64,000 nucleotides of DNA, taken from contig NC_020504.1 of NCBI RefSeq assembly GCF_000349325.1, positions 5,366,053 through 5,430,052 of the forward strand. The letters run 5' to 3'. Positions 1-64,000 of this stretch are shown piece by piece (the first letter of the stretch is position 1; every line of letters begins with the position of its first letter). The translations under genes were made by a program, and so were the position numbers. Below the pieces are notes generated by a model that had not been told where the DNA came from, ran no database searches, and worked only from the letters and a program-made list of their open reading frames with translations. This DNA is from Streptomyces davaonensis JCM 4913. Lineage in GTDB: Bacteria; Actinomycetota; Actinomycetes; Streptomycetales; Streptomycetaceae.

Positions 1-1
1 C

Positions 2-52
2 GCATCGGACGACACCGAGGACCCGCGGGAGCCGCGGCAGTCGGCCGGCTGA
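2..52 (+). CDS. C-terminal end of an upstream gene (partial)
   Basis: Only the last 16 codons lie in the window: an open frame ending in TGA and coding for an acidic, Pro/Arg-containing tail. The frame choice rests on this being the only frame that ends just before the next gene with a tail of normal Streptomyces composition. No function can be assigned from this fragment, and it could be a chance open frame. Confidence 0.35.
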   Translation, partial: ASDDTEDPREPRQSAG

Positions 53-142
53 GCCGGGCAACCGGCCGCCGTCGCACCGCCCCGTGTGACCTCACCACGC
101 AACCCTCAGACGAAGACGAAAGCGACCCGGGAGGACCACACC

Positions 143-814
143 ATGGCCATCACCGACGACCTCCGCAAGACCCTCAGCGACCCGACCCCCCTCTACTTCG
201 CCGCCGGCACCGCGGACCTGGCCCTCCAGCAGGCGAAGAAGGTCCCCGGCCTGGTGGAGCAGCTGCGCGCCGAGGCCCCGGCCCGGTTCGAGGCCGTGCG
301 CGGCACCGACCCCAAGGCCGTCCAGGAGCGGGCCGCCGCCCGTGCCAAGGAGGCCGGCGCCCGCGTCAAGGAGACGCAGGAGACCCTCCAGGCCCGGGTC
401 AACGAGTTCATCAGCACCCTCGACGGTGACCTGAAGAAGCTCGGCACCACCCTCGACGCCGACCTCAAGAAGCTCGGCGAGTCCGCCCAGGACCTCGCGC
501 TGCGCGGGGTCGGCGTGGCCGCCGAGTACGCCGTCAAGGCCCGCGAGACCTACGAGAAGGTCGCCGAGCACGGCGAGCAGGCCGTGAAGACCTGGCGCGG
601 CGAGGTGGCCGAGGAGATCGAGGAGCTGGCCGTGGCCGTCGAGCCGAAGGCCGGGCCTGTCGCGGTCAAGGACGAGGGCAAGGAGGAGGCCAAGGCGGAC
701 CAGCCCGCCGAGGCCAAGCCCGCCACCGCGGCCGCTCCGGCGAAGAAGCCCGTTGCCAAGAAGTCCGCTCCGCGCAAGACCACCGCGAAGAAGACGACCC
801 CGCCCGCGAAGTAA
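143..814 (+). CDS. HbhA-like coiled-coil protein with Lys/Ala/Pro-rich tail
   Basis: A 223-residue protein starting MAITDDLRKTL, chosen because GGGAGGACC sits just upstream; an in-frame ATG 57 nt earlier has no ribosome site. The first ~170 residues are charged, Ala/Glu/Lys-rich helix with repeats of the type DLKKLG, likely coiled coil. The last ~55 residues are a Lys/Ala/Pro tail of AKK and APAKK motifs, as in mycobacterial heparin-binding hemagglutinin (HbhA). No export signal or membrane segment is visible, which is also true of HbhA. In mycobacteria the tail binds sulfated glycans. In Streptomyces the role is unknown, and a structural, membrane-associated or DNA-binding role (the tail resembles histone H1-like tails) is equally possible. 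Confidence 0.75.
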   Translation: MAITDDLRKTLSDPTPLYFAAGTADLALQQAKKVPGLVEQLRAEAPARFEAVRGTDPKAVQERAAARAKEAGARVKETQETLQARVNEFISTLDGDLKKLGTTLDADLKKLGESAQDLALRGVGVAAEYAVKARETYEKVAEHGEQAVKTWRGEVAEEIEELAVAVEPKAGPVAVKDEGKEEAKADQPAEAKPATAAAPAKKPVAKKSAPRKTTAKKTTPPAK

Positions 815-931
815 GCGGCGCCCGGGGCGATACCCGGACGGGTCGGGCACTTACCGGGTGCTCGGCCCGTTGACCGGGTAGCGGGCGCGTGGTTGCGGGT
901 ACGGTGACCGCGTAGGGACGAGCCGAGTCGG

Positions 932-1285
932 GTGGTGGACGTTGTGCTGATGCAGGGCTTCACAAACTTCATGTGGTTGCTGAGCATGGCCCTGATCCTT
1001 TTCAGCGGCTTCGCGCTGATCGACGCCGCTACGCGCCGCGAGGACGCCTACCGAGCGGCCGACAAGAAGACCAAGCCGTTCTGGCTGATCATCCTCGGGC
1101 TCGCCTTCGTGGTGAACCTGATCTTCAACATCCTGTCGTTCCTGCCGATCATCGGCCTCATCGCCACGATCGTCTACATGGTCGACGTCCGCCCGGCACT
1201 CCGCTCGCTGCCGGGGGGCGGCCGCAACCAGCGGCGGGGTTCGAGCAGCGATGGCCCGTACGGGCCGTGGAACGGCGGCCGGTAA
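932..1285 (+). CDS. DUF2516 family membrane protein
   Basis: A 117-residue protein with two hydrophobic segments, about residues 8-30 (FTNFMWLLSMALILFSGFAL) and 50-80, separated by a short charged loop (TRREDAYRAADKKTKPFW). It ends in a hydrophilic Gly/Arg/Ser tail. This layout and the KTKPFWLIILGLAF block fit DUF2516, an actinobacterial inner-membrane family of unknown function. The start is one of two adjacent GTG codons (932 or 935). It lies between the HbhA-like gene and a convergent phosphatase gene. No catalytic residues are evident. Confidence 0.8.
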   Translation: MVDVVLMQGFTNFMWLLSMALILFSGFALIDAATRREDAYRAADKKTKPFWLIILGLAFVVNLIFNILSFLPIIGLIATIVYMVDVRPALRSLPGGGRNQRRGSSSDGPYGPWNGGR

Positions 1286-1322
1286 CGGGTGAACCAGGGG
1301 TGCGGGAAGCGCCCCGTCAGGG

Positions 1323-2666
1323 TCACCCCACCCGATCCAGCAGCAACACAGCCACGTCATCCGTCAGCTCGCCACCATTGAGGTCCCGCACCTCATTGAC
1401 CGCGGCCCGAAGCAGCGCCTCGCCCCGCAACCCTTCCGCCAGCTGCCGCCGGACCATGGACACCATCCCGTCCTGCCCCAGCCGCTCCCGACCCTCGCCG
1501 ATCCGCCCCTCGATCAGCCCGTCGGTATAGAGCATGAGGCTCCACTCGGCCCCCAGCTCCACCTGCATCCGAGGCCACCGAGCCCCAGGCAGCAGACCCA
1601 GCGCGGGCCCGTTCTTCTCGTACGGAAGCAGCCGAGCCGCCCGCCCGGGCCGGGCGAGCAACGGCGACGGATGCCCGGCCAGGCACAGCCCGGCCCGACG
1701 ACCGTCCGGCGCGATATCCACCGTGCACAGCGTCGCGAAGATCTCGTCGTCCGCCCGCTCATGCTCCAGCACCTGCTGAAGCGTCCCGAGCAGTTCGTCC
1801 CCGCACAGCCCGGCGAGCGTCAGCGCCCGCCAGGCGATCCGCAGCTCGACACCGAGCGCGGCCTCGTCAGGACCGTGGCCACAGACGTCACCGATCATCG
1901 CGTGCACGGTCCCGTCGGAGGTCCGTACGACGTCGTAGAAGTCACCGCCGAGCAGCGCCCGCGACCGGCCGGGCCGGTAGCGCGCGGCGAACCGCAGCGG
2001 CGAGCCGTCGAGCAGCGGCGTAGGCAGCAGCCCCCGCTCCAGGCGGCGGTTCTCCTGCGCCCGCACCCGGCCCTCGGCGAGCCGTCGCTCCGCCGAGTCG
2101 GAACGTTTCCTCTCCACCGCGTACCGGATCGCGCGGCTCAGCAGCCGGCCGTCCAGTTCGTCCCGGTGGAGATAGTCCTGGGCGCCCACGCGCACCGCCT
2201 CCGCGCCGCGCTCCGCGTCGCCGGACGCGGTGAGGGCGAGGACGGCGTGCCGGGGCGCGAGCTCCAGCACGTGCTTGAGCACGGCGAGCTCGTCACTGTC
2301 GTCGCCGCGGCCGGGCGCGGGCAGCGCCAGGTCCAGCAGGATGCAGTGGACGTCGTCGGTCAGCAGCCGCTCGGCCTCGGTGAGGTTGCGGGCGGTGCGG
2401 ACGCGGATGGGCCGGCCGGAGCGGTCGAGCAATTCGGGCAGCACCGTGCCGCCGGGATCGTCCTCGATCAGCAGCAGCGTCAGATGCGTGTTCGCGGTGC
2501 CGGTGGCGCCGTTGTGATGCGTGTTCTTGTTCTCGGTGTGCTCGACCGTGGCGTCCTGACGCGGGGCCTCGGGGGCCGAAGGGCCGCCGGATATGGGCGC
2601 GGCCGATTGCGCCTGACCACTCTCCACGGCCGGGATCGCTCTCTGCCGCGGTACGGGTACGGGCAT
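1323..2666 (-). CDS. Response-regulator/PP2C (SpoIIE-type) serine phosphatase
   Basis: A 447-residue two-domain protein. The receiver domain is at about 62-180, with an acidic pair in IEDD and the phosphoacceptor Asp112 in ILLDLALP. The usual conserved Lys is not in its normal place (DYLHRD), so phosphorylation control may be altered. A short linker helix leads to a PP2C/SpoIIE phosphatase domain at about 225-445 with the metal-binding motifs GGDFYD, GDVCGHG and, near the C-terminus, LTDDVAVLLL. Such proteins usually dephosphorylate anti-sigma-factor antagonists. The start was set at the ATG preceded by GGGAAGGAA; an upstream in-frame start would add 29 residues of low complexity. No partner anti-sigma genes are adjacent. 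Confidence 0.88.
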   Translation of the reverse strand: MPVPVPRQRAIPAVESGQAQSAAPISGGPSAPEAPRQDATVEHTENKNTHHNGATGTANTHLTLLLIEDDPGGTVLPELLDRSGRPIRVRTARNLTEAERLLTDDVHCILLDLALPAPGRGDDSDELAVLKHVLELAPRHAVLALTASGDAERGAEAVRVGAQDYLHRDELDGRLLSRAIRYAVERKRSDSAERRLAEGRVRAQENRRLERGLLPTPLLDGSPLRFAARYRPGRSRALLGGDFYDVVRTSDGTVHAMIGDVCGHGPDEAALGVELRIAWRALTLAGLCGDELLGTLQQVLEHERADDEIFATLCTVDIAPDGRRAGLCLAGHPSPLLARPGRAARLLPYEKNGPALGLLPGARWPRMQVELGAEWSLMLYTDGLIEGRIGEGRERLGQDGMVSMVRRQLAEGLRGEALLRAAVNEVRDLNGGELTDDVAVLLLDRVG

Positions 2667-2949
2667 CGTCTTGGGTTCCTTCCCTCCCCCCGAGGGCATG
2701 GCGGGGACGAGGGACCTCGACCCACCGACGGGGACCATAGCGGTAGTCGGCACCGCAAAGGAATGGTGCAGGCCACGCTGCCCGGCCGCTGGCCACTGTC
2801 ATATGCCGCGTTCCGTACCGCAGTTGGGCAGGGCGGCGGACGCCAGGGAATGACGAACGTCACGTCCACCCCGGGTTTGGGGCGGCATTTGGGGTGCGGT
2901 GCGTCACGTGGCCCCGGTCACCACCCGGACATTTAGGGTGACTTCGGTC

Positions 2950-4029
2950 TCAGGCCCCCGGCCGTACGACCGCCAGGATCGGCATCGAACCGGCGCCCGC
3001 GACCGTCACCGTCCGTCCCGGCCGCGGGGCGTGCACGATCGCGCCGTCCCCGACGTACATGGCGACATGACTGGCGTCGTCGTTGTAGATGATGAGGTCA
3101 CCGGGGCGCATGTCCTTGATGTCGATGCGCTTGAGCTGCTTCCACTGCTCCTGCGAGGTACGCGGAATCGGCTGCCCCGCCGCGGCCCAGGCCTGTGAGG
3201 TGAGCCCGGAGCAGTCGAAGGTGTTGGGCCCCTCGGCGCCCCATTCGTACGGCTTGCCCAACTGCGCGGTGGCGAACGCCACGGCCTTCTTGCCCTGCGC
3301 GGTCGCCTTGCCGTCGATCTCGGCGAGTATCCCGGAGTCCAGCCAGTCGGTCTGGGCCTCGTAGGCGGCCTGCCGCTCCAGCTCGGCGAGGCGCTCCTTC
3401 TCCTCCGCCTCCAGCTCCGACTCCAGCTCCTCGGCGGCCTTGATCTGCTTCTTGATCTTCGCCTTCGCCTTGGCCTTGGCCTTGCGGCTGGTCTCCAGCT
3501 TCTCCCACTGGGCGGAGGCGTCCTTGGCGTACTGCTCCAAGTCCTCCTGGGTGCGGGTCATTTCGCCGAGCAGCCCCTTGGTGGCGCGCTCGCCCTGGAT
3601 CACCCGGCCCGCGCCGTCGAGGAACTCCTGCGGGTCGTCGCTGAGCATCAACTTGGCTTCGTCGGGCAGTCCGCCGCTGCGGTACTGCGCGGCGGCCGCG
3701 GCACCGGCCCGCTTCTTGAGCTCGTCCAGCTTCTTCTTGCCCTTGACGATCTTCTTGGCCAGCGCCACGATCTCGGCCGACTGCTTCTCGGCCTTCTCCT
3801 CGGCGAGGTTGTACGCGTCGGTGGCGACGGCGGCGTCGTGATAGAGCCGGTCCAGCTTCTTGCGTACGGCCTCAAGGTCCTTGTTGGTGACGGGAGTCGG
3901 GCTCGATGTCGCACTCGGGGTCGGTGACGGGGTCGGACTCGCGAACGCCGTGCCCGGAACCGCCAGCACGGTCACCGCGCAGACCACGGTGATGGCAGCG
4001 GCGATGAGGCTGCGCCTGCCCGTACCCAT
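2950..4029 (-). CDS. Secreted NlpC/P60 peptidoglycan hydrolase
   Basis: A 359-residue exported protein. A signal peptide occupies residues 1-30 (Arg-Arg, hydrophobic core, cleavage near AFA-S), followed by a Ser/Thr/Pro linker. A long coiled coil runs about 48-225, very rich in Lys/Glu/Ala. The C-terminal NlpC/P60 cysteine peptidase domain covers about 243-358. The catalytic Cys273 is in FDCSGL, His321 in DASHVAMYVG, and the third residue is probably His333. This is the RipA-like architecture used to cut D-Glu/meso- or LL-DAP stem peptides, with the coiled coil often occluding or regulating the active site. The start is the ATG after GGGGGAAG. Confidence 0.93.
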   Translation of the reverse strand: MGTGRRSLIAAAITVVCAVTVLAVPGTAFASPTPSPTPSATSSPTPVTNKDLEAVRKKLDRLYHDAAVATDAYNLAEEKAEKQSAEIVALAKKIVKGKKKLDELKKRAGAAAAAQYRSGGLPDEAKLMLSDDPQEFLDGAGRVIQGERATKGLLGEMTRTQEDLEQYAKDASAQWEKLETSRKAKAKAKAKIKKQIKAAEELESELEAEEKERLAELERQAAYEAQTDWLDSGILAEIDGKATAQGKKAVAFATAQLGKPYEWGAEGPNTFDCSGLTSQAWAAAGQPIPRTSQEQWKQLKRIDIKDMRPGDLIIYNDDASHVAMYVGDGAIVHAPRPGRTVTVAGAGSMPILAVVRPGA

Positions 4030-4224
4030 ACCACTTCCCCCAATCTGATTTACCGTCAGTAACTTACGCACTTCTGGGGGATGGTGCCATGTCCCGACGT
4101 AAAACGACAGAGGCTGTGCATCCTGCTGCTTCCCCCCTTTCCCGCCCCGTCATGACGATCTCCCCGCCTATGTGACGAACGACTCACGGAGATCGTTCCC
4201 CGCAGGTCAGCCCAGCACAGGGGC

Positions 4225-5019
4225 TCAGCGGACCGGCGCCAACGCGCCCCACGCCACCGTGACTTCACCCTGTCGCCAGCGTGCCGCGCCGTCGGTGACG
4301 GGCCAGTCGGCCGTGAGATCCCGCACCGCGCGCATCCAGCGCTGGCGCGCGCCGTAGGAGGCGTAGGGCGCGGCGGCGGCCCAGGCGCGGTCGAAGTCCC
4401 GCAGGAAGGCGTGCACCGGTTCGCCGGGAATGTTCCGGTGGATGAGCGCCTTCGGCAGCCGCTCGGCGAGATCCGACGGGCGCTCCAGCGACCCCAGCCG
4501 GGCCGCGAAGGTCACCGTGCGCGGCCCCTCCGGTCCGAGCGCGACCCACACGTGCCGGCGCCCGATCTCGTCGCAGGTCCCCTCGACCAGCAGTCCGCGG
4601 GGCGCGAGCCGCGCGCACAGCCGCTCCCACACTCCGGCCACCTCGGCCTCGTCGTACTGCCGCAGCACATTGGCGGCGCGGATCAGCATCGGCCGCCGGT
4701 CGACGGGAACCTCGAAGCCGCCGTGCCGAAAGGCCAGCCCCTCGCGCTCGTACGGTCGCGCGGCCTCGACCCGGGCCGGTTCGATCTCCACGCCCACGAC
4801 ACGCGCGCGTGGGGCGACGGTGCGCAGCCGCCCGAGCAGCTCCACGGCCGTCCAGGGGGCGGCGCCGTATCCGAGATCGACCGCGACGGCATCCCCGGCC
4901 CGCCGCAGCTCGGCGCCGTGCGTGGCCGCGATCCAGCGGTCCATGCGGCGCAGGCGGTTGGGGTTGGTCGTCCCGCGCGTCACCGTTCCCACGGGGCGGG
5001 AGGCGGCGCGGGCTGTCAT
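4225..5019 (-). CDS. Class I SAM-dependent methyltransferase-like protein
   Basis: A 264-residue protein. The glycine-rich SAM motif appears as VAVDLGYGAAPWTAVEL, followed by an acidic strand end (VVGVEIEPARVEAA), which is typical of Rossmann-fold methyltransferases. The downstream region includes LIRAANVLRQYDEAEV and a Trp-rich C-terminus. The substrate cannot be told from sequence. The ATG at the start of MTARAASRP was preferred over an upstream extension of 52 low-complexity residues. It is transcribed divergently from mshA, so the two may share the 5020-5191 promoter region. Confidence 0.75.
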   Translation of the reverse strand: MTARAASRPVGTVTRGTTNPNRLRRMDRWIAATHGAELRRAGDAVAVDLGYGAAPWTAVELLGRLRTVAPRARVVGVEIEPARVEAARPYEREGLAFRHGGFEVPVDRRPMLIRAANVLRQYDEAEVAGVWERLCARLAPRGLLVEGTCDEIGRRHVWVALGPEGPRTVTFAARLGSLERPSDLAERLPKALIHRNIPGEPVHAFLRDFDRAWAAAAPYASYGARQRWMRAVRDLTADWPVTDGAARWRQGEVTVAWGALAPVR

Positions 5020-5191
5020 GAGGAAGAGGGTATCGGCACGCAGCCCACCCTCGAACGGTTGAGCGAGTGCCGGTAATGATTCGGCAAAGAACCCCCGGCC
5101 GGAAATGGAGCCGCCCCCTCCGGTGTTGCACCCCCGTGGAGGGCCCCGCACGTCCTCCCGAAGGCATGCCCGCATTGAGGAGGAACGCCAC

Positions 5192-6529
5192 GTGAGCCAC
5201 TACGTCAGCAGGCTCGGGCGTCGCTCCCCGGCGGCACCCTCCCGGCTGCGGCTGCACCGCCGCCCCCGCCGGGTCGCGATGCTCTCCGTGCACACCTCAC
5301 CGCTCCACCAGCCCGGCACCGGCGACGCCGGCGGCATGAACGTCTACATCGTGGAGCTCGCGCAGCGCCTCGCCGCGATCAACATCGAGGTCGAGATCTT
5401 CACGCGGGCGACCACCGCCGCCCTCCCGCCCACCGTCGAGATGGCCCCCGGCGTCCTCGTCCGGCACGTCGACGCGGGCCCGTACGAGGGCCTCGCCAAG
5501 GAGGAACTCCCCGCCCAGCTCTGCGCCTTCACCCACGGCGTGATGCAGGCCTGGGCCGGCCACCGCCCCGGCCACTACGACCTGGTCCACTCGCACTACT
5601 GGCTCTCCGGCCACGTCGGCTGGCTCGCCGCCCAGCGCTGGGGCACCCCTCTGGTGCACGCCATGCACACCATGGCCAAGGTCAAGAACGCCAACCTCGC
5701 CGAGGGCGACACCCCCGAGCCCGCCGCCCGGGTCATCGGCGAGACCCAGATCGTGGCCGCAGCGGACCGCCTCATCGCCAACACCGCGGAGGAGTCTGAC
5801 GAACTCGTCCGCCACTACCACGCGGCCCCCGACAAGGTCGCCGTGGTCCACCCCGGCGTCAACCTCGACCGCTTCGCGCCCGCCGACGGCCGCGCCGCCG
5901 CCCGCGCCCGCCTCGGCCTGCCCCAGGACGCGCTGATCCCGCTCTTCGCGGGCCGCATCCAGCCCCTGAAGGCGCCGGACGTCCTGCTCCACGCGGTCGC
6001 CGTCCTGCTCGACCAGCGCCCCGAACTGCGCTCGCGCATCGTCGTCCCGGTCGTCGGCGGCCCCAGCGGCAGCGGCCTCGCCAAGCCCGAGGGGCTCCAG
6101 AAGCTGGCGGCCCGCCTGGGCATCGCCGATGTCGTACGGTTCCGCCCGCCGGTCGGGCAGACCCAGCTCGCCGACTGGTTCCGGGCGGCCTCGGTCCTCG
6201 TCATGCCCTCCTACAGCGAGTCCTTCGGCCTGGTCGCCATAGAGGCCCAGGCGGCGGGCACGCCGGTGCTGGCGGCGTCGGTCGGCGGGCTGCCGGTGGC
6301 CGTGCGCGACGGGCAGACCGGTTTCCTCGTACGGGGTCACCAGCCCGCCGAGTACGCGCGTGTGCTGCTCGATTTCGCCGAGAACCCGGAGCTGTCCGCC
6401 CGGATGGGCGCCGCCGCCGCGAGGCACGCCCAGTCCTTCGGCTGGGACACCGCGGCCGCCGCCACGGCGGACGTCTACACGGCCGCGACCCAGGCGCATC
6501 GGCGTCGCGTACGCTCCCACCATGGGTGA
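5192..6529 (+). CDS. mshA: D-inositol-3-phosphate glycosyltransferase (mycothiol biosynthesis)
   Basis: A 445-residue GT4-family glycosyltransferase. It transfers GlcNAc from UDP-GlcNAc to 1D-myo-inositol 3-phosphate, the first step of mycothiol synthesis in the cytoplasm. MshA signatures are visible: the N-terminal loop [20 protein letters not shown], the hinge [13 protein letters not shown], and the donor-site motif [19 protein letters not shown], whose glutamates bind the nucleotide sugar. The GTG start follows GAGGAGGAA. The stop overlaps the next gene by 8 nt, implying translational coupling with the YbjN-like gene. Length is normal for the family. Confidence 0.96.
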
Positions 6530-7007
6530 TGTACGGCAGGTCGTAGAGGATTTCCTCCAGGACGCGGAGCTGGAGTGGGAGAGCCCCGACCCCGGCACCT
6601 ACGTGGTCAAGCTGCCCGGCACCCGCAAGCTGTCGACGACCGTGTCCCTGCTCCTCGGCCGGCACTCCCTGTCGCTCAACGCCTTCGTCATCCGCCACCC
6701 CGACGAGAACGAGCCCGGCGTCCACCGCTGGCTCCTGGAGCGCAACCTCAAGCTGTACGGCGTCAGTTACGCCGTCGACCAGCTCGGTGACGTCTACGTC
6801 GCCGCAAAGCTCCCCCTCTCGTCGATCACCGCCGAGGAGCTGGACCGGCTGCTCGGCCAGACCCTGGAGGCCGCCGACGGCGCCTTCAACACCCTGCTGG
6901 AGCTGGGCTTCGCGAGCGCCATCCGCAGGGAGTACGAGTGGCGGGTGTCGCGCGGTGAGTCGACCCGCAATCTGGACGCGTTCAAGCATCTGATCGAGCG
7001 CCCGTAG
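6522..7007 (+). CDS. YbjN-domain protein
   Basis: A 161-residue protein resembling the actinobacterial YbjN/DUF1790 fold, a relative of type III secretion chaperone-like domains. Blocks seen are [14 protein letters not shown] near the N-terminus, [33 protein letters not shown] in the middle, and [24 protein letters not shown] later. The ATG start lies inside the end of mshA (8-nt overlap), so the two are probably one operon. It has no signal peptide or membrane segment. A link to mycothiol metabolism or thiol stress would be inference from position only. Confidence 0.85.
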
Positions 7008-7132
7008 CGCGCTCGTAGCTCACGCACACCCCTTTCCCCGCCCAGGGGCTCCGTGGCATGCTCACGGCCAGCACATTCCTGAACGTCGTTCATATCCATG
7101 AATTTTCCGTGAGTGTGAAGGGGTGGCTGGAC

Positions 7133-8773
7133 ATGAACCACGGGAACATCGGCAGACGCGCCCTCCTGATCGGCGCCACCGCGGTGGCCCTCGGCGCGAC
7201 GGCCGGCCCGGCGCGGGCGGCCGAAGTCCCGGCCCTCTGGCGGGAGTTCGCCCGCAACCCCTTCGACCACCCGCAGATCCCCTACGTCGGCCGGGCCGGA
7301 AGCCGCGCCAGGACCACCCGCCCGCGCCCCGTCACGAGCGTCACCGACTTCGGCGCCGTGCCCGACGGCACCACGGACTGCGCTCCCGCGATCAACCGTG
7401 CCATCGCCGCCGCCGGAAGGGCCGGCGGTGGCACGGTCACCATCCCGCCCGGCACCTTCCGCATCGACGACGTGATCCGCATCGGCCACTCCCACGTCGT
7501 CCTGCGCGGCGCCGGCAGCGGCCGTACGACGCTGTACGCGACCAAGCACCTCACCGAGCTGATCGGCGTCTACGGCTCCCGCTACGGCGGCGACAAGTCC
7601 TCCTGGTCCTGGGCCGGGGGCCTGATCTGGCTGGCCCCGGAGGCCCGTTGGCAGTCCCTGACCGCCGCGATCCGCGCGAAGGCGTGGCCCTTCGAGGGCT
7701 GGACCGGCAACAAGCGCGACGAGTGGAGCACCCTCACCACCGTCGAACCGGCCCGCCAGGGCTCCTGGACGGTCACCGTCGCCGACGCCCGCCGCCTCCG
7801 GCCCGGCGCCCTGGTCCTCCTCCGGCTCGCCGACGACGCCGACCACACCCTGCTGGAGCACATGTGCGGCGGCGGCCCCGGCACCGAGGCGTACTCCTGG
7901 GACGACAAGACCAAGCTGACCTCCTACGTCCCCTACGAGTGGCCGGTCCGCGTCACCCGCGTACAGGGCCGCCGTATCACCCTCGAACGCCCCCTCCCGC
8001 TCGACGTCCGCCCCGAGTGGGACCCCCGACTGACCACCCATGTCGAGGAGTTGACGGGATCGGGCGTCGAAGGGCTCACCCTGGAGGCGATGGAGACCCC
8101 GCAGCAGCCGCACCTCCTCGACAAGGGCTTCAACGGCGTCACGTTCCAGTGCGCGTACGACTGCTGGGCGGACGACGTCACCGTCCGCCACGTCGACAAC
8201 GGCTTCGGCCTGGTCGCCGCCTCCGCCTGCACCCTGCGCCGCACACGTGTGGCGGGCCGCGGCTCGCACCACCCGTACTTCTGCCGCGAGGGCTCGCACG
8301 ACAACCTCGTCGACGACTTCACGATCGAACAGCGCACGGTCCCCGCCCCGTCCGGCACCCAGCTGCACGGCATCAACGTCGAGGGTCTGTCCTCGTACAA
8401 CGTCTGGTCGCGCGGGGTCATGGAGATGGGCACCTTCGACAGCCATCGCGGACTGCCCTTCGCCAACGTCCGCACCGACATCACCGTCAACAACAACGGC
8501 CGCCACGGCGGCGACGGGAGCGCCGGGCCCCTCTTCGGCGCCCGCTTCACCCACTGGAACATCCGCGTCACCAACGGCCGCGCGGGCCTGATGAAGCTAG
8601 ACGGACTCGCTCCCTTCAGCGCCACGGTCGGCATCAACGAGGTCCGCGAGTTCGACCAGATCGACGTCCCCGACTTCACCGGCGACCTGCACACCCGCCT
8701 GGAGCTGTACGGCACGACGGACGCCGTACGGCCGCGCAACCTGTACGACGCTCAGGCCGAACTGTCCCGGTAG
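7133..8773 (+). CDS. Exported right-handed beta-helix (pectate-lyase-superfamily) protein
   Basis: A 546-residue protein with a twin-arginine signal (NIGRRALLIGATAVAL, cleavage after ARA), so probably folded before export by Tat. The mature part begins with a pectate-lyase-superfamily block (VTDFGAVPDGTTDCAPAINRAIAAAGRAGGGTVTIPPGTFRI), the usual N-cap of phage-tailspike/polygalacturonase-like beta-helices. Later come helical repeats such as NGVTFQCAYDCWADDVTVRHVDNGFGLV. A polysaccharide lyase or hydrolase role is likely but the substrate is unknown. The ATG at 7133 gives a proper Tat leader; the upstream in-frame extension does not. The 3' end overlaps the convergent AraC gene by 22 nt. Confidence 0.85.
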   Translation: MNHGNIGRRALLIGATAVALGATAGPARAAEVPALWREFARNPFDHPQIPYVGRAGSRARTTRPRPVTSVTDFGAVPDGTTDCAPAINRAIAAAGRAGGGTVTIPPGTFRIDDVIRIGHSHVVLRGAGSGRTTLYATKHLTELIGVYGSRYGGDKSSWSWAGGLIWLAPEARWQSLTAAIRAKAWPFEGWTGNKRDEWSTLTTVEPARQGSWTVTVADARRLRPGALVLLRLADDADHTLLEHMCGGGPGTEAYSWDDKTKLTSYVPYEWPVRVTRVQGRRITLERPLPLDVRPEWDPRLTTHVEELTGSGVEGLTLEAMETPQQPHLLDKGFNGVTFQCAYDCWADDVTVRHVDNGFGLVAASACTLRRTRVAGRGSHHPYFCREGSHDNLVDDFTIEQRTVPAPSGTQLHGINVEGLSSYNVWSRGVMEMGTFDSHRGLPFANVRTDITVNNNGRHGGDGSAGPLFGARFTHWNIRVTNGRAGLMKLDGLAPFSATVGINEVREFDQIDVPDFTGDLHTRLELYGTTDAVRPRNLYDAQAELSR

Positions 8774-9546
8774 CGGCCCGGGGTCACCCCCACCAACCGC
8801 CGGAAGTGCCGGGTGAGATGGGCCTGGTCGTAGAAACCGGTGCCGAGGGCCGCGTCGGCGGGGCGGGCGCCCGCCAGGAGGAGGCGTCGGGCGCGCTCGA
8901 CTCGGCGCGAGGTCAGGTACTGGTGCGGGGCGATGCCGTAGGCGCCGCTGAACGCCCGTACGAGATGGGCGGGATGGGCGTTCAGCAGCCGCGCCGCCTC
9001 CTCCAGCGCGAGCCCCTCCACGACGCGTTCGTCGAGGAGTTCGCGCAGGCGGCGGGCGAGGGCGGGGTCGGGGCGGACCCCGCCTTCCGTTCGGGCGTGC
9101 AGGTGCTCCTGGAGCCGTTCCCCGACGAGCGTGAGCCGGCTCTCCGCCTCCAACTCCTCGCCGGGACGGGCGAGCGCGGTGTGCAGCTGCCCCACGCGGT
9201 GCCTCAGCAGCGGGTCGCGCAGGTCGGGGGTGTCCACGGCGGCGCCGATGAGCCGGTCGTCCAGCCGGGTCGTGTCGAGGTAGATCACCCGCTTGCGGAA
9301 GCCGTGCGGGGTGGCGGGGGAGCCGTTGTGCGGGACGTGCGGCGGCAGCAGGCTCACCGTGTCGAGCGGGGTGCCGTGCTCGTGCCGGTCGAGGTCGTAG
9401 CGGACGGCGCCGTCGTCGACGATCAGCAGGGTCCAGGCCTCATGGACGTGCATCGGATAGGTGTACTCGGTGAAGTGCGCGTGGAACACCTCCACGACCC
9501 CCGGGACACGGGGACGCCAGGCGGTCACCTCGGGCTGCGCGGCCAT
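8752..9546 (-). CDS. AraC-family transcriptional regulator with cupin sensor domain
   Basis: A 264-residue regulator. The N-terminal half is a cupin-like ligand domain (YPMHVHEAWTLLIVDDGAVRYDLDRHEHG, then VSLLPPHVPHNGSP). The C-terminal ~100 residues contain two helix-turn-helix motifs of the AraC/XylS type, ending with the signature GFYDQAHLTRHFRRLVGVTPGRYR. It is divergent from the DUF2000 gene (49 nt between starts), which it may control. The start is set at the ATG at 9546; a TTG-initiated form five codons longer is possible. Confidence 0.9.
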   Translation of the reverse strand: MAAQPEVTAWRPRVPGVVEVFHAHFTEYTYPMHVHEAWTLLIVDDGAVRYDLDRHEHGTPLDTVSLLPPHVPHNGSPATPHGFRKRVIYLDTTRLDDRLIGAAVDTPDLRDPLLRHRVGQLHTALARPGEELEAESRLTLVGERLQEHLHARTEGGVRPDPALARRLRELLDERVVEGLALEEAARLLNAHPAHLVRAFSGAYGIAPHQYLTSRRVERARRLLLAGARPADAALGTGFYDQAHLTRHFRRLVGVTPGRYRDSSA

Positions 9547-9595
9547 GCAAAAAACGTACAAGACCCGGCCGTACGACGCTCAGCAGTCTTGGAGT

Positions 9596-10039
9596 ATGAG
9601 CGAGCAGACCTTCGAAAGCGCCCAGCCGGTCCGATTCGACACGAAGATCGCCGTCGTCCTGCGCGACGACCTGGAGCCCTGGCAGCGGCTGAACGTGACC
9701 GCGTTCCTGGTCAGCGGCCTGGGGACCGAGATCCCCGAGGTGATCGGGGAGCCGTACGAGGACGCCGACGCGGTGGCGTATCTGCCGATGTTCCGGCAGC
9801 CGGTGATGGTCTTCGAGGCGTCCAAGGAGACGTTGAAGGCGGCCCACGCGCGCGTGCTGTCCCGCGCGCTGCCCCGGGCCGTCTTCACCTCCGACCTGTT
9901 CACCACCGGCAACGACCGCGACAACCGGGCCGCCGTACGGGCCGTGTCCACGGGCGACCTGGACCTGGTGGGGCTCGCGGTGTACGGGCCGCGCAACGCG
10001 GTGGACAAGGTGGTGAAGGGGGCGCGGATGCACCACTGA
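9596..10039 (+). CDS. DUF2000 family protein
   Basis: A 147-residue soluble protein. The blocks KIAVVLRDDLEPWQRLNVTAFLVSGL and YLPMFRQPVMVFEA match the DUF2000 family, whose structure resembles peptidyl-tRNA hydrolase II but whose function is unknown. It shares a short divergent promoter region with the AraC-type regulator, so it is the likeliest target of that regulator. The ATG start lies just after TTGGAGT. No export signal. Confidence 0.82.
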   Translation: MSEQTFESAQPVRFDTKIAVVLRDDLEPWQRLNVTAFLVSGLGTEIPEVIGEPYEDADAVAYLPMFRQPVMVFEASKETLKAAHARVLSRALPRAVFTSDLFTTGNDRDNRAAVRAVSTGDLDLVGLAVYGPRNAVDKVVKGARMHH

Positions 10040-10043
10040 GGGG

Positions 10044-11294
10044 TCAGGCGGTGGCGGCCTTGGGCCGGGCCGGAACCGTGGCGACCGGCTCCTCGACCGG
10101 GAGGCGCCGCATCAGGACGGCGTACCCGAGCCCGGCCACCGTCCCGATCACCGCGCACAGCCCCCACAGCCACTCCGCCCCGTACCGGTCGATGACCAGG
10201 CCGGACATCAGCGGGGCGACGAGCGAGGCGACGGCCCAGGACATCGTGTACATGCCCTGGTAGCGGCCGCGGCCATGAGTGGGGGAGAGCCGGACGACCA
10301 GGCTGGTCTGGGTCGGGGCGTTGACGATCTCCGCGAGGGTCCAGACGCAGACGGTGAGCGCGAACAGCCCGACGGACCCGGCGAAGGCGGTGAGCCCGAA
10401 GCCGTACCCGGCGAGCACGGAGGAGATGACCAGCAGCCGCCGCGGATCCCGGTGCTCGATGAACCGGGTGACCGGGATCTGGAGAACGACGATGAGGAAC
10501 CCGTTGACGGCGATGGCCAGGCCGTAGTCGGCGGGCGTGAACCCGGCGTCCCCCATGGCGACCGGCAGCCCGAGCGCGCCCTGCTGGAAGACAAGGGCGA
10601 CCAGGAACGACAGCCCCACAAGCCCCATGAACCGCCCGTCCCGCAGCACGGTGCCCAGTCCTACGGCGGCCTCCTCGGCCTTCGCGGTCGCGGTGCGCTC
10701 GGGCCGGGACTCGGGCACCTTCAGGAAGACGACGATCGCGCAGACGGCGGTCATGGCGGCCTCGATGAGGAACCCGGCCCGGTAGCTGTACTCGGCGATG
10801 AACCCGGCGGCCATGGAGGAGACGGCGAACCCGAGGTTGATGGCCCAGTAGTTGAGCGAGAAGGCGCGGACGCGGTCCTCGGGCCGGACGATGTCGGCCA
10901 TCATCGCCTGCACGGCCGGCCGGGAGGCGTTGGAGGCCATGCCGACCAGGAAGGCGACACCGGCGATGGCGACGGGGTGCTGGACGAACCCGAGCGCGGC
11001 GACGGCGAGTGCGGTGGCGCTCTGCGAGATCAGCAGCGTGGGCCGCCGTCCGAGCCGGTCGGTCATCACCCCGCCGCCGAGCGAGGAGATGACCCCGCCG
11101 AGGCCGTGGAGGGCGGCGACGAGACCGGCGTAGGAGGCGGAGTAGCCGCGGTCCAGCGTCAGATACAGGGCCATGAAGGTGGCGACGAAGCCGCCGAGCC
11201 GGTTGACGAGAGTGCTGGTCCACAGCCACCAGAACTCACGGGGCAGCCCCGAGACGGACTCGCGGGCGGCACGTCTCAGGGCGGCGACGGACAT
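10044..11294 (-). CDS. MFS transporter (12 TM)
   Basis: A 416-residue major-facilitator-superfamily carrier with about 12 hydrophobic segments. The family loop between TM2 and TM3 is seen as [16 protein letters not shown], and a related motif occurs in the second half around [21 protein letters not shown]. It resembles the drug-exporter-like MFS proteins common in Streptomyces, but the substrate cannot be inferred and no resistance or biosynthetic genes are adjacent. Its stop codon is 4 nt from the convergent stop of the DUF2000 gene. Confidence 0.9.
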
Positions 11295-11446
11295 GCGGAT
11301 CCCCCGGGTGGTGTAAGTGGCGTAGGCGGCAACGACAACTTACGAAGTCCCACCCCTCGGGGGCCACTCAATTAGCAGATCCCGTCAACCGTCCGCCTTC
11401 TGGTCGGGGGCGCAAGCGATCAGAGGGTTCGATTACGCTCCTTCCC

Positions 11447-12208
11447 ATGGCCGACGCACCGTACAAGCTGATCCTCCTCCGCCACGGCGAGAGCGAGTGG
11501 AACGCGAAGAACCTGTTCACCGGCTGGGTGGACGTCAATCTCAACGAGAAGGGCGAGAAGGAGGCGGTCCGCGGCGGTGAGCTGCTGAAGGACGCCGGCC
11601 TGCTCCCCGACGTGGTCCACACGTCCCTCCAGAAGCGCGCCATCCGCACCGCGCAGCTCGCCCTGGAGTCCGCCGACCGCCACTGGATCCCGGTCCACCG
11701 CAGCTGGCGCCTGAACGAGCGCCACTACGGCGCCCTCCAGGGCAAGGACAAGGCCCAGACCCTGGCCGAGTTCGGCGAGGAGCAGTTCATGCTCTGGCGC
11801 CGCTCCTACGACACCCCGCCGCCGCCGCTTGAGGACGGCACGGAATTCTCCCAGTCCGAGGACCCGCGCTACGCGACGATCCCCCCGGAGCTCCGCCCCA
11901 GGACGGAGTGCCTGAAGGACGTGGTGGCGCGCATGCTCCCCTACTGGTACGACGGCATCGTCCCCGACCTCCTGGCGGGCCGCACGGTCCTGGTCGCCGC
12001 CCACGGCAACAGCCTCCGCGCCCTGGTCAAGCACCTCGACGGCATCTCCGACGCCGACATCGCGGGCCTGAACATCCCCACGGGCATCCCGCTGTCCTAC
12101 GAACTCGACGCCGACTTCAAGCCGCTCACCCCCGGCGGCACCTACCTCGACCCCGAGGCGGCCGCGGCCGCTATTGAGGCGGTCAAGAACCAGGGCAAGA
12201 AGAAGTAG
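11447..12208 (+). CDS. gpmA: 2,3-bisphosphoglycerate-dependent phosphoglycerate mutase
   Basis: A 253-residue glycolytic enzyme interconverting 3- and 2-phosphoglycerate. The phospho-acceptor His13 lies in the signature [10 protein letters not shown]. Other family blocks are [23 protein letters not shown] and [17 protein letters not shown], which holds the second catalytic His. It ends in a Lys-rich tail (NQGKKK). Length is normal. A strong terminator hairpin follows at 12223, so it is probably monocistronic. Confidence 0.97.
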
Positions 12209-12222
12209 AACGGTTCTGACGG

Positions 12223-12259
12223 AGCCCTCCGCCTGCGATCTCTTCGCGGGTGGAGGGCT
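12223..12259 (+). terminator. Terminator after gpmA
   Basis: An inverted repeat with 15-nt arms (two G-U pairs) around a 7-nt loop, followed by TTTCCCC, 15 nt after the gpmA stop. Confidence 0.8.
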
Positions 12260-12369
12260 TTCCCCAGGGCACCGCCGCCGCGATCACCGAGTGTCGGTCT
12301 ACGACGTCTTCGGGAACGCTGTGATCACCAACCACAAGTTCTGACCGTCCGAGGGCCTTGGCGGGGCGC

Positions 12370-12618
12370 TCAGACCGACAGCGGCACCGCGTGGATCTCG
12401 TCGGCCTTGTGGCCGGTGCGCTCGTGGATGCGCTGGACCGCCGCCGCCGAGGGCGCCTCGGAGAGGCAGTAGACGACGCCGGACTCCGGGTCCGCCCAGG
12501 CCCGCTCGAAGTGGACCCCTTCGTCCTTCTCTATCGCGAGGTCCGCCTGGTGGGCCTCGCGCAGTTGGTCGGCGGTGATGCCCTGCATTCCGTGGTGTAC
12601 GTCCATGTACTGAGCCAT
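12370..12618 (-). CDS. DUF4242 (SCO4226-like) small metal-binding protein
   Basis: An 82-residue ferredoxin-like-fold protein (MAQYMDVHHGMQGITADQL, then FERAWADPESGVVYCLSEAPS, then IHERTGHKADEIHAVPLSV). It matches the family of S. coelicolor SCO4226, which has been reported to bind nickel; its position two genes from phoU is the same as I recall there. The His-rich N-terminus (MDVHHG) and the lone Cys are plausible ligands. The biological role is uncertain; a nickel-sensing or homeostasis function is inferred from the family only. Confidence 0.85.
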   Translation of the reverse strand: MAQYMDVHHGMQGITADQLREAHQADLAIEKDEGVHFERAWADPESGVVYCLSEAPSAAAVQRIHERTGHKADEIHAVPLSV

Positions 12619-12678
12619 GGCGCGCCTCCTTCCGGTCCTCCCTCCATGCTGCGCCCGCCCGCCGCCGACAGCACGACG

Positions 12679-12707
12679 AAGGGCCCCGGCGCATCGCCGG
12701 GGCCCTT
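12679..12707 (-). terminator. Terminator after the Cys-rich peptide gene
   Basis: A perfect inverted repeat, 13-nt arms (AAGGGCCCCGGCG and its complement) with a CAT loop, 26 nt beyond the stop of the Cys-rich gene read on the minus strand. Confidence 0.75.
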
Positions 12708-12732
12708 CACCGTCGTAGAGGAGTCGACGGAG

Positions 12733-12888
12733 TCAACCGCACTGGCACGGGTTGCCGGACTGGCAGCCGCAGCCGCAGCCCGAACCGCAGCCGCACGCGG
12801 CGATCAGGGTCAGGTTCCTGATCTCGGCGGGCTCCTCGGTCCGGCGTTCCTGGGCGGGGTCGGGGGTGGGGCTGGGGGAGTCGGTCAT
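12733..12888 (-). CDS. 51-residue Cys/Gly-rich small protein
   Basis: A tiny gene with a very good ribosome site (GAGGAGGG, 4 nt from ATG) and its own terminator. The first ~30 residues are hydrophilic and acidic (MTDSPSPTPDPAQERRTEEP), followed by IRNLTLIAA. The last 20 residues contain seven Cys in CGC, SGC, GCGC, NPC and QCG steps. This could be a metallothionein-like metal binder, which would fit the adjacent DUF4242 nickel protein. It also has the leader-plus-Cys/Gly-core look of a thiazole-type peptide precursor, but no cyclodehydratase is in the window. A longer reading frame upstream looks non-coding. Confidence 0.7.
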   Translation of the reverse strand: MTDSPSPTPDPAQERRTEEPAEIRNLTLIAACGCGSGCGCGCQSGNPCQCG

Positions 12889-12991
12889 GGTCCCTCCTCG
12901 GTGAGGCCGGTGCCTCTTTCCCCATTGCATGCCCGCCCCACGCGGCGCATCAACGGCGCACGGAGGCTCCGCCGCACGCCCCCGAGTGCGG

Positions 12992-13681
12992 TCAGGCGCC
13001 CTCGACGCCCGCCACGGGCTGGATGTCCTGCTGGAGCTCATCGGCGTGCTCACCCGTCACCAGGAACACCACACGCTTGGCCACGGCCACCGCATGGTCG
13101 GCGAACCGCTCGTAGTAGCGGCCCAGCAGCGTCACGTCCACGGCCGTCTCGATGCCGTGCTTCCAGCGCTCGTCCATCAGGTGCTGGAACAGCGTGCGGT
13201 GCAGCAGGTCCATCTCGTCGTCGTCCGTCTCCAGCTGGAGCGCCAGATCGACATCCTTCGTGATGATCACCTCGGCCGCCTTCGCCATCAGGCGCTGCGC
13301 GAGCTGCCCCATCTCCAGGATCGTGGCGTGCAGGTCGTGCGGGATGGCCCGCTCCGGGTACCGCAGCCGGGTCAGCTTGGCCACGTGCTGGGCCAGGTCG
13401 CCGGAGCGCTCCAGGTCCGCGGACATCCGCAGCGAGGTGACCACGATCCGCAGGTCGGTGGCGACCGGCTGCTGCCGGGCGAGCAGGGCTATCGCCCGTG
13501 CCTCCAGGTCGTGCTGGAGGTCGTCGACCTTCTGGTCGGCCTCGATCACGCTCTCCGCCAGCTTGAGGTCGGAGTCCAGGATGGCGGTCGTGGCGCGTCC
13601 GATCGCCGACCCGACCAGGCGGGCCATCTCCACCAGGCTGTCGCTGATCGAGTCAAGTTCCTCGTGGTACGCGTCCCGCAT
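12992..13681 (-). CDS. phoU: Phosphate signalling complex protein PhoU
   Basis: A 229-residue all-helical protein with the two PhoU three-helix repeats. Each carries a metal-cluster acidic motif: EADQKVDDLQHDLEARAIALLARQQPVATDLR in the first and ETDDDEMDLLHRTLFQHLMDE in the second. PhoU couples the Pst phosphate transporter to the PhoR kinase and represses Pho signalling when phosphate is plentiful. It is divergent from phoR-phoP, with a PHO-box-like array in between. The ATG follows GAGAGGGAA; an upstream in-frame extension is not supported. Confidence 0.96.
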   Translation of the reverse strand: MRDAYHEELDSISDSLVEMARLVGSAIGRATTAILDSDLKLAESVIEADQKVDDLQHDLEARAIALLARQQPVATDLRIVVTSLRMSADLERSGDLAQHVAKLTRLRYPERAIPHDLHATILEMGQLAQRLMAKAAEVIITKDVDLALQLETDDDEMDLLHRTLFQHLMDERWKHGIETAVDVTLLGRYYERFADHAVAVAKRVVFLVTGEHADELQQDIQPVAGVEGA

Positions 13682-13808
13682 GAGGGTTCCCTCTCGTACG
13701 TGTTCTTGGGGGTTCCAGGGGCCGGGGCCAGTGTGCACGTCCTGCTGAACCGGCGCTATCGCACCCCACGCTCATACCGTCTGACCTGCACGCGTCCGTT
13801 TCTGCCAC

Positions 13809-13841
13809 CCCAAATGAACCATTGCTGGCTCCTGGGTGAAC
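13809..13841 (-). promoter_or_regulatory. PHO-box-like direct repeats between phoU and phoRP
   Basis: Read on the minus strand there are three contiguous 11-nt units: GTTCACCCAGG, AGCCAGCAATG and GTTCATTTGGG. The outer two fit the Streptomyces PHO-box direct repeat unit (GTTCACC-type) that PhoP binds; the middle one is degenerate. The position between phoU and phoR-phoP fits autoregulation of the regulon. Confidence 0.7.
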
Positions 13842-13914
13842 TCTGGGCGACGAGTGTTCGAGGTCGCAGTCGGATGGCTGTGGCCATGACCGCGGGCGTG
13901 CCTAACCTGGATGC

Positions 13915-15192
13915 ATGGACGTGAACGCGGCGGTTGCCGCAGCGGCAGCGATCGCCGGGGTACTCACCGGCGTCATCGCCATGCTGGCGTTCCGCTGGAG
14001 CGAACGCGACCAGGCGCGACCCACCCGAACCTCCCTGCACACCGACCCGGTACTGCCGCCGGGCGTCGACACGGTGCTGTCCGTGCTCCGCTCCTCCGCG
14101 GTCGTACTGGACGAGGCCGACGCCGTCGTCAAGGCCAGCTCCGCCGCGTACGCCCTCGGGCTGGTGCGCGGCGGACGGCTCTCCGTGGAGCCCATGCTCC
14201 AGATGGCCCGGGACACCCGCCGCGACGGCGAGATACGCCAGGTCGAGCTGGATCTGCCCCGGCGCGGCGGTGGCCGCGGCGAGGCCCTCGCGGTCTCCGC
14301 CAGAGTGGCGCCGCTCGGCTCCCGACTGGTGCTCCTGCTCGTCGAGGACCTCACCGAGGCCCGGCGGATAGAGGCGGTGCGGCGCGACTTCGTCGCCAAT
14401 GTCAGCCATGAGCTCAAGACCCCCGTGGGCGCGCTCTCCCTCCTCTCGGAGGCCGTCATGGACGCCTCGGACGATCCGGAGGCGGTGGAGCGGTTCGCGG
14501 GGCGCATGCAGATCGAGGCGACCCGGCTCACCAACCTCGTCCAGGAGCTGATCGACCTCTCCCGGGTCCAGAACGACGACCCGCTGGACGACGCCGAGCC
14601 CGTTCGAGTCGACGAACTGGTGGCCGAGGCCATCGACCGCTGCCGGCACGCCGCCGGCACCAAGCAGATCACGATGGCCGCGGGCGGCACCGCCGACCTG
14701 AGCATCTGGGGCCACCGCGGCCAGCTCGCCGCGGCCCTCGGCAACCTCGTCGAGAACGCCGTCAACTACTCCCCGGCCCGCACCCGCGTCGGTATCGCCG
14801 CCCGCCGGCTGACCGCGCCCGGCGGGGACCATATCGAGATCGCCGTGACCGACCAGGGCATCGGCATCTCCGACAAGGACAAGGAGCGCATCTTCGAGCG
14901 CTTCTACCGCGTCGACCCGGCCCGTTCCCGTGCCACCGGCGGTACGGGGCTCGGGCTGGCGATCGTCAAGCACGTGGCCGCCTCGCACGGCGGGGAGGTC
15001 ACGGTGTGGAGTTCCGAGGGACAGGGCTCCACGTTCACCCTGAGACTGCCGGAGGCGGGCGCGGCCCGCGACCGAGCTCAGCAGCATCCCGTCCTCGACG
15101 ACGAGGCCGGGCGCCCCGCCGACCCGTCCCACGACACACCCCCCGAGTCAGCCGCGTACCAAACGCTTTCCGCCCCGGAGGTCCATCCGTGA
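13915..15192 (+). CDS. phoR: Phosphate-responsive sensor histidine kinase PhoR (SenX3-type)
   Basis: A 425-residue kinase. One N-terminal membrane segment (about residues 3-26), a PAS-like region (about 50-145), and the dimerisation/phosphotransfer helix with His165 in FVANVSHELKTPVGAL. The ATPase domain carries the N box (LGNLVENAVNYSP), the G1 box (VTDQGIGI), the F box (IFERFYRVD) and the G2 box (GGTGLGLAIVKHV). It phosphorylates PhoP under phosphate limitation. Its stop overlaps the phoP start codon (GTGA), so the two are translationally coupled. A single membrane helix makes direct phosphate sensing unlikely; signalling is thought to go through Pst/PhoU. Confidence 0.96.
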   Translation: MDVNAAVAAAAAIAGVLTGVIAMLAFRWSERDQARPTRTSLHTDPVLPPGVDTVLSVLRSSAVVLDEADAVVKASSAAYALGLVRGGRLSVEPMLQMARDTRRDGEIRQVELDLPRRGGGRGEALAVSARVAPLGSRLVLLLVEDLTEARRIEAVRRDFVANVSHELKTPVGALSLLSEAVMDASDDPEAVERFAGRMQIEATRLTNLVQELIDLSRVQNDDPLDDAEPVRVDELVAEAIDRCRHAAGTKQITMAAGGTADLSIWGHRGQLAAALGNLVENAVNYSPARTRVGIAARRLTAPGGDHIEIAVTDQGIGISDKDKERIFERFYRVDPARSRATGGTGLGLAIVKHVAASHGGEVTVWSSEGQGSTFTLRLPEAGAARDRAQQHPVLDDEAGRPADPSHDTPPESAAYQTLSAPEVHP

Positions 15193-15869
15193 CCCGAGTG
15201 CTCGTCGTCGAGGACGAGGAATCCTTCTCAGACGCCCTGTCGTACATGCTCCGCAAGGAGGGCTTCGAGGTCGCGGTCGCGACCACCGGGCCCGACGGAC
15301 TCGACGAGTTCGAGCGCAACGGCGCCGATCTCGTCCTTCTCGACCTGATGCTGCCCGGCCTGCCGGGCACGGAGGTCTGCCGCCAGCTGCGCGGCCGCTC
15401 CAACGTCCCCGTCATCATGGTGACCGCCAAGGACAGCGAGATCGACAAGGTGGTCGGCCTGGAAATAGGAGCCGATGACTACGTCACCAAGCCGTTTTCC
15501 TCGCGCGAGCTGGTCGCCCGTATCCGGGCCGTGCTGCGCCGCCGCGGCGAGCCCGAGGAGGTCACCCCGGCCGCGCTGGAGGCGGGCCCGGTCCGTATGG
15601 ACGTCGACCGTCACGTGGTCACGGTCTCGGGCTCCAAGGTCGACCTCCCCCTCAAGGAGTTCGACCTCCTGGAGATGCTCCTGCGCAACGCGGGCCGCGT
15701 ACTGACCCGCATGCAGCTCATCGACCGCGTCTGGGGCGCCGACTACGTCGGCGACACCAAGACCCTGGACGTCCACGTCAAGCGCCTCCGAGCCAAGATC
15801 GAGCCGGACCCGGGCGCGCCTCGATACCTGGTGACGGTGCGTGGCCTCGGTTACAAGTTCGAGCCGTAA
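15189..15869 (+). CDS. phoP: Phosphate response regulator PhoP (OmpR family)
   Basis: A 226-residue OmpR/PhoB-type regulator. The receiver domain has acidic residues in VVEDEE, the phosphoacceptor Asp52 (LLDLMLPG) and Lys101 (DYVTKPF). The C-terminal winged helix (about 130-225) includes LTRMQLIDRVWG and the recognition-helix block TLDVHVKRLRAKIE. It binds PHO boxes and also influences antibiotic synthesis in Streptomyces. The GTG start overlaps the phoR stop by 4 nt and a strong terminator follows. Confidence 0.97.
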   Translation: MTRVLVVEDEESFSDALSYMLRKEGFEVAVATTGPDGLDEFERNGADLVLLDLMLPGLPGTEVCRQLRGRSNVPVIMVTAKDSEIDKVVGLEIGADDYVTKPFSSRELVARIRAVLRRRGEPEEVTPAALEAGPVRMDVDRHVVTVSGSKVDLPLKEFDLLEMLLRNAGRVLTRMQLIDRVWGADYVGDTKTLDVHVKRLRAKIEPDPGAPRYLVTVRGLGYKFEP

Positions 15870-15889
15870 AGAGCACCAGCTGTACGACG

Positions 15890-15923
15890 AAGGCGGGCCC
15901 CCTCCGAAGAGGGGGCCCGCCTT
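15890..15923. terminator. Bidirectional terminator between phoP and the convergent lipoprotein gene
   Basis: A perfect inverted repeat: 15-nt arms (AAGGCGGGCCCCCTC) around a CGAA tetraloop, located 20 nt after the phoP stop and 21 nt before the convergent stop. Confidence 0.88.
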
Positions 15924-15944
15924 CTTGTGTGCTGCTGCGTCGGC

Positions 15945-16652
15945 TCAGTGGCCGGCGGCCTCGTGGGACGCGCTCGACGATGCCGAGGCGGCGTCGGTCG
16001 GGGTGCCGGAGGCGCCGTCGGCGGCCTCGCCCGTGGCTTCGCCGGTGGCCTCACCCGTGGCCTCGCCGGTCGGCTCGCCCGTGGCCTCGCCCGTCGCCTC
16101 GTCCGTCGGGGACGCGGTGTCCTCGCTCGGCGCCTCGGGGACCTCGGTCGGGCCCCAGCCGGTGAAGTAGCTCTCCGCCGGGACCACGAAGGCGCGCAGG
16201 CTGACGTCACCGGTCTCGCTGAAGGTGAAGGTCACCTCCTGGGCATTGCCGTCCTGGACGTTCTGCGGGGTGGTGGCGAGCACCGCCGAGGCGTTGTCCG
16301 CGCCACCGATGATCAGCGAGCCGCCGGCCGGGATGGTCAGGCTCTTGCCCTTGGCGGCCTTCAGCTCGGTGGGCTCGTCGGCCCCAGCGACGGTGATCGA
16401 CTCCAGCTTCTGGGCGCTGGTGCCGTTGTTGAACAGGGTCGCGGAGACCGCGGCCGGACCGGTCGCCTCCGGGTCGGGCTGGGTGACGATCACGGCGTTC
16501 TGCACCTTGATGTCGCCGACCGTGGTCGCCGCGTTGTCCGGCTGGATCTCCAGGGTCTGGGCGTTGTCGCCGGCGCCGCACGCGGCGAGCGGGAGAATCG
16601 AGAACGTGATGGCGGCCGCGGCGAGGGCGCCGCGTCGAAGGCTGCTGCTCAC
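15945..16652 (-). CDS. Secreted lipoprotein, DUF461/copper-chaperone-like fold, with GEAT repeats
   Basis: A 235-residue lipoprotein: a basic N-terminus, a hydrophobic core, and a lipobox (LPLAAC) for lipid anchoring outside the cell. The globular part (about 40-170) has the beta-rich pattern of actinobacterial DUF461 proteins, related to the PCu(A)C fold (IKVQNAVIVTQ, then GPAAVSATLFNNG, then VTFTFSETGDVSL). The conserved Met/His copper ligands of true PCu(A)C proteins are not obvious. The C-terminal ~60 residues are low complexity with repeated GEAT/GEPT units. The GTG start is preferred (AAGGAG upstream). Function unknown. Confidence 0.78.
   Translation of the reverse strand: MSSSLRRGALAAAAITFSILPLAACGAGDNAQTLEIQPDNAATTVGDIKVQNAVIVTQPDPEATGPAAVSATLFNNGTSAQKLESITVAGADEPTELKAAKGKSLTIPAGGSLIIGGADNASAVLATTPQNVQDGNAQEVTFTFSETGDVSLRAFVVPAESYFTGWGPTEVPEAPSEDTASPTDEATGEATGEPTGEATGEATGEATGEAADGASGTPTDAASASSSASHEAAGH
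16024..16101. repeat. 12-nt tandem repeats coding GEAT units
   Basis: About six to seven degenerate copies of a 12-nt unit (GCCTCGCCCGTG and variants) within the lipoprotein gene. They encode the Gly-Glu-Ala/Pro-Thr repeats near its C-terminus, so length variation between strains is likely. Confidence 0.75.
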
Positions 16653-17266
16653 GGCGGCGGCAACTCCTTGACTCGAACGGGGCGGGCGCATAAAGCCGCC
16701 CTAAGTGTCTGTCAGCGGCCTTAGGTTACCGAGCCGTTCCCGCGCCGCCGCACCCGACCCTCCCCTGAGCGCCGTAAGTACCTCCGTCTTCACCCGTCCC
16801 GTCCCCCACAAGTGACCCACCGGTCACTTTGCCGTCGTCCTGGTCCGCCATTCACATAAGTCCCGTGGGCATACCAGCGACACCGGCCGCGAAATTTCCG
16901 TGAAGGAATGCACGACCCACCGGAAATTGATCAACGACCGTGCCTCGACCGCCCCTCGTGATCAATTCCGGAATCGTCCGGTACCCGACTCATGACACCG
17001 AACGGACTAGCGGAAGTCGCACAACTGGAACCGGACATATCGGGATGTTCATCCGCTCGACAAGGTCGCCGGAAGTGTGTGACGTGCGCGTTTCGTGTCC
17101 CCCGGAGAGCCGCTCCGACCTGCGAATACCTTCTTCCGGTCGGCCCGCGCAGCACGTTCCTGTTGCTGTTGTCAAGCCCCGAGATATGCCCTGACCTGCG
17201 AAAACGCCATTCAGAAGACGCCGTATCCGTGTTACCCTGGATAGCCACGGAAGGGGTACCTGTCAC
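16653..17266. other. Long intergenic region upstream of carD
   Basis: About 610 nt without a convincing gene. Base composition drops below the surroundings between roughly 16,850 and 17,230. It must carry the carD promoter and leader; the sequence close to carD includes GGAAGGGG as ribosome site. An imperfect inverted repeat lies at 16,920-16,971. Open frames here lack ribosome sites and Streptomyces codon bias. Confidence 0.6.
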
Positions 17267-17749
17267 ATGACGTTCAAGGTTGGCGACACCGTGGTCTATC
17301 CCCATCACGGGGCCGCGCTGATCGAGGCCATCGAAACTCGCCAGATCAAAGGCGTGGACAAGACCTACTTGGTGCTGAAGGTCGCCCAGGGTGACCTGAC
17401 GGTACGTGTGCCAGCGGACAATGCGGAGTTCGTCGGCGTGCGTGATGTGGTCGGTCAGGACGGGCTGGACCGGGTCTTCGAGGTGCTGCGCGCGCCGTAC
17501 GCCGAGGAGCCCACGAACTGGTCGCGTCGTTACAAGGCAAATCTGGAGAAGCTCGCCTCCGGCGATGTCATCAAGGTTGCGGAAGTCGTCCGTGACCTGT
17601 GGCGTCGTGAGCGCGAGCGTGGACTCTCCGCTGGTGAGAAGCGCATGCTCGCCAAGGCCCGCCAGATCCTGGTGAGCGAGCTGGCCCTCGCGGAGAACAC
17701 CAACGAGGACAAGGCGGAGGCCCTCCTCGACGAGGTCCTCGCATCCTGA
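17267..17749 (+). CDS. carD: CarD-family RNA polymerase-binding regulator
   Basis: A 160-residue protein. The N-terminal Tudor-like RNA-polymerase-interacting domain ([21 protein letters not shown] to about residue 60) contacts the beta subunit. The helical C-terminal DNA-binding domain (about 70-160) contains the Trp of [13 protein letters not shown] used to stabilise the open complex. It is a global activator of rRNA and housekeeping promoters. It is separated by 277 nt from ispD, so it probably has its own transcription unit. Length is exact for the family. Confidence 0.97.
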
Positions 17750-18026
17750 CGCCCGCTGTAGGCGGTCAGCCCACATTGCTGCGTTAGTCAAGAAAAGTGC
17801 CGCGGTGCCCGATGACGTTTACTGTCGCCGGGCGCTGCGGCATGTTCGCATATGCGTGCCGATATACGTGCCGACCTTCGGGAGGACTTCCCCCCCCGAT
17901 ACTTGGCGTGCCGGGCCCGGGCAGCTGGCTCGACCAGTGTCACGGAAGGGTCCGGTCAAGGCGTCGCGCCCGGCACTTCCAGGGCCATACCCAAGCCAGG
18001 CCAGCACACAAACCTGACAGGAACCG

Positions 18027-18791
18027 ATGTCTGACGAATCGCGCCCTTCGCCCGCGCAGGCCAGTCCGACCGCTCGCACGGCTGCCGTGATCCCGGCCGC
18101 CGGCCGGGGCGTACGCCTCGGCCCTGGCGCTCCCAAGGCACTGCGCGCGCTGGGCGGCACCCCCATGCTGATCCACGCGGTACGCGCGATGGCCGCGTCC
18201 CGCGCCGTCTCCCTGGTCGTCGTCGTGGCCCCGCCCGACGGCACCGCCGAGGTGAAGTCCCTGCTCGACGCGCACGCGCTGCCCGAGCGCACCGACTTCC
18301 TGGTCGTCCCCGGCGGCGCCGAACGCCAGGACTCCGTGAAGCTCGGCCTGGACGCGCTGCCGCCCGAGTACGACATCGTCCTGGTGCACGACGCGGCCCG
18401 CCCGCTCGTCCCGGTCGACACCGTCGACGCCGTCATCGAGGCCGTACGGGACGGCGCCCCCGCGGTGGTCCCCGCGCTGCCGCTCGCCGACACCGTCAAG
18501 GAGGTCGAACCGGCCGGGACGCCGGGCGAGCCCGAACCGGTCGTCGCCACCCCGCCGAGGGCCCGGCTGCGGGCGGTGCAGACCCCGCAGGGCTTCGACC
18601 GGGCGACCCTGGTCCGCGCCCATGAGACGGTCACCGACCAGGTCACCGACGACGCCGGCATGGTCGAGCAGCTCGGGCTCACCGTCGTGGTCGTGCCCGG
18701 CCACGAGGAGGCCTTCAAGGTCACCCGCCCGCTCGACCTGGTCCTCGCCGAGGCGGTCCTGGCACGCCGGAGGCTCAACGATGGCTTCTGA
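18027..18791 (+). CDS. ispD: 2-C-methyl-D-erythritol 4-phosphate cytidylyltransferase
   Basis: A 254-residue enzyme of the non-mevalonate isoprenoid route that joins MEP and CTP to give CDP-ME. The CTP-binding loop is visible as [19 protein letters not shown], then [16 protein letters not shown] and [11 protein letters not shown], all hallmark blocks. It ends overlapping ispF by 11 nt, so the two are translated together. Normal length. Confidence 0.96.
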
Positions 18792-19278
18792 GGCCCCTCT
18801 GCTTCCCCAGGTCGGCATCGGCACCGACATCCACGCCTTCGAGGAGGGCCGCGAGCTGTGGTGCGCGGGCCTGAAGTGGGAGGGCGAGGGCCCGGGTCTC
18901 GCCGGGCACTCCGACGCCGACGTCGTCGCGCACGCCGCCTGCAACGCGCTCTTCTCCGCCGCCGGTCTCGGTGACCTGGGTCAGCACTTCGGCACGGGCC
19001 GCCCCGAGTGGTCGGGCGCCTCCGGAGTCGTACTCCTGACCGAGGCCGCGCGCATCGTCCGCGAGGCGGGCTTCGTCATCGGCAATATCGCGGTGCAGGT
19101 CGTCGGCCCCCGCCCGAAGATCGGCAAGCGGCGCGAGGAGGCCCAGAAGGTCCTGTCGGAGGCGGCGGGAGCACCGGTTTCGGTGTCGGGTGCGACGACG
19201 GACGGACTCGGCTTCCCCGGTAGGGGTGAAGGTCTGATGGCCGTGGCGACCGCGTTGGTGGCCCGAACCGCGGGCTGA
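18781..19278 (+). CDS. ispF: 2-C-methyl-D-erythritol 2,4-cyclodiphosphate synthase
   Basis: A 165-residue trimeric enzyme that forms MEcPP two steps after IspD. The zinc ligands sit in GTDIHAF and in the later [16 protein letters not shown] block. [17 protein letters not shown] and the closing [14 protein letters not shown] are family signatures. The ATG lies within the end of ispD (11-nt overlap). The frame-correct start excludes a long upstream extension that is merely ispD read out of frame. Confidence 0.96.
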
Positions 19279-19331
19279 CCGTTATCCACAACCGTCGGAG
19301 GCATCGGCTTCCGCCTACTACCCTTGGACCC

Positions 19332-20732
19332 GTGACTATTCGCCTGTACGACACCAGCGCCCGGCAGATCCGTGACTTCGCCCCGCTCACGCCGGGTTGT
19401 GTCTCGATCTACCTGTGTGGCGCCACCGTGCAGGCGGCCCCGCACATCGGGCACATCCGGTCCGGGCTGAACTTCGACATCATGCGCCGCTGGTTCGAGT
19501 ACCGCGGCTACGACGTCACGTTCATCCGCAACGTCACCGACATCGACGACAAGATCATCACCAAGTCCGCGGACCAGAACCGCCCGTGGTGGTCGATCGG
19601 CTACGAGAACGAGCGCGCGTTCAACGACGGCTACACCGCCCTTGGGTGCCTGCCGCCGACGTACGAGCCGCGGGCCACCGGCCATGTCACCGAGATGGTC
19701 GAGATGATGCGCGGCCTGATCGAGCGCGGCCACGCCTACGAGGCCGACGGCAATGTCTACTTCGACGTGAAGTCCTTCCCGGAGTACCTGCGCCTGTCCA
19801 ACCAGGAGCTGGACAACCTGCTCCAGCCCTCCGGCGAGGGCGAGACCGGCAAGCGGGACTCCCGGGACTTCGCGATGTGGAAGTCGGCCAAGCCGGGCGA
19901 GCCGAGCTGGGAGACGCCGTGGGGCCGGGGACGGCCCGGCTGGCACCTGGAGTGCTCGGCGATGGCCCACAAGTACCTGGGCTCCGCCTTCGACATCCAC
20001 GGCGGCGGCCTGGACCTGATCTTCCCGCACCACGAGAACGAGATCGCCCAGGCCAAGGCCTACGGCGACGAGTTCGCCCGGTACTGGGTGCACAACGCCT
20101 GGGTCACCATGAGCGGCGAGAAGATGTCCAAGTCGCTCGGCAACTCCGTGCTGGTCAGCGAGATGGTCAAGCACTGGCGCCCCATCGTGCTGCGCTACTA
20201 CCTCGGCACCCCGCACTACCGCTCGATGATCGAGTACAGCGAGGACGCCCTGCGCGAGGCCGAGTCGGCGTTCGCGCGGATCGAGGGCTTCGTGCAGCGC
20301 GTGGTGGAGCTCGCCGGGCACCCGGTGGAGCCGGCCGCCGAGGTGCCGACCGCGTTCGCCGAGGCCATGGACGACGACCTGGGCGTCCCGCAGGCGCTCG
20401 CCGTCGTGCACACCACCGTCCGGCAGGGCAACTCGGCCCTCGCCGCCGACGACAAGGAAGCCGCCGTGGCCCGCCTCGCCGAGGTGCGCGCCATGCTCGG
20501 CGTCCTCGGCCTGGACCCGCTCGCCCCGCACTGGGCGGGCGAGAGCGACCGCGGCGAAGACCTGCACGGCGTCGTCGACAGCCTCGTACGCCTGGTGCTC
20601 GACCAGCGTGAGGCCGCGCGGGCCCGTAAGGACTGGGCCACCGCGGACGCCATCCGGGACCAGCTCGGACAGGCCGGACTGGTCATCGAGGACAGCCCGC
20701 AGGGGCCGCGCTGGAGCCTCGGCGCGCGCTGA
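19332..20732 (+). CDS. cysS: Cysteinyl-tRNA synthetase
   Basis: A 466-residue class I synthetase charging tRNA-Cys. Seen are the zinc-binding Cys in IYLCGATV, the HIGH motif in [10 protein letters not shown], further zinc ligands in [14 protein letters not shown] and HHENEIAQ, and the KMSKS loop as [10 protein letters not shown]. The C-terminal helical bundle and the [28 protein letters not shown] tail are typical. GTG start, 54 nt after ispF. The paralogue MshC also has a cysteine-activating fold, but the full-length C-terminal tRNA-binding domain favours CysS. Confidence 0.95.
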
Positions 20733-20830
20733 ACGCAGTGATCGATTGTGCCGCCCGGCCGTCCGGGCGGCACACTGCATAGACGTACGCCCTTTTTTGG
20801 GTTCACCGCTACACAGAGAACAGGTAGGTC

Positions 20831-21772
20831 ATGGCCGCGAACAACCGCCGCATGTCCGGCAAGAAGGGCGCGCAGGTCGGCAGTGGCGGCCAGCGGCGCC
20901 GGGGCCTGGAGGGCAAGGGGCCGACGCCGCCCGCCGAGATGCGCAAGGGGCACAAGAAGAACCGCATCGCCACCGCCAAGGCCAAGCAGGTCCAGCGCCG
21001 TCCGGTGGCCCGTGGCAGGGGCGGCAAGGGCACGTCCGAGCTGGTCGTCGGGCGCAACCCGGTCGTCGAGGCGCTGCGTGAGGGCGTGCCCGCGAACACG
21101 CTGTACGTCCAGCAGTTCATCGACAACGACGAGCGGGTGCGCGAGGCGCTCCAGCTCGCGGCCGAGCGCGGTGGCATCAACCTCATGGAGGCCCCGCGTC
21201 CCGAGCTGGACCGGATGACCAACGGCCTCAACCACCAGGGCCTGGTCCTCCAGGTCCCGCCGTACGAGTACGCCCACCCCGAGGATCTCGCCGTCGCCGC
21301 CGCCGACGAGGGCGCGGACCCGCTCATCGTCGCCCTGGACGGGGTCACCGACCCGCGCAACCTCGGCGCCGTCGTCCGCTCCGTCTCCGCCTTCGGCGGC
21401 CACGGTGTCGTCGTCCCCGAGCGCCGCGCGGCCGGCATGACCGCCGGTGCCTGGAAGACCTCCGCCGGTACGGCGGCCCGCACGCCGGTCGCCCGTGCCA
21501 CCAACCTCACCCGTGCGCTGGAGCAGTACAAGAAGGCCGGGATCGTGGTCGTCGGTCTCGCGGCCGACGGCGAGGTCGAACTCGGCGATCTCGAGGCCCT
21601 CGGCGGCCCCGTCGTCGTCGTGGTCGGCAGCGAGGGCAAGGGCCTGTCCCGACTGGTCGGCGAGACCTGCGACTTCCGCGTCCGCATCCCGATGCCGGGT
21701 GGTGCCGAGTCGCTGAACGCCGGTGTGGCGGCGGGGATCGTGCTGTACGAGGCGGCGCGGCGACGCGCCTGA
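20831..21772 (+). CDS. rlmB: 23S rRNA 2'-O-methyltransferase RlmB-type (SpoU/TrmH family)
   Basis: A 313-residue SPOUT methyltransferase. A basic Gly/Lys/Arg-rich N-terminus of ~65 residues probably binds RNA. It is followed by the substrate-binding domain ([25 protein letters not shown]) and the knotted SAM domain with [43 protein letters not shown] and the closing [25 protein letters not shown]. It methylates the ribose of a 23S rRNA guanosine by family analogy. The position behind cysS is conserved in actinobacteria. Confidence 0.93.
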
Positions 21773-21889
21773 ACGCGCGTCCGGCGCCTCACCCGTACGG
21801 GGTAATCCGGTCGTTCAGGGCAAGCTTGACGCGGTCCGGACAGATCCGGCAGGTCAAAGCAGTGTCCTAAACACACGTCACTCTGTTAG

Positions 21890-23533
21890 ATGAGTGTGGA
21901 CACCAGAACACCCCGCACACCCACGGGGGACCGCTCGTCGGGATTCGACGACGCTCCCGCGCTGAGCATGGTGAAGGTGCCGAGCGATCCGGCGCAGATC
22001 ATCGTCAATCACGCCAGTTTCCGCGTGCAGTTGGGCGCGTCGACGAGACGCAGCCAATCGCCGCGGATCGCACGGCACTTGAGCGCCACCGAGGGCACCC
22101 CCCGCGTCCCGGCGGCCGGTGCCGCGGGCAGCGGCCGCCGTCGGCCCGTCGTCTGGAGCGGCAGGTCCGCGCCCGACGACACCGGCGCCCACCGGCTGCT
22201 CCAGGCGGTGCGGGGCGCCGGCGTCGGCCATGCCGAGGAACCGGCCGACGCGGGCGCCACCCAGGTCATCCCGCGCGTCGGCGTCAACGACGGCTACGGC
22301 GGGGACAGTTACGACGCCCTCGCGCAGACCGTGGAGACCCCCGTCGTCGGCGCCCAGCGCACCCCGCCCGACGGCGACGGCACCCGGCTGCTGCCCGACA
22401 TGCGCCAGGTCGGCAGCGCCTACGACGAGGAACTCGACTACGACGACCGGGAGTTCGCGGAGCCAGGCTTCGCGGACCCGGACTTCGCGGACCCGGACGA
22501 GGGTGCGCGGTCCCGGCGTCACGCGGACGACCCCTCGCGGCACGCCTACTACCCGGGCCGCCGCATGAACCTGGGCGTCGTCCTCCTCCCGCTGCGCATC
22601 TTCCTCGGCTTCATCTCCATCTACGCCGGCATGGGCAAGCTCTGCGACCCCGTCTACTTCGACGGCGGCAAGCGCGGCTCGATGGTGAAGTGGCTCAACA
22701 CCCTGCACCCGTGGGAAGTCGCAGAGCCGCTGCGCCAGTTCGCCCTGGAGCACCCCGTCGGCTCCGGCCTGCTGATCGCCTTCTTCCAGGTCATCGTGGG
22801 CGTCCTCACGATCCTGGGCTGCTGGCAGCGGGTCGCCGCCGTGGTCGGCGCGCTGCTCTCGGCCGCGCTGCTCATCACCGTCAGCTGGAAGAGCGTCCCC
22901 GTCTACGACGCCCCCGACATCATCTATCTGGCCGCCTGGTCCCCGCTGATCATCGCGGGCGCCCCCGTCTACTCCATCGACGGCCGCCTCGCGGGCAGCG
23001 CCTGGCGCCGCCTCGGACCGCGCGCCGACATCTGGGACCTGCGCCGCTACGTCCTGCGCCGCGGTGCCCTGATCACCGCGATCGTCACCGGGCTGACCCT
23101 GCTGATCGGTTCGCTGCTCGGCGGCGCCGTCCGCGACGCCGACCGCGTGGTCGTCCCCGGCCCCGGCGAGGCCCCGCGCAACGAACTCCCCGGCTCCCCG
23201 CTCCCCTCCGAGCCCGGCGAGCGCCGGGAGCGCACCCCGTCGGCGTCCACCTCCCCGACCCAGGGCGCCACGTCGGCGGCCCCCACGGCAGGCGCCGCCA
23301 CGACTCCGGGCGCCGCCCAGGGCGCCACCACGGCGGGCACGCCCAGCGAGACCCAGGGCACCGCGGGCCAGGCCCCGCCGCCCCAGCAGACCACCCCGGT
23401 GGAGGAGGCCCCCAGCACCAGCGCGGGCCCGACCTCGGGCGGCACCACCGGCGGCGACAGCACGCCGGGCGGCACGGGAGGCGGAGGATCCACCTCCGGT
23501 GAACCGGGCCTGGTAGGCGGCCTGTTGGGGTAG
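21890..23533 (+). CDS. DoxX-family membrane protein with long disordered tails
   Basis: A 547-residue protein. The first ~220 residues are hydrophilic and look disordered, rich in Asp/Arg/Gly and ending in repeated ADPDF units. Residues about 225-400 form a DoxX unit of four membrane helices (LGVVLLPLRIFLGFISIYAGMGKL, then GSGLLIAFFQVIVGVLTILG). A further helix is near 400. The final ~130 residues are Ser/Thr/Pro/Gly-rich and probably outside the cell. DoxX proteins act in thiol/redox membrane complexes in mycobacteria; here the role is unknown. A later start would shorten the disordered N-terminus. Confidence 0.85.
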   Translation: MSVDTRTPRTPTGDRSSGFDDAPALSMVKVPSDPAQIIVNHASFRVQLGASTRRSQSPRIARHLSATEGTPRVPAAGAAGSGRRRPVVWSGRSAPDDTGAHRLLQAVRGAGVGHAEEPADAGATQVIPRVGVNDGYGGDSYDALAQTVETPVVGAQRTPPDGDGTRLLPDMRQVGSAYDEELDYDDREFAEPGFADPDFADPDEGARSRRHADDPSRHAYYPGRRMNLGVVLLPLRIFLGFISIYAGMGKLCDPVYFDGGKRGSMVKWLNTLHPWEVAEPLRQFALEHPVGSGLLIAFFQVIVGVLTILGCWQRVAAVVGALLSAALLITVSWKSVPVYDAPDIIYLAAWSPLIIAGAPVYSIDGRLAGSAWRRLGPRADIWDLRRYVLRRGALITAIVTGLTLLIGSLLGGAVRDADRVVVPGPGEAPRNELPGSPLPSEPGERRERTPSASTSPTQGATSAAPTAGAATTPGAAQGATTAGTPSETQGTAGQAPPPQQTTPVEEAPSTSAGPTSGGTTGGDSTPGGTGGGGSTSGEPGLVGGLLG

Positions 23534-23590
23534 ATGGGCCGGTGGGCGGGATTCTGGGTTAGCCCACCGGCAGTAACAACCAAACCCATG

Positions 23591-23622
23591 GTTCCCCGCG
23601 CTCCTTCAGGGGCGCGGGGCTC
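23591..23622. repeat. Streptomyces GC-rich palindromic element (copy 1)
   Basis: GTTCCCCGCGCTCC-TTCA-GGGGCGCGGGGC: a near-perfect hairpin of the widespread Streptomyces CCCCGCGCCCC palindrome family. It lies between two convergent genes and may also terminate transcription. Confidence 0.65.
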
Positions 23623-23675
23623 TGTTTGATGCGCGGCTCCGCCGCGTGGGCGCGCTCAGCCCCCACTCAGCCGCT

Positions 23676-24407
23676 CTATGACCGAAGAGCAGACAGCTCC
23701 TTGGCAGCCTCGGTCAGATCCTTCGCCGTATCGATGGCCCGCCAATACGCACCCTGAGGAATCGGGAATCCCGCAAGCCGGTGCTCCCGGGCCAGCCGCG
23801 GAAACGTCGTCCGCTCATGGTCCCCCCGCTCCGGGAGCATCGCCGCGAACTCGGCGGAGAAGACGTACACACCCGCATTGATCTCGTACGTCGTCGGCGG
23901 CGCCTCGATGAAGTCCGTGACGTGTCCGAAGCCGTCCGTCTGCACGGCGCCCCAGGGGATCCGCGGCCGGGCCAGCGCGAGGGTCGCGACGGCGTCGCGC
24001 TCGGTGTGGAAGTCGGCCATGTCGCGCAGCGAGAACCGGGTCCAGATGTCGCCGTTCGTGGCGTACCAGGGGCGGTCGGGGTGCGGCAGATGCGCGGCGG
24101 CGTACTTGAGGCCGCCGCCGCGGCCGAGGGGCTCGGTCTCCACGACCGTGGTGACCTGGACCGGGAGGTCCGCCTGGGCCAGCCAGTCCTTGAGGACGTC
24201 CGCGAGGTGGCCGCAGCTGACGACGACGTCGGTCACGCCCTCTTCCGCGAGCCAGGCGATCTGATGGCCGATGATCGGCGTGCCCGTGCCGGGGATTTCG
24301 ACCATGGGCTTGGGGCGGTCGTCGGTGTACGGGCGCAGGCGGGAGCCTTGGCCGCCGGCCAGGATGACGGCTTGGGTGGGGCGGGAGGCGGCGCGGGGAT
24401 CGGTCAT
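23676..24407 (-). CDS. Sugar-phosphate nucleotidyltransferase
   Basis: A 243-residue GT-A-fold nucleotidyltransferase. The nucleotide-binding signature AVILAGGQGSRLRPYTDDRPKPMVEI is intact, followed by GRGGGLKYAAAHLP and a metal-binding Asp in ATNGDIWTRF. It probably makes an NDP-sugar from a sugar 1-phosphate (mannose-1-P guanylyl- or glucose-1-P thymidylyl-like). The C-terminus is short with no left-handed beta-helix, so no acyltransferase activity is expected. No pathway genes are adjacent. Confidence 0.88.
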   Translation of the reverse strand: MTDPRAASRPTQAVILAGGQGSRLRPYTDDRPKPMVEIPGTGTPIIGHQIAWLAEEGVTDVVVSCGHLADVLKDWLAQADLPVQVTTVVETEPLGRGGGLKYAAAHLPHPDRPWYATNGDIWTRFSLRDMADFHTERDAVATLALARPRIPWGAVQTDGFGHVTDFIEAPPTTYEINAGVYVFSAEFAAMLPERGDHERTTFPRLAREHRLAGFPIPQGAYWRAIDTAKDLTEAAKELSALRS

Positions 24408-24520
24408 GGGGCGAACTGTATGTGGCCGCTGCGCCTACTGGGGTGGGGGGTGCCTCATGCTGTGCGGGTGCGGCGCCGTCGTGGCTGGTCGCGCCCACGC
24501 GGCGGAGCCGCAAATCAAAT

Positions 24521-24545
24521 AGAGCCCCGCGCCCCTGGGGGGCCT
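24521..24545. repeat. Streptomyces GC-rich palindromic element (copy 2, half-site)
   Basis: AGAGCCCCGCGCCCCTGGGGGGCC resembles the left half of the same repeat family seen at 23,591 and 56,783, directly next to a longer perfect hairpin. Confidence 0.5.
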
Positions 24546-24551
24546 GCGGCC

Positions 24552-24579
24552 CCCGGGCCCCCTGCCCAGGGGGCCCGGG
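24552..24579 (-). terminator. Terminator hairpin after the 24.6-25.0 kb gene
   Basis: A perfect inverted repeat with 11-nt arms (CCCGGGCCCCC) and a six-base loop, 10 nt beyond the stop of the minus-strand gene that ends at 24,589. Confidence 0.7.
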
Positions 24580-24588
24580 ACGGCTGCG

Positions 24589-25044
24589 TCAGTTGTGGGC
24601 CGCTGCCACGCCCGTCGCGAACGCTGTGTCGCAGACCGGGCGGGCGTAGGACTGGGCGCGGGTCGGGCCGTAGACGCGGACCGCTGCTCGGCCGAGGGCG
24701 CGGGCGATGGAGGCGCAGTGGCGGGCGAGAGAGGGGCGCTCGTCCACGGCCTGCTGGAGGTGGGTGAGCGCGACGCCCGGGTTCTTCCGGGTGAGCTCGG
24801 CGATCAGCTGGTCGCGCAGCACGTCCTGCGGGGCGCGGGAGACCGAGCCGGGCTTGGCGTCCGACACCGAGGCGTCCGATGCCGTGAGCACCGAGTTCGC
24901 GGGGTTCCCCGACCAGTTGACCCGGGTGACCGCGAGGGTCCCGGAGAGCACCAGGACGACGGGCAGGACGAGGGCGAGCGAGCGGCCGATCCGGCGGGCG
25001 GGGCCCTGGCCGCGTCGCGTCTGTTGGTTAGTGGAGTGCTTCAC
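24589..25044 (-). CDS. Membrane-anchored or secreted protein of unknown function
   Basis: A 151-residue protein. A basic N-terminus (QTRRGQGPARRIGRS) is followed by one hydrophobic segment (about 22-41), either a signal anchor or a signal peptide. The rest is a small soluble domain with two Cys (about positions 110 and 138) that could form a disulfide outside the cell. Codon use is typical of the genome and the gene has its own terminator. I do not recognise the family. Confidence 0.7.
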   Translation of the reverse strand: MKHSTNQQTRRGQGPARRIGRSLALVLPVVLVLSGTLAVTRVNWSGNPANSVLTASDASVSDAKPGSVSRAPQDVLRDQLIAELTRKNPGVALTHLQQAVDERPSLARHCASIARALGRAAVRVYGPTRAQSYARPVCDTAFATGVAAAHN

Positions 25045-25185
25045 GCGAGTGAGGGTAGCGCCCGGTAATGATTTGGCGACATTTAGTCACCGGTTCGGGG
25101 GATGAAGTCGTGCCCCTTTTTGGGTAGAGGGTTGACGCTCACTGCTCGAAATGGGCGATATGCCGGGGTATTTGTCGACAACAAA

Positions 25186-25215
25186 AAGGGCCCCGCAGCG
25201 GTCTGCGGGGCCCTT
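25186..25215 (-). terminator. Rho-independent terminator of msiK
   Basis: A perfect stem with 13-nt arms (AAGGGCCCCGCAG) and a 4-nt loop. Read in the msiK direction it is followed by TTTTTG, 35 nt after the stop. One of the clearest intrinsic terminators in the window. Confidence 0.9.
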
Positions 25216-25249
25216 CTCGTCAACCTGGGTGATTCACCCGGTTCGTACC

Positions 25250-26386
<1,137 letters not shown>

Positions 26387-26591
26387 GGTGATGGGCCCCC
26401 TTCTACCGGCAGGAACGTGCCGGACGATCCGTTGTAGGAAGGTGGTGGTGTAGTCCATGTGAGTGGACTGACCTCGGACGGTACCTGGCGTTCACCTGCT
26501 CTGTCAGCACCCGGACCCCTGTGAACTTCGCGGAAATTTTCGACAGGGGCACGCCGGGTCGTGGGTACACTGCACGGGCACGTGCGTGCAC

Positions 26592-26665
26592 GCCTCCTTA
26601 GCTCAGCTGGTCAGAGCGCCGCTCTTGTAAAGCGAAGGTCGTCGGTTCGAATCCGACAGGGGGCT
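26592..26665 (+). tRNA. tRNA-Thr (anticodon TGT)
   Basis: A 74-nt cloverleaf. The acceptor stem GCCTCCT pairs with AGGGGGC (one T-G pair), the D arm is TAGCTCAGCTGGT, the anticodon loop is CTTGTAA, and the T arm is GTCGGTTCGAATCCGAC. No encoded CCA. Discriminator base T. It marks the left border of the accessory island. Confidence 0.96.
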
Positions 26666-26759
26666 CTCTCTTCCTTTCCCGAGGGCCCTGCCACGGCACC
26701 CCCTGCGGCCGTACCCTGGTCGGCACAACGGAACCGCGCCGGCTTGGGGAGGTCACGGG

Positions 26760-28226
26760 GTGAGAGGTCCGGAACGGGTCCGCAATGAATTGGCCGTGGC
26801 CATCGTGGACGCGCTTCAGGAGTCGGCGACGGTCAGGCAGACGAGCAGCCGCGAGTTATGGCGGGAGATGCTCGCCAGTGAGCTGGGCGCGCCGGTGGAG
26901 CCGTTCGGCGGTGACCGGCTGCGGCCCTGGCTGCTCCAGGTCGTCAAGGCGTGCATGGCGGTCGGTGACGGCGCCGCCTGTCTGGTGCGCTCGCTCGAGT
27001 ACGTGGAGCAGGAGTCGGCGACAGTAGCCGCGTTATGGCCGCTCGTGGACGAGGTGGAGGCGGTCGACTTCTTCGACAGTGCCGACCTCGGCCACCTACG
27101 GCCGGTCCTGGAATCCCTGCGCACCATCGAGCTGGCGTCGATGGCACGGCGCGCGAGCCGCTCCCGGGTCCAGGAGCTGCCCCGCTGGTGCCAGACCGGC
27201 TGGCAGGTCTTCCTGCGTCTTGCGGGCCAGAACACCCCACCCGGCGAGCTGCCGCCCAGCATGGCCTTCGTGGCACTGGCCGCCGACCGGTTCGTGGAGG
27301 AGGGCTGGATGGAGGCCGCGGAAGGGCTGCGCCGGTTCAATCGCGGCCAGTCCCAGCGGCTGGGTCTTGAGGGCCTGCTGGGCGAGTGGCAGCACTCGGA
27401 GCTGCCGCAGCCCGCGCCCTCGGTGGTGCCCGCGTATCTGATGATCCAGTTCGAGCCGGACCGCAATGAGGACGGCCGCTACTACCTCACCCACTGGCGC
27501 CAGTCCGACTCCACGGGCTGGCACCCGGTGCGCGGCGAGACCGTCCACCTGTGCCGCGACGAACTGCCGGGCGCGGTGGAGCGGCTGATCGAGGAGTCCG
27601 AGGCGCGCTGGGCCGATCTGCGCCAGCCGGTCATCCTGGAATTCGTGTTGCCTTGGGAACTGCTCAATGAGCCGGTCGAGTGGTGGTCGAAAGATTCCGG
27701 TCATCTCGATCCGACCCCTTTGGCCATGGACTATCCCGTTCTGATCCGCTCGCTGGAGCGGCTTCAGCGCGCCGCCTGGCACCGGCCCTGGCACGCCAAG
27801 TGGCGGCAGTTGAAGGAGCGCCCGGCCGACAGCCAGCCGCACTGGAGCCGGCCGGGCGAGGACGGGGCGTACTTCTTCCATCTGGAGCGGGAGCTTAAGG
27901 AGGACGGGCACGCCGTGTGCCTGGTGCTCAGCGAGCCGCCGGGCGACGACTCGGGCACCGGGCGCCGTGAAGTGCTGGCCGGGCTGCGGGCCGGGGTGCC
28001 CGCGATGATCTGGCACCGCTCGGACTGCTCCGACCCGCACTTCCAGGACGCGATCAGCGAGATCCTCCAGGACCGGGGGCTCGGCTCGCTCGCGGAGAGC
28101 GTCGGCAAATGGCGCAATGACGCGCTCGCGCTCGGACCCGAGGGCTGGGACGGCCACGTCGGGCGTCATCTGGCCATCCTTCTGGACGACCCCGAGCGCA
28201 AGCCGGGCCCCCCGGGGCCGGTGTAG
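26760..28226 (+). CDS. EAD/VMAP-C conflict-system protein
   Basis: A 488-residue protein. Residues about 5-95 are an all-helical effector-associated domain (RVRNELAVAIVDALQE ... LLQVVKACMAVGDGAACLVRSLEYVEQES). Its pattern matches the EAD at the C-terminus of the protease-like protein at 34.7 kb. From about 215 on is a VMAP-C (vWA-MoxR-associated protein C-terminal) domain with VILEFVLPWELLNEPVEWW and YPVLIRSLERLQRAAWH. VMAP proteins are adaptor/effector hubs of NTPase-driven conflict systems. The GTG start follows GGGGAGG. Two TTA codons (26,856 and 27,033) suggest bldA dependence. The next large gene follows on the same strand. The biochemical role is unknown. Confidence 0.82.
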   Translation: MRGPERVRNELAVAIVDALQESATVRQTSSRELWREMLASELGAPVEPFGGDRLRPWLLQVVKACMAVGDGAACLVRSLEYVEQESATVAALWPLVDEVEAVDFFDSADLGHLRPVLESLRTIELASMARRASRSRVQELPRWCQTGWQVFLRLAGQNTPPGELPPSMAFVALAADRFVEEGWMEAAEGLRRFNRGQSQRLGLEGLLGEWQHSELPQPAPSVVPAYLMIQFEPDRNEDGRYYLTHWRQSDSTGWHPVRGETVHLCRDELPGAVERLIEESEARWADLRQPVILEFVLPWELLNEPVEWWSKDSGHLDPTPLAMDYPVLIRSLERLQRAAWHRPWHAKWRQLKERPADSQPHWSRPGEDGAYFFHLERELKEDGHAVCLVLSEPPGDDSGTGRREVLAGLRAGVPAMIWHRSDCSDPHFQDAISEILQDRGLGSLAESVGKWRNDALALGPEGWDGHVGRHLAILLDDPERKPGPPGPV

Positions 28227-28510
28227 CGGCGATGACTTCGCAGAGCGCGGCGCGAGGCATGCCCGGGCGCCTGTTGCGGCCCGGCGGCGGCTTCTTGTCG
28301 ATACGCGCAGGAGAGTGGCAGACGGCCTTGCGGGCGGCAGTGGGCGGTGCCACGCTGGACGCGAGAAGAGCCGGCGTGCTCGACACCCCAGGGGGGCGCG
28401 TTCCATCCGCTGTTCCTTCACCCTCCGATCTACTGTCCAGTTTGTACTCCCGCCCCCCGTGGCCTGCCGTCTTGCACTGTATGCAGACCACTGCCAGGCT
28501 TGGCACGTGG

Positions 28511-31500
28511 ATGTCACGCATGCCCTTACCGGACGCTCTGAGAGCGCTACTAATGCAGTGTGACGATGTCCCACGAACAGCGGCGGAACCGGCGTCTGAC
28601 GAAGCGTCACTGGATGCCGTACCGCATGCCTTGAGCGAACTGGCGCGGTCGTCCTCCGCGGACCCTCCGTCCGTGCTCCTCGTCGTGGACGATCACGCGA
28701 CGATGCGGGTGTGGGAGAAGACGGTCCGGAAGCTGGCCGATGAACTCGCCCGCGAGGAACGGCTGGGCGGGGTCAGCACGGTACGGCTGCTCAGTTCCGA
28801 TGACACCGAGCCGGCCCGGATCCGGCTGGAGGAACTGCCGTCCGCCCCGTCCGAGCGGCGGGTGGTGCTGGTGCTGACGGACGGTCTGGCCGCGGGCTGG
28901 CGCTCGGACGCGGTGCTGCCGCTGCTGCGGGAGTTGGGGCGGACCGAGCCGCTCGCCCTGTTGCATCTGCTGCCCCAGCACTTGTGGTCCAGAGCCGGAC
29001 TCGACGTGAACCGGATGCGGTTCGGCTGCGCCCGCCCCTGGGCGCCCAACGACACCCTGCGCTGGGAACTGCGCACTTCTCCCCTCGAACCCGTCGACGA
29101 CGCCGACGCCCGTACCGGCGTGGTCCCGGTCCCCGTGCTGGAGCCGACCGAGCGGTCGCTGTCCGGCTGGGTCGACCTGGTCACGGGAGGCTCCGACGGC
29201 TGGGTGGAGATGTCGGGGATCCGGGCCCGGGACTGGAAGCGCCGGGCGGACGCGGCGCGGGCGGTGCCCTGGGTGGAGGACGTACCGGACCCGGCCAGTG
29301 CCGTACCGCCCTGGGAGCGGGTCTCGGACTTCCGGGCCGCCGCCTCCCCGACCGCGTTCACCCTCGCCACCCGGCTCGCCGCCGCGCCGTTGACCCTGCC
29401 GGTGATGAACGCGGTGACCGCCTCGGTGCCGGGGGCCGGGCCCGCCCATCTGGCGGAGCTGCTGATGAGCGGCCTGGTGCGGACCTCCGGCGCGGACGCC
29501 GAGCGCGCGGCTGATGTGGCCTTCGTGTTCGGCCCCAACATCCGCCAGGAGTTATTGGCGCTGTCCCGGCGCAGGGACACCGCCCGGGTGCTGCACGACG
29601 TCCGGGTCCTGCTGACGTCCGAACCGCCGGAAGTGCGCGAACCGCTTGCCACCGGCCCCCAGGTCGCCGAGCCGCTCCTGCCCGCCCCCGAGGAACTCCT
29701 CGAAACCGCCGACGTGCCCTCGGTGACCCGGCGCAACGTCGCCTTCCTCCGCGTCGAACTGGCCGCGCTGCGCGCCCTGTCCGGGAAGTTCCTCGTCAGA
29801 GCCGACCGGCTGGCCCGCGCCCTGCGCGACTACGACCGGCAGAACTCCGTCAGCCTGCGCAAGGGCGTGGGCTCCCGCACCGCTCACGAACAGGCCCCGA
29901 CGAGGGCCGGGACAACTTCAGAAGGAGCCACGGCCATGACCGCCACGCATACGCAGCCCGCGGTGGAGAGCGGGCGTTCGACGCCGCGTATCTGGGGCAA
30001 CATCCCGCCGCGCAACCCCAATTTCACCGGCCGGGTGGACCTTCTCGATCGTCTGAGTGAGCGACTCCGTGAGGGCACCACCACTGTGCTGCCCGAGGCG
30101 ATCCACGGCATGGGCGGTGTCGGCAAGACGCAGTTGGCGATCGAGTACGCCTACCGCAATCAATCCGAGTACGACGTCGTGTGGTGGATCGCCGCCGAGC
30201 GCCCTGGCCAGATCGGGCAGGCCCTGGTGGAACTGGCCCAGCGGCTGGGCCTGGTGACCAGCTCCGAGGCCAACATCGCCGGTCCCGCAGTGCGGGAGGC
30301 GCTGCGCGAGGGACGGCCGTACTCGCGCTGGCTGCTGATCTTCGACAACGCGGACAGCCCGGAGCGGGTGCGCGACTACTTCCCGACCGGGGGCAGTGGC
30401 ACCATTCTCGTCACCTCCCGCAACCGGCGCTGGAGCGTGGTCGGTCCCTCCCTCGAAGTCGATGTCTTCACCCGTGAGGAGAGCAAGGAGCTGCTGCGCC
30501 GCTCCGGGCCCGACGACCTCGACGACCGGGACGCGGACCGGCTCGCCGACGCCCTCGGAGATCTGCCGCTGGCGCTGGAACAGGCGGCGGCTTGGCGGGC
30601 CGAGACCGGAATGCCGGTCTCGGAGTATCTGCGGCTGTTCGAGCACAAGCGGGCCGAGCTGCTGGAAGTCTCGCCGCCGCCGGACTACCAACTGCCGGTC
30701 GCCGCGGCGTGGAACGTCTCGCTGGACCACCTGGAGACCCGCAGCCTCACCGCGCTGCGGCTGCTCCAGCTCTGCTCCTACTTCGCGCCCGACCCGATCT
30801 CTCGGTCCATCTTCTCCGGGCTCGGCGGCTCCACCATCGACCCCGAACTGGACCGGGCGCTCAACGACCCGATGCGGCTCGCCCGCGCAGTACGGGAGAT
30901 CAACCGCTACTCCCTCGCCCGGATCGACCACCGCACCAACTCGATCGAAATGCACCGCCTGGTCCAGGCCGTGCTGATCCACCGCATGACCCCCGAGGAA
31001 CAGAACCGCATGCGCAATGGGGCCCACACCCTTCTGGCCGCCGCAGACCCCAAGGGTCCCAACCAGTCGGCCAACTGGACGCGTTACGCCGAGCTGTACG
31101 GCCATGTGATCGCCTCCGGCGCCATCGAGTCCGACCAGCCGTGGGTCCGCGAACTCGTGATGAACGTGGCGAAGTACCTCTGGTACTGGGGCGACCACAA
31201 GGTGGCCCGGGAGTTCACCGAGCAGGCGTGGCAAACCTGGCAGGCACTGTTCGGAGAGGAGGACCAGCAGACCCGGCTGATGGGCTGGTGGCTGTGTTTC
31301 CTCTACCTGAAGGTCGGGCGCTACGACGACGCCTCCCAGCTGGTCGAACGGCTGAAGGACATCTACGTCCGTACCGCGCCCGAGGGCCCTGAGGACACCC
31401 GCGAGGACGCGCTGGAGACGATGAACCTCGAGGCCGCGGTGCGACGTGTCCAAGGGGACTTCGCCGCTGGTGTGGAACTGGACGAGATGGCCTACGACCG

Positions 31501-32503
31501 GGCCCGGCGCGCCTTCGGCGAGGACGACCCGACGACGCTGGGCCGCGCACACAACCTCGGGGTGAGCCTGCGTCTCGTGGGCGAGTTCCAGCGGGCGCTG
31601 GAGCTGGACCGGCACACGCACGCGCTGAAGACGCGGCTGTACGGGGGGGATCACAACCAGTCGCTGGTCACCCAGGAGTCCATCGCCATCGACGTCCGCG
31701 AGACCGGGGACTACGTCGGTGCACGGTCCTTGCAGGAGGCGGTCGTCGACGGATTCCGACCCGTCTTCGGCGCCGGGAACCCACAGACGCTCCAGTCGCT
31801 GCGGCAGCTCGGTGAGGCGTGCCGGAAGGAGGGCGACCACGCGAAGGCGCTTGAGCTGTCGCGAGAGGCCTTCAACCAGTTCACCCGGCGGTACGGCGAC
31901 ACCCACCCCGAGTCCCTCGCTGCCGCGCTGGCGCTGTCGGTGGCGCTGCGGCACAGTGGCGAGCTGGAGGCGGCCGGGGAGCGCGGGGCGAAGACCAGTG
32001 AGCGGTTCCGGCGGGTGTTCCAGGCCGATCATCCGCATGTGCTGGCCGCGGATGTGGATCTCGCGGTGACTTTCCGGCTGCTGGGGCGTGTGGAGGAGGC
32101 GCGGGCGCTGGATGAGGCGGCGCTGGCCTCGCTGACCGAGCGCCTGGGGGAGGGGCATCCCATCGTGTTGGCTACCGCGATCAATCTCGCGAGCGATCTG
32201 AGTGCGTTGGGACAGGTGGCCGAGGCGCGTGAACTTGGGGAGCGGTCGCTGGAGTTGAGCCGGGAGCGGCTGGGGGAGAACCACCCCACGGCTCTGGTGT
32301 GCGCGGCGAATCTGTCGCTGGATCTGGCTGCGCTCGGAGCGACGGATGAGGCGGAGGCGTTGCGGGCGGACACCTTGTCCCGTATGGAACAGGTTCTGGA
32401 TGCGCCTCGGCTGCGGTCCGCAGAAGCGGCGCCGCATCCGGCGACTGTGCAGGTGCGGGCTCGGGAGCGGGCCAACTGTGACATCGATCCGATGCCGTTG
32501 TGA
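28511..32503 (+). CDS. SAV_2336-type / NB-ARC / TPR fusion protein (FxSxx-COOH system type)
   Basis: About 1,330 residues. The N-terminal ~450 residues form a SAV_2336-type domain (VLLVVDDHATMRVWEKTVRKL, then VVLVLTDGLAAGWRS, then LALLHLLPQHLWSR). A ~60-residue hydrophilic linker leads to an NB-ARC NTPase with Walker A GMGGVGKTQ, Walker B LLIFDNAD and a sensor block GTILVTSRNRRW, plus a winged-helix region. About 13 TPR-like repeats follow (LGVSLRLVGEFQRALELDRHTH and similar). The TPR half is of the kind annotated with FxSxx-COOH peptide systems. The start is uncertain: the frame stays open back to 28,232, but codon use there looks non-coding; 28,511, 28,520 and 28,553 are candidates. An in-frame TTA at 29,552 points to bldA control. 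An internal ATG at 29,936 has a strong ribosome site. Confidence 0.82.
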   Translation: MSRMPLPDALRALLMQCDDVPRTAAEPASDEASLDAVPHALSELARSSSADPPSVLLVVDDHATMRVWEKTVRKLADELAREERLGGVSTVRLLSSDDTEPARIRLEELPSAPSERRVVLVLTDGLAAGWRSDAVLPLLRELGRTEPLALLHLLPQHLWSRAGLDVNRMRFGCARPWAPNDTLRWELRTSPLEPVDDADARTGVVPVPVLEPTERSLSGWVDLVTGGSDGWVEMSGIRARDWKRRADAARAVPWVEDVPDPASAVPPWERVSDFRAAASPTAFTLATRLAAAPLTLPVMNAVTASVPGAGPAHLAELLMSGLVRTSGADAERAADVAFVFGPNIRQELLALSRRRDTARVLHDVRVLLTSEPPEVREPLATGPQVAEPLLPAPEELLETADVPSVTRRNVAFLRVELAALRALSGKFLVRADRLARALRDYDRQNSVSLRKGVGSRTAHEQAPTRAGTTSEGATAMTATHTQPAVESGRSTPRIWGNIPPRNPNFTGRVDLLDRLSERLREGTTTVLPEAIHGMGGVGKTQLAIEYAYRNQSEYDVVWWIAAERPGQIGQALVELAQRLGLVTSSEANIAGPAVREALREGRPYSRWLLIFDNADSPERVRDYFPTGGSGTILVTSRNRRWSVVGPSLEVDVFTREESKELLRRSGPDDLDDRDADRLADALGDLPLALEQAAAWRAETGMPVSEYLRLFEHKRAELLEVSPPPDYQLPVAAAWNVSLDHLETRSLTALRLLQLCSYFAPDPISRSIFSGLGGSTIDPELDRALNDPMRLARAVREINRYSLARIDHRTNSIEMHRLVQAVLIHRMTPEEQNRMRNGAHTLLAAADPKGPNQSANWTRYAELYGHVIASGAIESDQPWVRELVMNVAKYLWYWGDHKVAREFTEQAWQTWQALFGEEDQQTRLMGWWLCFLYLKVGRYDDASQLVERLKDIYVRTAPEGPEDTREDALETMNLEAAVRRVQGDFAAGVELDEMAYDRARRAFGEDDPTTLGRAHNLGVSLRLVGEFQRALELDRHTHALKTRLYGGDHNQSLVTQESIAIDVRETGDYVGARSLQEAVVDGFRPVFGAGNPQTLQSLRQLGEACRKEGDHAKALELSREAFNQFTRRYGDTHPESLAAALALSVALRHSGELEAAGERGAKTSERFRRVFQADHPHVLAADVDLAVTFRLLGRVEEARALDEAALASLTERLGEGHPIVLATAINLASDLSALGQVAEARELGERSLELSRERLGENHPTALVCAANLSLDLAALGATDEAEALRADTLSRMEQVLDAPRLRSAEAAPHPATVQVRARERANCDIDPMPL

Positions 32504-32530
32504 TGTGACGGTGGTGCGGGCTCGCTGTGG

Positions 32531-32560
32531 CGCGGGTGGGGTGAGTGTCGCTCACCCGCG
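32531..32560. terminator. Possible terminator between the fusion gene and the convergent HExxH gene
   Basis: An inverted repeat CGCGGGTG/CACCCGCG with a 14-nt loop, 28 nt beyond the fusion-gene stop. There is no T-run on either strand, so this is moderate evidence only. Confidence 0.45.
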
Positions 32561-32622
32561 CGTGCGGGGGTGAGGGGGACCCCCAGCCCACCCGTGCCGC
32601 CCTGCGGCAGGACTGCCCGCGG

Positions 32623-34389
32623 CTACGCGAGCCAGGTTGCCAGGGCTATTGGGTCCGGAGGGGTGCCCGTAGCCGCTGTTATTGCTGCGTGTACTGCTCG
32701 GGCTTGTTCTGGGCTGTGGCGTAGGAAGTGGGCTGTTGTGGGGGAGGTTTGGGTCAGGGTTTGGGACAGGCCCGACCAGGCTGTGGGGTGGGTGGGGTCG
32801 GTTGTCAGGTGGGTTTTGTAGGCCTCTTGGGCTGCTTCTGTTTCGCCTGTCGCCAGTAGGACGTCTGCGCGCAGGGCTCCTGTTACTGCCGCCTTCTCCG
32901 GATCCTCTCCTGACAGGCGGTGGCGGGTCAGGACGGCCAGTGTGTTCAGCCAGCGGGCGGATTCGTCGCTGACCACCTCGGAGGGAGCGGCGAGGGAGTG
33001 GGGTGGAGTCGGGGCTCCGGAGAGCCAGGCCTGCGTGGTCTCCTCCACTGCCTGGCGCGGTGGGCGCAGGTGGTGTGCGCGCCAGCGGGTCTCGTGGTCC
33101 GCGGCGCAGCGGCGCGCCAGGGCCAGGGGGGTCTCCGGGACTGGTTCGTCCAGCCAGCGGGTGCACAGGGCGTACAGGCGGTCCAGGAGCTGCGCTCCTA
33201 TGGGCGTCAGGCGCTCATGGCGGTGGACTTGGCGCAGGGCCGTGGTCACCTGGGCTCGCCAGAGGGCGAACTCGAAGTGGGCCAGGGGAGTCGAGGCCCC
33301 CGAGGCCAGACGGTGGGTGCGCCAGAAGCGCGTGATGCCGACGAAGGCGTAGATGCCTTGCAGCAGGCCGTCCAGCGGGCGGGGGTCGTCCCGCCAGGGG
33401 GCGTACCAGAGTTCGGGGGAGTCCGAGGTCTCCGGGGTCAGCAAGGGTGTCAGGTGCAGCAGGCCGCCCAGCTTGGTGTGCTGGAACTCGTGCACCAGGG
33501 TCACCGCCAGCTGGACCGGGTCGTCCGCTTCCGAGGATTCGACGCCGCCGAATGCATCCCCGGCTGTCACACTGCGTGGCCGAAACCTTTCCTGCGGCGG
33601 GGTCGGAGTCAGCGACAGCAGACCCCGGCGCATCGCCTCCGCGGTCCTCGGCTGTTCGTCCAGCAGTATTGTCCAGGCCCGCTCCAGCATGCGCCGCCAC
33701 GCTTCCGCCGACTCCTCGGACAGCGGGCGCGGTTCGGTCGGCCGGGGGTACGTCCGGTACGGGTCCACGTCGTCCAGGGCCAGCGAGAGGCGGTGGGTTG
33801 CGGGGCCGAGCAGCAGCCGGCGAAGGGGGTGCCAGCCCGGCGCCGGGGTGTCCGGCGTGGCCGGCACCGTGACCGTGGCACCCGGTGTCGTGACGACCGC
33901 GCGGCCCGCCTCCCGACCTACGGTTGCCATCGCCCACGGCTCGGTGGCCGGGAGTTCGGCGCAGCCCAGGGTCGGCAGCGGTACCCGGCCGTGCCGCATC
34001 GGGACCTCGATGGTGAAGTCCAGCTCCGCGCGTAGCGCTGCCGCGGCGGCCAGGGAGGAGATATGGCCCAGCACAACCCACAGCGGCGGATCGTCCTGCG
34101 GGTCGCTGCCGCGCAGTCTGCGCAGCGCCGTGACCAGCCACATTCCGGTCTGCGGATAGAGCAGCAGGTCGTCGACGACGTCCGGTGCCCGGCGCTGGGC
34201 CGCGCTGAGCAATTCCCACGCGGGGTCGAGGCCGGTCGCGTCGTCGAGCATCCGTAACAGCAGCAGCCGTCGGCTGCGTTCGGCCGCGAGCAGCAGGTCC
34301 ACCGTGCCCGGACCGCCCTCGCCGCAGCTCAGTTCCTCCAGGCCGGACGACGGCAGATGGTGATGGAGGAACGCGCCCTCAGCACGCAT
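32623..34389 (-). CDS. HExxH-motif putative peptide beta-hydroxylase (copy 1)
   Basis: A 588-residue protein with the HExxH domain of putative peptide-modifying enzymes found next to FxSxx-type precursors. The metal motif HEFQH is at residues 300-304, and the family block YAPWRDDPRPLDGLLQGIYAF lies ~45 residues later. Such enzymes have been described as 2-oxoglutarate/iron peptide beta-hydroxylases rather than proteases; that is family knowledge, not visible here. The ~100 C-terminal residues look like a TPR-type helical unit (EAAQEAYKTHLTTDPTHPTAW). It begins 17 nt after the stop of a 58-residue precursor-like gene, so the two are coupled. It is clearly paralogous to the 36.0-37.8 kb gene. 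Confidence 0.85.
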   Translation of the reverse strand: MRAEGAFLHHHLPSSGLEELSCGEGGPGTVDLLLAAERSRRLLLLRMLDDATGLDPAWELLSAAQRRAPDVVDDLLLYPQTGMWLVTALRRLRGSDPQDDPPLWVVLGHISSLAAAAALRAELDFTIEVPMRHGRVPLPTLGCAELPATEPWAMATVGREAGRAVVTTPGATVTVPATPDTPAPGWHPLRRLLLGPATHRLSLALDDVDPYRTYPRPTEPRPLSEESAEAWRRMLERAWTILLDEQPRTAEAMRRGLLSLTPTPPQERFRPRSVTAGDAFGGVESSEADDPVQLAVTLVHEFQHTKLGGLLHLTPLLTPETSDSPELWYAPWRDDPRPLDGLLQGIYAFVGITRFWRTHRLASGASTPLAHFEFALWRAQVTTALRQVHRHERLTPIGAQLLDRLYALCTRWLDEPVPETPLALARRCAADHETRWRAHHLRPPRQAVEETTQAWLSGAPTPPHSLAAPSEVVSDESARWLNTLAVLTRHRLSGEDPEKAAVTGALRADVLLATGETEAAQEAYKTHLTTDPTHPTAWSGLSQTLTQTSPTTAHFLRHSPEQARAVHAAITAATGTPPDPIALATWLA

Positions 34390-34406
34390 GGGCGGCCCCG
34401 GGCTCC

Positions 34407-34583
34407 TCAGTCATAACGTCCCGGATTGAAGTTGCTGACGCTCTCCTGCGCGAGGTCAATGTGCTGGTGCAGTTCGTCCAGCGATCCGGCAAGAGCCAGA
34501 CTGTCCATGGAGCGCAGCGATTCAAGAGAAACCCCCGCGAGATCGACTAGGTTGGACTCGACGGCGGCCACAGACGGCTCCAT
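34407..34583 (-). CDS. FxSxx-like precursor peptide (copy 1, ends FNPGRYD)
   Basis: A 58-residue peptide. The leader-like part reads VESNLVDLAGVSLESLRSMDSLAL, which fits the ESxLxDLxGVxLxxL pattern of FxSxx-COOH precursors. The C-terminus is SNFNPGRYD instead of FxSxx. The ATG is preceded by GGGGGAAGGGG; a TTG three codons upstream is possible. It lies immediately before the HExxH gene and after the EAD-protease-like gene on the same strand. It is probably the substrate of the downstream enzyme, with modification in the last ten residues (inference). Confidence 0.8.
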   Translation of the reverse strand: MEPSVAAVESNLVDLAGVSLESLRSMDSLALAGSLDELHQHIDLAQESVSNFNPGRYD

Positions 34584-34701
34584 GACGGCCAAACCCCTTC
34601 CCCCCGGCTCTAGTTGTGCTACGGGCTGCTCACATCCCCCTGATAATGGCCCGCGGTGCCGGGGATGAAACCCCGCGTTCGTGCCGCGCCGCGATATCAG
34701 G

Positions 34702-35664
34702 TCAGCGGTGGCGCCGGGACAACTCCACCGCCTCCTGGTCCATTCGGACGACCCCGACGGATTCGCCCTCCACCAACCGTATCGCTTCCAGGAGTTGGTC
34801 CAAGGTCCCGCGATAACGCAGACAAGTACGCACGATCCCGAAGACGTCCGGGCGCAGGGCGGGGGAGCGCGGGCTCATCGCCGAGATCACCGGATCGATG
34901 CTGTCCAGGACGAGAGCGAGGCCGTTGCGGTCGCTCACGCAGGGCAGCAGGGTCAACGCGGTGACGAGGCCGTCGAGTTCGTGCAGGGGGAGATTCTCCG
35001 GCAGGGCGGCGAGACTGATCCGTCCGGTGGGGCTCGGGGGCAGACCGGCGTGCTCGTGGAGCAAGTCCAGTTCACTCGCGGTCAGCAGCGCGTACCAGCG
35101 GTCCACGGGGGTGACGGTGAGGTGACCCGGCCCGTCCGTCCCGCGGTGCGCGCCGCCGACCAGGCCGATCAGGAGGTCGTCGTGCCAGACCGCGGCGCCG
35201 GACATGCCCTCCCAGGGCCAACGGTCCGGACGAGTGTTCATGCATCCCGCCGGTAGTGGGTCGACGGCGAGTTCGAGGGTGTCGCCGCGGTCGTCGGACG
35301 GCGCCTTGACCGTTCCGCTGATGCGGAGACCGGTGTACCCCAGGGCCGTGAAGGGCACGGGGGCGGCCTGCTGGGTCAGGGTGCCGTAGGCGGGGGGTGA
35401 GCAGAAGCCGAACGCCACGCCCGTGAGCTTCAGCAGCGCCACATCGGCCCGGTCGGAGGCGAGTGCCACGAGGGCGGGTGAGGTCCACATGCTGTGGCTG
35501 CCCAGTCCGACCCATACGGTCGCTTCCTGTGCGCCGTCGAGCAGCTGGGCCGAGGTGAGGATCCATCCGGTGTGGACCCGGTACCCGGAGCCGTGCCGCT
35601 CCCGGCCCCGCCCTGCGGTCACGACGATCTCTGCCACCCGTGCCGGATCCGGTCTCACCGCCAC
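34702..35664 (-). CDS. Trypsin-fold protein with C-terminal EAD, catalytic His replaced
   Basis: About 320 residues. Residues ~25-185 form a trypsin-like double beta-barrel: WILTSAQLL occupies the place of the usual WVLTAAHC, Asp74 is in DRADVALLKL, and Ser155 is in EGMSGAAVW. The catalytic His is therefore Gln40, so the protein may be inactive or act as a sensor. Residues ~229-306 are an effector-associated domain (LVTALTLLPCVSDRNGLALVLDSI ... FGIVRTCLRYRGTLDQLLEAIRLVEGES). EAD-trypsin proteins are standard partners of VMAP systems and are thought to meet them through EAD-EAD contacts. The GTG at 35,664 is favoured by an upstream GGGGG; a TTG at 35,691 would add nine residues. Confidence 0.83.
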   Translation of the reverse strand: MAVRPDPARVAEIVVTAGRGRERHGSGYRVHTGWILTSAQLLDGAQEATVWVGLGSHSMWTSPALVALASDRADVALLKLTGVAFGFCSPPAYGTLTQQAAPVPFTALGYTGLRISGTVKAPSDDRGDTLELAVDPLPAGCMNTRPDRWPWEGMSGAAVWHDDLLIGLVGGAHRGTDGPGHLTVTPVDRWYALLTASELDLLHEHAGLPPSPTGRISLAALPENLPLHELDGLVTALTLLPCVSDRNGLALVLDSIDPVISAMSPRSPALRPDVFGIVRTCLRYRGTLDQLLEAIRLVEGESVGVVRMDQEAVELSRRHR

Positions 35665-35854
35665 TGCAGCAGACCCCCGGTTCCCTCGCAACTCCTGTAC
35701 TGCCTCCGCGAGTTAGATCCTATTCCGCCCCTACCCGCTACCAGTACCGCTGTTCTGTCACTCGATCCGGGTGGATTCGGTGCCGTGAAACCGATGCGAC
35801 GTCTGCGATGCATTATGGTTGCTCAAGAAGTCAGAAACCACCCTAAATAGTGAA
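35665..35854. promoter_or_regulatory. Divergent promoter region between the EAD-trypsin gene and precursor peptide 2
   Basis: 190 nt of lower GC content than its surroundings that must carry promoters for both arms of the peptide/hydroxylase module. No confident -35/-10 pair or operator palindrome could be picked by eye. Confidence 0.5.
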
Positions 35855-36040
35855 ATGGACGAGTATATGGACAAGTCTGGAGTCGAGTCCGAGCTGATCG
35901 ACCTCAGTGGTGTTCCGTTGGACGCCTGGCCCACTCTTCCGCTTCCGCCCGCCGACGGCTCACTACGCCGCCTGCTCAGCCGTATCGACGACCCGGCCAG
36001 CAGCCTCGGTGGCTACAACCCGCAGCGCGACGAAGCGTGA
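35855..36040 (+). CDS. FxSxx-like precursor peptide (copy 2, ends YNPQRDEA)
   Basis: A 61-residue peptide (57 if the ATG at 35,867 is used) with the leader GVESELIDLSGVPLDAW, then a Pro-rich stretch and GSLRRLLSRIDDP, and the C-terminus LGGYNPQRDEA. It shares the ES-L-DL-GV-L leader, a GSL..L...ID block and the aromatic-N-P-x-R end with copy 1. Its TGA overlaps the GTG start of the second HExxH gene (GTGA), the tightest possible coupling. Neither start has a strong ribosome site. Confidence 0.8.
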   Translation: MDEYMDKSGVESELIDLSGVPLDAWPTLPLPPADGSLRRLLSRIDDPASSLGGYNPQRDEA

Positions 36041-37770
36041 CGAGCCCGCACGTCCTGCCGGCCGACTCCTTCGACGAACTGCTCGGCGGCGGTGGCGGTC
36101 CCGCCGCCGTGGCCGAGCTGCGGGCGAGCGAGCGCAGTTGGCGGCTGTTGGTGGTACGGGCGCTCCTGGACGCCTCCGACGAGGCCCCCACGACTGCCTG
36201 GCGGCTCCTCATGCGGGCCCGTGCCGCGGACGAGACCGCCTTCGAGGAACTGCTCGCCTATCCGGCCGTCGGCGTATGGGCCGCGCACACCCTGCGGAGG
36301 CTGCGCGGTACGGCGGCCGGTGCCGGCGCCCCGGACACCGGCTATCTGCACGCCGTCGCGGCCAGCGCAGGGATCCGGGCGGGAGTGGACTTCCGTACCG
36401 ACGTCCCCGTGCACGAAGGCTGGGCCGTGCTCCCCGCGCTGGGCGCCATGCGGGTGGCGGGCGGGGGATCTGCCGAGGTGGTCGCCGCCGACGGCCGTGT
36501 GCTGGTCGCCGGGAGGCCGCTCGGCGGGGCCGACTGGCACCCGCTCACTCGGCTGGAGGGGGAGGGATGCGGGCTGCTGCTGGACGACACCGACCCGTAC
36601 CGCACCCTGCGTACCCCCGTCCCCGCCGAGCCCGTCGACACCGACGACTGGCAGGGGCTGTTCGCCGAGGCGTGGGAGATCCTGCGTGAGTGGGACGAGA
36701 GCGCGGCCTGCGCGCTGGCCGAGGGCCTCGTGACCCTCGTACCGCGCCCCCGTGCCGAGAGGTTCCGGCCGCACAGCGCCTCCTCCGGGGACGCCTTCGG
36801 TGCGGCCCTCGCCTCCGTCCCCGACGACGGCGAGCAGCTCGCCTCGACGCTGGTGCACGAGTTCCAGCACAACAAACTCAGCGCCTTCATGCACCTGTTC
36901 ACGCTCTACGACGACCAGGGCAGCGGCGGCGGACGGCTGCACTACGCCCCCTGGCGGGACGACCCGCGGCCGCTGGGCGGGCTGTTGCAGGGCGTGTACG
37001 CCTTCTTCGGGGTCACCGGGTTCTGGCGGCGGCGCGCGCATCCGCTCGGGCGGTTCGAGTTCGCGTTGTGGCGGGCTCAGACCGTACATGCGTTGCGCGG
37101 GATCGGTGCGGCGGAGGGGCTGACCGGGCTGGGGCGGCGCCTGGTGGCCGAGCTGGAGGGGCGGCTCGCACCCTGGCTGGCGGAGCCGGTGGAGGAGCGG
37201 GCCGCCGTGGCCGCGGAGTTGGCGGTGGCGGATCATCGGGCGACCTGGCGGGCGTATCACCTGCGTCCCGATCCGGGGGCGGTGCGCGCGTACGCCACCG
37301 GCCGCCCGCTGTTTGCCGACCCGGCTCCGCCGGACCTCGTGCCCGGCACCCCGTCCCGCGGGCTCGACACCCGGGCCGTGCTGGCCCGCTGGCTGCTGGC
37401 CGACCCGGCCGGGTTCGACGCGCTGCGGGCGGACCCCGGGGCCACCGTGGAGGGCGCCCGGCCCGAGGACGTCGCCCTGGTCGACGGGGACGCGGAACGG
37501 GCGTCGCGGATGTGCCGGGAGCGGATCGCGCGGGGCGACGGGGACCCCGAGACCTGGGTGGGCCTCGGGCTCGCGGCGCGGGTGGCCGGGGACCCGGCGG
37601 GCGCGGCGCTGCTCGCCCGACCGGAGCTGGTGATGGCGGTGCATGCGGAACTCGGGGCGGGGGCCGATCCGTTGGAGACGGCTCGGGGGCTGGTCAGCGA
37701 CCCGGTGTCAGCAGTCGGAGACCGCCCGGGGCTGCTCAGCCGCCCAGTTCCAGCAGCGCCTCGTCCGTGA
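36037..37770 (+). CDS. HExxH-motif putative peptide beta-hydroxylase (copy 2)
   Basis: A 577-residue paralogue of the 32.6-34.4 kb protein. The metal motif HEFQH is at residues 274-278 (LVHEFQHNKLSAFMHL), preceded by ERFRPHSASSGDAFGAAL and followed by YAPWRDDPRPLGGLLQGVYAFFGVTGFWRR, the same order as in copy 1. The N-terminal ~250 residues carry blocks LLDDTDPYRTLRTP and DWHPLTRL, also shared. The GTG start overlaps the precursor stop by 4 nt. The 3' end overlaps the convergent acetyltransferase gene by 35 nt. Probable substrate: the 61-residue peptide just upstream. Confidence 0.85.
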   Translation: MTSPHVLPADSFDELLGGGGGPAAVAELRASERSWRLLVVRALLDASDEAPTTAWRLLMRARAADETAFEELLAYPAVGVWAAHTLRRLRGTAAGAGAPDTGYLHAVAASAGIRAGVDFRTDVPVHEGWAVLPALGAMRVAGGGSAEVVAADGRVLVAGRPLGGADWHPLTRLEGEGCGLLLDDTDPYRTLRTPVPAEPVDTDDWQGLFAEAWEILREWDESAACALAEGLVTLVPRPRAERFRPHSASSGDAFGAALASVPDDGEQLASTLVHEFQHNKLSAFMHLFTLYDDQGSGGGRLHYAPWRDDPRPLGGLLQGVYAFFGVTGFWRRRAHPLGRFEFALWRAQTVHALRGIGAAEGLTGLGRRLVAELEGRLAPWLAEPVEERAAVAAELAVADHRATWRAYHLRPDPGAVRAYATGRPLFADPAPPDLVPGTPSRGLDTRAVLARWLLADPAGFDALRADPGATVEGARPEDVALVDGDAERASRMCRERIARGDGDPETWVGLGLAARVAGDPAGAALLARPELVMAVHAELGAGADPLETARGLVSDPVSAVGDRPGLLSRPVPAAPRP

Positions 37771-38209
37771 GTCGGTACACCGTCCACTCGTCCTGCGGGC
37801 GGGCGCCCAGGGACTCGTAGAAGGCGATGGACGGGGTGTTCCAGTTCAGGACGGACCACTCCAGGCGCTGGTAGCCGCGGTCCACGCAGATGCGGGCCAG
37901 TTCGGTGAGCAGGGCCTTGCCGTGGCCGGCGCCGCGGGCGGTGGGGCGGACGTAGAGGTCTTCGAGGTAGATGCCGTGGACCCCGCGCCAGGTGGAGAAG
38001 TTCAGGAACCACAGGGCGAAGCCGACGGCTTCGCCGTTGGTGTCGTCGACGGCCATGTGGGCGTAGGCGGCGGGACGGTTGCCGAAGAGCGCCTCGTGCA
38101 GCTGCTCCTCGGTCGCCTTCGCCTCGTCCGGGGCCTTCTCGTACTCGGCCAGCTCGCGGACGAGGGTGTGGATGACGGGGATGTCGGCGGGGGTCGCGTT
38201 GCGGATCAT
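37736..38209 (-). CDS. GNAT acetyltransferase, diamine/spermidine acetyltransferase-like
   Basis: A 157-residue GNAT enzyme. The block ALWFLNFSTWRGVHGIYLEDLYVRPTARGAGHGKALL closely resembles SSAT-type diamine N-acetyltransferases, with the acetyl-CoA loop RGAGHGKA. The C-terminal beta-bulge and LEWSVLNWNTPSIAFYESLGA are also typical. It probably acetylates a polyamine or a related amine in the cytoplasm. A gamma-glutamylputrescine-oxidase-like gene lies 1 kb away, which fits. It is 9 nt downstream of the phosphotransferase gene on the same strand. Confidence 0.87.
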   Translation of the reverse strand: MIRNATPADIPVIHTLVRELAEYEKAPDEAKATEEQLHEALFGNRPAAYAHMAVDDTNGEAVGFALWFLNFSTWRGVHGIYLEDLYVRPTARGAGHGKALLTELARICVDRGYQRLEWSVLNWNTPSIAFYESLGARPQDEWTVYRLTDEALLELGG

Positions 38210-38218
38210 GGGGTGAGG

Positions 38219-39028
38219 CTAACCCCGGCGGGCGCGCAGCCGTTCGGCGATGTCCAGTTGTTCCGGAACGGGAGAGTTGCCCTCCTCGACCTGCCACACC
38301 GCGTTCTGGAGCACCCGGCCCAGCGTCCAGGCAAGGGCCCGGTTCCGGTCCAGGCCCAGGACCTCCGTCATCGCGTCGAAGCGCCAGAGGACTTCGTCGG
38401 CGTCGAAGCGGTTCCACAGGGCGGGGAGCAGTTCGAAGCCGGGGTCGCCCGCGAGCGGTTTGGGGTCGATGGCCAGCCAAGGGGCGCGGTCGGCGGCCAG
38501 GACGTTCTCGAAGTGCAGGTCCCAGTGGAGGAGCCGGTCGCCTGGCTCGTCCGCCACCTCGCGGACGGCCGCGGCGCAGTCCGCCAGCAGGGGCCACTCC
38601 TTCACCTGGGCGGCCTCGGCGCGGTCCAGGAGACGCGGGGCGAGGTCGCCGAGGCGGCGGAGTTCCGGCGGGGCGGGGGTGGCGGTCAGGTGGGCCAGCA
38701 GCCCGGCGACGACCAGGGTGGCCTCGCGGGTGTCGTCCAGGTCGTCCAACGGGCGTTCCGCGTCGAGCCGTTCGAGGAGCAGCGTGCCGTTGTCGGCGGC
38801 CAGGAGTCGTACGGCACTGTCGCCGTTCCAGGCCTGTAGCGCGACCGGTTCTCCTACGGTCTCGTCGTCGACGTCCTGGAGTTTGAGCACGGCGGGTGTT
38901 CCGTCGGCCCGGAGCACGGGGAGGACGTGCGCGCAGCGGCCTCGCATGGGCGGGCCGTCGCGGCGCAGCTCCCACTGCTGGAGGTAGTGCACGGCGCGTT
39001 CCGTCAGCTCGTCCGGAAGGTCGGTCAC
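38219..39028 (-). CDS. APH(6)/hydroxyurea-type small-molecule kinase
   Basis: A 269-residue member of the family of streptomycin 6-kinase and hydroxyurea phosphotransferase. The kinase catalytic loop is LLHWDLHFENVLAA, the metal-binding Asp lies in WLAIDPKPLAGDPGFELLPALWNR, and the nucleotide-binding Lys is in AVLKLQDVDDE. It would phosphorylate a small hydroxylated molecule, possibly for self-protection. No aminoglycoside cluster is nearby, so the natural substrate is unknown. The gene is followed after 9 nt by the acetyltransferase and is divergent from the oxidase gene. Confidence 0.86.
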   Translation of the reverse strand: MTDLPDELTERAVHYLQQWELRRDGPPMRGRCAHVLPVLRADGTPAVLKLQDVDDETVGEPVALQAWNGDSAVRLLAADNGTLLLERLDAERPLDDLDDTREATLVVAGLLAHLTATPAPPELRRLGDLAPRLLDRAEAAQVKEWPLLADCAAAVREVADEPGDRLLHWDLHFENVLAADRAPWLAIDPKPLAGDPGFELLPALWNRFDADEVLWRFDAMTEVLGLDRNRALAWTLGRVLQNAVWQVEEGNSPVPEQLDIAERLRARRG

Positions 39029-39124
39029 GAGCCGACCGTAGCGGTGCTCCCGGGTCGCTCACCACGCGATATCGACGAAATCCGAAGGAGACAGTGGCCG
39101 TCGGCGCAGGTTAACGTCCCGGCC

Positions 39125-40531
39125 ATGAGCAGCTCGGTCAGCGATGTCGTCAACGGCGGCGTCTCCTTCTGGTACGCGGACGACGGTCTCCCTGCGGTGC
39201 GGGAGCCGCTGTCCGGGGACGCCTCGGCGGATGTGGTGATCGTCGGTGGGGGATACACGGGGCTCTGGACCGCGTACTACCTGAAGAAGGCGGCGCCTTT
39301 TCTGCGGATCACCGTTCTTGAGCAGAAGTTCTGTGGGTACGGCGCCTCGGGGCGCAACGGCGGCTGGCTGTACAACGGCATCGCGGGGCGTGACCGGTAC
39401 GCCAGGCTGCACGGGCAGGACGCCGCCGTGCGGTTGCAGCGGGCCATGAACGACACCGTCGACGAGGTCCTCGCCGTCGCGGCGGCGGAGGGCATCGAGG
39501 CGGATGCGCACAAGGGTGGGGTGCTCGAAGTGACCCGTACGCCCGCGCAGTTGGCTCGGCTGCGGGCCTTCCACGAGGCGGAGCCGGCCTTCGGGGAGCG
39601 GGATCGGGAGCTGTACGGCGCCAAGGAGACCGCGGAGCGGATCCGGGTCGCGGACGCGGTCGGCTCGACGTGGACGCCGCACGGGGCCCGGGTGCATCCG
39701 GTGAAGCTGGTGAAGGGGCTCGCGGCGGCCGTCGAGGCGCTCGGGGTCGCCATTCATGAGCAGACACCGGTGACCGAGATCCGGCCCAAGCACGCGGTGA
39801 CGCCCTACGGTACCGTCCGGGCGCCCTATGTCCTGCGCTGCACCGAGGGGTTCACCGCCGCGCTCAAGGGGGAGCGGCGGACCTGGCTGCCGATGAACTC
39901 CTCGATGATCGTCACCGAGCCGCTGAGCGACGAGCAGTGGGAGTCGGTCGGGTGGGACGGGCGGGAGACGCTCGGCGACATGGCGCACGCCTATATGTAC
40001 GCCCAGCGCACGGCCGACGGGCGGATCGCGCTCGGCGGGCGCGGGGTGCCGTACCGCTTCGGCTCGAAGACCGACAACGACGGGCGTACGCAGGAGGCGA
40101 CCGTCTCGGCGCTGCGGGAGATTCTGGTCGGGTTCTTCCCCTCCCTCGCGGGTGTGCGGGTGGCGCACGCCTGGTCCGGGGTGCTGGGGGTGCCCCGGGA
40201 CTGGTGCGCGACGGTGACCCTGGACCGCTCGACGGGGCTCGGCTGGGCGGGCGGGTACGTCGGCTCGGGCGTCGCCACGGCGAATCTCGCGGCGCGCACC
40301 CTGCGCGACCTGGTCCAGCAGGACTCGGGGCAGGGTGGGCGCACGGAGCTGACGGATCTGCCGTGGGTGGGGCACAAGGTCCGCAAGTGGGAGCCGGAGC
40401 CGCTGCGTTGGCTGGGGGTGCAGGGCATGTATGCCGTGTATCGGGCTGCGGATCGGCGGGAGGCGGTGACTCAGGGGGCGGAGTCGTCGCGGTTGGCTCG
40501 GGTGGCGGACCGGGTGGCGGGGCGGAGCTGA
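39125..40531 (+). CDS. FAD-dependent amine oxidoreductase (DAO family)
   Basis: A 468-residue flavoenzyme. The dinucleotide-binding motif VVIVGGGYTGLWTAYYL is followed by ILEQ/VLEQKFCGYGASGRNGGW, which resembles gamma-glutamylputrescine oxidase (PuuB). The C-terminal FAD-contacting strand reads GLGWAGGYVGSGVATANLAARTLRDL. It likely oxidises a secondary amine or amino-acid derivative. The ATG at 39,125 starts the protein just before its first conserved segment; the upstream open frame is antisense to the kinase gene. Confidence 0.87.
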   Translation: MSSSVSDVVNGGVSFWYADDGLPAVREPLSGDASADVVIVGGGYTGLWTAYYLKKAAPFLRITVLEQKFCGYGASGRNGGWLYNGIAGRDRYARLHGQDAAVRLQRAMNDTVDEVLAVAAAEGIEADAHKGGVLEVTRTPAQLARLRAFHEAEPAFGERDRELYGAKETAERIRVADAVGSTWTPHGARVHPVKLVKGLAAAVEALGVAIHEQTPVTEIRPKHAVTPYGTVRAPYVLRCTEGFTAALKGERRTWLPMNSSMIVTEPLSDEQWESVGWDGRETLGDMAHAYMYAQRTADGRIALGGRGVPYRFGSKTDNDGRTQEATVSALREILVGFFPSLAGVRVAHAWSGVLGVPRDWCATVTLDRSTGLGWAGGYVGSGVATANLAARTLRDLVQQDSGQGGRTELTDLPWVGHKVRKWEPEPLRWLGVQGMYAVYRAADRREAVTQGAESSRLARVADRVAGRS

Positions 40532-40556
40532 GCGGCACTTCTCCGAGGGGTGCGGC

Positions 40557-41537
40557 TCACGGCTCCAGTACGACCTTCCCCACCGTCCCCCGCCCCTCCA
40601 GCGCCCGATGTGCCGCGGCCGCTTCCGTGAGGGGGAAGCGGGTGACCGCCGGTGTCAGGTGGCCCTCTGCCGCTTCCACCAGGGCCCGGAGTTCCAGGGT
40701 GCGGACCGGGTTGGGGCCGCCTGCCTTGGCGAGCATGGAGGGGCCGAGGACTTGCTCGGACAGGCCCTCGACCAGGTACGGCTCGCCTTCGTGGATGCCC
40801 TCGCCGGACCAGCCGAAGACGATGTGTCGGCCCTCGGGGCCGAGGAGGGCGACGGACTCGCGGGCCACGTCGCCGCCCACGCCGTCGAAGACGACCGTGG
40901 CCGTCCGGCCGCCGAGCCATGCGCGCACCTTCGCCGGCCAGTCGGGGTCCTTGTAGTCGACGGCGAGGTCGGCGCCGTTCGCCTGCACGCGGGCGACCTT
41001 CTCCGCACCGCCGGCCAGGCCGATGACGGTGGCCCCCGCGCCCTTGGCGTACTGCACGAGCAGGGTGCCGATGCCCCCGGCCGCCGCCGGGACGACGGCC
41101 ACGGAGTCCGGGCCCAGGTCGGTGAACTGGAGGATCCCCATCGTCGTACGACCCGTGCCGATCATGGCGACCGCCTCGGCGAAGTCCAGGTTGGCCGGGA
41201 TCTCGTGCAGCCGTTCGACCTCGGTGACGGTCAGTTCGGCGTAACCGCCGGGCGCGAAGCCGATGTGGGCCACCACCCGCTTGCCGAGCCAGAGTTCGGC
41301 CACTCCCTCGCCGAGGGACTCGACCACCCCCGCGACCTCCCGGCCCGGGATCGTCGGCAGCGATGTCGGGGCCGGGCCGGGGCCCTGGTGGCCCTCGCGC
41401 AGGGCGGTGTCGAGGAGATGGACACCGGCCGCGGCGACCGCGATACGGACCTGGCCGGGGCCGGGCCGAGGGTCCTCGACCTGCTCGTAGGTGAGGTTCT
41501 CGGCCGGGCCGAAGGCGTGCAGACGGATGGCGTGCAT
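40557..41537 (-). CDS. Zinc-free quinone-oxidoreductase-type dehydrogenase (MDR)
   Basis: A 326-residue medium-chain dehydrogenase/reductase. The NADPH-binding motif is VVPAAAGGIGTLLVQYAKGAGATVIGLAG. The N-terminal GroES-like domain (RLHAFGPAENLTYEQVEDPRPGPGQVRI) lacks the catalytic and structural zinc Cys residues, placing it with quinone oxidoreductases (QOR). It probably reduces a quinone or an enone. It is convergent with the flavoenzyme gene and is preceded upstream by another flavoprotein on the same strand, 75 nt away. Confidence 0.9.
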   Translation of the reverse strand: MHAIRLHAFGPAENLTYEQVEDPRPGPGQVRIAVAAAGVHLLDTALREGHQGPGPAPTSLPTIPGREVAGVVESLGEGVAELWLGKRVVAHIGFAPGGYAELTVTEVERLHEIPANLDFAEAVAMIGTGRTTMGILQFTDLGPDSVAVVPAAAGGIGTLLVQYAKGAGATVIGLAGGAEKVARVQANGADLAVDYKDPDWPAKVRAWLGGRTATVVFDGVGGDVARESVALLGPEGRHIVFGWSGEGIHEGEPYLVEGLSEQVLGPSMLAKAGGPNPVRTLELRALVEAAEGHLTPAVTRFPLTEAAAAHRALEGRGTVGKVVLEP

Positions 41538-41612
41538 GAAGGACCCCCATCGAGGTGCGTGCGCCTGTCGCCAGGCGACGTACGGCTGTCTCAGGTCCCC
41601 AACTCTTCAACC

Positions 41613-42773
41613 TCAAGCATGCTTGAGGTCAAGGGTCTTCTGGCCGAGCGCCAGCGACACCGCGGTGAGGGCGCTGTTGAAGGACACCTCGGAGAGCACG
41701 CCCGGCGCGGCCACCTGGTCGCCCGCGAGGTAGACGCCGTTACCGCGGTCGATGGCCGGCCGGTCCCGCCAGCTCGTGCCCGGCAGGTCCACGGCGCCGG
41801 TACGGCCGTTCGCGAGGGCCTCCCGCCGCCAGGTGACCCGGTCCCGCCAGCCCTCGAAGGCGAGGTCCAGCAGCTCTTCGGCACGGGCGGTCCCGGCCGC
41901 CTTCGACTCGTCCGGGCCGAGCGGGATCTGCCCCTGGATCAACGACTCACCGGCCGGCGCGAGCGTCCGGTCCTGCGCCGTGAACCGCTCGATCCACCCC
42001 GTGCGGTCCAGGTCGGACACGGCGAATGCGTCCCCGCGCCGGGTGCGTACGGCGAGGTCGATCAGTGCCGTACGGCCGCTCGTCCAGGTCAGGCTGTCGT
42101 CCTTGAGCAGCCGCCGGGCGGCGTCCAGCGAGGTGGCGACGACGACCGGGGCGTCGGTCGGCAGGGTGTCGACACGGGACAGGGTCTCCATCCGGACCCC
42201 GAGGTTCCAGGCGTGGTCGGCCATCCGCCCGATGACACTGCCCCAGCCACCGCGCGGGTAGTGCGCCTCCGGAGGCAGCTTGGTGGCCCGCCGCAGCCGC
42301 TCCTGCACGAAGGCGGCGGACAGTGACCCCGGATCGTGGTGGAAGAGGGCGACGGCGGAGTAATGGGCCGCCGCTCGGGCGCCCTCCTCGCCCGCGATAT
42401 CGGTCGCCCAGGTCAGGAAGTCGACGTCGACCGGCGCCTGGGGCAGACCGCGGCGCAGCAGCTTGAGCATGCCGAAGGGCGGGGTGCGGCGCAGCACGCC
42501 GTGGTGCCGCAGCCGCAGCCGGGCGGCCTCCAGGGGCGGGAGCTGGGCGAGCGGCCCGATGAGACCGCGCTGCTTGAGCCAGGACCAGTGCGGGCCGCCG
42601 TTGTAGAGGGCGTGCGGTCCCTCGTTGGTGCGGTACGGCCCCTCGGCGGTCCGCGCCCGTCCGCCCAGGGTGTGGTGGGCCTCGTAGACGGTGACGTGGG
42701 CGCCCGATTCGGCGGCGGTGATGGCCGCGGCGAGTCCGGCGAAGCCGCCGCCGATGACGGTGATGCGGTGCAT
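41613..42773 (-). CDS. NAD(P)/FAD-dependent oxidoreductase (phytoene-desaturase-like)
   Basis: A 386-residue protein with the Rossmann motif ITVIGGGFAGLAAAITAAESGAHVTVYEAHHTLGGRART at the very N-terminus, typical of amine oxidase/phytoene desaturase flavoproteins. The C-terminus has the second FAD block GVYLAGDQVAAPGVLSEVSFNSALTAVSLAL. The substrate is unknown and there is no carotenoid cluster next to it. The ATG preceded by AGAGGGAGA was used; an upstream extension of 37 residues is not credible. Divergent from the pentapeptide-repeat gene. Confidence 0.85.
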   Translation of the reverse strand: MHRITVIGGGFAGLAAAITAAESGAHVTVYEAHHTLGGRARTAEGPYRTNEGPHALYNGGPHWSWLKQRGLIGPLAQLPPLEAARLRLRHHGVLRRTPPFGMLKLLRRGLPQAPVDVDFLTWATDIAGEEGARAAAHYSAVALFHHDPGSLSAAFVQERLRRATKLPPEAHYPRGGWGSVIGRMADHAWNLGVRMETLSRVDTLPTDAPVVVATSLDAARRLLKDDSLTWTSGRTALIDLAVRTRRGDAFAVSDLDRTGWIERFTAQDRTLAPAGESLIQGQIPLGPDESKAAGTARAEELLDLAFEGWRDRVTWRREALANGRTGAVDLPGTSWRDRPAIDRGNGVYLAGDQVAAPGVLSEVSFNSALTAVSLALGQKTLDLKHA

Positions 42774-42904
42774 AGGGGTCTCCCTCTGCTCGGGTGGCCT
42801 TCTGCTCGGTGGCCTTTCTGCAAGTACGACGCGGCGACCGCCTCCAAATGTGACATCGCCCAGGTTTTCCCAGGTCAGGGTCATTGTCAGTGGTGGGGTG
42901 CAGC

Positions 42905-43588
42905 ATGGGGGTCATGGCGAGTACGGGTGGCAGTGGTACGAGGGTGAAGGCGGCCCGGCGCCCCGAGGTGCGGCTGCCGGCGCTGGCGGAGTTCACCGAG
43001 GGGGAGCTGGAGCCGGACGGCGACTACGACGGTCTGGAGTTCCGGGAGGCGGATCTCGCGGGGCAGGACGGGGGCGGGGCGCGCTTCATGGACTGCGCGC
43101 TCAACGCGTGCGTGCTGGACGAGACGCGGCTCACCCGCGCCCGCTTCCTGGACTCGGTGCTCAGCGCCCCGCGCGGGGTCGGTACGGACCTGGCGGAGGC
43201 GACGCTGCGGGACGTGGAGCTGCTCGACGCCCGCCTCGGCGGGGTCCAGCTGCACGGCGCCGCCCTGGAGCGGGTCCTGATCCGCGGCGGCAAGATCGAC
43301 TACCTGAACCTGCGCGCGGCCCGCCTGAGAGACGTGGTCTTCGAGAACTGTGTCCTGGTGGAGCCGGACTTCGGCGGCGCCGGGCTGGAGCGGGTCTCGT
43401 TCCCGGGGTGCGTGCTGAAGGGTGCGGACCTCGCAGGGGCGACTCTGACGGACGTGGACCTCAGGGAGGCGGCGTCCGTGGAGATCGCGCGGGGCGTGGA
43501 CCGGCTGGCGGGGGCGGTGATCAGCACGGGGCAACTGCTGGATCTGGCGCCGGTGTTGGCGGCCGCCTTGGGAATCCGGGTGGAGTGA
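42905..43588 (+). CDS. Pentapeptide-repeat protein
   Basis: About 227 residues. From ~50 to ~200 the sequence is built of five-residue A(D/N)LXX-type units (GLEFREADLAGQD, then CVLDETRLTRARFLDSVL, then RVSFPGCVLKGADLAGATLTDVDLREA). These fold as a right-handed quadrilateral beta-helix. Some such proteins mimic DNA and protect gyrase, but many have no known role. Start uncertain: ATG at 42,905 or 42,914. Convergent with the next gene, 3 nt between stops. Confidence 0.88.
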   Translation: MGVMASTGGSGTRVKAARRPEVRLPALAEFTEGELEPDGDYDGLEFREADLAGQDGGGARFMDCALNACVLDETRLTRARFLDSVLSAPRGVGTDLAEATLRDVELLDARLGGVQLHGAALERVLIRGGKIDYLNLRAARLRDVVFENCVLVEPDFGGAGLERVSFPGCVLKGADLAGATLTDVDLREAASVEIARGVDRLAGAVISTGQLLDLAPVLAAALGIRVE

Positions 43589-43591
43589 GGC

Positions 43592-44125
43592 TCAGGGCAG
43601 GCGGGGGAAGCGGGCCTGGAGGGTCCAGATCGCCGGGTTCTCCGCCAGGTCCTCGTGCAGATCGCACAGGTCGGCGATCAGGTCGTGCAGGAAGTCCCGT
43701 GCCTCGCGCCTGAGTTCGGCGTGCGAGAAGGTCAGCGGGGCCTCCTCCGCGGGCATCCAGTCCGACTCCACGTCGACCCAGCCGAAGCGGCGCTCGAAGA
43801 GCATCCGGTCGGTGGACTCGGTGAAGTCCAGTTCCGCCCGCTGCGGGCGGGAGGCCCGGGAACCCGCCGGGTCCTGGTCGATGCGCTCCACGATGTCGCA
43901 CAGCGCCCACGCGAAGTCCAGCACCGGCACCCATCCCCAGGCTGTGGACAGCTCCCGGTCCGCCTTGGTGTCCGCGAGATAGACATCACCGCAGAACAGG
44001 TCGTGCCGCAGCGCGCGGACGTCCGCGCGGCGGTAGTCCGTCTGCGGCGGGTCCGGGAAGCGGTTGGAGAGGGCATAACCGATGTCGAGCACGTAGGTGA
44101 TGGTGTCACGGCCTCGTAGGATCAC
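43592..44125 (-). CDS. Conserved actinobacterial protein of unknown function
   Basis: About 177 residues (166 if the GTG at 44,092 is used). Soluble, acidic, Trp- and Asp-rich, with blocks YVLDIGYALSNRFPDPPQTDYRRADVRALRHDLFCGDVYLAD and WGWVPVLDFAWALCDIVERID. No signal peptide or recognised catalytic motif. Codon use is normal and the length and composition look like a real gene. Its start is within 5-40 nt of the divergent M1 peptidase start. I do not recognise the family. Confidence 0.72.
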   Translation of the reverse strand: MILRGRDTITYVLDIGYALSNRFPDPPQTDYRRADVRALRHDLFCGDVYLADTKADRELSTAWGWVPVLDFAWALCDIVERIDQDPAGSRASRPQRAELDFTESTDRMLFERRFGWVDVESDWMPAEEAPLTFSHAELRREARDFLHDLIADLCDLHEDLAENPAIWTLQARFPRLP

Positions 44126-44129
44126 GGTC

Positions 44130-45491
44130 GTGTCCCGGTTCGTGCGGCTACGCCTGGTTCCCGCCCTGCTCCTGCTGACGGCCTGCGGAGGTGGGGCGGA
44201 CGGCTCCCCCGGCGCCCCCGGCCTGGGCGACCCGTACTTCCCGAAGGCCGGCAACGGCGGCTACGACGTCAGCCACTACGCCCTGGTCCTCGACTACGAG
44301 CCCGACACCCGCCGCCTCTCCGGCACGGCGACCGTCACCGCCCGCGCCACCCAGGACCTCTCCTCCTTCAACCTGGACCTGAAGGGGCTCACCGTCGACG
44401 GCGTCACCGTCGAGGGCGAGAGCGCCGACTGGGACCGCGACGGCCACGAGCTGACGGTCCGCCCGTCCGAGGGCCTCGACGACGGCGAGACCTTCGCCGT
44501 CCGGGTCCGCTACTCCGGCACCCCGAAGACGATCACCGACCCGGACGGCTCCCAGGAGGGCTGGCTGCGCACCCCCGACGGCGCCCTCGCCCTCGGCGAG
44601 CCCACCGGCTCCATGGCCTGGTTCCCCGGTAACCACCACCCCGCCGACAAGGCGTCGTACGCCATCACGATCACCGTCCCCAAGGGCGTCGAGGCCGTCT
44701 CCAACGGGGAGCTGACCGGCGAGCGCACCGCCGAGGGCCGTACGACCTACGACTGGCGCGTCACCGAGCCGATGGCGAGTTACGTCGCCACGCTCGCGAT
44801 CGGGGAGTACGACATCCGCCGGGGCACGGCCGGGGACGTGCCGGTGTACACGGCCGTCGACCCCGATGTACCGGAGGTCGCTGACGAGCTGCGCGGCGCA
44901 CTGGAGTGGGCGGAGTACAACTTCGGCCCGTACCCCTTCTCCTCCACCGGCATGATCATCGCCCGTGCGGAAGCCTCCGACTACGCGCTGGAGACCCAGA
45001 ACCGGCCCGTCTTCCCCGGCGCCCCCGAAACCGAGCTGCTCGTCCACGAGCTGGCCCACCAGTGGTTCGGCAACTCCGTGACGCCCCGCACCTGGCGGGA
45101 CATGTGGCTCAACGAGGGCTTCGCCACCTACGCCGAGTGGCTGTGGGAGGAGGACCAGGGCGGCGACAGCGCCGAGGAGACCTTCGAGGCGCTGTACGAC
45201 TCCGACGACACCGACCTGTGGGCCTTCCCGCCCGCCGAGCCGCCCGGCGCCGCGGACATCTCCGACCGGCCGGTCTACGACCGCGGCGCCATGGTCGTCC
45301 ACCGGATCCGCGAGACGGTCGGCGACGAGGCGTTCTACGACCTCGTCCAGGGCTGGACGGCCGCCCACCGCCACGGCAACGCGGACACCGACGACTTCAC
45401 GCGCTACGTCGAACGGCACGCCCCGGACGAGGACTTCGACGCCGTCTGGGAGGACTGGCTGTACGGCGAGGGCAAGCCGGACCGCCCGTGA
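44130..45491 (+). CDS. Secreted lipoprotein M1-family zinc metallopeptidase
   Basis: A 453-residue aminopeptidase-N-like enzyme. The N-terminal lipobox (LLLLTAC) anchors it outside the membrane. The zinc site is HELAHQW followed by NEGFATYAEW, with the helper Glu in the first motif. The usual exopeptidase GAMEN-like loop appears degenerate near ALETQNRPVF, so specificity may differ from classic aminopeptidases. The C-terminal helical domain is shorter than in E. coli PepN. The GTG start gives a normal lipoprotein leader; a start 33 nt upstream is possible. Likely monocistronic, with a hairpin at its stop. Confidence 0.9.
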   Translation: MSRFVRLRLVPALLLLTACGGGADGSPGAPGLGDPYFPKAGNGGYDVSHYALVLDYEPDTRRLSGTATVTARATQDLSSFNLDLKGLTVDGVTVEGESADWDRDGHELTVRPSEGLDDGETFAVRVRYSGTPKTITDPDGSQEGWLRTPDGALALGEPTGSMAWFPGNHHPADKASYAITITVPKGVEAVSNGELTGERTAEGRTTYDWRVTEPMASYVATLAIGEYDIRRGTAGDVPVYTAVDPDVPEVADELRGALEWAEYNFGPYPFSSTGMIIARAEASDYALETQNRPVFPGAPETELLVHELAHQWFGNSVTPRTWRDMWLNEGFATYAEWLWEEDQGGDSAEETFEALYDSDDTDLWAFPPAEPPGAADISDRPVYDRGAMVVHRIRETVGDEAFYDLVQGWTAAHRHGNADTDDFTRYVERHAPDEDFDAVWEDWLYGEGKPDRP

Positions 45492-45500
45492 CGGTCCGGC
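45476..45500. terminator. Hairpin overlapping the M1 peptidase stop codon
   Basis: A perfect inverted repeat GCCGGACCG/CGGTCCGGC with a 7-nt loop that contains the TGA stop. It lies between convergent peptidase genes, with no T-run, so this is a tentative terminator. Confidence 0.5.
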
Positions 45501-45518
45501 TTCGGAGCGAGGACGGGG

Positions 45519-47120
45519 TCAGTTGACGTTGACCGCCTTCCAGGCCGCCGCCACCGCGTTGTACTCCGCGCCTCCCGAGCCGTACAGGTCGGCCGCCGCT
45601 TGGAGCGTCGCGGTGCGGGCGCCCGCGTAGTTGGTGGAGGAGGTCATGTACGTCGTCAGCGCCCGGTACCAGATCAGATAGGCCTTGGTGCGGCCGATGC
45701 CGGTGAGCGTGGAACCGTCGTAGGTCGGGGAGTCGTAGGAGACCCCGTTGATGGTCTTCGCGCCGCTGCCTTCGCTGAGCAGGTAGAAGAAGTGGTTGGC
45801 GACGCCCGAGGAGTAGTGCACATCGAGGCGGGCGACCGTGCGGGACCAGTAGTCGGCGGAGTTGCCGTCCTTGCTGGGCTTGTCCATGTAACGCAGCGGG
45901 GTGCCGTTGCCGCGGATGTCGATCTTCTCGCCGATGAGGTAGTCGCCGGTGTCGGAGGAGTTGTTCGCGAAGAACTCCACCGAGGTGCCGAGGATGTCGG
46001 AGGTGGCCTCGTTCAGGCCGCCGGACTCCCGGCTGTAGCGCAGGCCCGCGGTGGCCGAGGTCAGACCGTGGGTCATCTCGTGGCCGGCGACGTCGAGCGA
46101 GGTCAGCGGCTTGAGGTTGCCCGCGCCATCGCCGTACGTCATGCAGAAGCACTGGTCCGACCAGAAGGCGTTGACGTAGGCGTTGCCGTAGTGGACGCGC
46201 GAGTAGGCGGCCGCGCCGTCGCCGCGGATGCCGTTGCGGCCCAGCTCGTTCTTGTAGAAGTCCCAGGTCACGGCGGCGCCGTAGTGCGCGTCCACGGCCG
46301 CGGTCTGACGGTTCGTCGGGGTGCCGTCGCCCCAGACGTCGTCCGCGTCGTGGAAGAGGGTGCCGGTGCCGTTGGTGGCGCCGTTCAGGTCGTACGTCTT
46401 GTGGCCGCCGCGGCCGGCGTCGGTCAGGTCGTAGCCGCCGGAGGCGGCGGTGGTGCCGAGCGGGACCGTGCCGCTGTACTGGCTGGTGCCCGAGCCGGTC
46501 TCGATGGCCTCGAAGGAATGCAGGCGCTTGCCGGTGGCGGCGTCGGTGACGATGTGCAGTTCGCTCGGGGTGCCGTCGTGCTGGACGCCCTTGACGACGG
46601 TCTCGTAGGCCAGGACCGGCTTGCCGTCGGCGGCCCAGACGACCTTGCGGGGGGTCGTGGCGGTGCCCTCGGCAGCCGTCTTGAGGGCGGACTTCTTCGC
46701 GGTGGCGGCGGATATCGCGGCGTCGGTGGACGCCACGGCTATCCGGGCCTTGGTCGCCTTGCTGACGCTCTTGAGGTCGCCGGCCTTGGTGACATGCGTG
46801 ACCAGGTCGCCGCCGAGGACGGGCAGTCCGGCGTACGTCCGCTCATAGCGGGTGTGGACCGTGCCGTTCGCGTCCTTGACGACGTCCCGGACGACGAGCT
46901 TCTCCTGCGCGCCGAGCCCGAGTTCACGGGCGGTCGAACCGGCATCCGCCTGAGCCGACTTGATGGCGGCGGCCCGCGCGGAGGCGCTGAGGGGGAGGGT
47001 CGTGGCGCCGGGTTCGGGTGCCGCGCCGGCCGGGTTGTTCCCCAGCGCGAGCACGACCATCGCGGCCGACCCGATCAGGGCGATGGCGCGGGGGGCCGTC
47101 TTACGGGTGTGCTGACTCAC
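45519..47120 (-). CDS. Secreted M4-family (thermolysin-like) metallopeptidase
   Basis: A 533-residue preproenzyme: a signal peptide (about 1-35, ending GAA), a ~180-residue FTP/PepSY-type propeptide that chaperones folding, and a thermolysin-like catalytic domain. The zinc motif is VAGHEMTHGLTSATAGL with the third ligand in GGLNEATSDILG; the proton-donor His is in SSGVANHFFYLLSEGG-like context near residue 430. It degrades extracellular protein. The GTG start follows GAAGGAGA; an upstream in-frame extension of 37 residues is not a signal peptide. It is convergent with the M1 peptidase gene. Confidence 0.93.
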   Translation of the reverse strand: MSQHTRKTAPRAIALIGSAAMVVLALGNNPAGAAPEPGATTLPLSASARAAAIKSAQADAGSTARELGLGAQEKLVVRDVVKDANGTVHTRYERTYAGLPVLGGDLVTHVTKAGDLKSVSKATKARIAVASTDAAISAATAKKSALKTAAEGTATTPRKVVWAADGKPVLAYETVVKGVQHDGTPSELHIVTDAATGKRLHSFEAIETGSGTSQYSGTVPLGTTAASGGYDLTDAGRGGHKTYDLNGATNGTGTLFHDADDVWGDGTPTNRQTAAVDAHYGAAVTWDFYKNELGRNGIRGDGAAAYSRVHYGNAYVNAFWSDQCFCMTYGDGAGNLKPLTSLDVAGHEMTHGLTSATAGLRYSRESGGLNEATSDILGTSVEFFANNSSDTGDYLIGEKIDIRGNGTPLRYMDKPSKDGNSADYWSRTVARLDVHYSSGVANHFFYLLSEGSGAKTINGVSYDSPTYDGSTLTGIGRTKAYLIWYRALTTYMTSSTNYAGARTATLQAAADLYGSGGAEYNAVAAAWKAVNVN

Positions 47121-47273
47121 TCGGTCTCCTTCGTCGCTGGCCTCATGGTTGGGGCACAGGTGGGGCACAGAGTTGCGGCGAGCCAGGAGAGGGTGACACT
47201 TGAACCACCCTGTTTGACAGGGTGCGGTCAAGATTTTACGGCTTCGTATCCGAAACCCGATTCTGACGATCCG

Positions 47274-48224
47274 TTATGCGGACGTCTCCCACTTCGTCAG
47301 AAGCCGGGCGAGATCGGGCGGCCAGACCGGTTCCGGTTCGGCGGCCAACTCCTCGCGGGTCCACCAGCGCCAGGTGAGGATGCCGTCCTCGGCGTGGGCG
47401 GCGGCGAGTTGGGGGCCGGTCGGTTCGCGGCGCGGGCCGTGGGTGACGTAGATGTGCTCGTGCTGGTGGACGGGGCCCACGGCGTGGGTGAAGTCGTGCT
47501 CCCAGGTGCACAGCAGCGGCCCCGGCTCCAGATCCGTCCAGCCGGTCTCCTCGCGCAGCTCACGCAGGGCGCACTCGCGCGGGACCTCGCCGGACTCGAG
47601 ACCGCCGCCGGGCGGCGCCCAGTGGACACCGACCTCGACGTTGTCGTACCGGAACAGGAGGACCGCACCCTCCGGGTCGACCACGACCACCCGGGCGGCG
47701 CGGCGCGGGATGCGCAGCGGCTTGCGCAGGACCGAGCAGAGGCGGCCCATGCCCCGGTCCTCGCGCTCGTCGATGACCTCGTATCCGAGCGCGGTCCAGA
47801 AGGCGAGACCCTTGGGGTTGTCGGCGAGCACGGCGAGCCGTACGGCGGTCCGCCCGGCCGCGCGGAACCGCTCCTCCACGGCCTGCGCGATCCGCCGCCC
47901 GAACCCCCGCCCCTGCACGCTCGCGTCCACCATGAGCAGCCCGATCCACGGATCCGGATCGGCCGGGTCGGGGTGCCGGGCGAGGGTGATCACGACCCCG
48001 ACGAGCCGCCCCTCGCTCCGGGCGAGCAACACCTCGGCGTCCGGACGCGCCAACTCATCCGCCAGCGCCGCCGCCACCTGCTCCGGCCGTACGTCGTCCG
48101 GATCCGGGAAGTCCCCGCTGAGAGCGTGGAATTCACGGTTGGCGGCGTAGAGAGCGGTGAGCTCGGTCAGCAGGGGGGCGGGGATGTCGTGGTCGGCGGT
48201 GAGGGGCAGGGGCTCGATCAGCAT
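47274..48224 (-). CDS. GNAT acetyltransferase-Nudix hydrolase fusion
   Basis: A 316-residue two-domain protein. The N-terminal ~165 residues are a GNAT acetyltransferase with the acetyl-CoA motif VQGRGFGRRIA and the C-terminal block NPKGLAFWTALGYEV. The C-terminal half is a Nudix domain whose box reads GGGLESGEVPRECALRELREETGW, matching GX5EX7REUXEEXGU, so it is catalytically complete. The pairing suggests activity on an aminoacyl- or acyl-nucleotide-like metabolite, or two steps on one molecule; the substrate is unknown. It stands alone, preceded by the terD terminator. Confidence 0.88.
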   Translation of the reverse strand: MLIEPLPLTADHDIPAPLLTELTALYAANREFHALSGDFPDPDDVRPEQVAAALADELARPDAEVLLARSEGRLVGVVITLARHPDPADPDPWIGLLMVDASVQGRGFGRRIAQAVEERFRAAGRTAVRLAVLADNPKGLAFWTALGYEVIDEREDRGMGRLCSVLRKPLRIPRRAARVVVVDPEGAVLLFRYDNVEVGVHWAPPGGGLESGEVPRECALRELREETGWTDLEPGPLLCTWEHDFTHAVGPVHQHEHIYVTHGPRREPTGPQLAAAHAEDGILTWRWWTREELAAEPEPVWPPDLARLLTKWETSA

Positions 48225-48249
48225 GCCGGGGAGGGTACTGCCCTACGAC

Positions 48250-48277
48250 CGAACCCCCGGCCGGAGCCGGGGGTTCG
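48250..48277 (-). terminator. Terminator after terD
   Basis: A perfect inverted repeat: 12-nt arms (CGAACCCCCGGC) and a CGGA tetraloop, 30 nt past the terD stop on the minus strand. Confidence 0.8.
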
Positions 48278-48307
48278 GGTGCGTCGGTGTCCGCGATCGG
48301 ACGCCGA

Positions 48308-48883
48308 TCAGACGTTGACGCCGAAGTCCTGCGCGATGCCCACCAGGCCCGAGGCGTAGCCCTGGCCGACGGCGCGGAACTTCCACTCGGCGCCGTTGCG
48401 GTAGAGCTCGCCGAAGACCATGGCCGTCTCGGTGGCCGCGTCCTCGGAGAGGTCGTAGCGGGCGATCTCGGCGCCGCCGGCCTGGTTGAGGATGCGGATG
48501 TAGGCGTTGCGGACCTGGCCGAAGTTCTGCGAGCGGCCCTCGGCCTCGTAGATCGAGACCGGGAAGACGATCTTCTCGATGTCGGCGGGGAGGCCCGCCA
48601 GGTTGACGTTGATCGCCTCGTCGTCGCCCGCGCCCTCGCCCGTGCGGTTGTCGCCGGTGTGGACGATGGTCTGGTCCGGGGTCTGCTTGTTGTTGAAGAA
48701 CACGAAGTGGGCGTCGGAGTAGACCTTGCCCTGCGTGTTGACCGCGATCGCGGAGGCGTCGAGGTCGAAGTCCGTGCCGGTGGTGGTGCGGACGTCCCAG
48801 CCGAGGCCCACGGTGACGGCGGTCAGGCCCGGAGCCTCCTTGGTGAGCGAGACGTTGCCACCCTTGGACAGGCTTACAGCCAT
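48308..48883 (-). CDS. TerD-family calcium-binding stress protein
   Basis: A 191-residue TerD-family protein of the tellurite/stress group. It begins [49 protein letters not shown], and the acidic loops that bind calcium recur as [18 protein letters not shown]. The fold is a beta-sandwich and the usual length is 191-192, so it is intact. In Streptomyces TerD paralogues affect differentiation and calcium responses. There is no ter operon here; it is a stand-alone copy with its own terminator. Confidence 0.94.
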
Positions 48884-49059
48884 TGTTGGGAGTCCCTTCC
48901 CTCGTTTGCGTACGGCAGTACGGCCTTGAAGCTACAGCTACCCCTAAGAACGCGGAGAGGGGTGGCGAAGGTTCCAGGTGTCTTTACTTTCTTTACCAAG
49001 CACCATTCGAACGGCTCACCGCAATATTGGGGTGACGTGGACCGGACAGAGCGGGGAAC

Positions 49060-49497
49060 ATGGACGGCATGTCCGGTCCTCACGTCATCCGCGGCTCCGT
49101 CTCCCTTCCCGAGGCCGAGCTCATGTGGCGTTTCTCGCGTTCCTCCGGGCCCGGCGGACAGCACGTCAACACCAGTGACTCGCAGGTCGAACTCCGCTTC
49201 GACCTCGCCCGTACCGAGGCGCTGCCCGAGGTGTGGAAGCAGCGGGCCCTGGAGCGGCTCGCGGGACGTCTCGTCGACGGCGTCGTCACCGTACGGGCCT
49301 CCGAGCACCGCTCCCAGTGGCGCAACCGCGAGACCGCGGCCGTACGACTCGCCTCGCTCCTGGCGGAGGCCACCGCGCCGCCGCCGAAGCCCCGCAAGCC
49401 GACCCGCATCCCGCGCGGCATCAACGAGCGCCGCCTCCGGGAGAAGAAGCAGCGCTCGCAGACCAAGCGGGGGCGGACCGGGCAGGACTGGGGCTAG
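49060..49497 (+). CDS. arfB: ArfB/YaeJ-type alternative ribosome rescue factor
   Basis: A 145-residue peptidyl-tRNA hydrolase of the class I release-factor family. The catalytic GGQ is in SSGPGGQHVNTSDSQVELRFDL. The C-terminal ~30 residues are Arg/Lys-rich (RRLREKKQRSQTKRGRTGQDW) and should lie in the mRNA channel of stalled ribosomes lacking a codon. Two ATG codons nine bases apart are possible starts. There is no tRNA-mimic codon-recognition domain, which separates it from PrfA/PrfB. Confidence 0.92.
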   Translation: MDGMSGPHVIRGSVSLPEAELMWRFSRSSGPGGQHVNTSDSQVELRFDLARTEALPEVWKQRALERLAGRLVDGVVTVRASEHRSQWRNRETAAVRLASLLAEATAPPPKPRKPTRIPRGINERRLREKKQRSQTKRGRTGQDWG

Positions 49498-49587
49498 AAC
49501 CGCTCGCTGTCAGCTGTCAGCTGTCACATCCTTCTCCTCCCCTCCGTCATGCCAGTGGAGTGACCACCGCGGTCACCGCGAGAGGGC

Positions 49588-50442
49588 GTGACGGACCTGA
49601 TGACCACCGACGACGACTTCCTCGCCGAGCGCTTCGAGGCGCACCGGCCCCATCTGCGTGCCGTGGCTCATCGCATGCTCGGCTCCTCCGCCGAGGCCGA
49701 GGACGCCGTGCAGGAGGCCTGGTTCCGGCTCAGCCGGTCCGGGGCTGCCGGGATCGACAACCTCGGCGGCTGGCTGACCACCGTCGTCGGCCGGGTCTGC
49801 CTCGACCTGCTGCGTTCCCGTGGCTCACGCGCCGAGCGGCCGCTGGACGCCGTAGGGCCGGAGCCCGCCGACACCGCGGGACCCGAGCAGGACGCGCTGC
49901 TCGCCGACTCGGTGGGCGTCGCCCTGCTGGTGGTGCTGGAGGCCCTGACGCCCGCCGAGCGGCTGGCGTTCGTGCTGCACGACCTGTTCGGGGTGTCCTT
50001 CGAGGAGATCGCGGCCGTGGTCGGCCGTACCCCCGCCGCCGCGCGGCAGCTCGCCAGCCGGGCCCGGCGCCGGGTGCGCGGGGCGGAACCGGCGGGCGGC
50101 GATCCGGCGCGGCAGCGGGCGGTCGTGGACGCCTTCCTGGCCGCCGCGCGGGAGGGCGACTTCGACGCGCTGGTCGAGGTCCTCGATCCGGACGTCGTGG
50201 CTCGCACCGAGGCCGGGATCACCACCGGCGCCCTCGCCGTGGCCAAGGGCGCGTCCGGGTTCGCGGCTCTCGCCCGGCTCTCCCGGCCCGCTCTCGTCGA
50301 CGGCCGTCCGGGCCTCGCGACGCTGGTCGACGGGCGACTGGACCGGGTCCTGGGCTTCACCGTCGTACGGGACCGGATCGCTGTCGTCGACATCATCACG
50401 GACCCGGGGCGACTGGCTTCACTGGACGTGCGACTCGTTTAG
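49588..50442 (+). CDS. ECF sigma factor of the SigJ type (sigma2-sigma4-SnoaL-like)
   Basis: A 284-residue sigma factor. Region 2 includes AEDAVQEAWFRLSRSGA, and region 4 is LTPAERLAFVLHDLFGVSFEEIAAVVGRTPAAARQLASRARRRVRG. About 100 C-terminal residues form a SnoaL-like domain (AFLAAAREGDFDALVEVLDPDVVARTEAG) that in this group helps control sigma activity in place of a neighbouring anti-sigma factor. No anti-sigma gene is adjacent. GTG start at 49,588; an ATG four codons later is also possible. The target promoters are unknown. Confidence 0.9.
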   Translation: MTDLMTTDDDFLAERFEAHRPHLRAVAHRMLGSSAEAEDAVQEAWFRLSRSGAAGIDNLGGWLTTVVGRVCLDLLRSRGSRAERPLDAVGPEPADTAGPEQDALLADSVGVALLVVLEALTPAERLAFVLHDLFGVSFEEIAAVVGRTPAAARQLASRARRRVRGAEPAGGDPARQRAVVDAFLAAAREGDFDALVEVLDPDVVARTEAGITTGALAVAKGASGFAALARLSRPALVDGRPGLATLVDGRLDRVLGFTVVRDRIAVVDIITDPGRLASLDVRLV

Positions 50443-50460
50443 GAGAGTCCCAGGAGATGC

Positions 50461-50934
50461 CTAGGAGAGCTTCAGGACCCCCACCGTCTGGCCCCCGCTC
50501 GTCTCCCCGTTCGGCTCGAAGCCGAGGCCCAGGTAGAAGCCCTCGGGGCCGTCCGGGCCCGGATGCCAGGTGACGTACAGCTCCTTCGTGCCCCGGGTGC
50601 GGAGTTCCGCCGCGACCGACTCGACCGCGAAGCGGCCGTAGCCGCGGCCCTGTTCGTCCGCCGCGATGTTGAGGCGCCACAGGCCGGAGCGGTGGACGGT
50701 GCCGTCGCCGTGCCAGTCGATGTCGAGGAAGGCCATCAGGAAGCCGACCGGACGGCCGTCGTCGACGATCAGGCGCGGCCAGGCGACCCCGGGCCACACG
50801 TAGGCCTCGGCGAGCGAGTGCGCCACCGGCTCGACCGCGTGTTCCTGGTCCGGGCGTATCCGGATGCCGAGCGCGGCCTCGATATTTTTCGGCGTCAGCG
50901 TTTCGAGGCGGGGGCCAGTGGCGGTGATCGTCAT
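50461..50934 (-). CDS. GNAT N-acetyltransferase
   Basis: A 157-residue acetyltransferase. The CoA-binding motif is EQGRGYGRFAVESVAAEL, followed by TKELYVTWHPGPDGPEGFYLGLGFEPNGE, the usual strand-helix end of the fold. The N-terminal half (ENIEAALGIRIRPDQEHAVEPVAHSLAEAYV) has the flexible substrate loop. Substrate unknown. It lies convergent to the sigma factor gene, 18 nt between stops, and 48 nt downstream of the flavin reductase gene on the same strand, so it may be cotranscribed with it. Confidence 0.85.
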   Translation of the reverse strand: MTITATGPRLETLTPKNIEAALGIRIRPDQEHAVEPVAHSLAEAYVWPGVAWPRLIVDDGRPVGFLMAFLDIDWHGDGTVHRSGLWRLNIAADEQGRGYGRFAVESVAAELRTRGTKELYVTWHPGPDGPEGFYLGLGFEPNGETSGGQTVGVLKLS

Positions 50935-50982
50935 GCGCGCACCCTAGGAGGCGAGTTCACCGTCCGTCACTTGAATTCCCGC

Positions 50983-51561
50983 TCAGCCCAATTGGCGATA
51001 GCGACCGCGGAAATACATCAGTGGACCGCCCTCCGCGCTCGGCACCCTCGCCGTCAGGACACGGCCGACGACCAGCGTGTGGTCGCCCGCCACCATGCGC
51101 TGCTCGGTCCGGCACTCCAACTGCGCCAGCGCGCCGCCCACCAGCGCGGCGCCGGTCGCCTCGCCGCGGACGTACGGGATGTCCTCGAAGAGGAGGCGGT
51201 CGCTGATGCGGCCCTTCATGGCGAAGCGGCCGGCGATGTGCCGCTGGCTCTCGGACAGCACCGAGACCGCCCACAGGGGCTGCTCGTCGAGCAGGTCGTC
51301 CATGCGTGCGCCGTTGCGCAGGCTGACCAGCACCAGGGGCGGGTCCAGGGAGACCGACAGGAACGCCGTCGCCGTCATGCCCACGTCCTCGCCCTTGGGG
51401 CCGTCCGGGGCGAGCGGGGGTTCGAAGGCGGTCACCAGGACCACGCCCGCGGCCAGCCGGGACATGGCGGCACGGAACTCGTCGTTGCTCACCCCCTCAG
51501 CATGCCCGGCGCGAGGCGGGGCGGTGATCGGGGCGGGCGGGGCGGAGGGAGTCTTCGGCAC
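50983..51561 (-). CDS. Flavin reductase family protein
   Basis: A 192-residue flavin-dependent reductase with a split beta-barrel. Blocks are FRAAMSRLAAGVVLVTAFEP, GMTATAFLSVSLDPPLVLVSLR and GRFAMKGRISDRLLF, the flavin-binding surface of the HpaC/ActVB type. It reduces free FMN or FAD with NAD(P)H, usually to serve a monooxygenase; none is next to it. The first ~25 residues are Pro/Ala-rich and probably disordered; a GTG 23 codons downstream is an alternative start. Confidence 0.86.
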   Translation of the reverse strand: MPKTPSAPPAPITAPPRAGHAEGVSNDEFRAAMSRLAAGVVLVTAFEPPLAPDGPKGEDVGMTATAFLSVSLDPPLVLVSLRNGARMDDLLDEQPLWAVSVLSESQRHIAGRFAMKGRISDRLLFEDIPYVRGEATGAALVGGALAQLECRTEQRMVAGDHTLVVGRVLTARVPSAEGGPLMYFRGRYRQLG

Positions 51562-51876
51562 GCCGGAAACGCTAATCTCCGGTGCGTGGGGGTCGCATCG
51601 GGCCCGGGGCCGAGTACGGTCCTAGGACCTTCGACGGAGCGTTGCCGTCACATCTGCGGACATCGAAACTTTGCGTTCAGTAAACGCATAGGAGAAACAC
51701 AGAAATCCCACTCAATTGTTCATCTTTAGCTGTGACTTGAGTCACAAGGGCCGATAATTGTTGACCCTGTGTACCGAGTGAGCAGCGCGCTGTGATTCAG
51801 TGGCGGGGAAGCTGACGCAATCGATACGCCGATGAGAACCCTTGATTCGCTGCGAGGTCTCGGGGGGAGGGCGAGC
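51562..51876. other. Regulatory region upstream of cdgB
   Basis: About 315 nt between divergent genes, AT-richer than its surroundings around 51,650-51,790. It contains the CRP-type palindrome at 51,731-51,746. No open frame here has coding character. Confidence 0.6.
51731..51746. promoter_or_regulatory. CRP/FNR-type operator upstream of cdgB
   Basis: TGTGACTTGAGTCACA, a perfect 7+2+7 palindrome that matches the CRP consensus TGTGA-N6-TCACA exactly. It lies 131 nt upstream of the cdgB start. Streptomyces Crp recognises a similar GTGA-N6-TCAC element. Confidence 0.7.
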
Positions 51877-53526
51877 ATGGAGACCGAGTCGGAGCCGTAC
51901 GTCCGTCTTGCGACTCTGCGGCAACTGCACCAGGTCATGGCGGACATGAACACCGCGCGCAGCCTGGCGGACACGCTTCAGACCGTCGCCGACGGCGTCG
52001 TCACCGGCCTCGGCTACGAGCTGGCCGCCGTCAACCTGGTCCGGCAGGACGGCGACCTCGTCGTCGCCGCGCTCGCCGGCAACCCCGCCGCGGAGGCGTT
52101 GATCACCGGCCGGACCGGCTCGCGCGAGTCCTGGGAGCGCCGGCTGAGCATGGGCGAGGCCTGGGGCGACCTCAGATTCATCCCGCACACCGAGGGCTGG
52201 GTCCTCGACGACGACGACGTCCCGCAGTGGTACACCGACGGTCCCGCGCCCCGCTTCGAGGACGAGTGGCACCCGTCGGACCGCCTCTTCGCCCCCATGT
52301 ACACGCCGGGCGTGCACGGCGGCGGGAGCGGCGAGCTGATCGGCGTCCTGTCCGTGGACCGGCCGCGCAACGGCCGGCTGCCGGGCGCGTGGGGGCGCGA
52401 GGCCCTCCAGATGTACGCGTTCCAGGCCGCCATCGCGATCAGCAACGCCCGCCTGCGCGCCAACATGCAGCGCGCCCTGGTCCGCCTGGAGCGCGAGCAG
52501 CAGGCGCTGCGGGCCAGCGAGGAGAGCTTCAGGCAGGCCTTCGAGTACGCCCCCTCCGGTATGGCAATCGCCGAGATGGGCGGCGACCAGCACGGCCGCA
52601 TCCTGCGCACCAACGACGCCCTGTGCCGACTGCTCGGCCGCCCCGCCTCCGCGATGCGCCGCTACTCCTTCTCCGACCTCGTCCACCCCGAGGACATCGG
52701 CACCCTGCTGCGGACGTCGGCGGAGGGCGGCCGCGCGGAGCTCAGGCTCGGCCGCCGGGACGGCACCTACGTCTGGGTGTCCCTGCGTAACAGCGTGGTC
52801 GCCGACGCCGCCGACGGCCCCCGTTTTCTCCTCACCCACGTCGAGGACATAGAGGAGCGCAAGCGGCGTGAGCTCCAGCTCGCCCACCGCGCCTCCCACG
52901 ACTCCCTGACCGGTCTGCCGAACTCCGCCGAGCTGCGCGCCCGGCTCTCCTCCCGGCTCTGTACGCGCCCCACCGCCGGCGCCCTGGAGTCCCTGGACGC
53001 GGCCTACGGCCACCCCGCCTACGACGTCAACGGCCACGGCTTCGACTTTCGCCCCGGCACCGACAGCCTCGACGGCTACGACCACCATGTGCACACCGTC
53101 GCCCCTGAGAGTGAGCGTGACGACGGCACCAAGGGGCTCGCGGTGCTCTTCTGCGACCTCGACGGCTTCAAGTCGATCAACGACCGGTTCGGGCACAACG
53201 CGGGCGACGCGGTCCTCATCGAGGTGGCCCGCCGGCTCACCCGGGGCGTCCGGGACGGCGACACGGTGGCCCGGCTCGGCGGCGACGAGTTCGTGGTGCT
53301 GGCCGACGGGCTCGGCCGGGCCGACGCCCAGGACCTCGCCGTACGGCTGCGCAACGAGATCATCCAGCCGATCCGGGTCGACGGACGGGCCATGCGGGTG
53401 GGCGCCAGTTTCGGCATCGGGTGGGCGCACTGCGGCATGACCGCGGACGAGGTGCTGAAGTCGGCCGACGAGCGGATGTACGTAGAGAAACGATCTCGTC
53501 CCAAACAGCACAGACGTGCGGGTTGA
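51877..53526 (+). CDS. cdgB: Diguanylate cyclase (GAF-PAS-GGDEF)
   Basis: A 549-residue protein resembling CdgB of Streptomyces. Order: GAF sensor (about 15-190), PAS/PAC (about 205-325), GGDEF (about 335-540). The catalytic motif is RLGGDEFVVLADG, and the allosteric I-site RxxD (RDGD) sits five residues before it, so activity and c-di-GMP feedback are both expected. Metal and substrate residues are in LFCDLDGFKSINDRFGHNAGD. There is an extra ~45-residue loop between LTGLPNSAELRARL and the first catalytic strand. The ATG preceded by GGGGGGAGGG was chosen; an ATG 15 codons upstream is possible. It makes c-di-GMP, which controls Streptomyces development. Confidence 0.93.
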   Translation: METESEPYVRLATLRQLHQVMADMNTARSLADTLQTVADGVVTGLGYELAAVNLVRQDGDLVVAALAGNPAAEALITGRTGSRESWERRLSMGEAWGDLRFIPHTEGWVLDDDDVPQWYTDGPAPRFEDEWHPSDRLFAPMYTPGVHGGGSGELIGVLSVDRPRNGRLPGAWGREALQMYAFQAAIAISNARLRANMQRALVRLEREQQALRASEESFRQAFEYAPSGMAIAEMGGDQHGRILRTNDALCRLLGRPASAMRRYSFSDLVHPEDIGTLLRTSAEGGRAELRLGRRDGTYVWVSLRNSVVADAADGPRFLLTHVEDIEERKRRELQLAHRASHDSLTGLPNSAELRARLSSRLCTRPTAGALESLDAAYGHPAYDVNGHGFDFRPGTDSLDGYDHHVHTVAPESERDDGTKGLAVLFCDLDGFKSINDRFGHNAGDAVLIEVARRLTRGVRDGDTVARLGGDEFVVLADGLGRADAQDLAVRLRNEIIQPIRVDGRAMRVGASFGIGWAHCGMTADEVLKSADERMYVEKRSRPKQHRRAG

Positions 53527-53643
53527 TCCCCAGGTCAGCGAGCTGATGCGGTCCGAGTCACCCGTTCGGGCGTGCCAGAGCGGGTAGGCTCGCCCTTCGT
53601 CACACGTACCGAATCCGCCCGCACCTGGTGAGGAGACCAAGGG

Positions 53644-54588
53644 ATGACGTCCGGCAACAACGGCGCCAATACGCCCGAGGACGACGACCCGTTCGGCTAC
53701 CTCTACGCCGACGGGCAGGCCAATGGCGCCCAGCCGCCGTCCGGGGGCTACGGCTACCCGAACTCGGTGAACCGGGTGCGCTCGGTCGGTCAGCGGCAGT
53801 ACGGCCAGCAGGCGCCGACGGCGGCCTACGGCCAGGTGCCGCAGCAGCAGGGCACCTACGGCCAGCCGAGCGCCCACTACGCGGCTCCGGAGACCCTCCC
53901 GGGCGGCGCTCCGTCCACCCAGCAGGCTCCGGCGTACGGCGGTGGCAACGGCCGTGGGCGCGGGCCCAACACCAAGGGGCTGCTGATCGGGGCCATCGCG
54001 GTGGTCGCGGCGGTCGTGATCGGCATCGCCGTGGCGATGGCGGGCGGCGACGACGGCAAGGGCGACAAGGACGACCAGGCCGGCTCGACGCCGACCCAGG
54101 GCGAGAAAAAGGATCCGACGCCTTCGCAGGACAGCAGCGCCGACGAGGAGGAGAAGGAGCTCCCGGCGGCGGACGCGAAGGCGCTGCGGCTCGGCGGTAC
54201 GGCCGCGCTGGCCACGGACATCCAGGGTGCCCAGTCGAGCGGGGGCGTGTACGTCGGCGGCCTCAACGCGGTCGGCAGCTCGGTCACCTGGACGGTGGAC
54301 GGCATTCCCGAGGACGGCGCCTACACGGTGTTCACGCGCTTCAGCGTCCCAGGCAAGGACCAGTCGATGACGCTCACCGTCAACGGCAAGGAGTTCGGCA
54401 GCAAGCTCAGCCTGGAGAACTACGCGCGTGCCCCGGAGGGCGACTTCGCCAAGGGCTGGACGACCACTTACGCGTGGCCGACCCTCAACAAGGGCACCAA
54501 CACCATCGCGATCTCCTGCGCCAACGGCGACAAGTGCGATGTCCTGCTCGACCAGCTGTGGATCAAGGCAGGCCAGGTCAAGGAGTAG
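53644..54588 (+). CDS. Membrane-anchored carbohydrate-binding (CBM-like) protein
   Basis: A 314-residue protein with a Gln/Gly/Tyr-rich cytoplasmic N-terminus (~115 residues with AYGQ and GTYGQ repeats), one membrane helix (about 118-140: KGLLIGAIAVVAAVVIGIAVAMAGG), an acidic Ser/Asp/Glu linker, and a C-terminal jelly-roll domain (about 178-312). The last resembles CBM35/CBM6-type sugar-binding modules (YVGGLNAVGSSVTWTV, then CANGDKCDVLLDQLWI). The two Cys may form a disulfide outside. It probably binds extracellular polysaccharide; no catalytic domain is attached. It ends directly against the convergent kinase gene with no gap. Confidence 0.8.
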   Translation: MTSGNNGANTPEDDDPFGYLYADGQANGAQPPSGGYGYPNSVNRVRSVGQRQYGQQAPTAAYGQVPQQQGTYGQPSAHYAAPETLPGGAPSTQQAPAYGGGNGRGRGPNTKGLLIGAIAVVAAVVIGIAVAMAGGDDGKGDKDDQAGSTPTQGEKKDPTPSQDSSADEEEKELPAADAKALRLGGTAALATDIQGAQSSGGVYVGGLNAVGSSVTWTVDGIPEDGAYTVFTRFSVPGKDQSMTLTVNGKEFGSKLSLENYARAPEGDFAKGWTTTYAWPTLNKGTNTIAISCANGDKCDVLLDQLWIKAGQVKE

Positions 54589-55521
54589 TCAGGCCGCGCT
54601 GACCTCCCCCGTCACCGCCACCCGCCCCAGCAGCTCCTCGTACACCCGCCGGTCGAACTCCCCCGCCACCGGCGCCAGGACGCTCGCCGCCGACAGGGCT
54701 GCCGCGCGGGCCAGGCGGGCCGGCCAGGGCAGGTTTTCGATCAGGCCCGACAGCAGGCCCGCGACCGCCGCGTCGCCGGCGCCGGTCGGGTTGCCGCGCA
54801 GGGTGCGGGGCGGGGCGGCGCGCCAGCGGCCCTCCGGGGTGTGCGCCAGCAGGCCCTCGGCGCCCAGGGAGGCGACCACCGTGTGCGCCCCGCGCCGGCG
54901 CGCGTCCTGGGTGGCCCGCAACGGCTCGTGGGAGCCCGTGAGTTCGGCCAGCTCGTCGGCGTTGGGCTTGACGAGGTCGGGGCGGGCCGCGATGGCGCGG
55001 CGCAGGGGTTCGCCGCTGGTGTCCAGCAGGACGGGGACGCCCGCGGTGCGTGCCGCGCGGACCAGCCCGGCGTACGCGCCCACCGGGACACCCGGCGGGA
55101 GGCTGCCGCACAGGGCGACCGCGTCGGCGGACGGGAGCAGGGCGGCGTAGGACTCCTGGAAGGCGGCCCACTCGGTGGGGGTGACCAGCGGGCCCGGTTC
55201 GTTGAGCTGGGTCGTGTCGCCGGTGAGGTCGTCGACGACCGCGATCGTGCGGCGGGTGGCGCCGGTGCCGAGCGGGACGAGGGCGTCCCGCACCCCGTCG
55301 GTGGCGGTGAGCAGATCGCGTACGACCCGGCCCGTGGCGCCGCCCGCGAAGCCGGTGGTGGTCACCTCGTGGCCGAGGGCTGCCAGGACCCGGGCCACGT
55401 TCAGGCCCTTGCCGCCGGGGCGTTCGAGGACCTCGGAGACCCGGTGGGAGGCGTGCGGGCTGAGCGCCCGTACGCGATAGGTGATGTCGAGAGCGGTGTT
55501 CAGCGTGACCGTGAGGATCAC
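54589..55521 (-). CDS. PfkB-family hexose/fructose-1-phosphate kinase
   Basis: A 310-residue ribokinase-fold sugar kinase. The N-terminal signature is PGGKGLNVARVLAALGHEV, and the catalytic anion hole and base are in NPTGAGDAAVAGLLSGL. It belongs to the 1-phosphofructokinase/tagatose-6-phosphate kinase branch; the exact substrate is not certain. It lies downstream of nagA on the same strand, separated by a hairpin, so it may form part of amino-sugar catabolism. There is no PTS gene beside it. Confidence 0.88.
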   Translation of the reverse strand: MILTVTLNTALDITYRVRALSPHASHRVSEVLERPGGKGLNVARVLAALGHEVTTTGFAGGATGRVVRDLLTATDGVRDALVPLGTGATRRTIAVVDDLTGDTTQLNEPGPLVTPTEWAAFQESYAALLPSADAVALCGSLPPGVPVGAYAGLVRAARTAGVPVLLDTSGEPLRRAIAARPDLVKPNADELAELTGSHEPLRATQDARRRGAHTVVASLGAEGLLAHTPEGRWRAAPPRTLRGNPTGAGDAAVAGLLSGLIENLPWPARLARAAALSAASVLAPVAGEFDRRVYEELLGRVAVTGEVSAA

Positions 55522-55581
55522 CTGGACCGACCTCCCCCCGAAAAGTGGTGCCTTCTCTTCCGGTCCTGATCATGCCAAACA

Positions 55582-55618
55582 GACGGCGGCCGTCCCAGCC
55601 CTGGGATCGGCCGCCGTC
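55582..55618 (-). terminator. Terminator after nagA
   Basis: An extended hairpin: outer stem GACGGCGGCCG/CGGCCGCCGTC with an inner TCCCAG/CTGGGA stem, 18 nt past the nagA stop. Confidence 0.75.
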
Positions 55619-55636
55619 GCGCTATGGCCGGACGGA

Positions 55637-56827
55637 TCAGCCCAGTTGGGGATCGACCACCCATTCCCCCCGGCGCAGCACGCCCTTGAGGTCGAAGGCG
55701 GAGTCCAGAAGCACCAGGTCGGCGTACTTGCCGGGCTCCAGGGAACCGATCGTGTCGGACATCCCCAACAGCCGGGCCGGGTTGGCGGACAGGGCCGTCA
55801 CCGCGTCCGAGACGGACAGCCCGTCGATGGTCACCGCGCGCTTGAAGGCGCGGTCCAGGGTGAGGGTGGAGCCCGCGATCGAGCCGCCCTCCACCAGGCG
55901 GGCGACGCCGTCGGCGACCTCGACCTCCAGCGGGCCGAGCATGTAGCGGCCGTCACCGAAGCCGGCCGCGTCCATCGCGTCGGTGATGAACGCGACCCTC
56001 TCGGCGCCCGCGTGATGGAACGCCAGCTGGAGGGAGGCGGGGTGCAGATGGGTGCCGTCGTTGATCAGCTCGACGGTGATCCGGTCGTCCTCCAGCAGCG
56101 CCGCGATCGGTCCCGGGGCGCGGTGGCCGAGCGTGGGCATCGCGTTGAACAGGTGCGTCGCCACGGTGGCGCCCGCGTCGATCGCCTCGACGGTCTGCTC
56201 GTACGTCGCGTCCGTGTGCCCGATCGCCGCGATGACGCCGTGTTCGGCGAGCAGCCGTACGGAGTCGATGCCGCCGGGGAGTTCGGTGGCCAGCGTGACC
56301 ATCCGGGCCTGGCCGCGGGCGGCGTCGATCAGCTTGCGGACGTCGGCGGGGTCGGGGTCGCGCAGCAGCTCCTCGGAGTGCGCGCCCTTGCGGCAGGGGG
56401 AGATGAACGGGCCCTCGAAGTGGATCCCGGCGATGTCGCCCTGTTCGGCGAGTTCGGAGAGCAGGCCGGCGCGCTGGGCGAGGAAGTCCATGTCGCCGGT
56501 GACGGTGGAGGCGACGAGGGTTGTCGTGCCGTGCCGGCGGTGGGTGTCGATGCCGCGGAGTACTTCGTCGACGGTGCCCGAGGTGAAGGAGGCTCCGCCG
56601 CCGCCGTGGTTGTGGATGTCCACGAAGCCGGGTACTACGTAGTGGCCGGTTACGTCGATGACCTGGGCGTTCTCGTGAGCGCTCGCGATGATGCGGTCGC
56701 CCTCGAAGACCACTTGGCCTTCGTCCACGACTCCTGTGGGAAGTGCTACGCGAGCGCCCTTGAGGACCGTCTGCGGGCCGGTGGGGGCTGGTCGCGCAGT
56801 TCCCCGCGCCCCTGAGGGAGTTGCCAT
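55637..56827 (-). CDS. nagA: N-acetylglucosamine-6-phosphate deacetylase
   Basis: A 396-residue amidohydrolase that removes acetate from GlcNAc-6-phosphate. The first metal motif is YVVPGFVDIHNHGGGGASF, the second region HFEGPFISPCRKGAH, and substrate/metal residues follow in ATHLFNAMPTLGHRAPG. The catalytic Asp is in FITDAMDAAGFGDG. It overlaps nagK (TGATG), forming one operon. Residues about 5-15 are encoded by a copy of a Streptomyces intergenic palindrome, so the true functional N-terminus may be a little further in. Expected to be DasR-controlled. Confidence 0.95.
   Translation of the reverse strand: MATPSGARGTARPAPTGPQTVLKGARVALPTGVVDEGQVVFEGDRIIASAHENAQVIDVTGHYVVPGFVDIHNHGGGGASFTSGTVDEVLRGIDTHRRHGTTTLVASTVTGDMDFLAQRAGLLSELAEQGDIAGIHFEGPFISPCRKGAHSEELLRDPDPADVRKLIDAARGQARMVTLATELPGGIDSVRLLAEHGVIAAIGHTDATYEQTVEAIDAGATVATHLFNAMPTLGHRAPGPIAALLEDDRITVELINDGTHLHPASLQLAFHHAGAERVAFITDAMDAAGFGDGRYMLGPLEVEVADGVARLVEGGSIAGSTLTLDRAFKRAVTIDGLSVSDAVTALSANPARLLGMSDTIGSLEPGKYADLVLLDSAFDLKGVLRRGEWVVDPQLG
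56783..56820. repeat. Streptomyces GC-rich palindromic element (copy 3, inside nagA)
   Basis: Contains GCGCAGTTCCCCGCGCCCC, the commonest form of the same element as at 23,591. Here it lies within the first codons of nagA and supplies residues 5-15. Confidence 0.65.
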
Positions 56828-57771
56828 CAGGTCGTTTCCTCCTGGATCCGAGTTGTAGTGGTCAGCAGGTCCCAGGCCAGTAGGCCCGCTCCCAGACAGC
56901 CCGCCGCGTCCCCCAGCACCGCCGGAACGATCGTCGGCAGCTTCTGGAACGTGACCCTCTGCCGGACGGCGTCCCGCAGTGGTGTGAACAAGGTTTCCCC
57001 CGCCTCGGCGAGGCCGCCACCGATGATCAGGGTGCGCGGGTCCAGCAGGGTGAGGGCCGTGACCAGGCCGTCGGCGAGGGCGTCGATGGCGTGCTGCCAG
57101 ACTCGTACGGCGTTCGGGTCGCCGGACGTGACGGCCTTCGCGCAGTCCGCGGCGTCCGCCGAAGGGTCGCCGCTCGCCGCCGCCCACGCCTCGCTGACCG
57201 CCGCCGCGGACGCCAGCCGCTCCAGGCAGCCGCGCTGGCCGCAGGGGCAGGGCGGGCCGCCGGGGCGTACGACGACATGGCCGATCTCGCCCGCGAAACC
57301 GTGCGCCCCGGCCTCCACCCGGCCGTCCACCCCGATCGCGCCCGCGATGCCGGTGCCCAGCGCCACGAACAGGAACCGGTCCGCGCCCTTGCCCGCGCCG
57401 ACCCGGCCCTCGGCGAGGCCGCCGGTGCGCACGTCGTGGCCGAGGGCGGCCGGGATGCCCAGCTCGGTGCGGATCAGCTCGCGCAGGGGTACGTCGCGCC
57501 AGCCCAGGTTGGCGGAGTAGGCGGCGATGCCGGCCGCCTCGTCGACGATGCCGGGGACGGCGACGCCGGCCGCGGCGGCGGGTTCGCCCAGGGTCTTCGT
57601 GCCGTGGGCGCTCAGCTCGGCGGCGAAGTCGAGGATGTTCGCGACGACCGCGTCGGGGCCGCGCTCGCGTCCGGTCGGCCGTCGGGCCTGGTGCAGCAGC
57701 GCGCCGTCCGCCCCGACCAGGGCGGCCTTCATACCGGTGCCGCCCACGTCGAGGGCGATGACATGTCTCAC
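56827..57771 (-). CDS. nagK: N-acetylglucosamine kinase (ROK family)
   Basis: A 314-residue ROK kinase. The ATP motif is ALDVGGTGMKAALVGADGAL at the N-terminus. The zinc motif PPCPCGQRGCLERLAS has all Cys present, and the glycine-rich sugar-binding region is VALGTGIAGAIGVDGRVEAGAHGFAGEIGHVVV, whose Glu-His ligands are intact. It phosphorylates GlcNAc for NagA, with which it overlaps by one base. The divergent upstream region holds two dre-like sites, fitting control by the GlcN6P-sensing regulator DasR. Confidence 0.93.
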   Translation of the reverse strand: MRHVIALDVGGTGMKAALVGADGALLHQARRPTGRERGPDAVVANILDFAAELSAHGTKTLGEPAAAAGVAVPGIVDEAAGIAAYSANLGWRDVPLRELIRTELGIPAALGHDVRTGGLAEGRVGAGKGADRFLFVALGTGIAGAIGVDGRVEAGAHGFAGEIGHVVVRPGGPPCPCGQRGCLERLASAAAVSEAWAAASGDPSADAADCAKAVTSGDPNAVRVWQHAIDALADGLVTALTLLDPRTLIIGGGLAEAGETLFTPLRDAVRQRVTFQKLPTIVPAVLGDAAGCLGAGLLAWDLLTTTTRIQEETT

Positions 57772-57799
57772 GGGGGACAGTGTGACCCTTATACCTGTG

Positions 57800-57815
57800 A
57801 GAGGTCTAGTCCACT
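57800..57815. promoter_or_regulatory. dre-like DasR operator 1
   Basis: AGAGGTCTAGTCCACT matches the DasR consensus AGTGGTCTAGACCACT at 14 of 16 positions. It lies between nagK and the sugar-binding lipoprotein gene. Confidence 0.75.
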
Positions 57816-57816
57816 A

Positions 57817-57832
57817 CGTGGTGTAGACCTTA
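57817..57832. promoter_or_regulatory. dre-like DasR operator 2 (weak)
   Basis: CGTGGTGTAGACCTTA matches the same consensus at 11 of 16 positions and sits one base after operator 1. Confidence 0.45.
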
Positions 57833-57879
57833 TGGTTTGCTTCGAAAATTTTCGCGACGGGTCAATGGGGCTGGGATTT

Positions 57880-59148
57880 ATGCGGCGGCGTAGGACGGGA
57901 ACGATTGCGGTGGTGTCCGCACTGGGCATGACAGCGGTCCTGGGCGGCTGCGGGCTGACCGGGGGATCGGACGAGGTCACGCTGCGACTCGTCGCCGCGG
58001 ACTACGGCGACAGCGCGGCGAACAGCTCCGAGAAGTACTGGAACTCCCTGGTCGAGGAGTACGAGAAGGACCACCCGGACGTCACCGTCGAGGTCAGCGT
58101 CTACTCCTGGACCGACGTCGACCGCAAGGTCAAGGAGCTGGTCGACGCGGGTGAGGCGCCCGACCTGGCGCAGATCGGGGCATACGCCGACTACGCGAAG
58201 GCGGACAAGCTGTACTCCGCCAGCGAGCTGCTCTCCATCACCACCCAGGCCGACTTCCTCCCGCAGCTCGCCGCCGCGGGCGCGGTGAACGGGGCGCAGT
58301 ACGGGCTGCCCTTCGCCTCCTCCACGCGGCTGCTCTTCTACAACAAGTCCCTCTTCGCCGAGGCCGGCTTCGAGGCCCCGCAGACCTGGCAGGAACTGGT
58401 CGCGGCCGCCGAGGCGCTGAAGGCGAACGGGGTGAAGTTCCCCTACGCCCTGCCGCTCGGTCCCGAGGAGGCGCAGGCCGAGACCATGCAGTGGCTGCTC
58501 AGCGGCCGGGGCGGCTACACCGACCCCAACACGGGCACCTACGTCCTGGACTCCGACGAGAACGTCGAGACGTTCGACTGGCTGAAGTCCGAGCTGGTCG
58601 GCGAGGACCTCGTCGGGCCGGTCGCGCCCAAGTCGCTCAACCGCGCGGACGCCTTCGAGGCGTTCACCGACGGCGACGTCGGCATGCTCAACGGGCACCC
58701 CACGCTGATGAAGGCGGCCGCCGCGAAGGGCGTGAAGTTCGGCATGGTGCCGATGCCGGGCATCGAGGGGCCGAGCCGGATCTCCATGGGCGTCGCCGAC
58801 TGGATGATGGCGTTCAAGCAGAACGGCCACGCCGAGGAGATCGGCGACTTCCTGGACTTCGTCTACGACGACGAGAACGTGCTCGCCTTCTCCCGCGAGT
58901 ACGACCTGCTGCCCGTGACGAGTCCGGTCTGGGACACCATGAGCGTGGCGAAGGAGGACGCGGACCTGAAGCCCTTCCTGGACGCGCTCCCCACCTCCGA
59001 GCTCTATCCGGTGGGCCGCACCTCCTGGGCCGCGGTCAACGCGGCGATCAAGCAGAAGATCGGCCGGGCGGTCTCGTACGGCGGTGACCCGGCCACGGTG
59101 CTGCGCGAGCTCCAGGCGACGGCGGCGACCGAGGAGAGCGCGGAGTAG
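57880..59148 (+). CDS. Sugar ABC-transporter substrate-binding lipoprotein
   Basis: A 422-residue family 1 extracellular sugar-binding protein. A basic N-terminus (MRRRRTG), a hydrophobic core and the lipobox LGGC put it on the outer face of the membrane. The mature part has the bilobed pattern, e.g. SLVEEYEKDHPDVTVEVSVYSWTDVDRKVKELVDAGEAPDLAQIG and YGLPFASSTRLLFYNKSLFAEAGFEAP. No permease genes are beside it, so it must share permeases encoded elsewhere, presumably energised by MsiK. The dre sites upstream suggest an amino-sugar or chito-oligosaccharide ligand. Start: ATG at 57,880; ATG at 57,865 is possible. Confidence 0.9.
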   Translation: MRRRRTGTIAVVSALGMTAVLGGCGLTGGSDEVTLRLVAADYGDSAANSSEKYWNSLVEEYEKDHPDVTVEVSVYSWTDVDRKVKELVDAGEAPDLAQIGAYADYAKADKLYSASELLSITTQADFLPQLAAAGAVNGAQYGLPFASSTRLLFYNKSLFAEAGFEAPQTWQELVAAAEALKANGVKFPYALPLGPEEAQAETMQWLLSGRGGYTDPNTGTYVLDSDENVETFDWLKSELVGEDLVGPVAPKSLNRADAFEAFTDGDVGMLNGHPTLMKAAAAKGVKFGMVPMPGIEGPSRISMGVADWMMAFKQNGHAEEIGDFLDFVYDDENVLAFSREYDLLPVTSPVWDTMSVAKEDADLKPFLDALPTSELYPVGRTSWAAVNAAIKQKIGRAVSYGGDPATVLRELQATAATEESAE

Positions 59149-59183
59149 CCCCGACTGTCAGTGCCGGGAGCTACGGTGCTCGC

Positions 59184-59417
59184 ATGGAACAGGAACCGCT
59201 GAACCCCGGGGAACAGGCCGTCCTGGCCCTGGAGCGCCGCGGCTTCCCGGGCCCCGGAGCGAAGGAGCGGGCGATACGCGAGGAGCTGGGCCTGGCCCCC
59301 GTCCGCTACTACCAGCTCCTCAACGCCCTCCTCGACGACCAGCGGGCCCTCGCCCACGACCCGGTGACAGTGAACAGACTGCGCCGGATACGCGAGTCCC
59401 GGAGGGCGGAGAGATGA
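59184..59417 (+). CDS. DUF3263 small helical protein
   Basis: A 77-residue protein with blocks LNPGEQAVLALERRGFPGPGAKERAIREELGLAPVRYYQLLNALLDD and RRIRESRRAE, matching DUF3263 of actinobacteria. The central part looks like a helix-turn-helix (KERAIREELGLAPVRYYQLLNALL), so DNA binding or a regulatory role is possible. The start is the ATG after GGTGCTCGC. Short, but codon bias is normal. Confidence 0.87.
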   Translation: MEQEPLNPGEQAVLALERRGFPGPGAKERAIREELGLAPVRYYQLLNALLDDQRALAHDPVTVNRLRRIRESRRAER

Positions 59418-59491
59418 CGCCCGGCCAACCCGCGGGCGCAGCTTTCCCGCCCTGCTGACCGGCGGGGCTGTAGCTGGATAAGGTCCGTCGT

Positions 59492-60340
59492 ATGGGCAGC
59501 CACACGGACTCGACCCCCTTGCCGGACCCTGCCACCCCCGCCGGGCGGGCCGGACTCGACGCGATTCTCGCCGACCCCGCGCGCGCGGTGATCGCGCTCG
59601 ACTTCGACGGGACGCTCGCACCGATCGTCCCGGACCCCGAGCAGGCCCGCGCCCACCCGGACGCGGTGCCCGCGCTCGCCGCGCTCGCGCCGAAGGTGGC
59701 CGCCGTCGCGGTGGTCACCGGACGCCCGGCCGGCGTCGCGGTCCGCTACGGCGGATTCGCCGGTGTCCCCGGCCTGGAGCACCTCGTCGTCCTCGGCCAC
59801 TACGGCGCCGAGCGCTGGGACGCCGTCACCGGCACGGTCTCCGCGCCCGCGCCCGACCCCGGGGTCGCCGCGGTCCGCGCCGAGCTGCCCGGCGTCCTCG
59901 ACGGCGTCGGCGCCTGGCACGGCACCTGGATCGAGGAGAAGGGCCGGGCGGTCGCCGTGCACACCAGGCGCGCCGCCGATCCGCAGGCCGCGTTCGAGGC
60001 GCTGCGGGCACCGCTCGGCGAACTCGCCGCCCGCCACGGCCTGATCGTCGAACCGGGACGCATGGTCCTTGAGCTGCGCCCGCCCGGCATGGACAAGGGC
60101 GTCGCCCTGCTGGACTACATCCGCGAGATCGACGCCGGCTCGGTCCTCTACGCCGGTGACGACCTCGGCGACCTCCCCGCCTACGCGGCCGTGGAGAAGC
60201 TCCGCCTGGACGGCACCCCCGGCCTGCTGGTGTGCAGCGGCAGCGACGAGGTCCCGGAACTGGCCGAGAAGTCGGATGTGGTGGTGGGGGGCCCACAGGG
60301 CGTGGCGGGCCTGCTCAGCGCGCTGGCGGACCGGCTGTAG
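59492..60340 (+). CDS. otsB: Trehalose-6-phosphate phosphatase
   Basis: A 282-residue HAD-superfamily phosphatase. The nucleophile motif is VIALDFDGTLAPIVPDPEQA. The third motif region is PGMDKGVALLDYI, and the fourth motif GDDLGDLPAYAAVEKL binds magnesium. It converts trehalose-6-phosphate to trehalose. It converges on otsA (8 nt between stops) rather than forming an operon with it, which is unusual for the functional pair. Confidence 0.92.
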   Translation: MGSHTDSTPLPDPATPAGRAGLDAILADPARAVIALDFDGTLAPIVPDPEQARAHPDAVPALAALAPKVAAVAVVTGRPAGVAVRYGGFAGVPGLEHLVVLGHYGAERWDAVTGTVSAPAPDPGVAAVRAELPGVLDGVGAWHGTWIEEKGRAVAVHTRRAADPQAAFEALRAPLGELAARHGLIVEPGRMVLELRPPGMDKGVALLDYIREIDAGSVLYAGDDLGDLPAYAAVEKLRLDGTPGLLVCSGSDEVPELAEKSDVVVGGPQGVAGLLSALADRL

Positions 60341-60348
60341 CGGCGGGG

Positions 60349-61755
60349 TCAGGCGCCGGTCAGTGCCCTCAGCTGGTCCAGGAACCACTGGGACGGCGGG
60401 AGGGCCGTCGCCGCCGCCGACAGGCGCTTGGTGCGCTCCGCCCGCTCGTCGGGGGCCATGGTGAGCGCCTCGTGCAGGGCGTTCGCGGTCTCCAGCACGT
60501 CGTAGGGGTTCACCACGAGCGCGTCCTCGCCCAGCTCCTCGTACGCCCCCGCCTCCCGGGACAGCACCAGCGCGCACCCCTCGTCGGAGACGACCGGCAC
60601 CTCCTTGGCGACCAGGTTCATCCCGTCCCGGACCGGGTTGACCAGGGCCACGTCGGCGAGCCGGTACGCGGCCAGGGACCGCGCGAAGTCGTCCTTGACG
60701 TGCAGCACGACCGGGGTCCAACCAGGCGTCCCGTACTGGGAGTTGATCTCGTCGGCGAGCCGCTGGACCTCGGCCGTGTAGTCCCGGTAGACGGCGAGGT
60801 CCTGCCGGGAGGGGTAGGCGAAGGCCACGTGCACGACCCGCTCGCGCCACTCGGGACGGTCGTCGAGGAGCTGCCGGTACGCCAGCAGTCCGCGCACGAT
60901 GTTCTTCGACAGCTCGGTCCGGTCGACCCGGACGATCGTCTTCCGGGCCGCCCCGGAGGGCCCGGTCCCGATCTCCGCCCGCAGCCCGGTGATCCGCTCC
61001 TCGACGTCCGCCTCGTGCGAGCGGGCGCGCAGGAACTCGGCGTCGGCCCCGAGGCCGTGCACGCCGACCTCGGTGTCCCCGAGCCCGTCCGTCAGCTCGG
61101 TGCAGCAGGCGGTGAACGCGTCCGCCCAGCGCCGGGTGAGGAAGCCGAGCCGGTCGGCGCCGAGCATGCCCTCCAGCACCTCGCGCGCCACCTGGTCGGG
61201 CAGCAGGCGGAAGTAGTCCACCGGGGCCCACGGGGTGTGCGAGAAGTGGCCGATGCGCAGATCGGGGCGGAGCTTGCGGAGCAGGCCCGGCACCAGCGTC
61301 AGGTGGTAGTCCTGCACCAGGACCGCCGCACCCTCGGCCGCCTCGTCGGCCAGCGCCTCGGCGAAGGCCCGGTTGTAGCGGACGTAGTTCTCCCACTGCC
61401 GCCGGAAACCCGCGTCGAACACCGGCTCCAGCGGCGTCTGGTACAGCATGTGGTGCACGAACCACAGCACGGAGTTGGCGACGCCGTTGTACGCGTCCGC
61501 GTGCACCTCGGCCGGAATCGGCAGCATCCGCACGCCGTCCTCGCCGACCCCGCGCCGTACCGCCTCGCGGTCGCCGTCGGAGAGCGCCGAGCAGACCCAC
61601 AGGGCGCCGGCGTCCGGGCCGATTGCCGAGAGACCCGAGACCAGTCCGCCGCCCCCGCGCTTGGCGCGCAGCGAACCGTCCTCCTCGACCTCGTAGGAGA
61701 CGGGGCCGCGGTTCGACGCGACCAACACCTGGGCGGCACCGTAGGTGGAAGCCAT
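60349..61755 (-). CDS. otsA: Trehalose-6-phosphate synthase
   Basis: A 468-residue GT20 enzyme that makes trehalose-6-phosphate from UDP- or GDP-glucose and glucose-6-phosphate. Blocks: VLVASNRGPVSYEVEEDG near the N-terminus, ALWVCSALSDGD, WFVHHMLYQTPLEP, the acceptor-site VQDYHLTLVPGLLRKLRPDLRIGHFSHTPWA, FRVDRTELSKNIVRGLLAY and the donor-site LVNPVRDGMNLVAKE. It is the partner of otsB in the same window. The ATG at 61,755 was used; a TTG three codons upstream is possible. Confidence 0.92.
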   Translation of the reverse strand: MASTYGAAQVLVASNRGPVSYEVEEDGSLRAKRGGGGLVSGLSAIGPDAGALWVCSALSDGDREAVRRGVGEDGVRMLPIPAEVHADAYNGVANSVLWFVHHMLYQTPLEPVFDAGFRRQWENYVRYNRAFAEALADEAAEGAAVLVQDYHLTLVPGLLRKLRPDLRIGHFSHTPWAPVDYFRLLPDQVAREVLEGMLGADRLGFLTRRWADAFTACCTELTDGLGDTEVGVHGLGADAEFLRARSHEADVEERITGLRAEIGTGPSGAARKTIVRVDRTELSKNIVRGLLAYRQLLDDRPEWRERVVHVAFAYPSRQDLAVYRDYTAEVQRLADEINSQYGTPGWTPVVLHVKDDFARSLAAYRLADVALVNPVRDGMNLVAKEVPVVSDEGCALVLSREAGAYEELGEDALVVNPYDVLETANALHEALTMAPDERAERTKRLSAAATALPPSQWFLDQLRALTGA

Positions 61756-61817
61756 GTGCTCCAACTTAGCCCGTGCCGTAAACGCTCAAACGTACGAGCG
61801 GCCGGACGGGACGTGGC

Positions 61818-62762
61818 TTACGCCACCTTGCGGGAGGCGTACTCCGAGATCTCCGCCATCGGCGGCCGCTCCTCGGTGTCCACCGAGTACGTCCGCGGCT
61901 CGAAACCGTCCTCGCCGCGCTCGAACTGGGTCAGCGCGGGGCGGACCAGATGCCCGCGGGCCAGCCGGAGCTGGGCCGTGCGGTAGATCGCGGCGGACAT
62001 CCGGCCGAGCGCCTGCCCGTCCTGGTGCCGGTGCTTGCGCACCCCCACGTCCACCTGGGCCAGCGCGTCCAGGCCCACCAGGTGCAGCGCGTCGATCAGC
62101 ATGCCGAGCTCCACGCCGTAGCCGACCGGGAAGGGGAGCTGTTCCAGCAGGGAGCGGCGGGCCGCGTACTCCCCGCCGAGCGGCTGGACGAACCCGGCCA
62201 GCTGCGGCCAGTGCATGTTCAGCAGCGGGCGGGCCATCAGCTCGGTGACCCGGCCGCCCTGCCCGGCCGCCCCGCCGAGCGGACGGTCGTACATCGCCTT
62301 GACCAGGTCCACCCCGGGGTCGGTGAGCAGCGGGCCGACGATGCCGGAGACGAAGTCCGAGGAGAACTCCTTCAGGTCCGCGTCGATGAAACAGACGATG
62401 TCGCCCCGGGTGACCAGCAGCGAGCGCCACAGCACCTCGCCCTTGCCGGGCACCGCAGGGATCCGCGGCAGGATCGCGTCCCGGTGCACCACCGTCGCCC
62501 CGGCCGCGGCGGCGACCTCGGAGGTCCGGTCGGTGGAACCGGAGTCGACGACCACGATCTCGTCGACCAGCGGCACCTGCTGCATCAGGTCGTGCCGGAT
62601 CACCGCGACGATGTCCCCGACCGTCTCCTCCTCGTTGAGCGCGGGCAGCACGACGGAGACCGTCTGGCCGGTGCGCTGCTTGGCCGCCAGGATCTGGTGG
62701 AGCGGTCGGTCGGTCACCGACCAGGAGCGGGTGGTCAGCCAGCGCTCGACTTCGTTCAGCAC
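61818..62762 (-). CDS. gpgS: Glucosyl-3-phosphoglycerate synthase
   Basis: A 314-residue GT81/GT2-like transferase that joins glucose (from NDP-glucose) to 3-phosphoglycerate, the first step of glucosylglycerate and methylglucose-lipopolysaccharide synthesis. The nucleotide-binding block SVVLPALNEEETVGDIVAVI and VDSGSTDRT are followed by the metal DxD region CFIDADLKEFSSDFVSGIVGPLL. The acceptor site includes GYGVELGMLIDALHLVGLDALAQVDVGVRKHRHQ. GTG start. It lies next to the trehalose genes, consistent with shared compatible-solute or glycogen-related metabolism. Confidence 0.92.
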   Translation of the reverse strand: MLNEVERWLTTRSWSVTDRPLHQILAAKQRTGQTVSVVLPALNEEETVGDIVAVIRHDLMQQVPLVDEIVVVDSGSTDRTSEVAAAAGATVVHRDAILPRIPAVPGKGEVLWRSLLVTRGDIVCFIDADLKEFSSDFVSGIVGPLLTDPGVDLVKAMYDRPLGGAAGQGGRVTELMARPLLNMHWPQLAGFVQPLGGEYAARRSLLEQLPFPVGYGVELGMLIDALHLVGLDALAQVDVGVRKHRHQDGQALGRMSAAIYRTAQLRLARGHLVRPALTQFERGEDGFEPRTYSVDTEERPPMAEISEYASRKVA

Positions 62763-62926
62763 AGTGCGCGGCTCCTCTGCGTGCCCGCCGCTGGAAGCGG
62801 CTATGGATACTGTCGTCTCGCGGTTCGGACGACTATCTCAACTGTCCAGGTCGTCGGTTACAGTCTTGAACAACGCGGATGACCATCGCATGTCCGGGAT
62901 GGCCCGACGTTCACAACTTCATACCG

Positions 62927-63062
62927 CTCATCCAGAGGGGCAGAGGGATACGGCCCGATGAAGCCCCGGCAACCCTCCAGTCGGCTCTCGTTCACGCGAG
63001 GCTCCCGGCTAGGGAAGGTGCCAAATCCGTCTCACGGCGAGATGCGTCGTGAGGAAGATGAG
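62927..63062 (+). ncRNA. SAM-I riboswitch
   Basis: An aptamer with the P1 pairing CTCATC/GATGAG and the class-defining motifs AGAGGG, GGCCCGATGAAGCCCCGGCAACC, GGTGCCAAATCC and GAAGATGAG in the right order. This is the S-box/SAM-I fold that binds S-adenosylmethionine. The expression platform probably masks the ribosome site of the threonine synthase start about 20 nt downstream. Confidence 0.93.
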
Positions 63063-63082
63063 GAGAAAGGGCCTCGCCTCAC

Positions 63083-64000
63083 ATGGCTGTGCAGACTGTC
63101 GCAAACACCGGAAATCCCACCATCGACCTGGGTCCCGCCGCCGCCCTGAGCTGCCGCGAATGCGGTCACCGCGTGCCTCTCGGCCCGGTCTTCGCGTGCG
63201 AGGAGTGTTTCGGCCCGCTGGAGATCGCCTACGACTTCTCGGCCTACGACACCGAGGAACTCCGTAAGCGCATCGAAGCGGGTCCCGCGAACATCTGGCG
63301 GTACGCGCCGCTGCTGCCCGTCCCCGCGGACGTGGCCGACAAGCCCAACATCAACCCCGGCTGGACCCAGCTCGTCAAGGCCGACAACCTGGCCCGCGAG
63401 CTCGGCGTGACCGGCGGTTTGTATGTGAAGGACGACTCCGGCAACCCGACGCACTCCTTCAAGGACCGGGTCGTCGCCCAGGCGATCGAGGCCGCGCGCG
63501 CCTTCGGCTTCACCACGCTCTCCTGCTCCTCCACGGGCAACCTGGCCGGTGCCGTCGGCGCCGCCGCCGCCCGCGCGGGCTTCCGCTCCTGCGTGTTCAT
63601 CCCGCACGACCTGGAGCAGGGCAAGGTCGTCATGGCCGCGGTCTACGGCGGTGAGCTCGTCGGCATCGAGGGCAACTACGACGATGTGAACCGCTTCTGC
63701 TCCGAGCTGATCGGCGACCCGGCCGGCGAGGGCTGGGGCTTCGTCAACGTCAACCTGCGGCCGTACTACGCGGAGGGGTCCAAGACCCTGGCGTACGAGA
63801 TCTGCGAGCAGCTCGGCTGGCAGCTCCCCGACCAGCTGGTCGTGCCGATCGCCTCCGGCTCGCAGCTCACGAAGATCGACAAGGGGCTCCAGGAGCTGAT
63901 CAAGCTCGGGCTCGTCGAGGACAAGCCGTACAAGATCTTCGGTGCGCAGGCCGAGGGGTGCTCGCCGGTGTCGGTGGCCTTCAAGGAGGGCCACGACGTC
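63083..64000 (+). CDS. thrC: Threonine synthase (partial, right edge)
   Basis: At least 306 codons; the gene runs beyond the window. The N-terminal zinc-ribbon-like segment has CRECGHRVPL and CEECFGP. The PLP lysine is in NPTHSFKDRVVAQAI, followed by the phosphate-binding SSTGNLAGAVGAAAARAG. It converts O-phosphohomoserine to threonine in the cytoplasm. The ATG sits 20 nt after the SAM-I aptamer. SAM-controlled expression is expected. Threonine synthase of the zinc-ribbon type is most likely; a PLP enzyme of the same fold using another homoserine ester cannot be excluded from this fragment. Confidence 0.92.
   Translation, partial: MAVQTVANTGNPTIDLGPAAALSCRECGHRVPLGPVFACEECFGPLEIAYDFSAYDTEELRKRIEAGPANIWRYAPLLPVPADVADKPNINPGWTQLVKADNLARELGVTGGLYVKDDSGNPTHSFKDRVVAQAIEAARAFGFTTLSCSSTGNLAGAVGAAAARAGFRSCVFIPHDLEQGKVVMAAVYGGELVGIEGNYDDVNRFCSELIGDPAGEGWGFVNVNLRPYYAEGSKTLAYEICEQLGWQLPDQLVVPIASGSQLTKIDKGLQELIKLGLVEDKPYKIFGAQAEGCSPVSVAFKEGHDV

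Follow-up and report, generated by a model that had tools for sequence, protein, structure and literature searches.

The window (the whole stretch of 64,000 nucleotides analysed) contains what is, with a probability of roughly 0.6, a MoxR-less conflict-type island of Streptomyces of the VMAP/NB-ARC kind, immune-type by likeness, which would make two different leader-core peptides, each with an Fe(II)/2-oxoglutarate HExxH enzyme of its own to oxidise it. Islands of this kind are known; what sets this one apart is that its two enzyme pairs have separate ancestries. In 2020 the branch of VMAP/NB-ARC conflict systems that makes peptides was predicted, the HExxH protein being called a peptidase (available text of PMC7159879). 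Read as oxygenases with a named target residue, the enzymes have a function that is directly testable in E. coli, and two cassettes with one leader family and two cores offer a built-in cross-reactivity experiment. Were the peptides inputs to the NB-ARC protein, post-translational peptide oxidation would serve bacterial immune signalling.

Organization of the island

VMAP (26760..28226, plus strand, 488 aa) is composed of EAD2, VMAP-M0 and VMAP-C, all matched in Pfam above cut-offs, and adjoins FxsT in relatives. FxsT (28232..32503, plus strand, 1423 aa) combines a SAV_2336-type (vWA-like) N-terminal part with matched NB-ARC and TPR parts. It scores 857.9 bits with NF040586 (cut-off 300) and 230.7 bits with the SAV_2336 NTERM profile (cut-off 200), and retains the GMGGVGKT P-loop as well as vWA-like D...TD residues. 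For residues 63-542 the best vWA row of the fold search had about the same Z as several phosphoribosyltransferase rows, and Foldseek gave no match under E 0.001. Because VMAP and FxsT are present, the island belongs to the published conflict-system class (PMC7159879). Neither gene appeared in the preliminary description of this DNA, nor did the loss of the catalytic histidine in the window trypsin (see below).

The two small and the two HExxH open reading frames lie at the positions first given for them, and the head-to-head arrangement was likewise recovered. The minus strand carries HX1 (32623..34389, 588 aa), the precursor peptide pep1 (34407..34583, 58 aa, ATG start) and a trypsin-like plus EAD2 protein, TRYP (34702..35691). 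The plus strand carries the precursor peptide pep2 (35867..36040, 57 aa) and HX2 (36037..37770, 577 aa, GTG start). Peptide and enzyme are directly coupled, as had been claimed: pep1 ends 17 bp before HX1, and the stop of pep2 overlaps the GTG start of HX2 by 4 bp. Neither an exporter nor a leader peptidase was identified within the island, and a PADLOC scan of five proteins gave no match.

No MoxR gene was found in the island or in its group of loci. Counting only those of 61 loci in which both VMAP and FxsT were detected, MoxR is missing from 13 and present in 38; a decayed copy, L055, is left out of this and of the peptide, enzyme and cassette counts. MoxR may be supplied in trans, from four VMAP-adjacent MoxR-like genes elsewhere in the genome. 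A clean exchange of MoxR for the trypsin is contradicted by L128-L130, L142, L143 and L148, which have neither, and by L066, which has MoxR plus a weak (31%) TRYP match.

Comparison with known systems

Kaur et al. 2020 predicted an RxD-type VMAP-associated peptide-processing system (available text of PMC7159879). As far as that text describes it, the window resembles it in VMAP, the NB-ARC/TPR protein with a vWA-like N-terminus, the HExxH gene and the small R-x-D precursor, but differs in having two cassettes, a separate EAD2-trypsin gene and no MoxR, and in that the HExxH protein is interpreted here as an oxygenase rather than a peptidase. Of the features that define the type, the pairing of an HExxH gene with a small R-x-D leader peptide is present (pep1, ending GRYD), while the ternary MoxR-vWA-VMAP set lacks MoxR. 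The window shares the FxsT equivalog (NF040586) and TIGR04267 with the FxSxx-COOH (FXS) system of NCBIfam, and some relatives of the window peptides bear the label FXSXX-COOH. In contrast to that system, neither window peptide ends in F-x-S-x-x-COOH, nor does any of 145 distinct peptides, and no FxsB radical SAM/SPASM gene is among the island's five large genes; on these two grounds the island was rejected as a member of the FXS system proper. Among the matches listed in the literature search, whose coverage leaves out most subscription journals, there were no published experiments on VMAP-linked HExxH peptide systems or on the activity of their enzymes; the available parts of PMC8195603 and PMC12257519 hold nothing further on such systems.

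HExxH enzymes

HX1 and HX2 match TIGR04267 (cut-off 40) with 168.1 and 161.0 bits, are 43% identical and are predicted aKG-HExxH peptide oxygenases with a C-terminal TPR-like part. They share the blocks noticed at the outset, HEFQH, ERFRP..S...GDAFG and APWRDDPRP..GLLQG. Residues H300, E301, H304, W332, R333, P336 and R337 of HX1 are invariant across 58 aligned rows. No third iron ligand was identified for the HX enzymes. The fold was modelled for HX2 only, and the model is like the aKG-HExxH domains SjiH (22ob/22nu) and ChlH (8s5f); HX1 is likened to these by sequence. The entry 8s5f is titled HExxH domain of ChlBHExxH, and 22nu is named radical SAM core domain-containing protein. The HExxH and PWR.D.R core of these domains is kept in the window enzymes (the latter as APWR..DPR), which differ in being standalone and in their extra C-terminal part.

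Kaur et al., citing Haft and Basu, call the HExxH protein a zincin-like peptidase (available text of PMC7159879), and HX1 and HX2 would then release a C-terminal peptide from the precursor by cleavage, with no oxidation. This is improbable, since SjiH and ChlH are the closest solved folds, far above any peptidase, and the PWR.D.R block common to them is retained. Family, fold and peptide coupling all agree with the RiPP-like precursor/oxygenase module first proposed.

Precursor peptides

Both peptides carry the leader consensus E-S-x-L-x-D-L..V-x-L, as ..VESNLVDLAGVSL.. in pep1 and ..VESELIDLSGVPL.. in pep2. A leader profile picked 63 of 217 short open reading frames near HExxH enzymes, at 42.9-93.3 bits, and the best of 6,554 others in the same 61 regions reached 11.4 bits; since a leader pattern had seeded the profile, it is the control score that is meaningful. 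The leader reported as common to both peptides is thus not a chance likeness. The pep2 gene stands, but its original start, the ATG at 35855, is kept in only 6 of 13 aligned two-cassette loci, compared with 13 of 13 (12 ATG, one GTG) for 35867, which is therefore the likelier start.

The C-terminus of pep1 (..NFNPGRYD) is an R-x-D tail, that of pep2 (..GGYNPQRDEA) only R-x-E-like. In pep1 and its relatives (n=42, among which the window's peptide counts twice, once per start version) Arg is preceded by Glu in 25, Gln in five, Gly in four, Lys in one and Ser in one, with no such tail in six. Precomputed annotation assigns PF27839 to 41 of 42 pep1 matches and to 4 of 36 pep2 matches. The peptide gene lies immediately upstream of 140 of 150 homologous HExxH enzymes, so that homologues without adjacent peptide genes, named beforehand as evidence against the module, are not the rule. 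Identical stretches were collapsed for this count and for the 145 peptides, and two long proteins, L078 (1,912 aa) and L080 (1,824 aa), stand outside the 150. The other ten comprise overlong reading frames that contain the peptide (L118, L138), loci with the peptide downstream (L155, L170, L174) and loci with none detected (L064, L077, L126, L173, L177).

One or both enzymes could instead be leader-binding scaffolds or sensors without useful oxidation, peptide and enzyme being guarded by the NB-ARC protein. A form with an inactivated hydroxylase part, FxsBH, is indeed named by NF040587, for which the window enzymes score 132.0 and 98.6, below the cut-off of 225, and the pep1 core drifts fast beside a nearly fixed leader. 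Weighed against strong conservation of the pep2 core and an HExxH motif without variation in two overlapping sets of 58 and 62 rows, this explanation is quite unlikely.

Proposed mechanism

In the preferred reading, that of two oxidised peptides, each peptide would be translated together with its HExxH enzyme, which would bind the leader and bring the X-R-x-D/E tail at the C-terminus to the iron. With the tail so placed, the residue before Arg would be oxidised, Gln53 in pep2 and Gly55 in pep1. Gln or Glu would undergo beta-hydroxylation, and Gly possibly alpha-hydroxylation with loss of the tail; such oxidative scission of every pep1 is made less credible by the Glu that mostly precedes Arg in its relatives. 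Following Kaur et al., the modified peptide may be coupled to the NB-ARC/TPR protein as a signal, guard target or toxin, and VMAP and the trypsin-like protein may join via EAD2.

The aKG-HExxH enzymes PflC/PosC and PesO also have targets that precede R-x-D (ARMD; PR(V/T)DN). The accessible accounts describe them from clusters that also contain MNIO genes, in Pseudomonas and Peribacillus, and mention neither VMAP nor NB-ARC. In the account of PosC, Arg, Met and Asp of ARMD are individually dispensable and upstream Gln residues are hydroxylated too, and the X-R-x-D register may for that reason be coincidence. Also counted against the mechanism are the varying residue before Arg in the pep1 family and the 52 of 145 distinct peptides in which an R/D-type tail is wholly missing. 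The ten enzymes with no peptide upstream, the island's lack of a recognised exporter or leader peptidase and its probably inactive trypsin weigh in the same direction.

Ancestry of the two cassettes

The preliminary description took the cassettes for one duplicated system, which the phylogeny contradicts. HX1 and HX2 fall in separate clades of an unrooted tree (drawn with midpoint), and holding the HX1 and HX2 of two-cassette loci as one clade was rejected by the AU test (p-AU 8.4e-9). HX1s of two-cassette loci sit among single-cassette HX1s, and the sisters of HX2 in L048, L103 and L142 are each the sole HExxH gene seen in their locus. Duplication in place is ruled out by tree and test. The HX2 clade is placed beside Actinoplanes/Frankia enzymes with weak support (80-83 SH-aLRT). 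By sequence, the two cassettes are of different ancestry and kept jointly, both being present in every related locus fetched.

A more speculative and rather doubtful extension is that an immune-type locus with a plant-NLR-like NB-ARC protein monitors a pair of self-made peptides of different chemistry, and that each has a dedicated HExxH enzyme to oxidise the residue preceding its R-x-D/E tail. Here one would be cut and amidated at Gly55 and the other would carry hydroxy-Gln (Gln53); X-R-x-D would be a common aKG-HExxH register, and the second channel, from another VMAP system, a second independent signal.

Trypsin-like gene and intergenic element

The middle gene was correctly described as trypsin-like plus EAD2, with EAD2 above its cut-off and the trypsin match below (25.0 versus 27.6 bits, E 3.6e-5). 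As a maturation protease, with the two cassettes making parts of a single two-peptide product, TRYP would fit its place, which in the mapped loci of the HX1 group is directly ahead of pep1, and the triad, which is intact in 40 of the 44 rows aligned (some loci appear twice). This is nevertheless unlikely: in the same alignment the window copy has Gln for the catalytic His (residue 49), with Asp83 and Ser164 kept, and L109 lacks the Asp. The HX2-only loci L048 and L103 show no TRYP in the 20 kb retrieved. Moreover, dN/dS of the trypsin part against the close relatives L034, L118 and L113 is 0.66-0.78, versus 0.13-0.29 for EAD2 and other genes. Values of 0.42-0.64 between relatives indicate that rapid change is not confined to the window. 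The window trypsin is probably inactive, and in this genome the domain is probably a binding domain or decaying. Upstream of pep2, a 22-bp element (35758..35779, plus strand) is conserved and is perhaps a promoter or operator.

Organization of the island

The island extends from position 26760 to 37770 and contains, from left to right, VMAP (EAD2, VMAP-M0 and VMAP-C domains) and FxsT (vWA-like N-terminus, NB-ARC and TPR) on the plus strand, HX1, pep1 and the trypsin-EAD2 gene on the minus strand, and pep2 and HX2 on the plus strand. The genes outside it are ordinary: an acetyltransferase (37736-38209) and an ABC-transporter ATPase (25250-26458), named from its own sequence and motifs, whose orthologue borders several related islands too. 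HX1 (32623-34389, minus strand) and HX2 (36037-37770, plus strand) belong to the aKG-HExxH oxygenase family (TIGR04267), which has characterised members. All features named in the preliminary description were found in the window. HX1 and HX2 are 43% identical and share all three sequence blocks claimed for them, and the precursor peptides pep1 and pep2 have the leader VES-L-DL-GV-L in common. The claimed direct pairing of peptide and enzyme was also confirmed; the 4-bp overlap of pep2 with HX2 and the 17-bp gap between pep1 and HX1 suggest that each peptide is translationally coupled with its neighbouring HX. The pep2 gene is present, but its start was revised from 35855 to the likelier 35867, which is kept in 13 of 13 aligned loci versus 6 of 13.

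A conserved 22-bp element, TCACTCGATCCGGGTGGATTCG, is located upstream of pep2 (35758-35779, plus strand), with a single match in the window and none in shuffles. It can be aligned, with variations, in 13 two-cassette loci, with a GATGC..TA block next to it. A shortened pattern matched 23 of 213 loci, one of which (L160) lies outside the group.

The RiPP-like reading is correct in outline and the finding is real. The system class was already described in 2020 by Kaur et al. (PMC7159879). PADLOC gave no match among the five large island proteins. New, as far as the literature matches listed show, are the mixed-ancestry two-cassette form, the absence of MoxR from the island, a probably decaying trypsin, and an X-R-x-D register that would join the VMAP peptides with studied aKG-HExxH enzymes.

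Linkage of peptides and enzymes

Short ORFs beside the enzymes in 60 homologue-containing regions, all from genomes of one genus with the window, served to build a leader profile, which was then run on the remaining short ORFs there and in the window. It matched 63 of 217 short ORFs near the enzymes (42.9 to 93.3 bits); the best score among the 6,554 other short ORFs was 11.4 bits. After enlargement of the set by 10 regions and 76 named loci to 150 distinct enzymes, a peptide gene was found directly upstream of 140, as expected if such genes accompany homologous HExxH genes. The other ten comprise two with overlong ORFs containing the peptide, three with the peptide downstream and five for which no leader peptide was detected. 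The order is reversed in L155, L170 and L174, where a peptide ending in PPGRVD is encoded 0.4-1.5 kb downstream of the enzyme. In L057/L181 a single HExxH gene is preceded by two similar peptides, both ending in GAERID.

Ancestry and distribution of the two cassettes

A tree of 60 enzymes separates the HX1s of two-cassette loci from their HX2s (SH-aLRT 100 for each group), and single-cassette HX1s surround the two-cassette HX1s. The nearest relatives of HX2 (L048, L103 and L142) are each the sole HExxH gene seen in their locus; VMAP and FxsT are separated by a MoxR gene in L048 and L103, and no MoxR gene was detected in L142. The preliminary description had proposed that one system was duplicated. 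A single clade of two-cassette HX1s and HX2s is rejected (p-AU 8.4e-9). On this phylogeny, cassette 2 was most simply acquired from another VMAP system rather than by in-place copying.

Among 392 genomes of the genus searched with HX2, 8 have the two-cassette arrangement, and 16 distinct fetched loci carry it. By coordinates it also occurs in G491 and G497, possibly repeats of named records; G523 and L109 are the same locus, judged by contig position. All 20 fetched records with an HX1 at least 62% identical to that of the window carry both cassettes, the decayed copy L055 being excluded. L055 (G196:C3:65000-84900) is a fragmented second copy of the entire two-cassette island; the same genome holds an intact copy as well (L035). 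Four Amycolatopsis loci (L136, L145, L151 and L160) have two peptide-HExxH pairs each, and in L136, L151 and L160 a separate FxsT comes after each pair, in part truncated by the ends of the locus. Unlike the window, these loci are doubled by whole modules.

MoxR and the trypsin-EAD2 gene

Among loci in which both VMAP and FxsT were found, a MoxR gene occurs in none of the 13 of the window group and in all 38 others. The trypsin-EAD2 gene adjoins pep1 in 13 of 13 window-group loci. The exchange is inexact, since six loci of the named set without the trypsin gene also show no MoxR. The window's genome contains eight VMAP-C genes, including that of the island, and four MoxR-like genes adjoin others of these, so MoxR could be supplied in trans. 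The same genome has a second FxsT/MoxR/VMAP locus (G000:C1:6446577-6452937) with an EAD2 gene in the expected place of the HExxH gene and no TIGR04267 match nearby.

The trypsin triad is complete in 40 of 44 aligned rows and is changed in the window (His to Gln), L109 (Asp to Gly) and L039/L121, one locus (Ser to Ala). Between the window and its close relatives L034, L118 and L113, dN/dS is 0.66-0.78 for the trypsin part, 0.13-0.19 for the EAD2 part and 0.16-0.29 for the other island genes; between relatives the trypsin part gives 0.42-0.64. Judged by these ratios, the EAD2 adaptor is under constraint and the trypsin part much less so, group-wide and most visibly in the window.

Peptide C-termini and predicted oxidation

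Of 145 distinct peptides, 73 end in R-x-[DE], the RxD type of Kaur et al. (PMC7159879), and 52 have no R/D-type tail. Among controls, an R-x-[DE] end occurs in 76 of 17,716 short ORFs and in none of 401 large genes. The window peptides end in GRYD (pep1) and QRDEA (pep2). A protein search with pep2 gave 36 proteins, all of which retain GGY and 35 of which retain PQR. The leader of pep1 is nearly fixed and its core drifts among relatives.

PMC12636437 names the Ala immediately N-terminal to Arg in ARMD as the target of PflC and PosC; with Gly in its place PosC still gives some cleavage, and Gln is hydroxylated without cleavage. PesO hydroxylates Pro18 at a motif R(V/T)DN in which residue 20 is Thr/Val and residues 21-22 are Asp-Asn (PMC13060819), which places Pro18 immediately before an Arg deduced at position 19. 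The VMAP-linked peptides have the same kind of X-R-x-D/E tail as these substrates, so by analogy oxidation is predicted at Gln53 of pep2 and Gly55 of pep1. Against this register count the 52 peptides lacking the tail and, from PMC12636437, the tolerance of PosC for single loss of Arg, Met or Asp and its hydroxylation of upstream Gln residues.

Beyond gene content, gene coupling, conservation, predicted fold and ancestry, which are established here, the leader would guide oxidation near the peptide C-terminus. As proposed by Kaur et al. (PMC7159879), EAD2-EAD2 contact would bring the trypsin-like protein to VMAP, and the peptide would be a signal or toxin tied to the NB-ARC protein; we propose a guarded target as an alternative role. 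Peptides ending in [AG]RA[DE] (L074, L079, L081-L084, L086-L089, L091 and L092) closely resemble the ARMD tail cut by PflC; within the peptide family, they may be the strongest candidates for oxidative scission.
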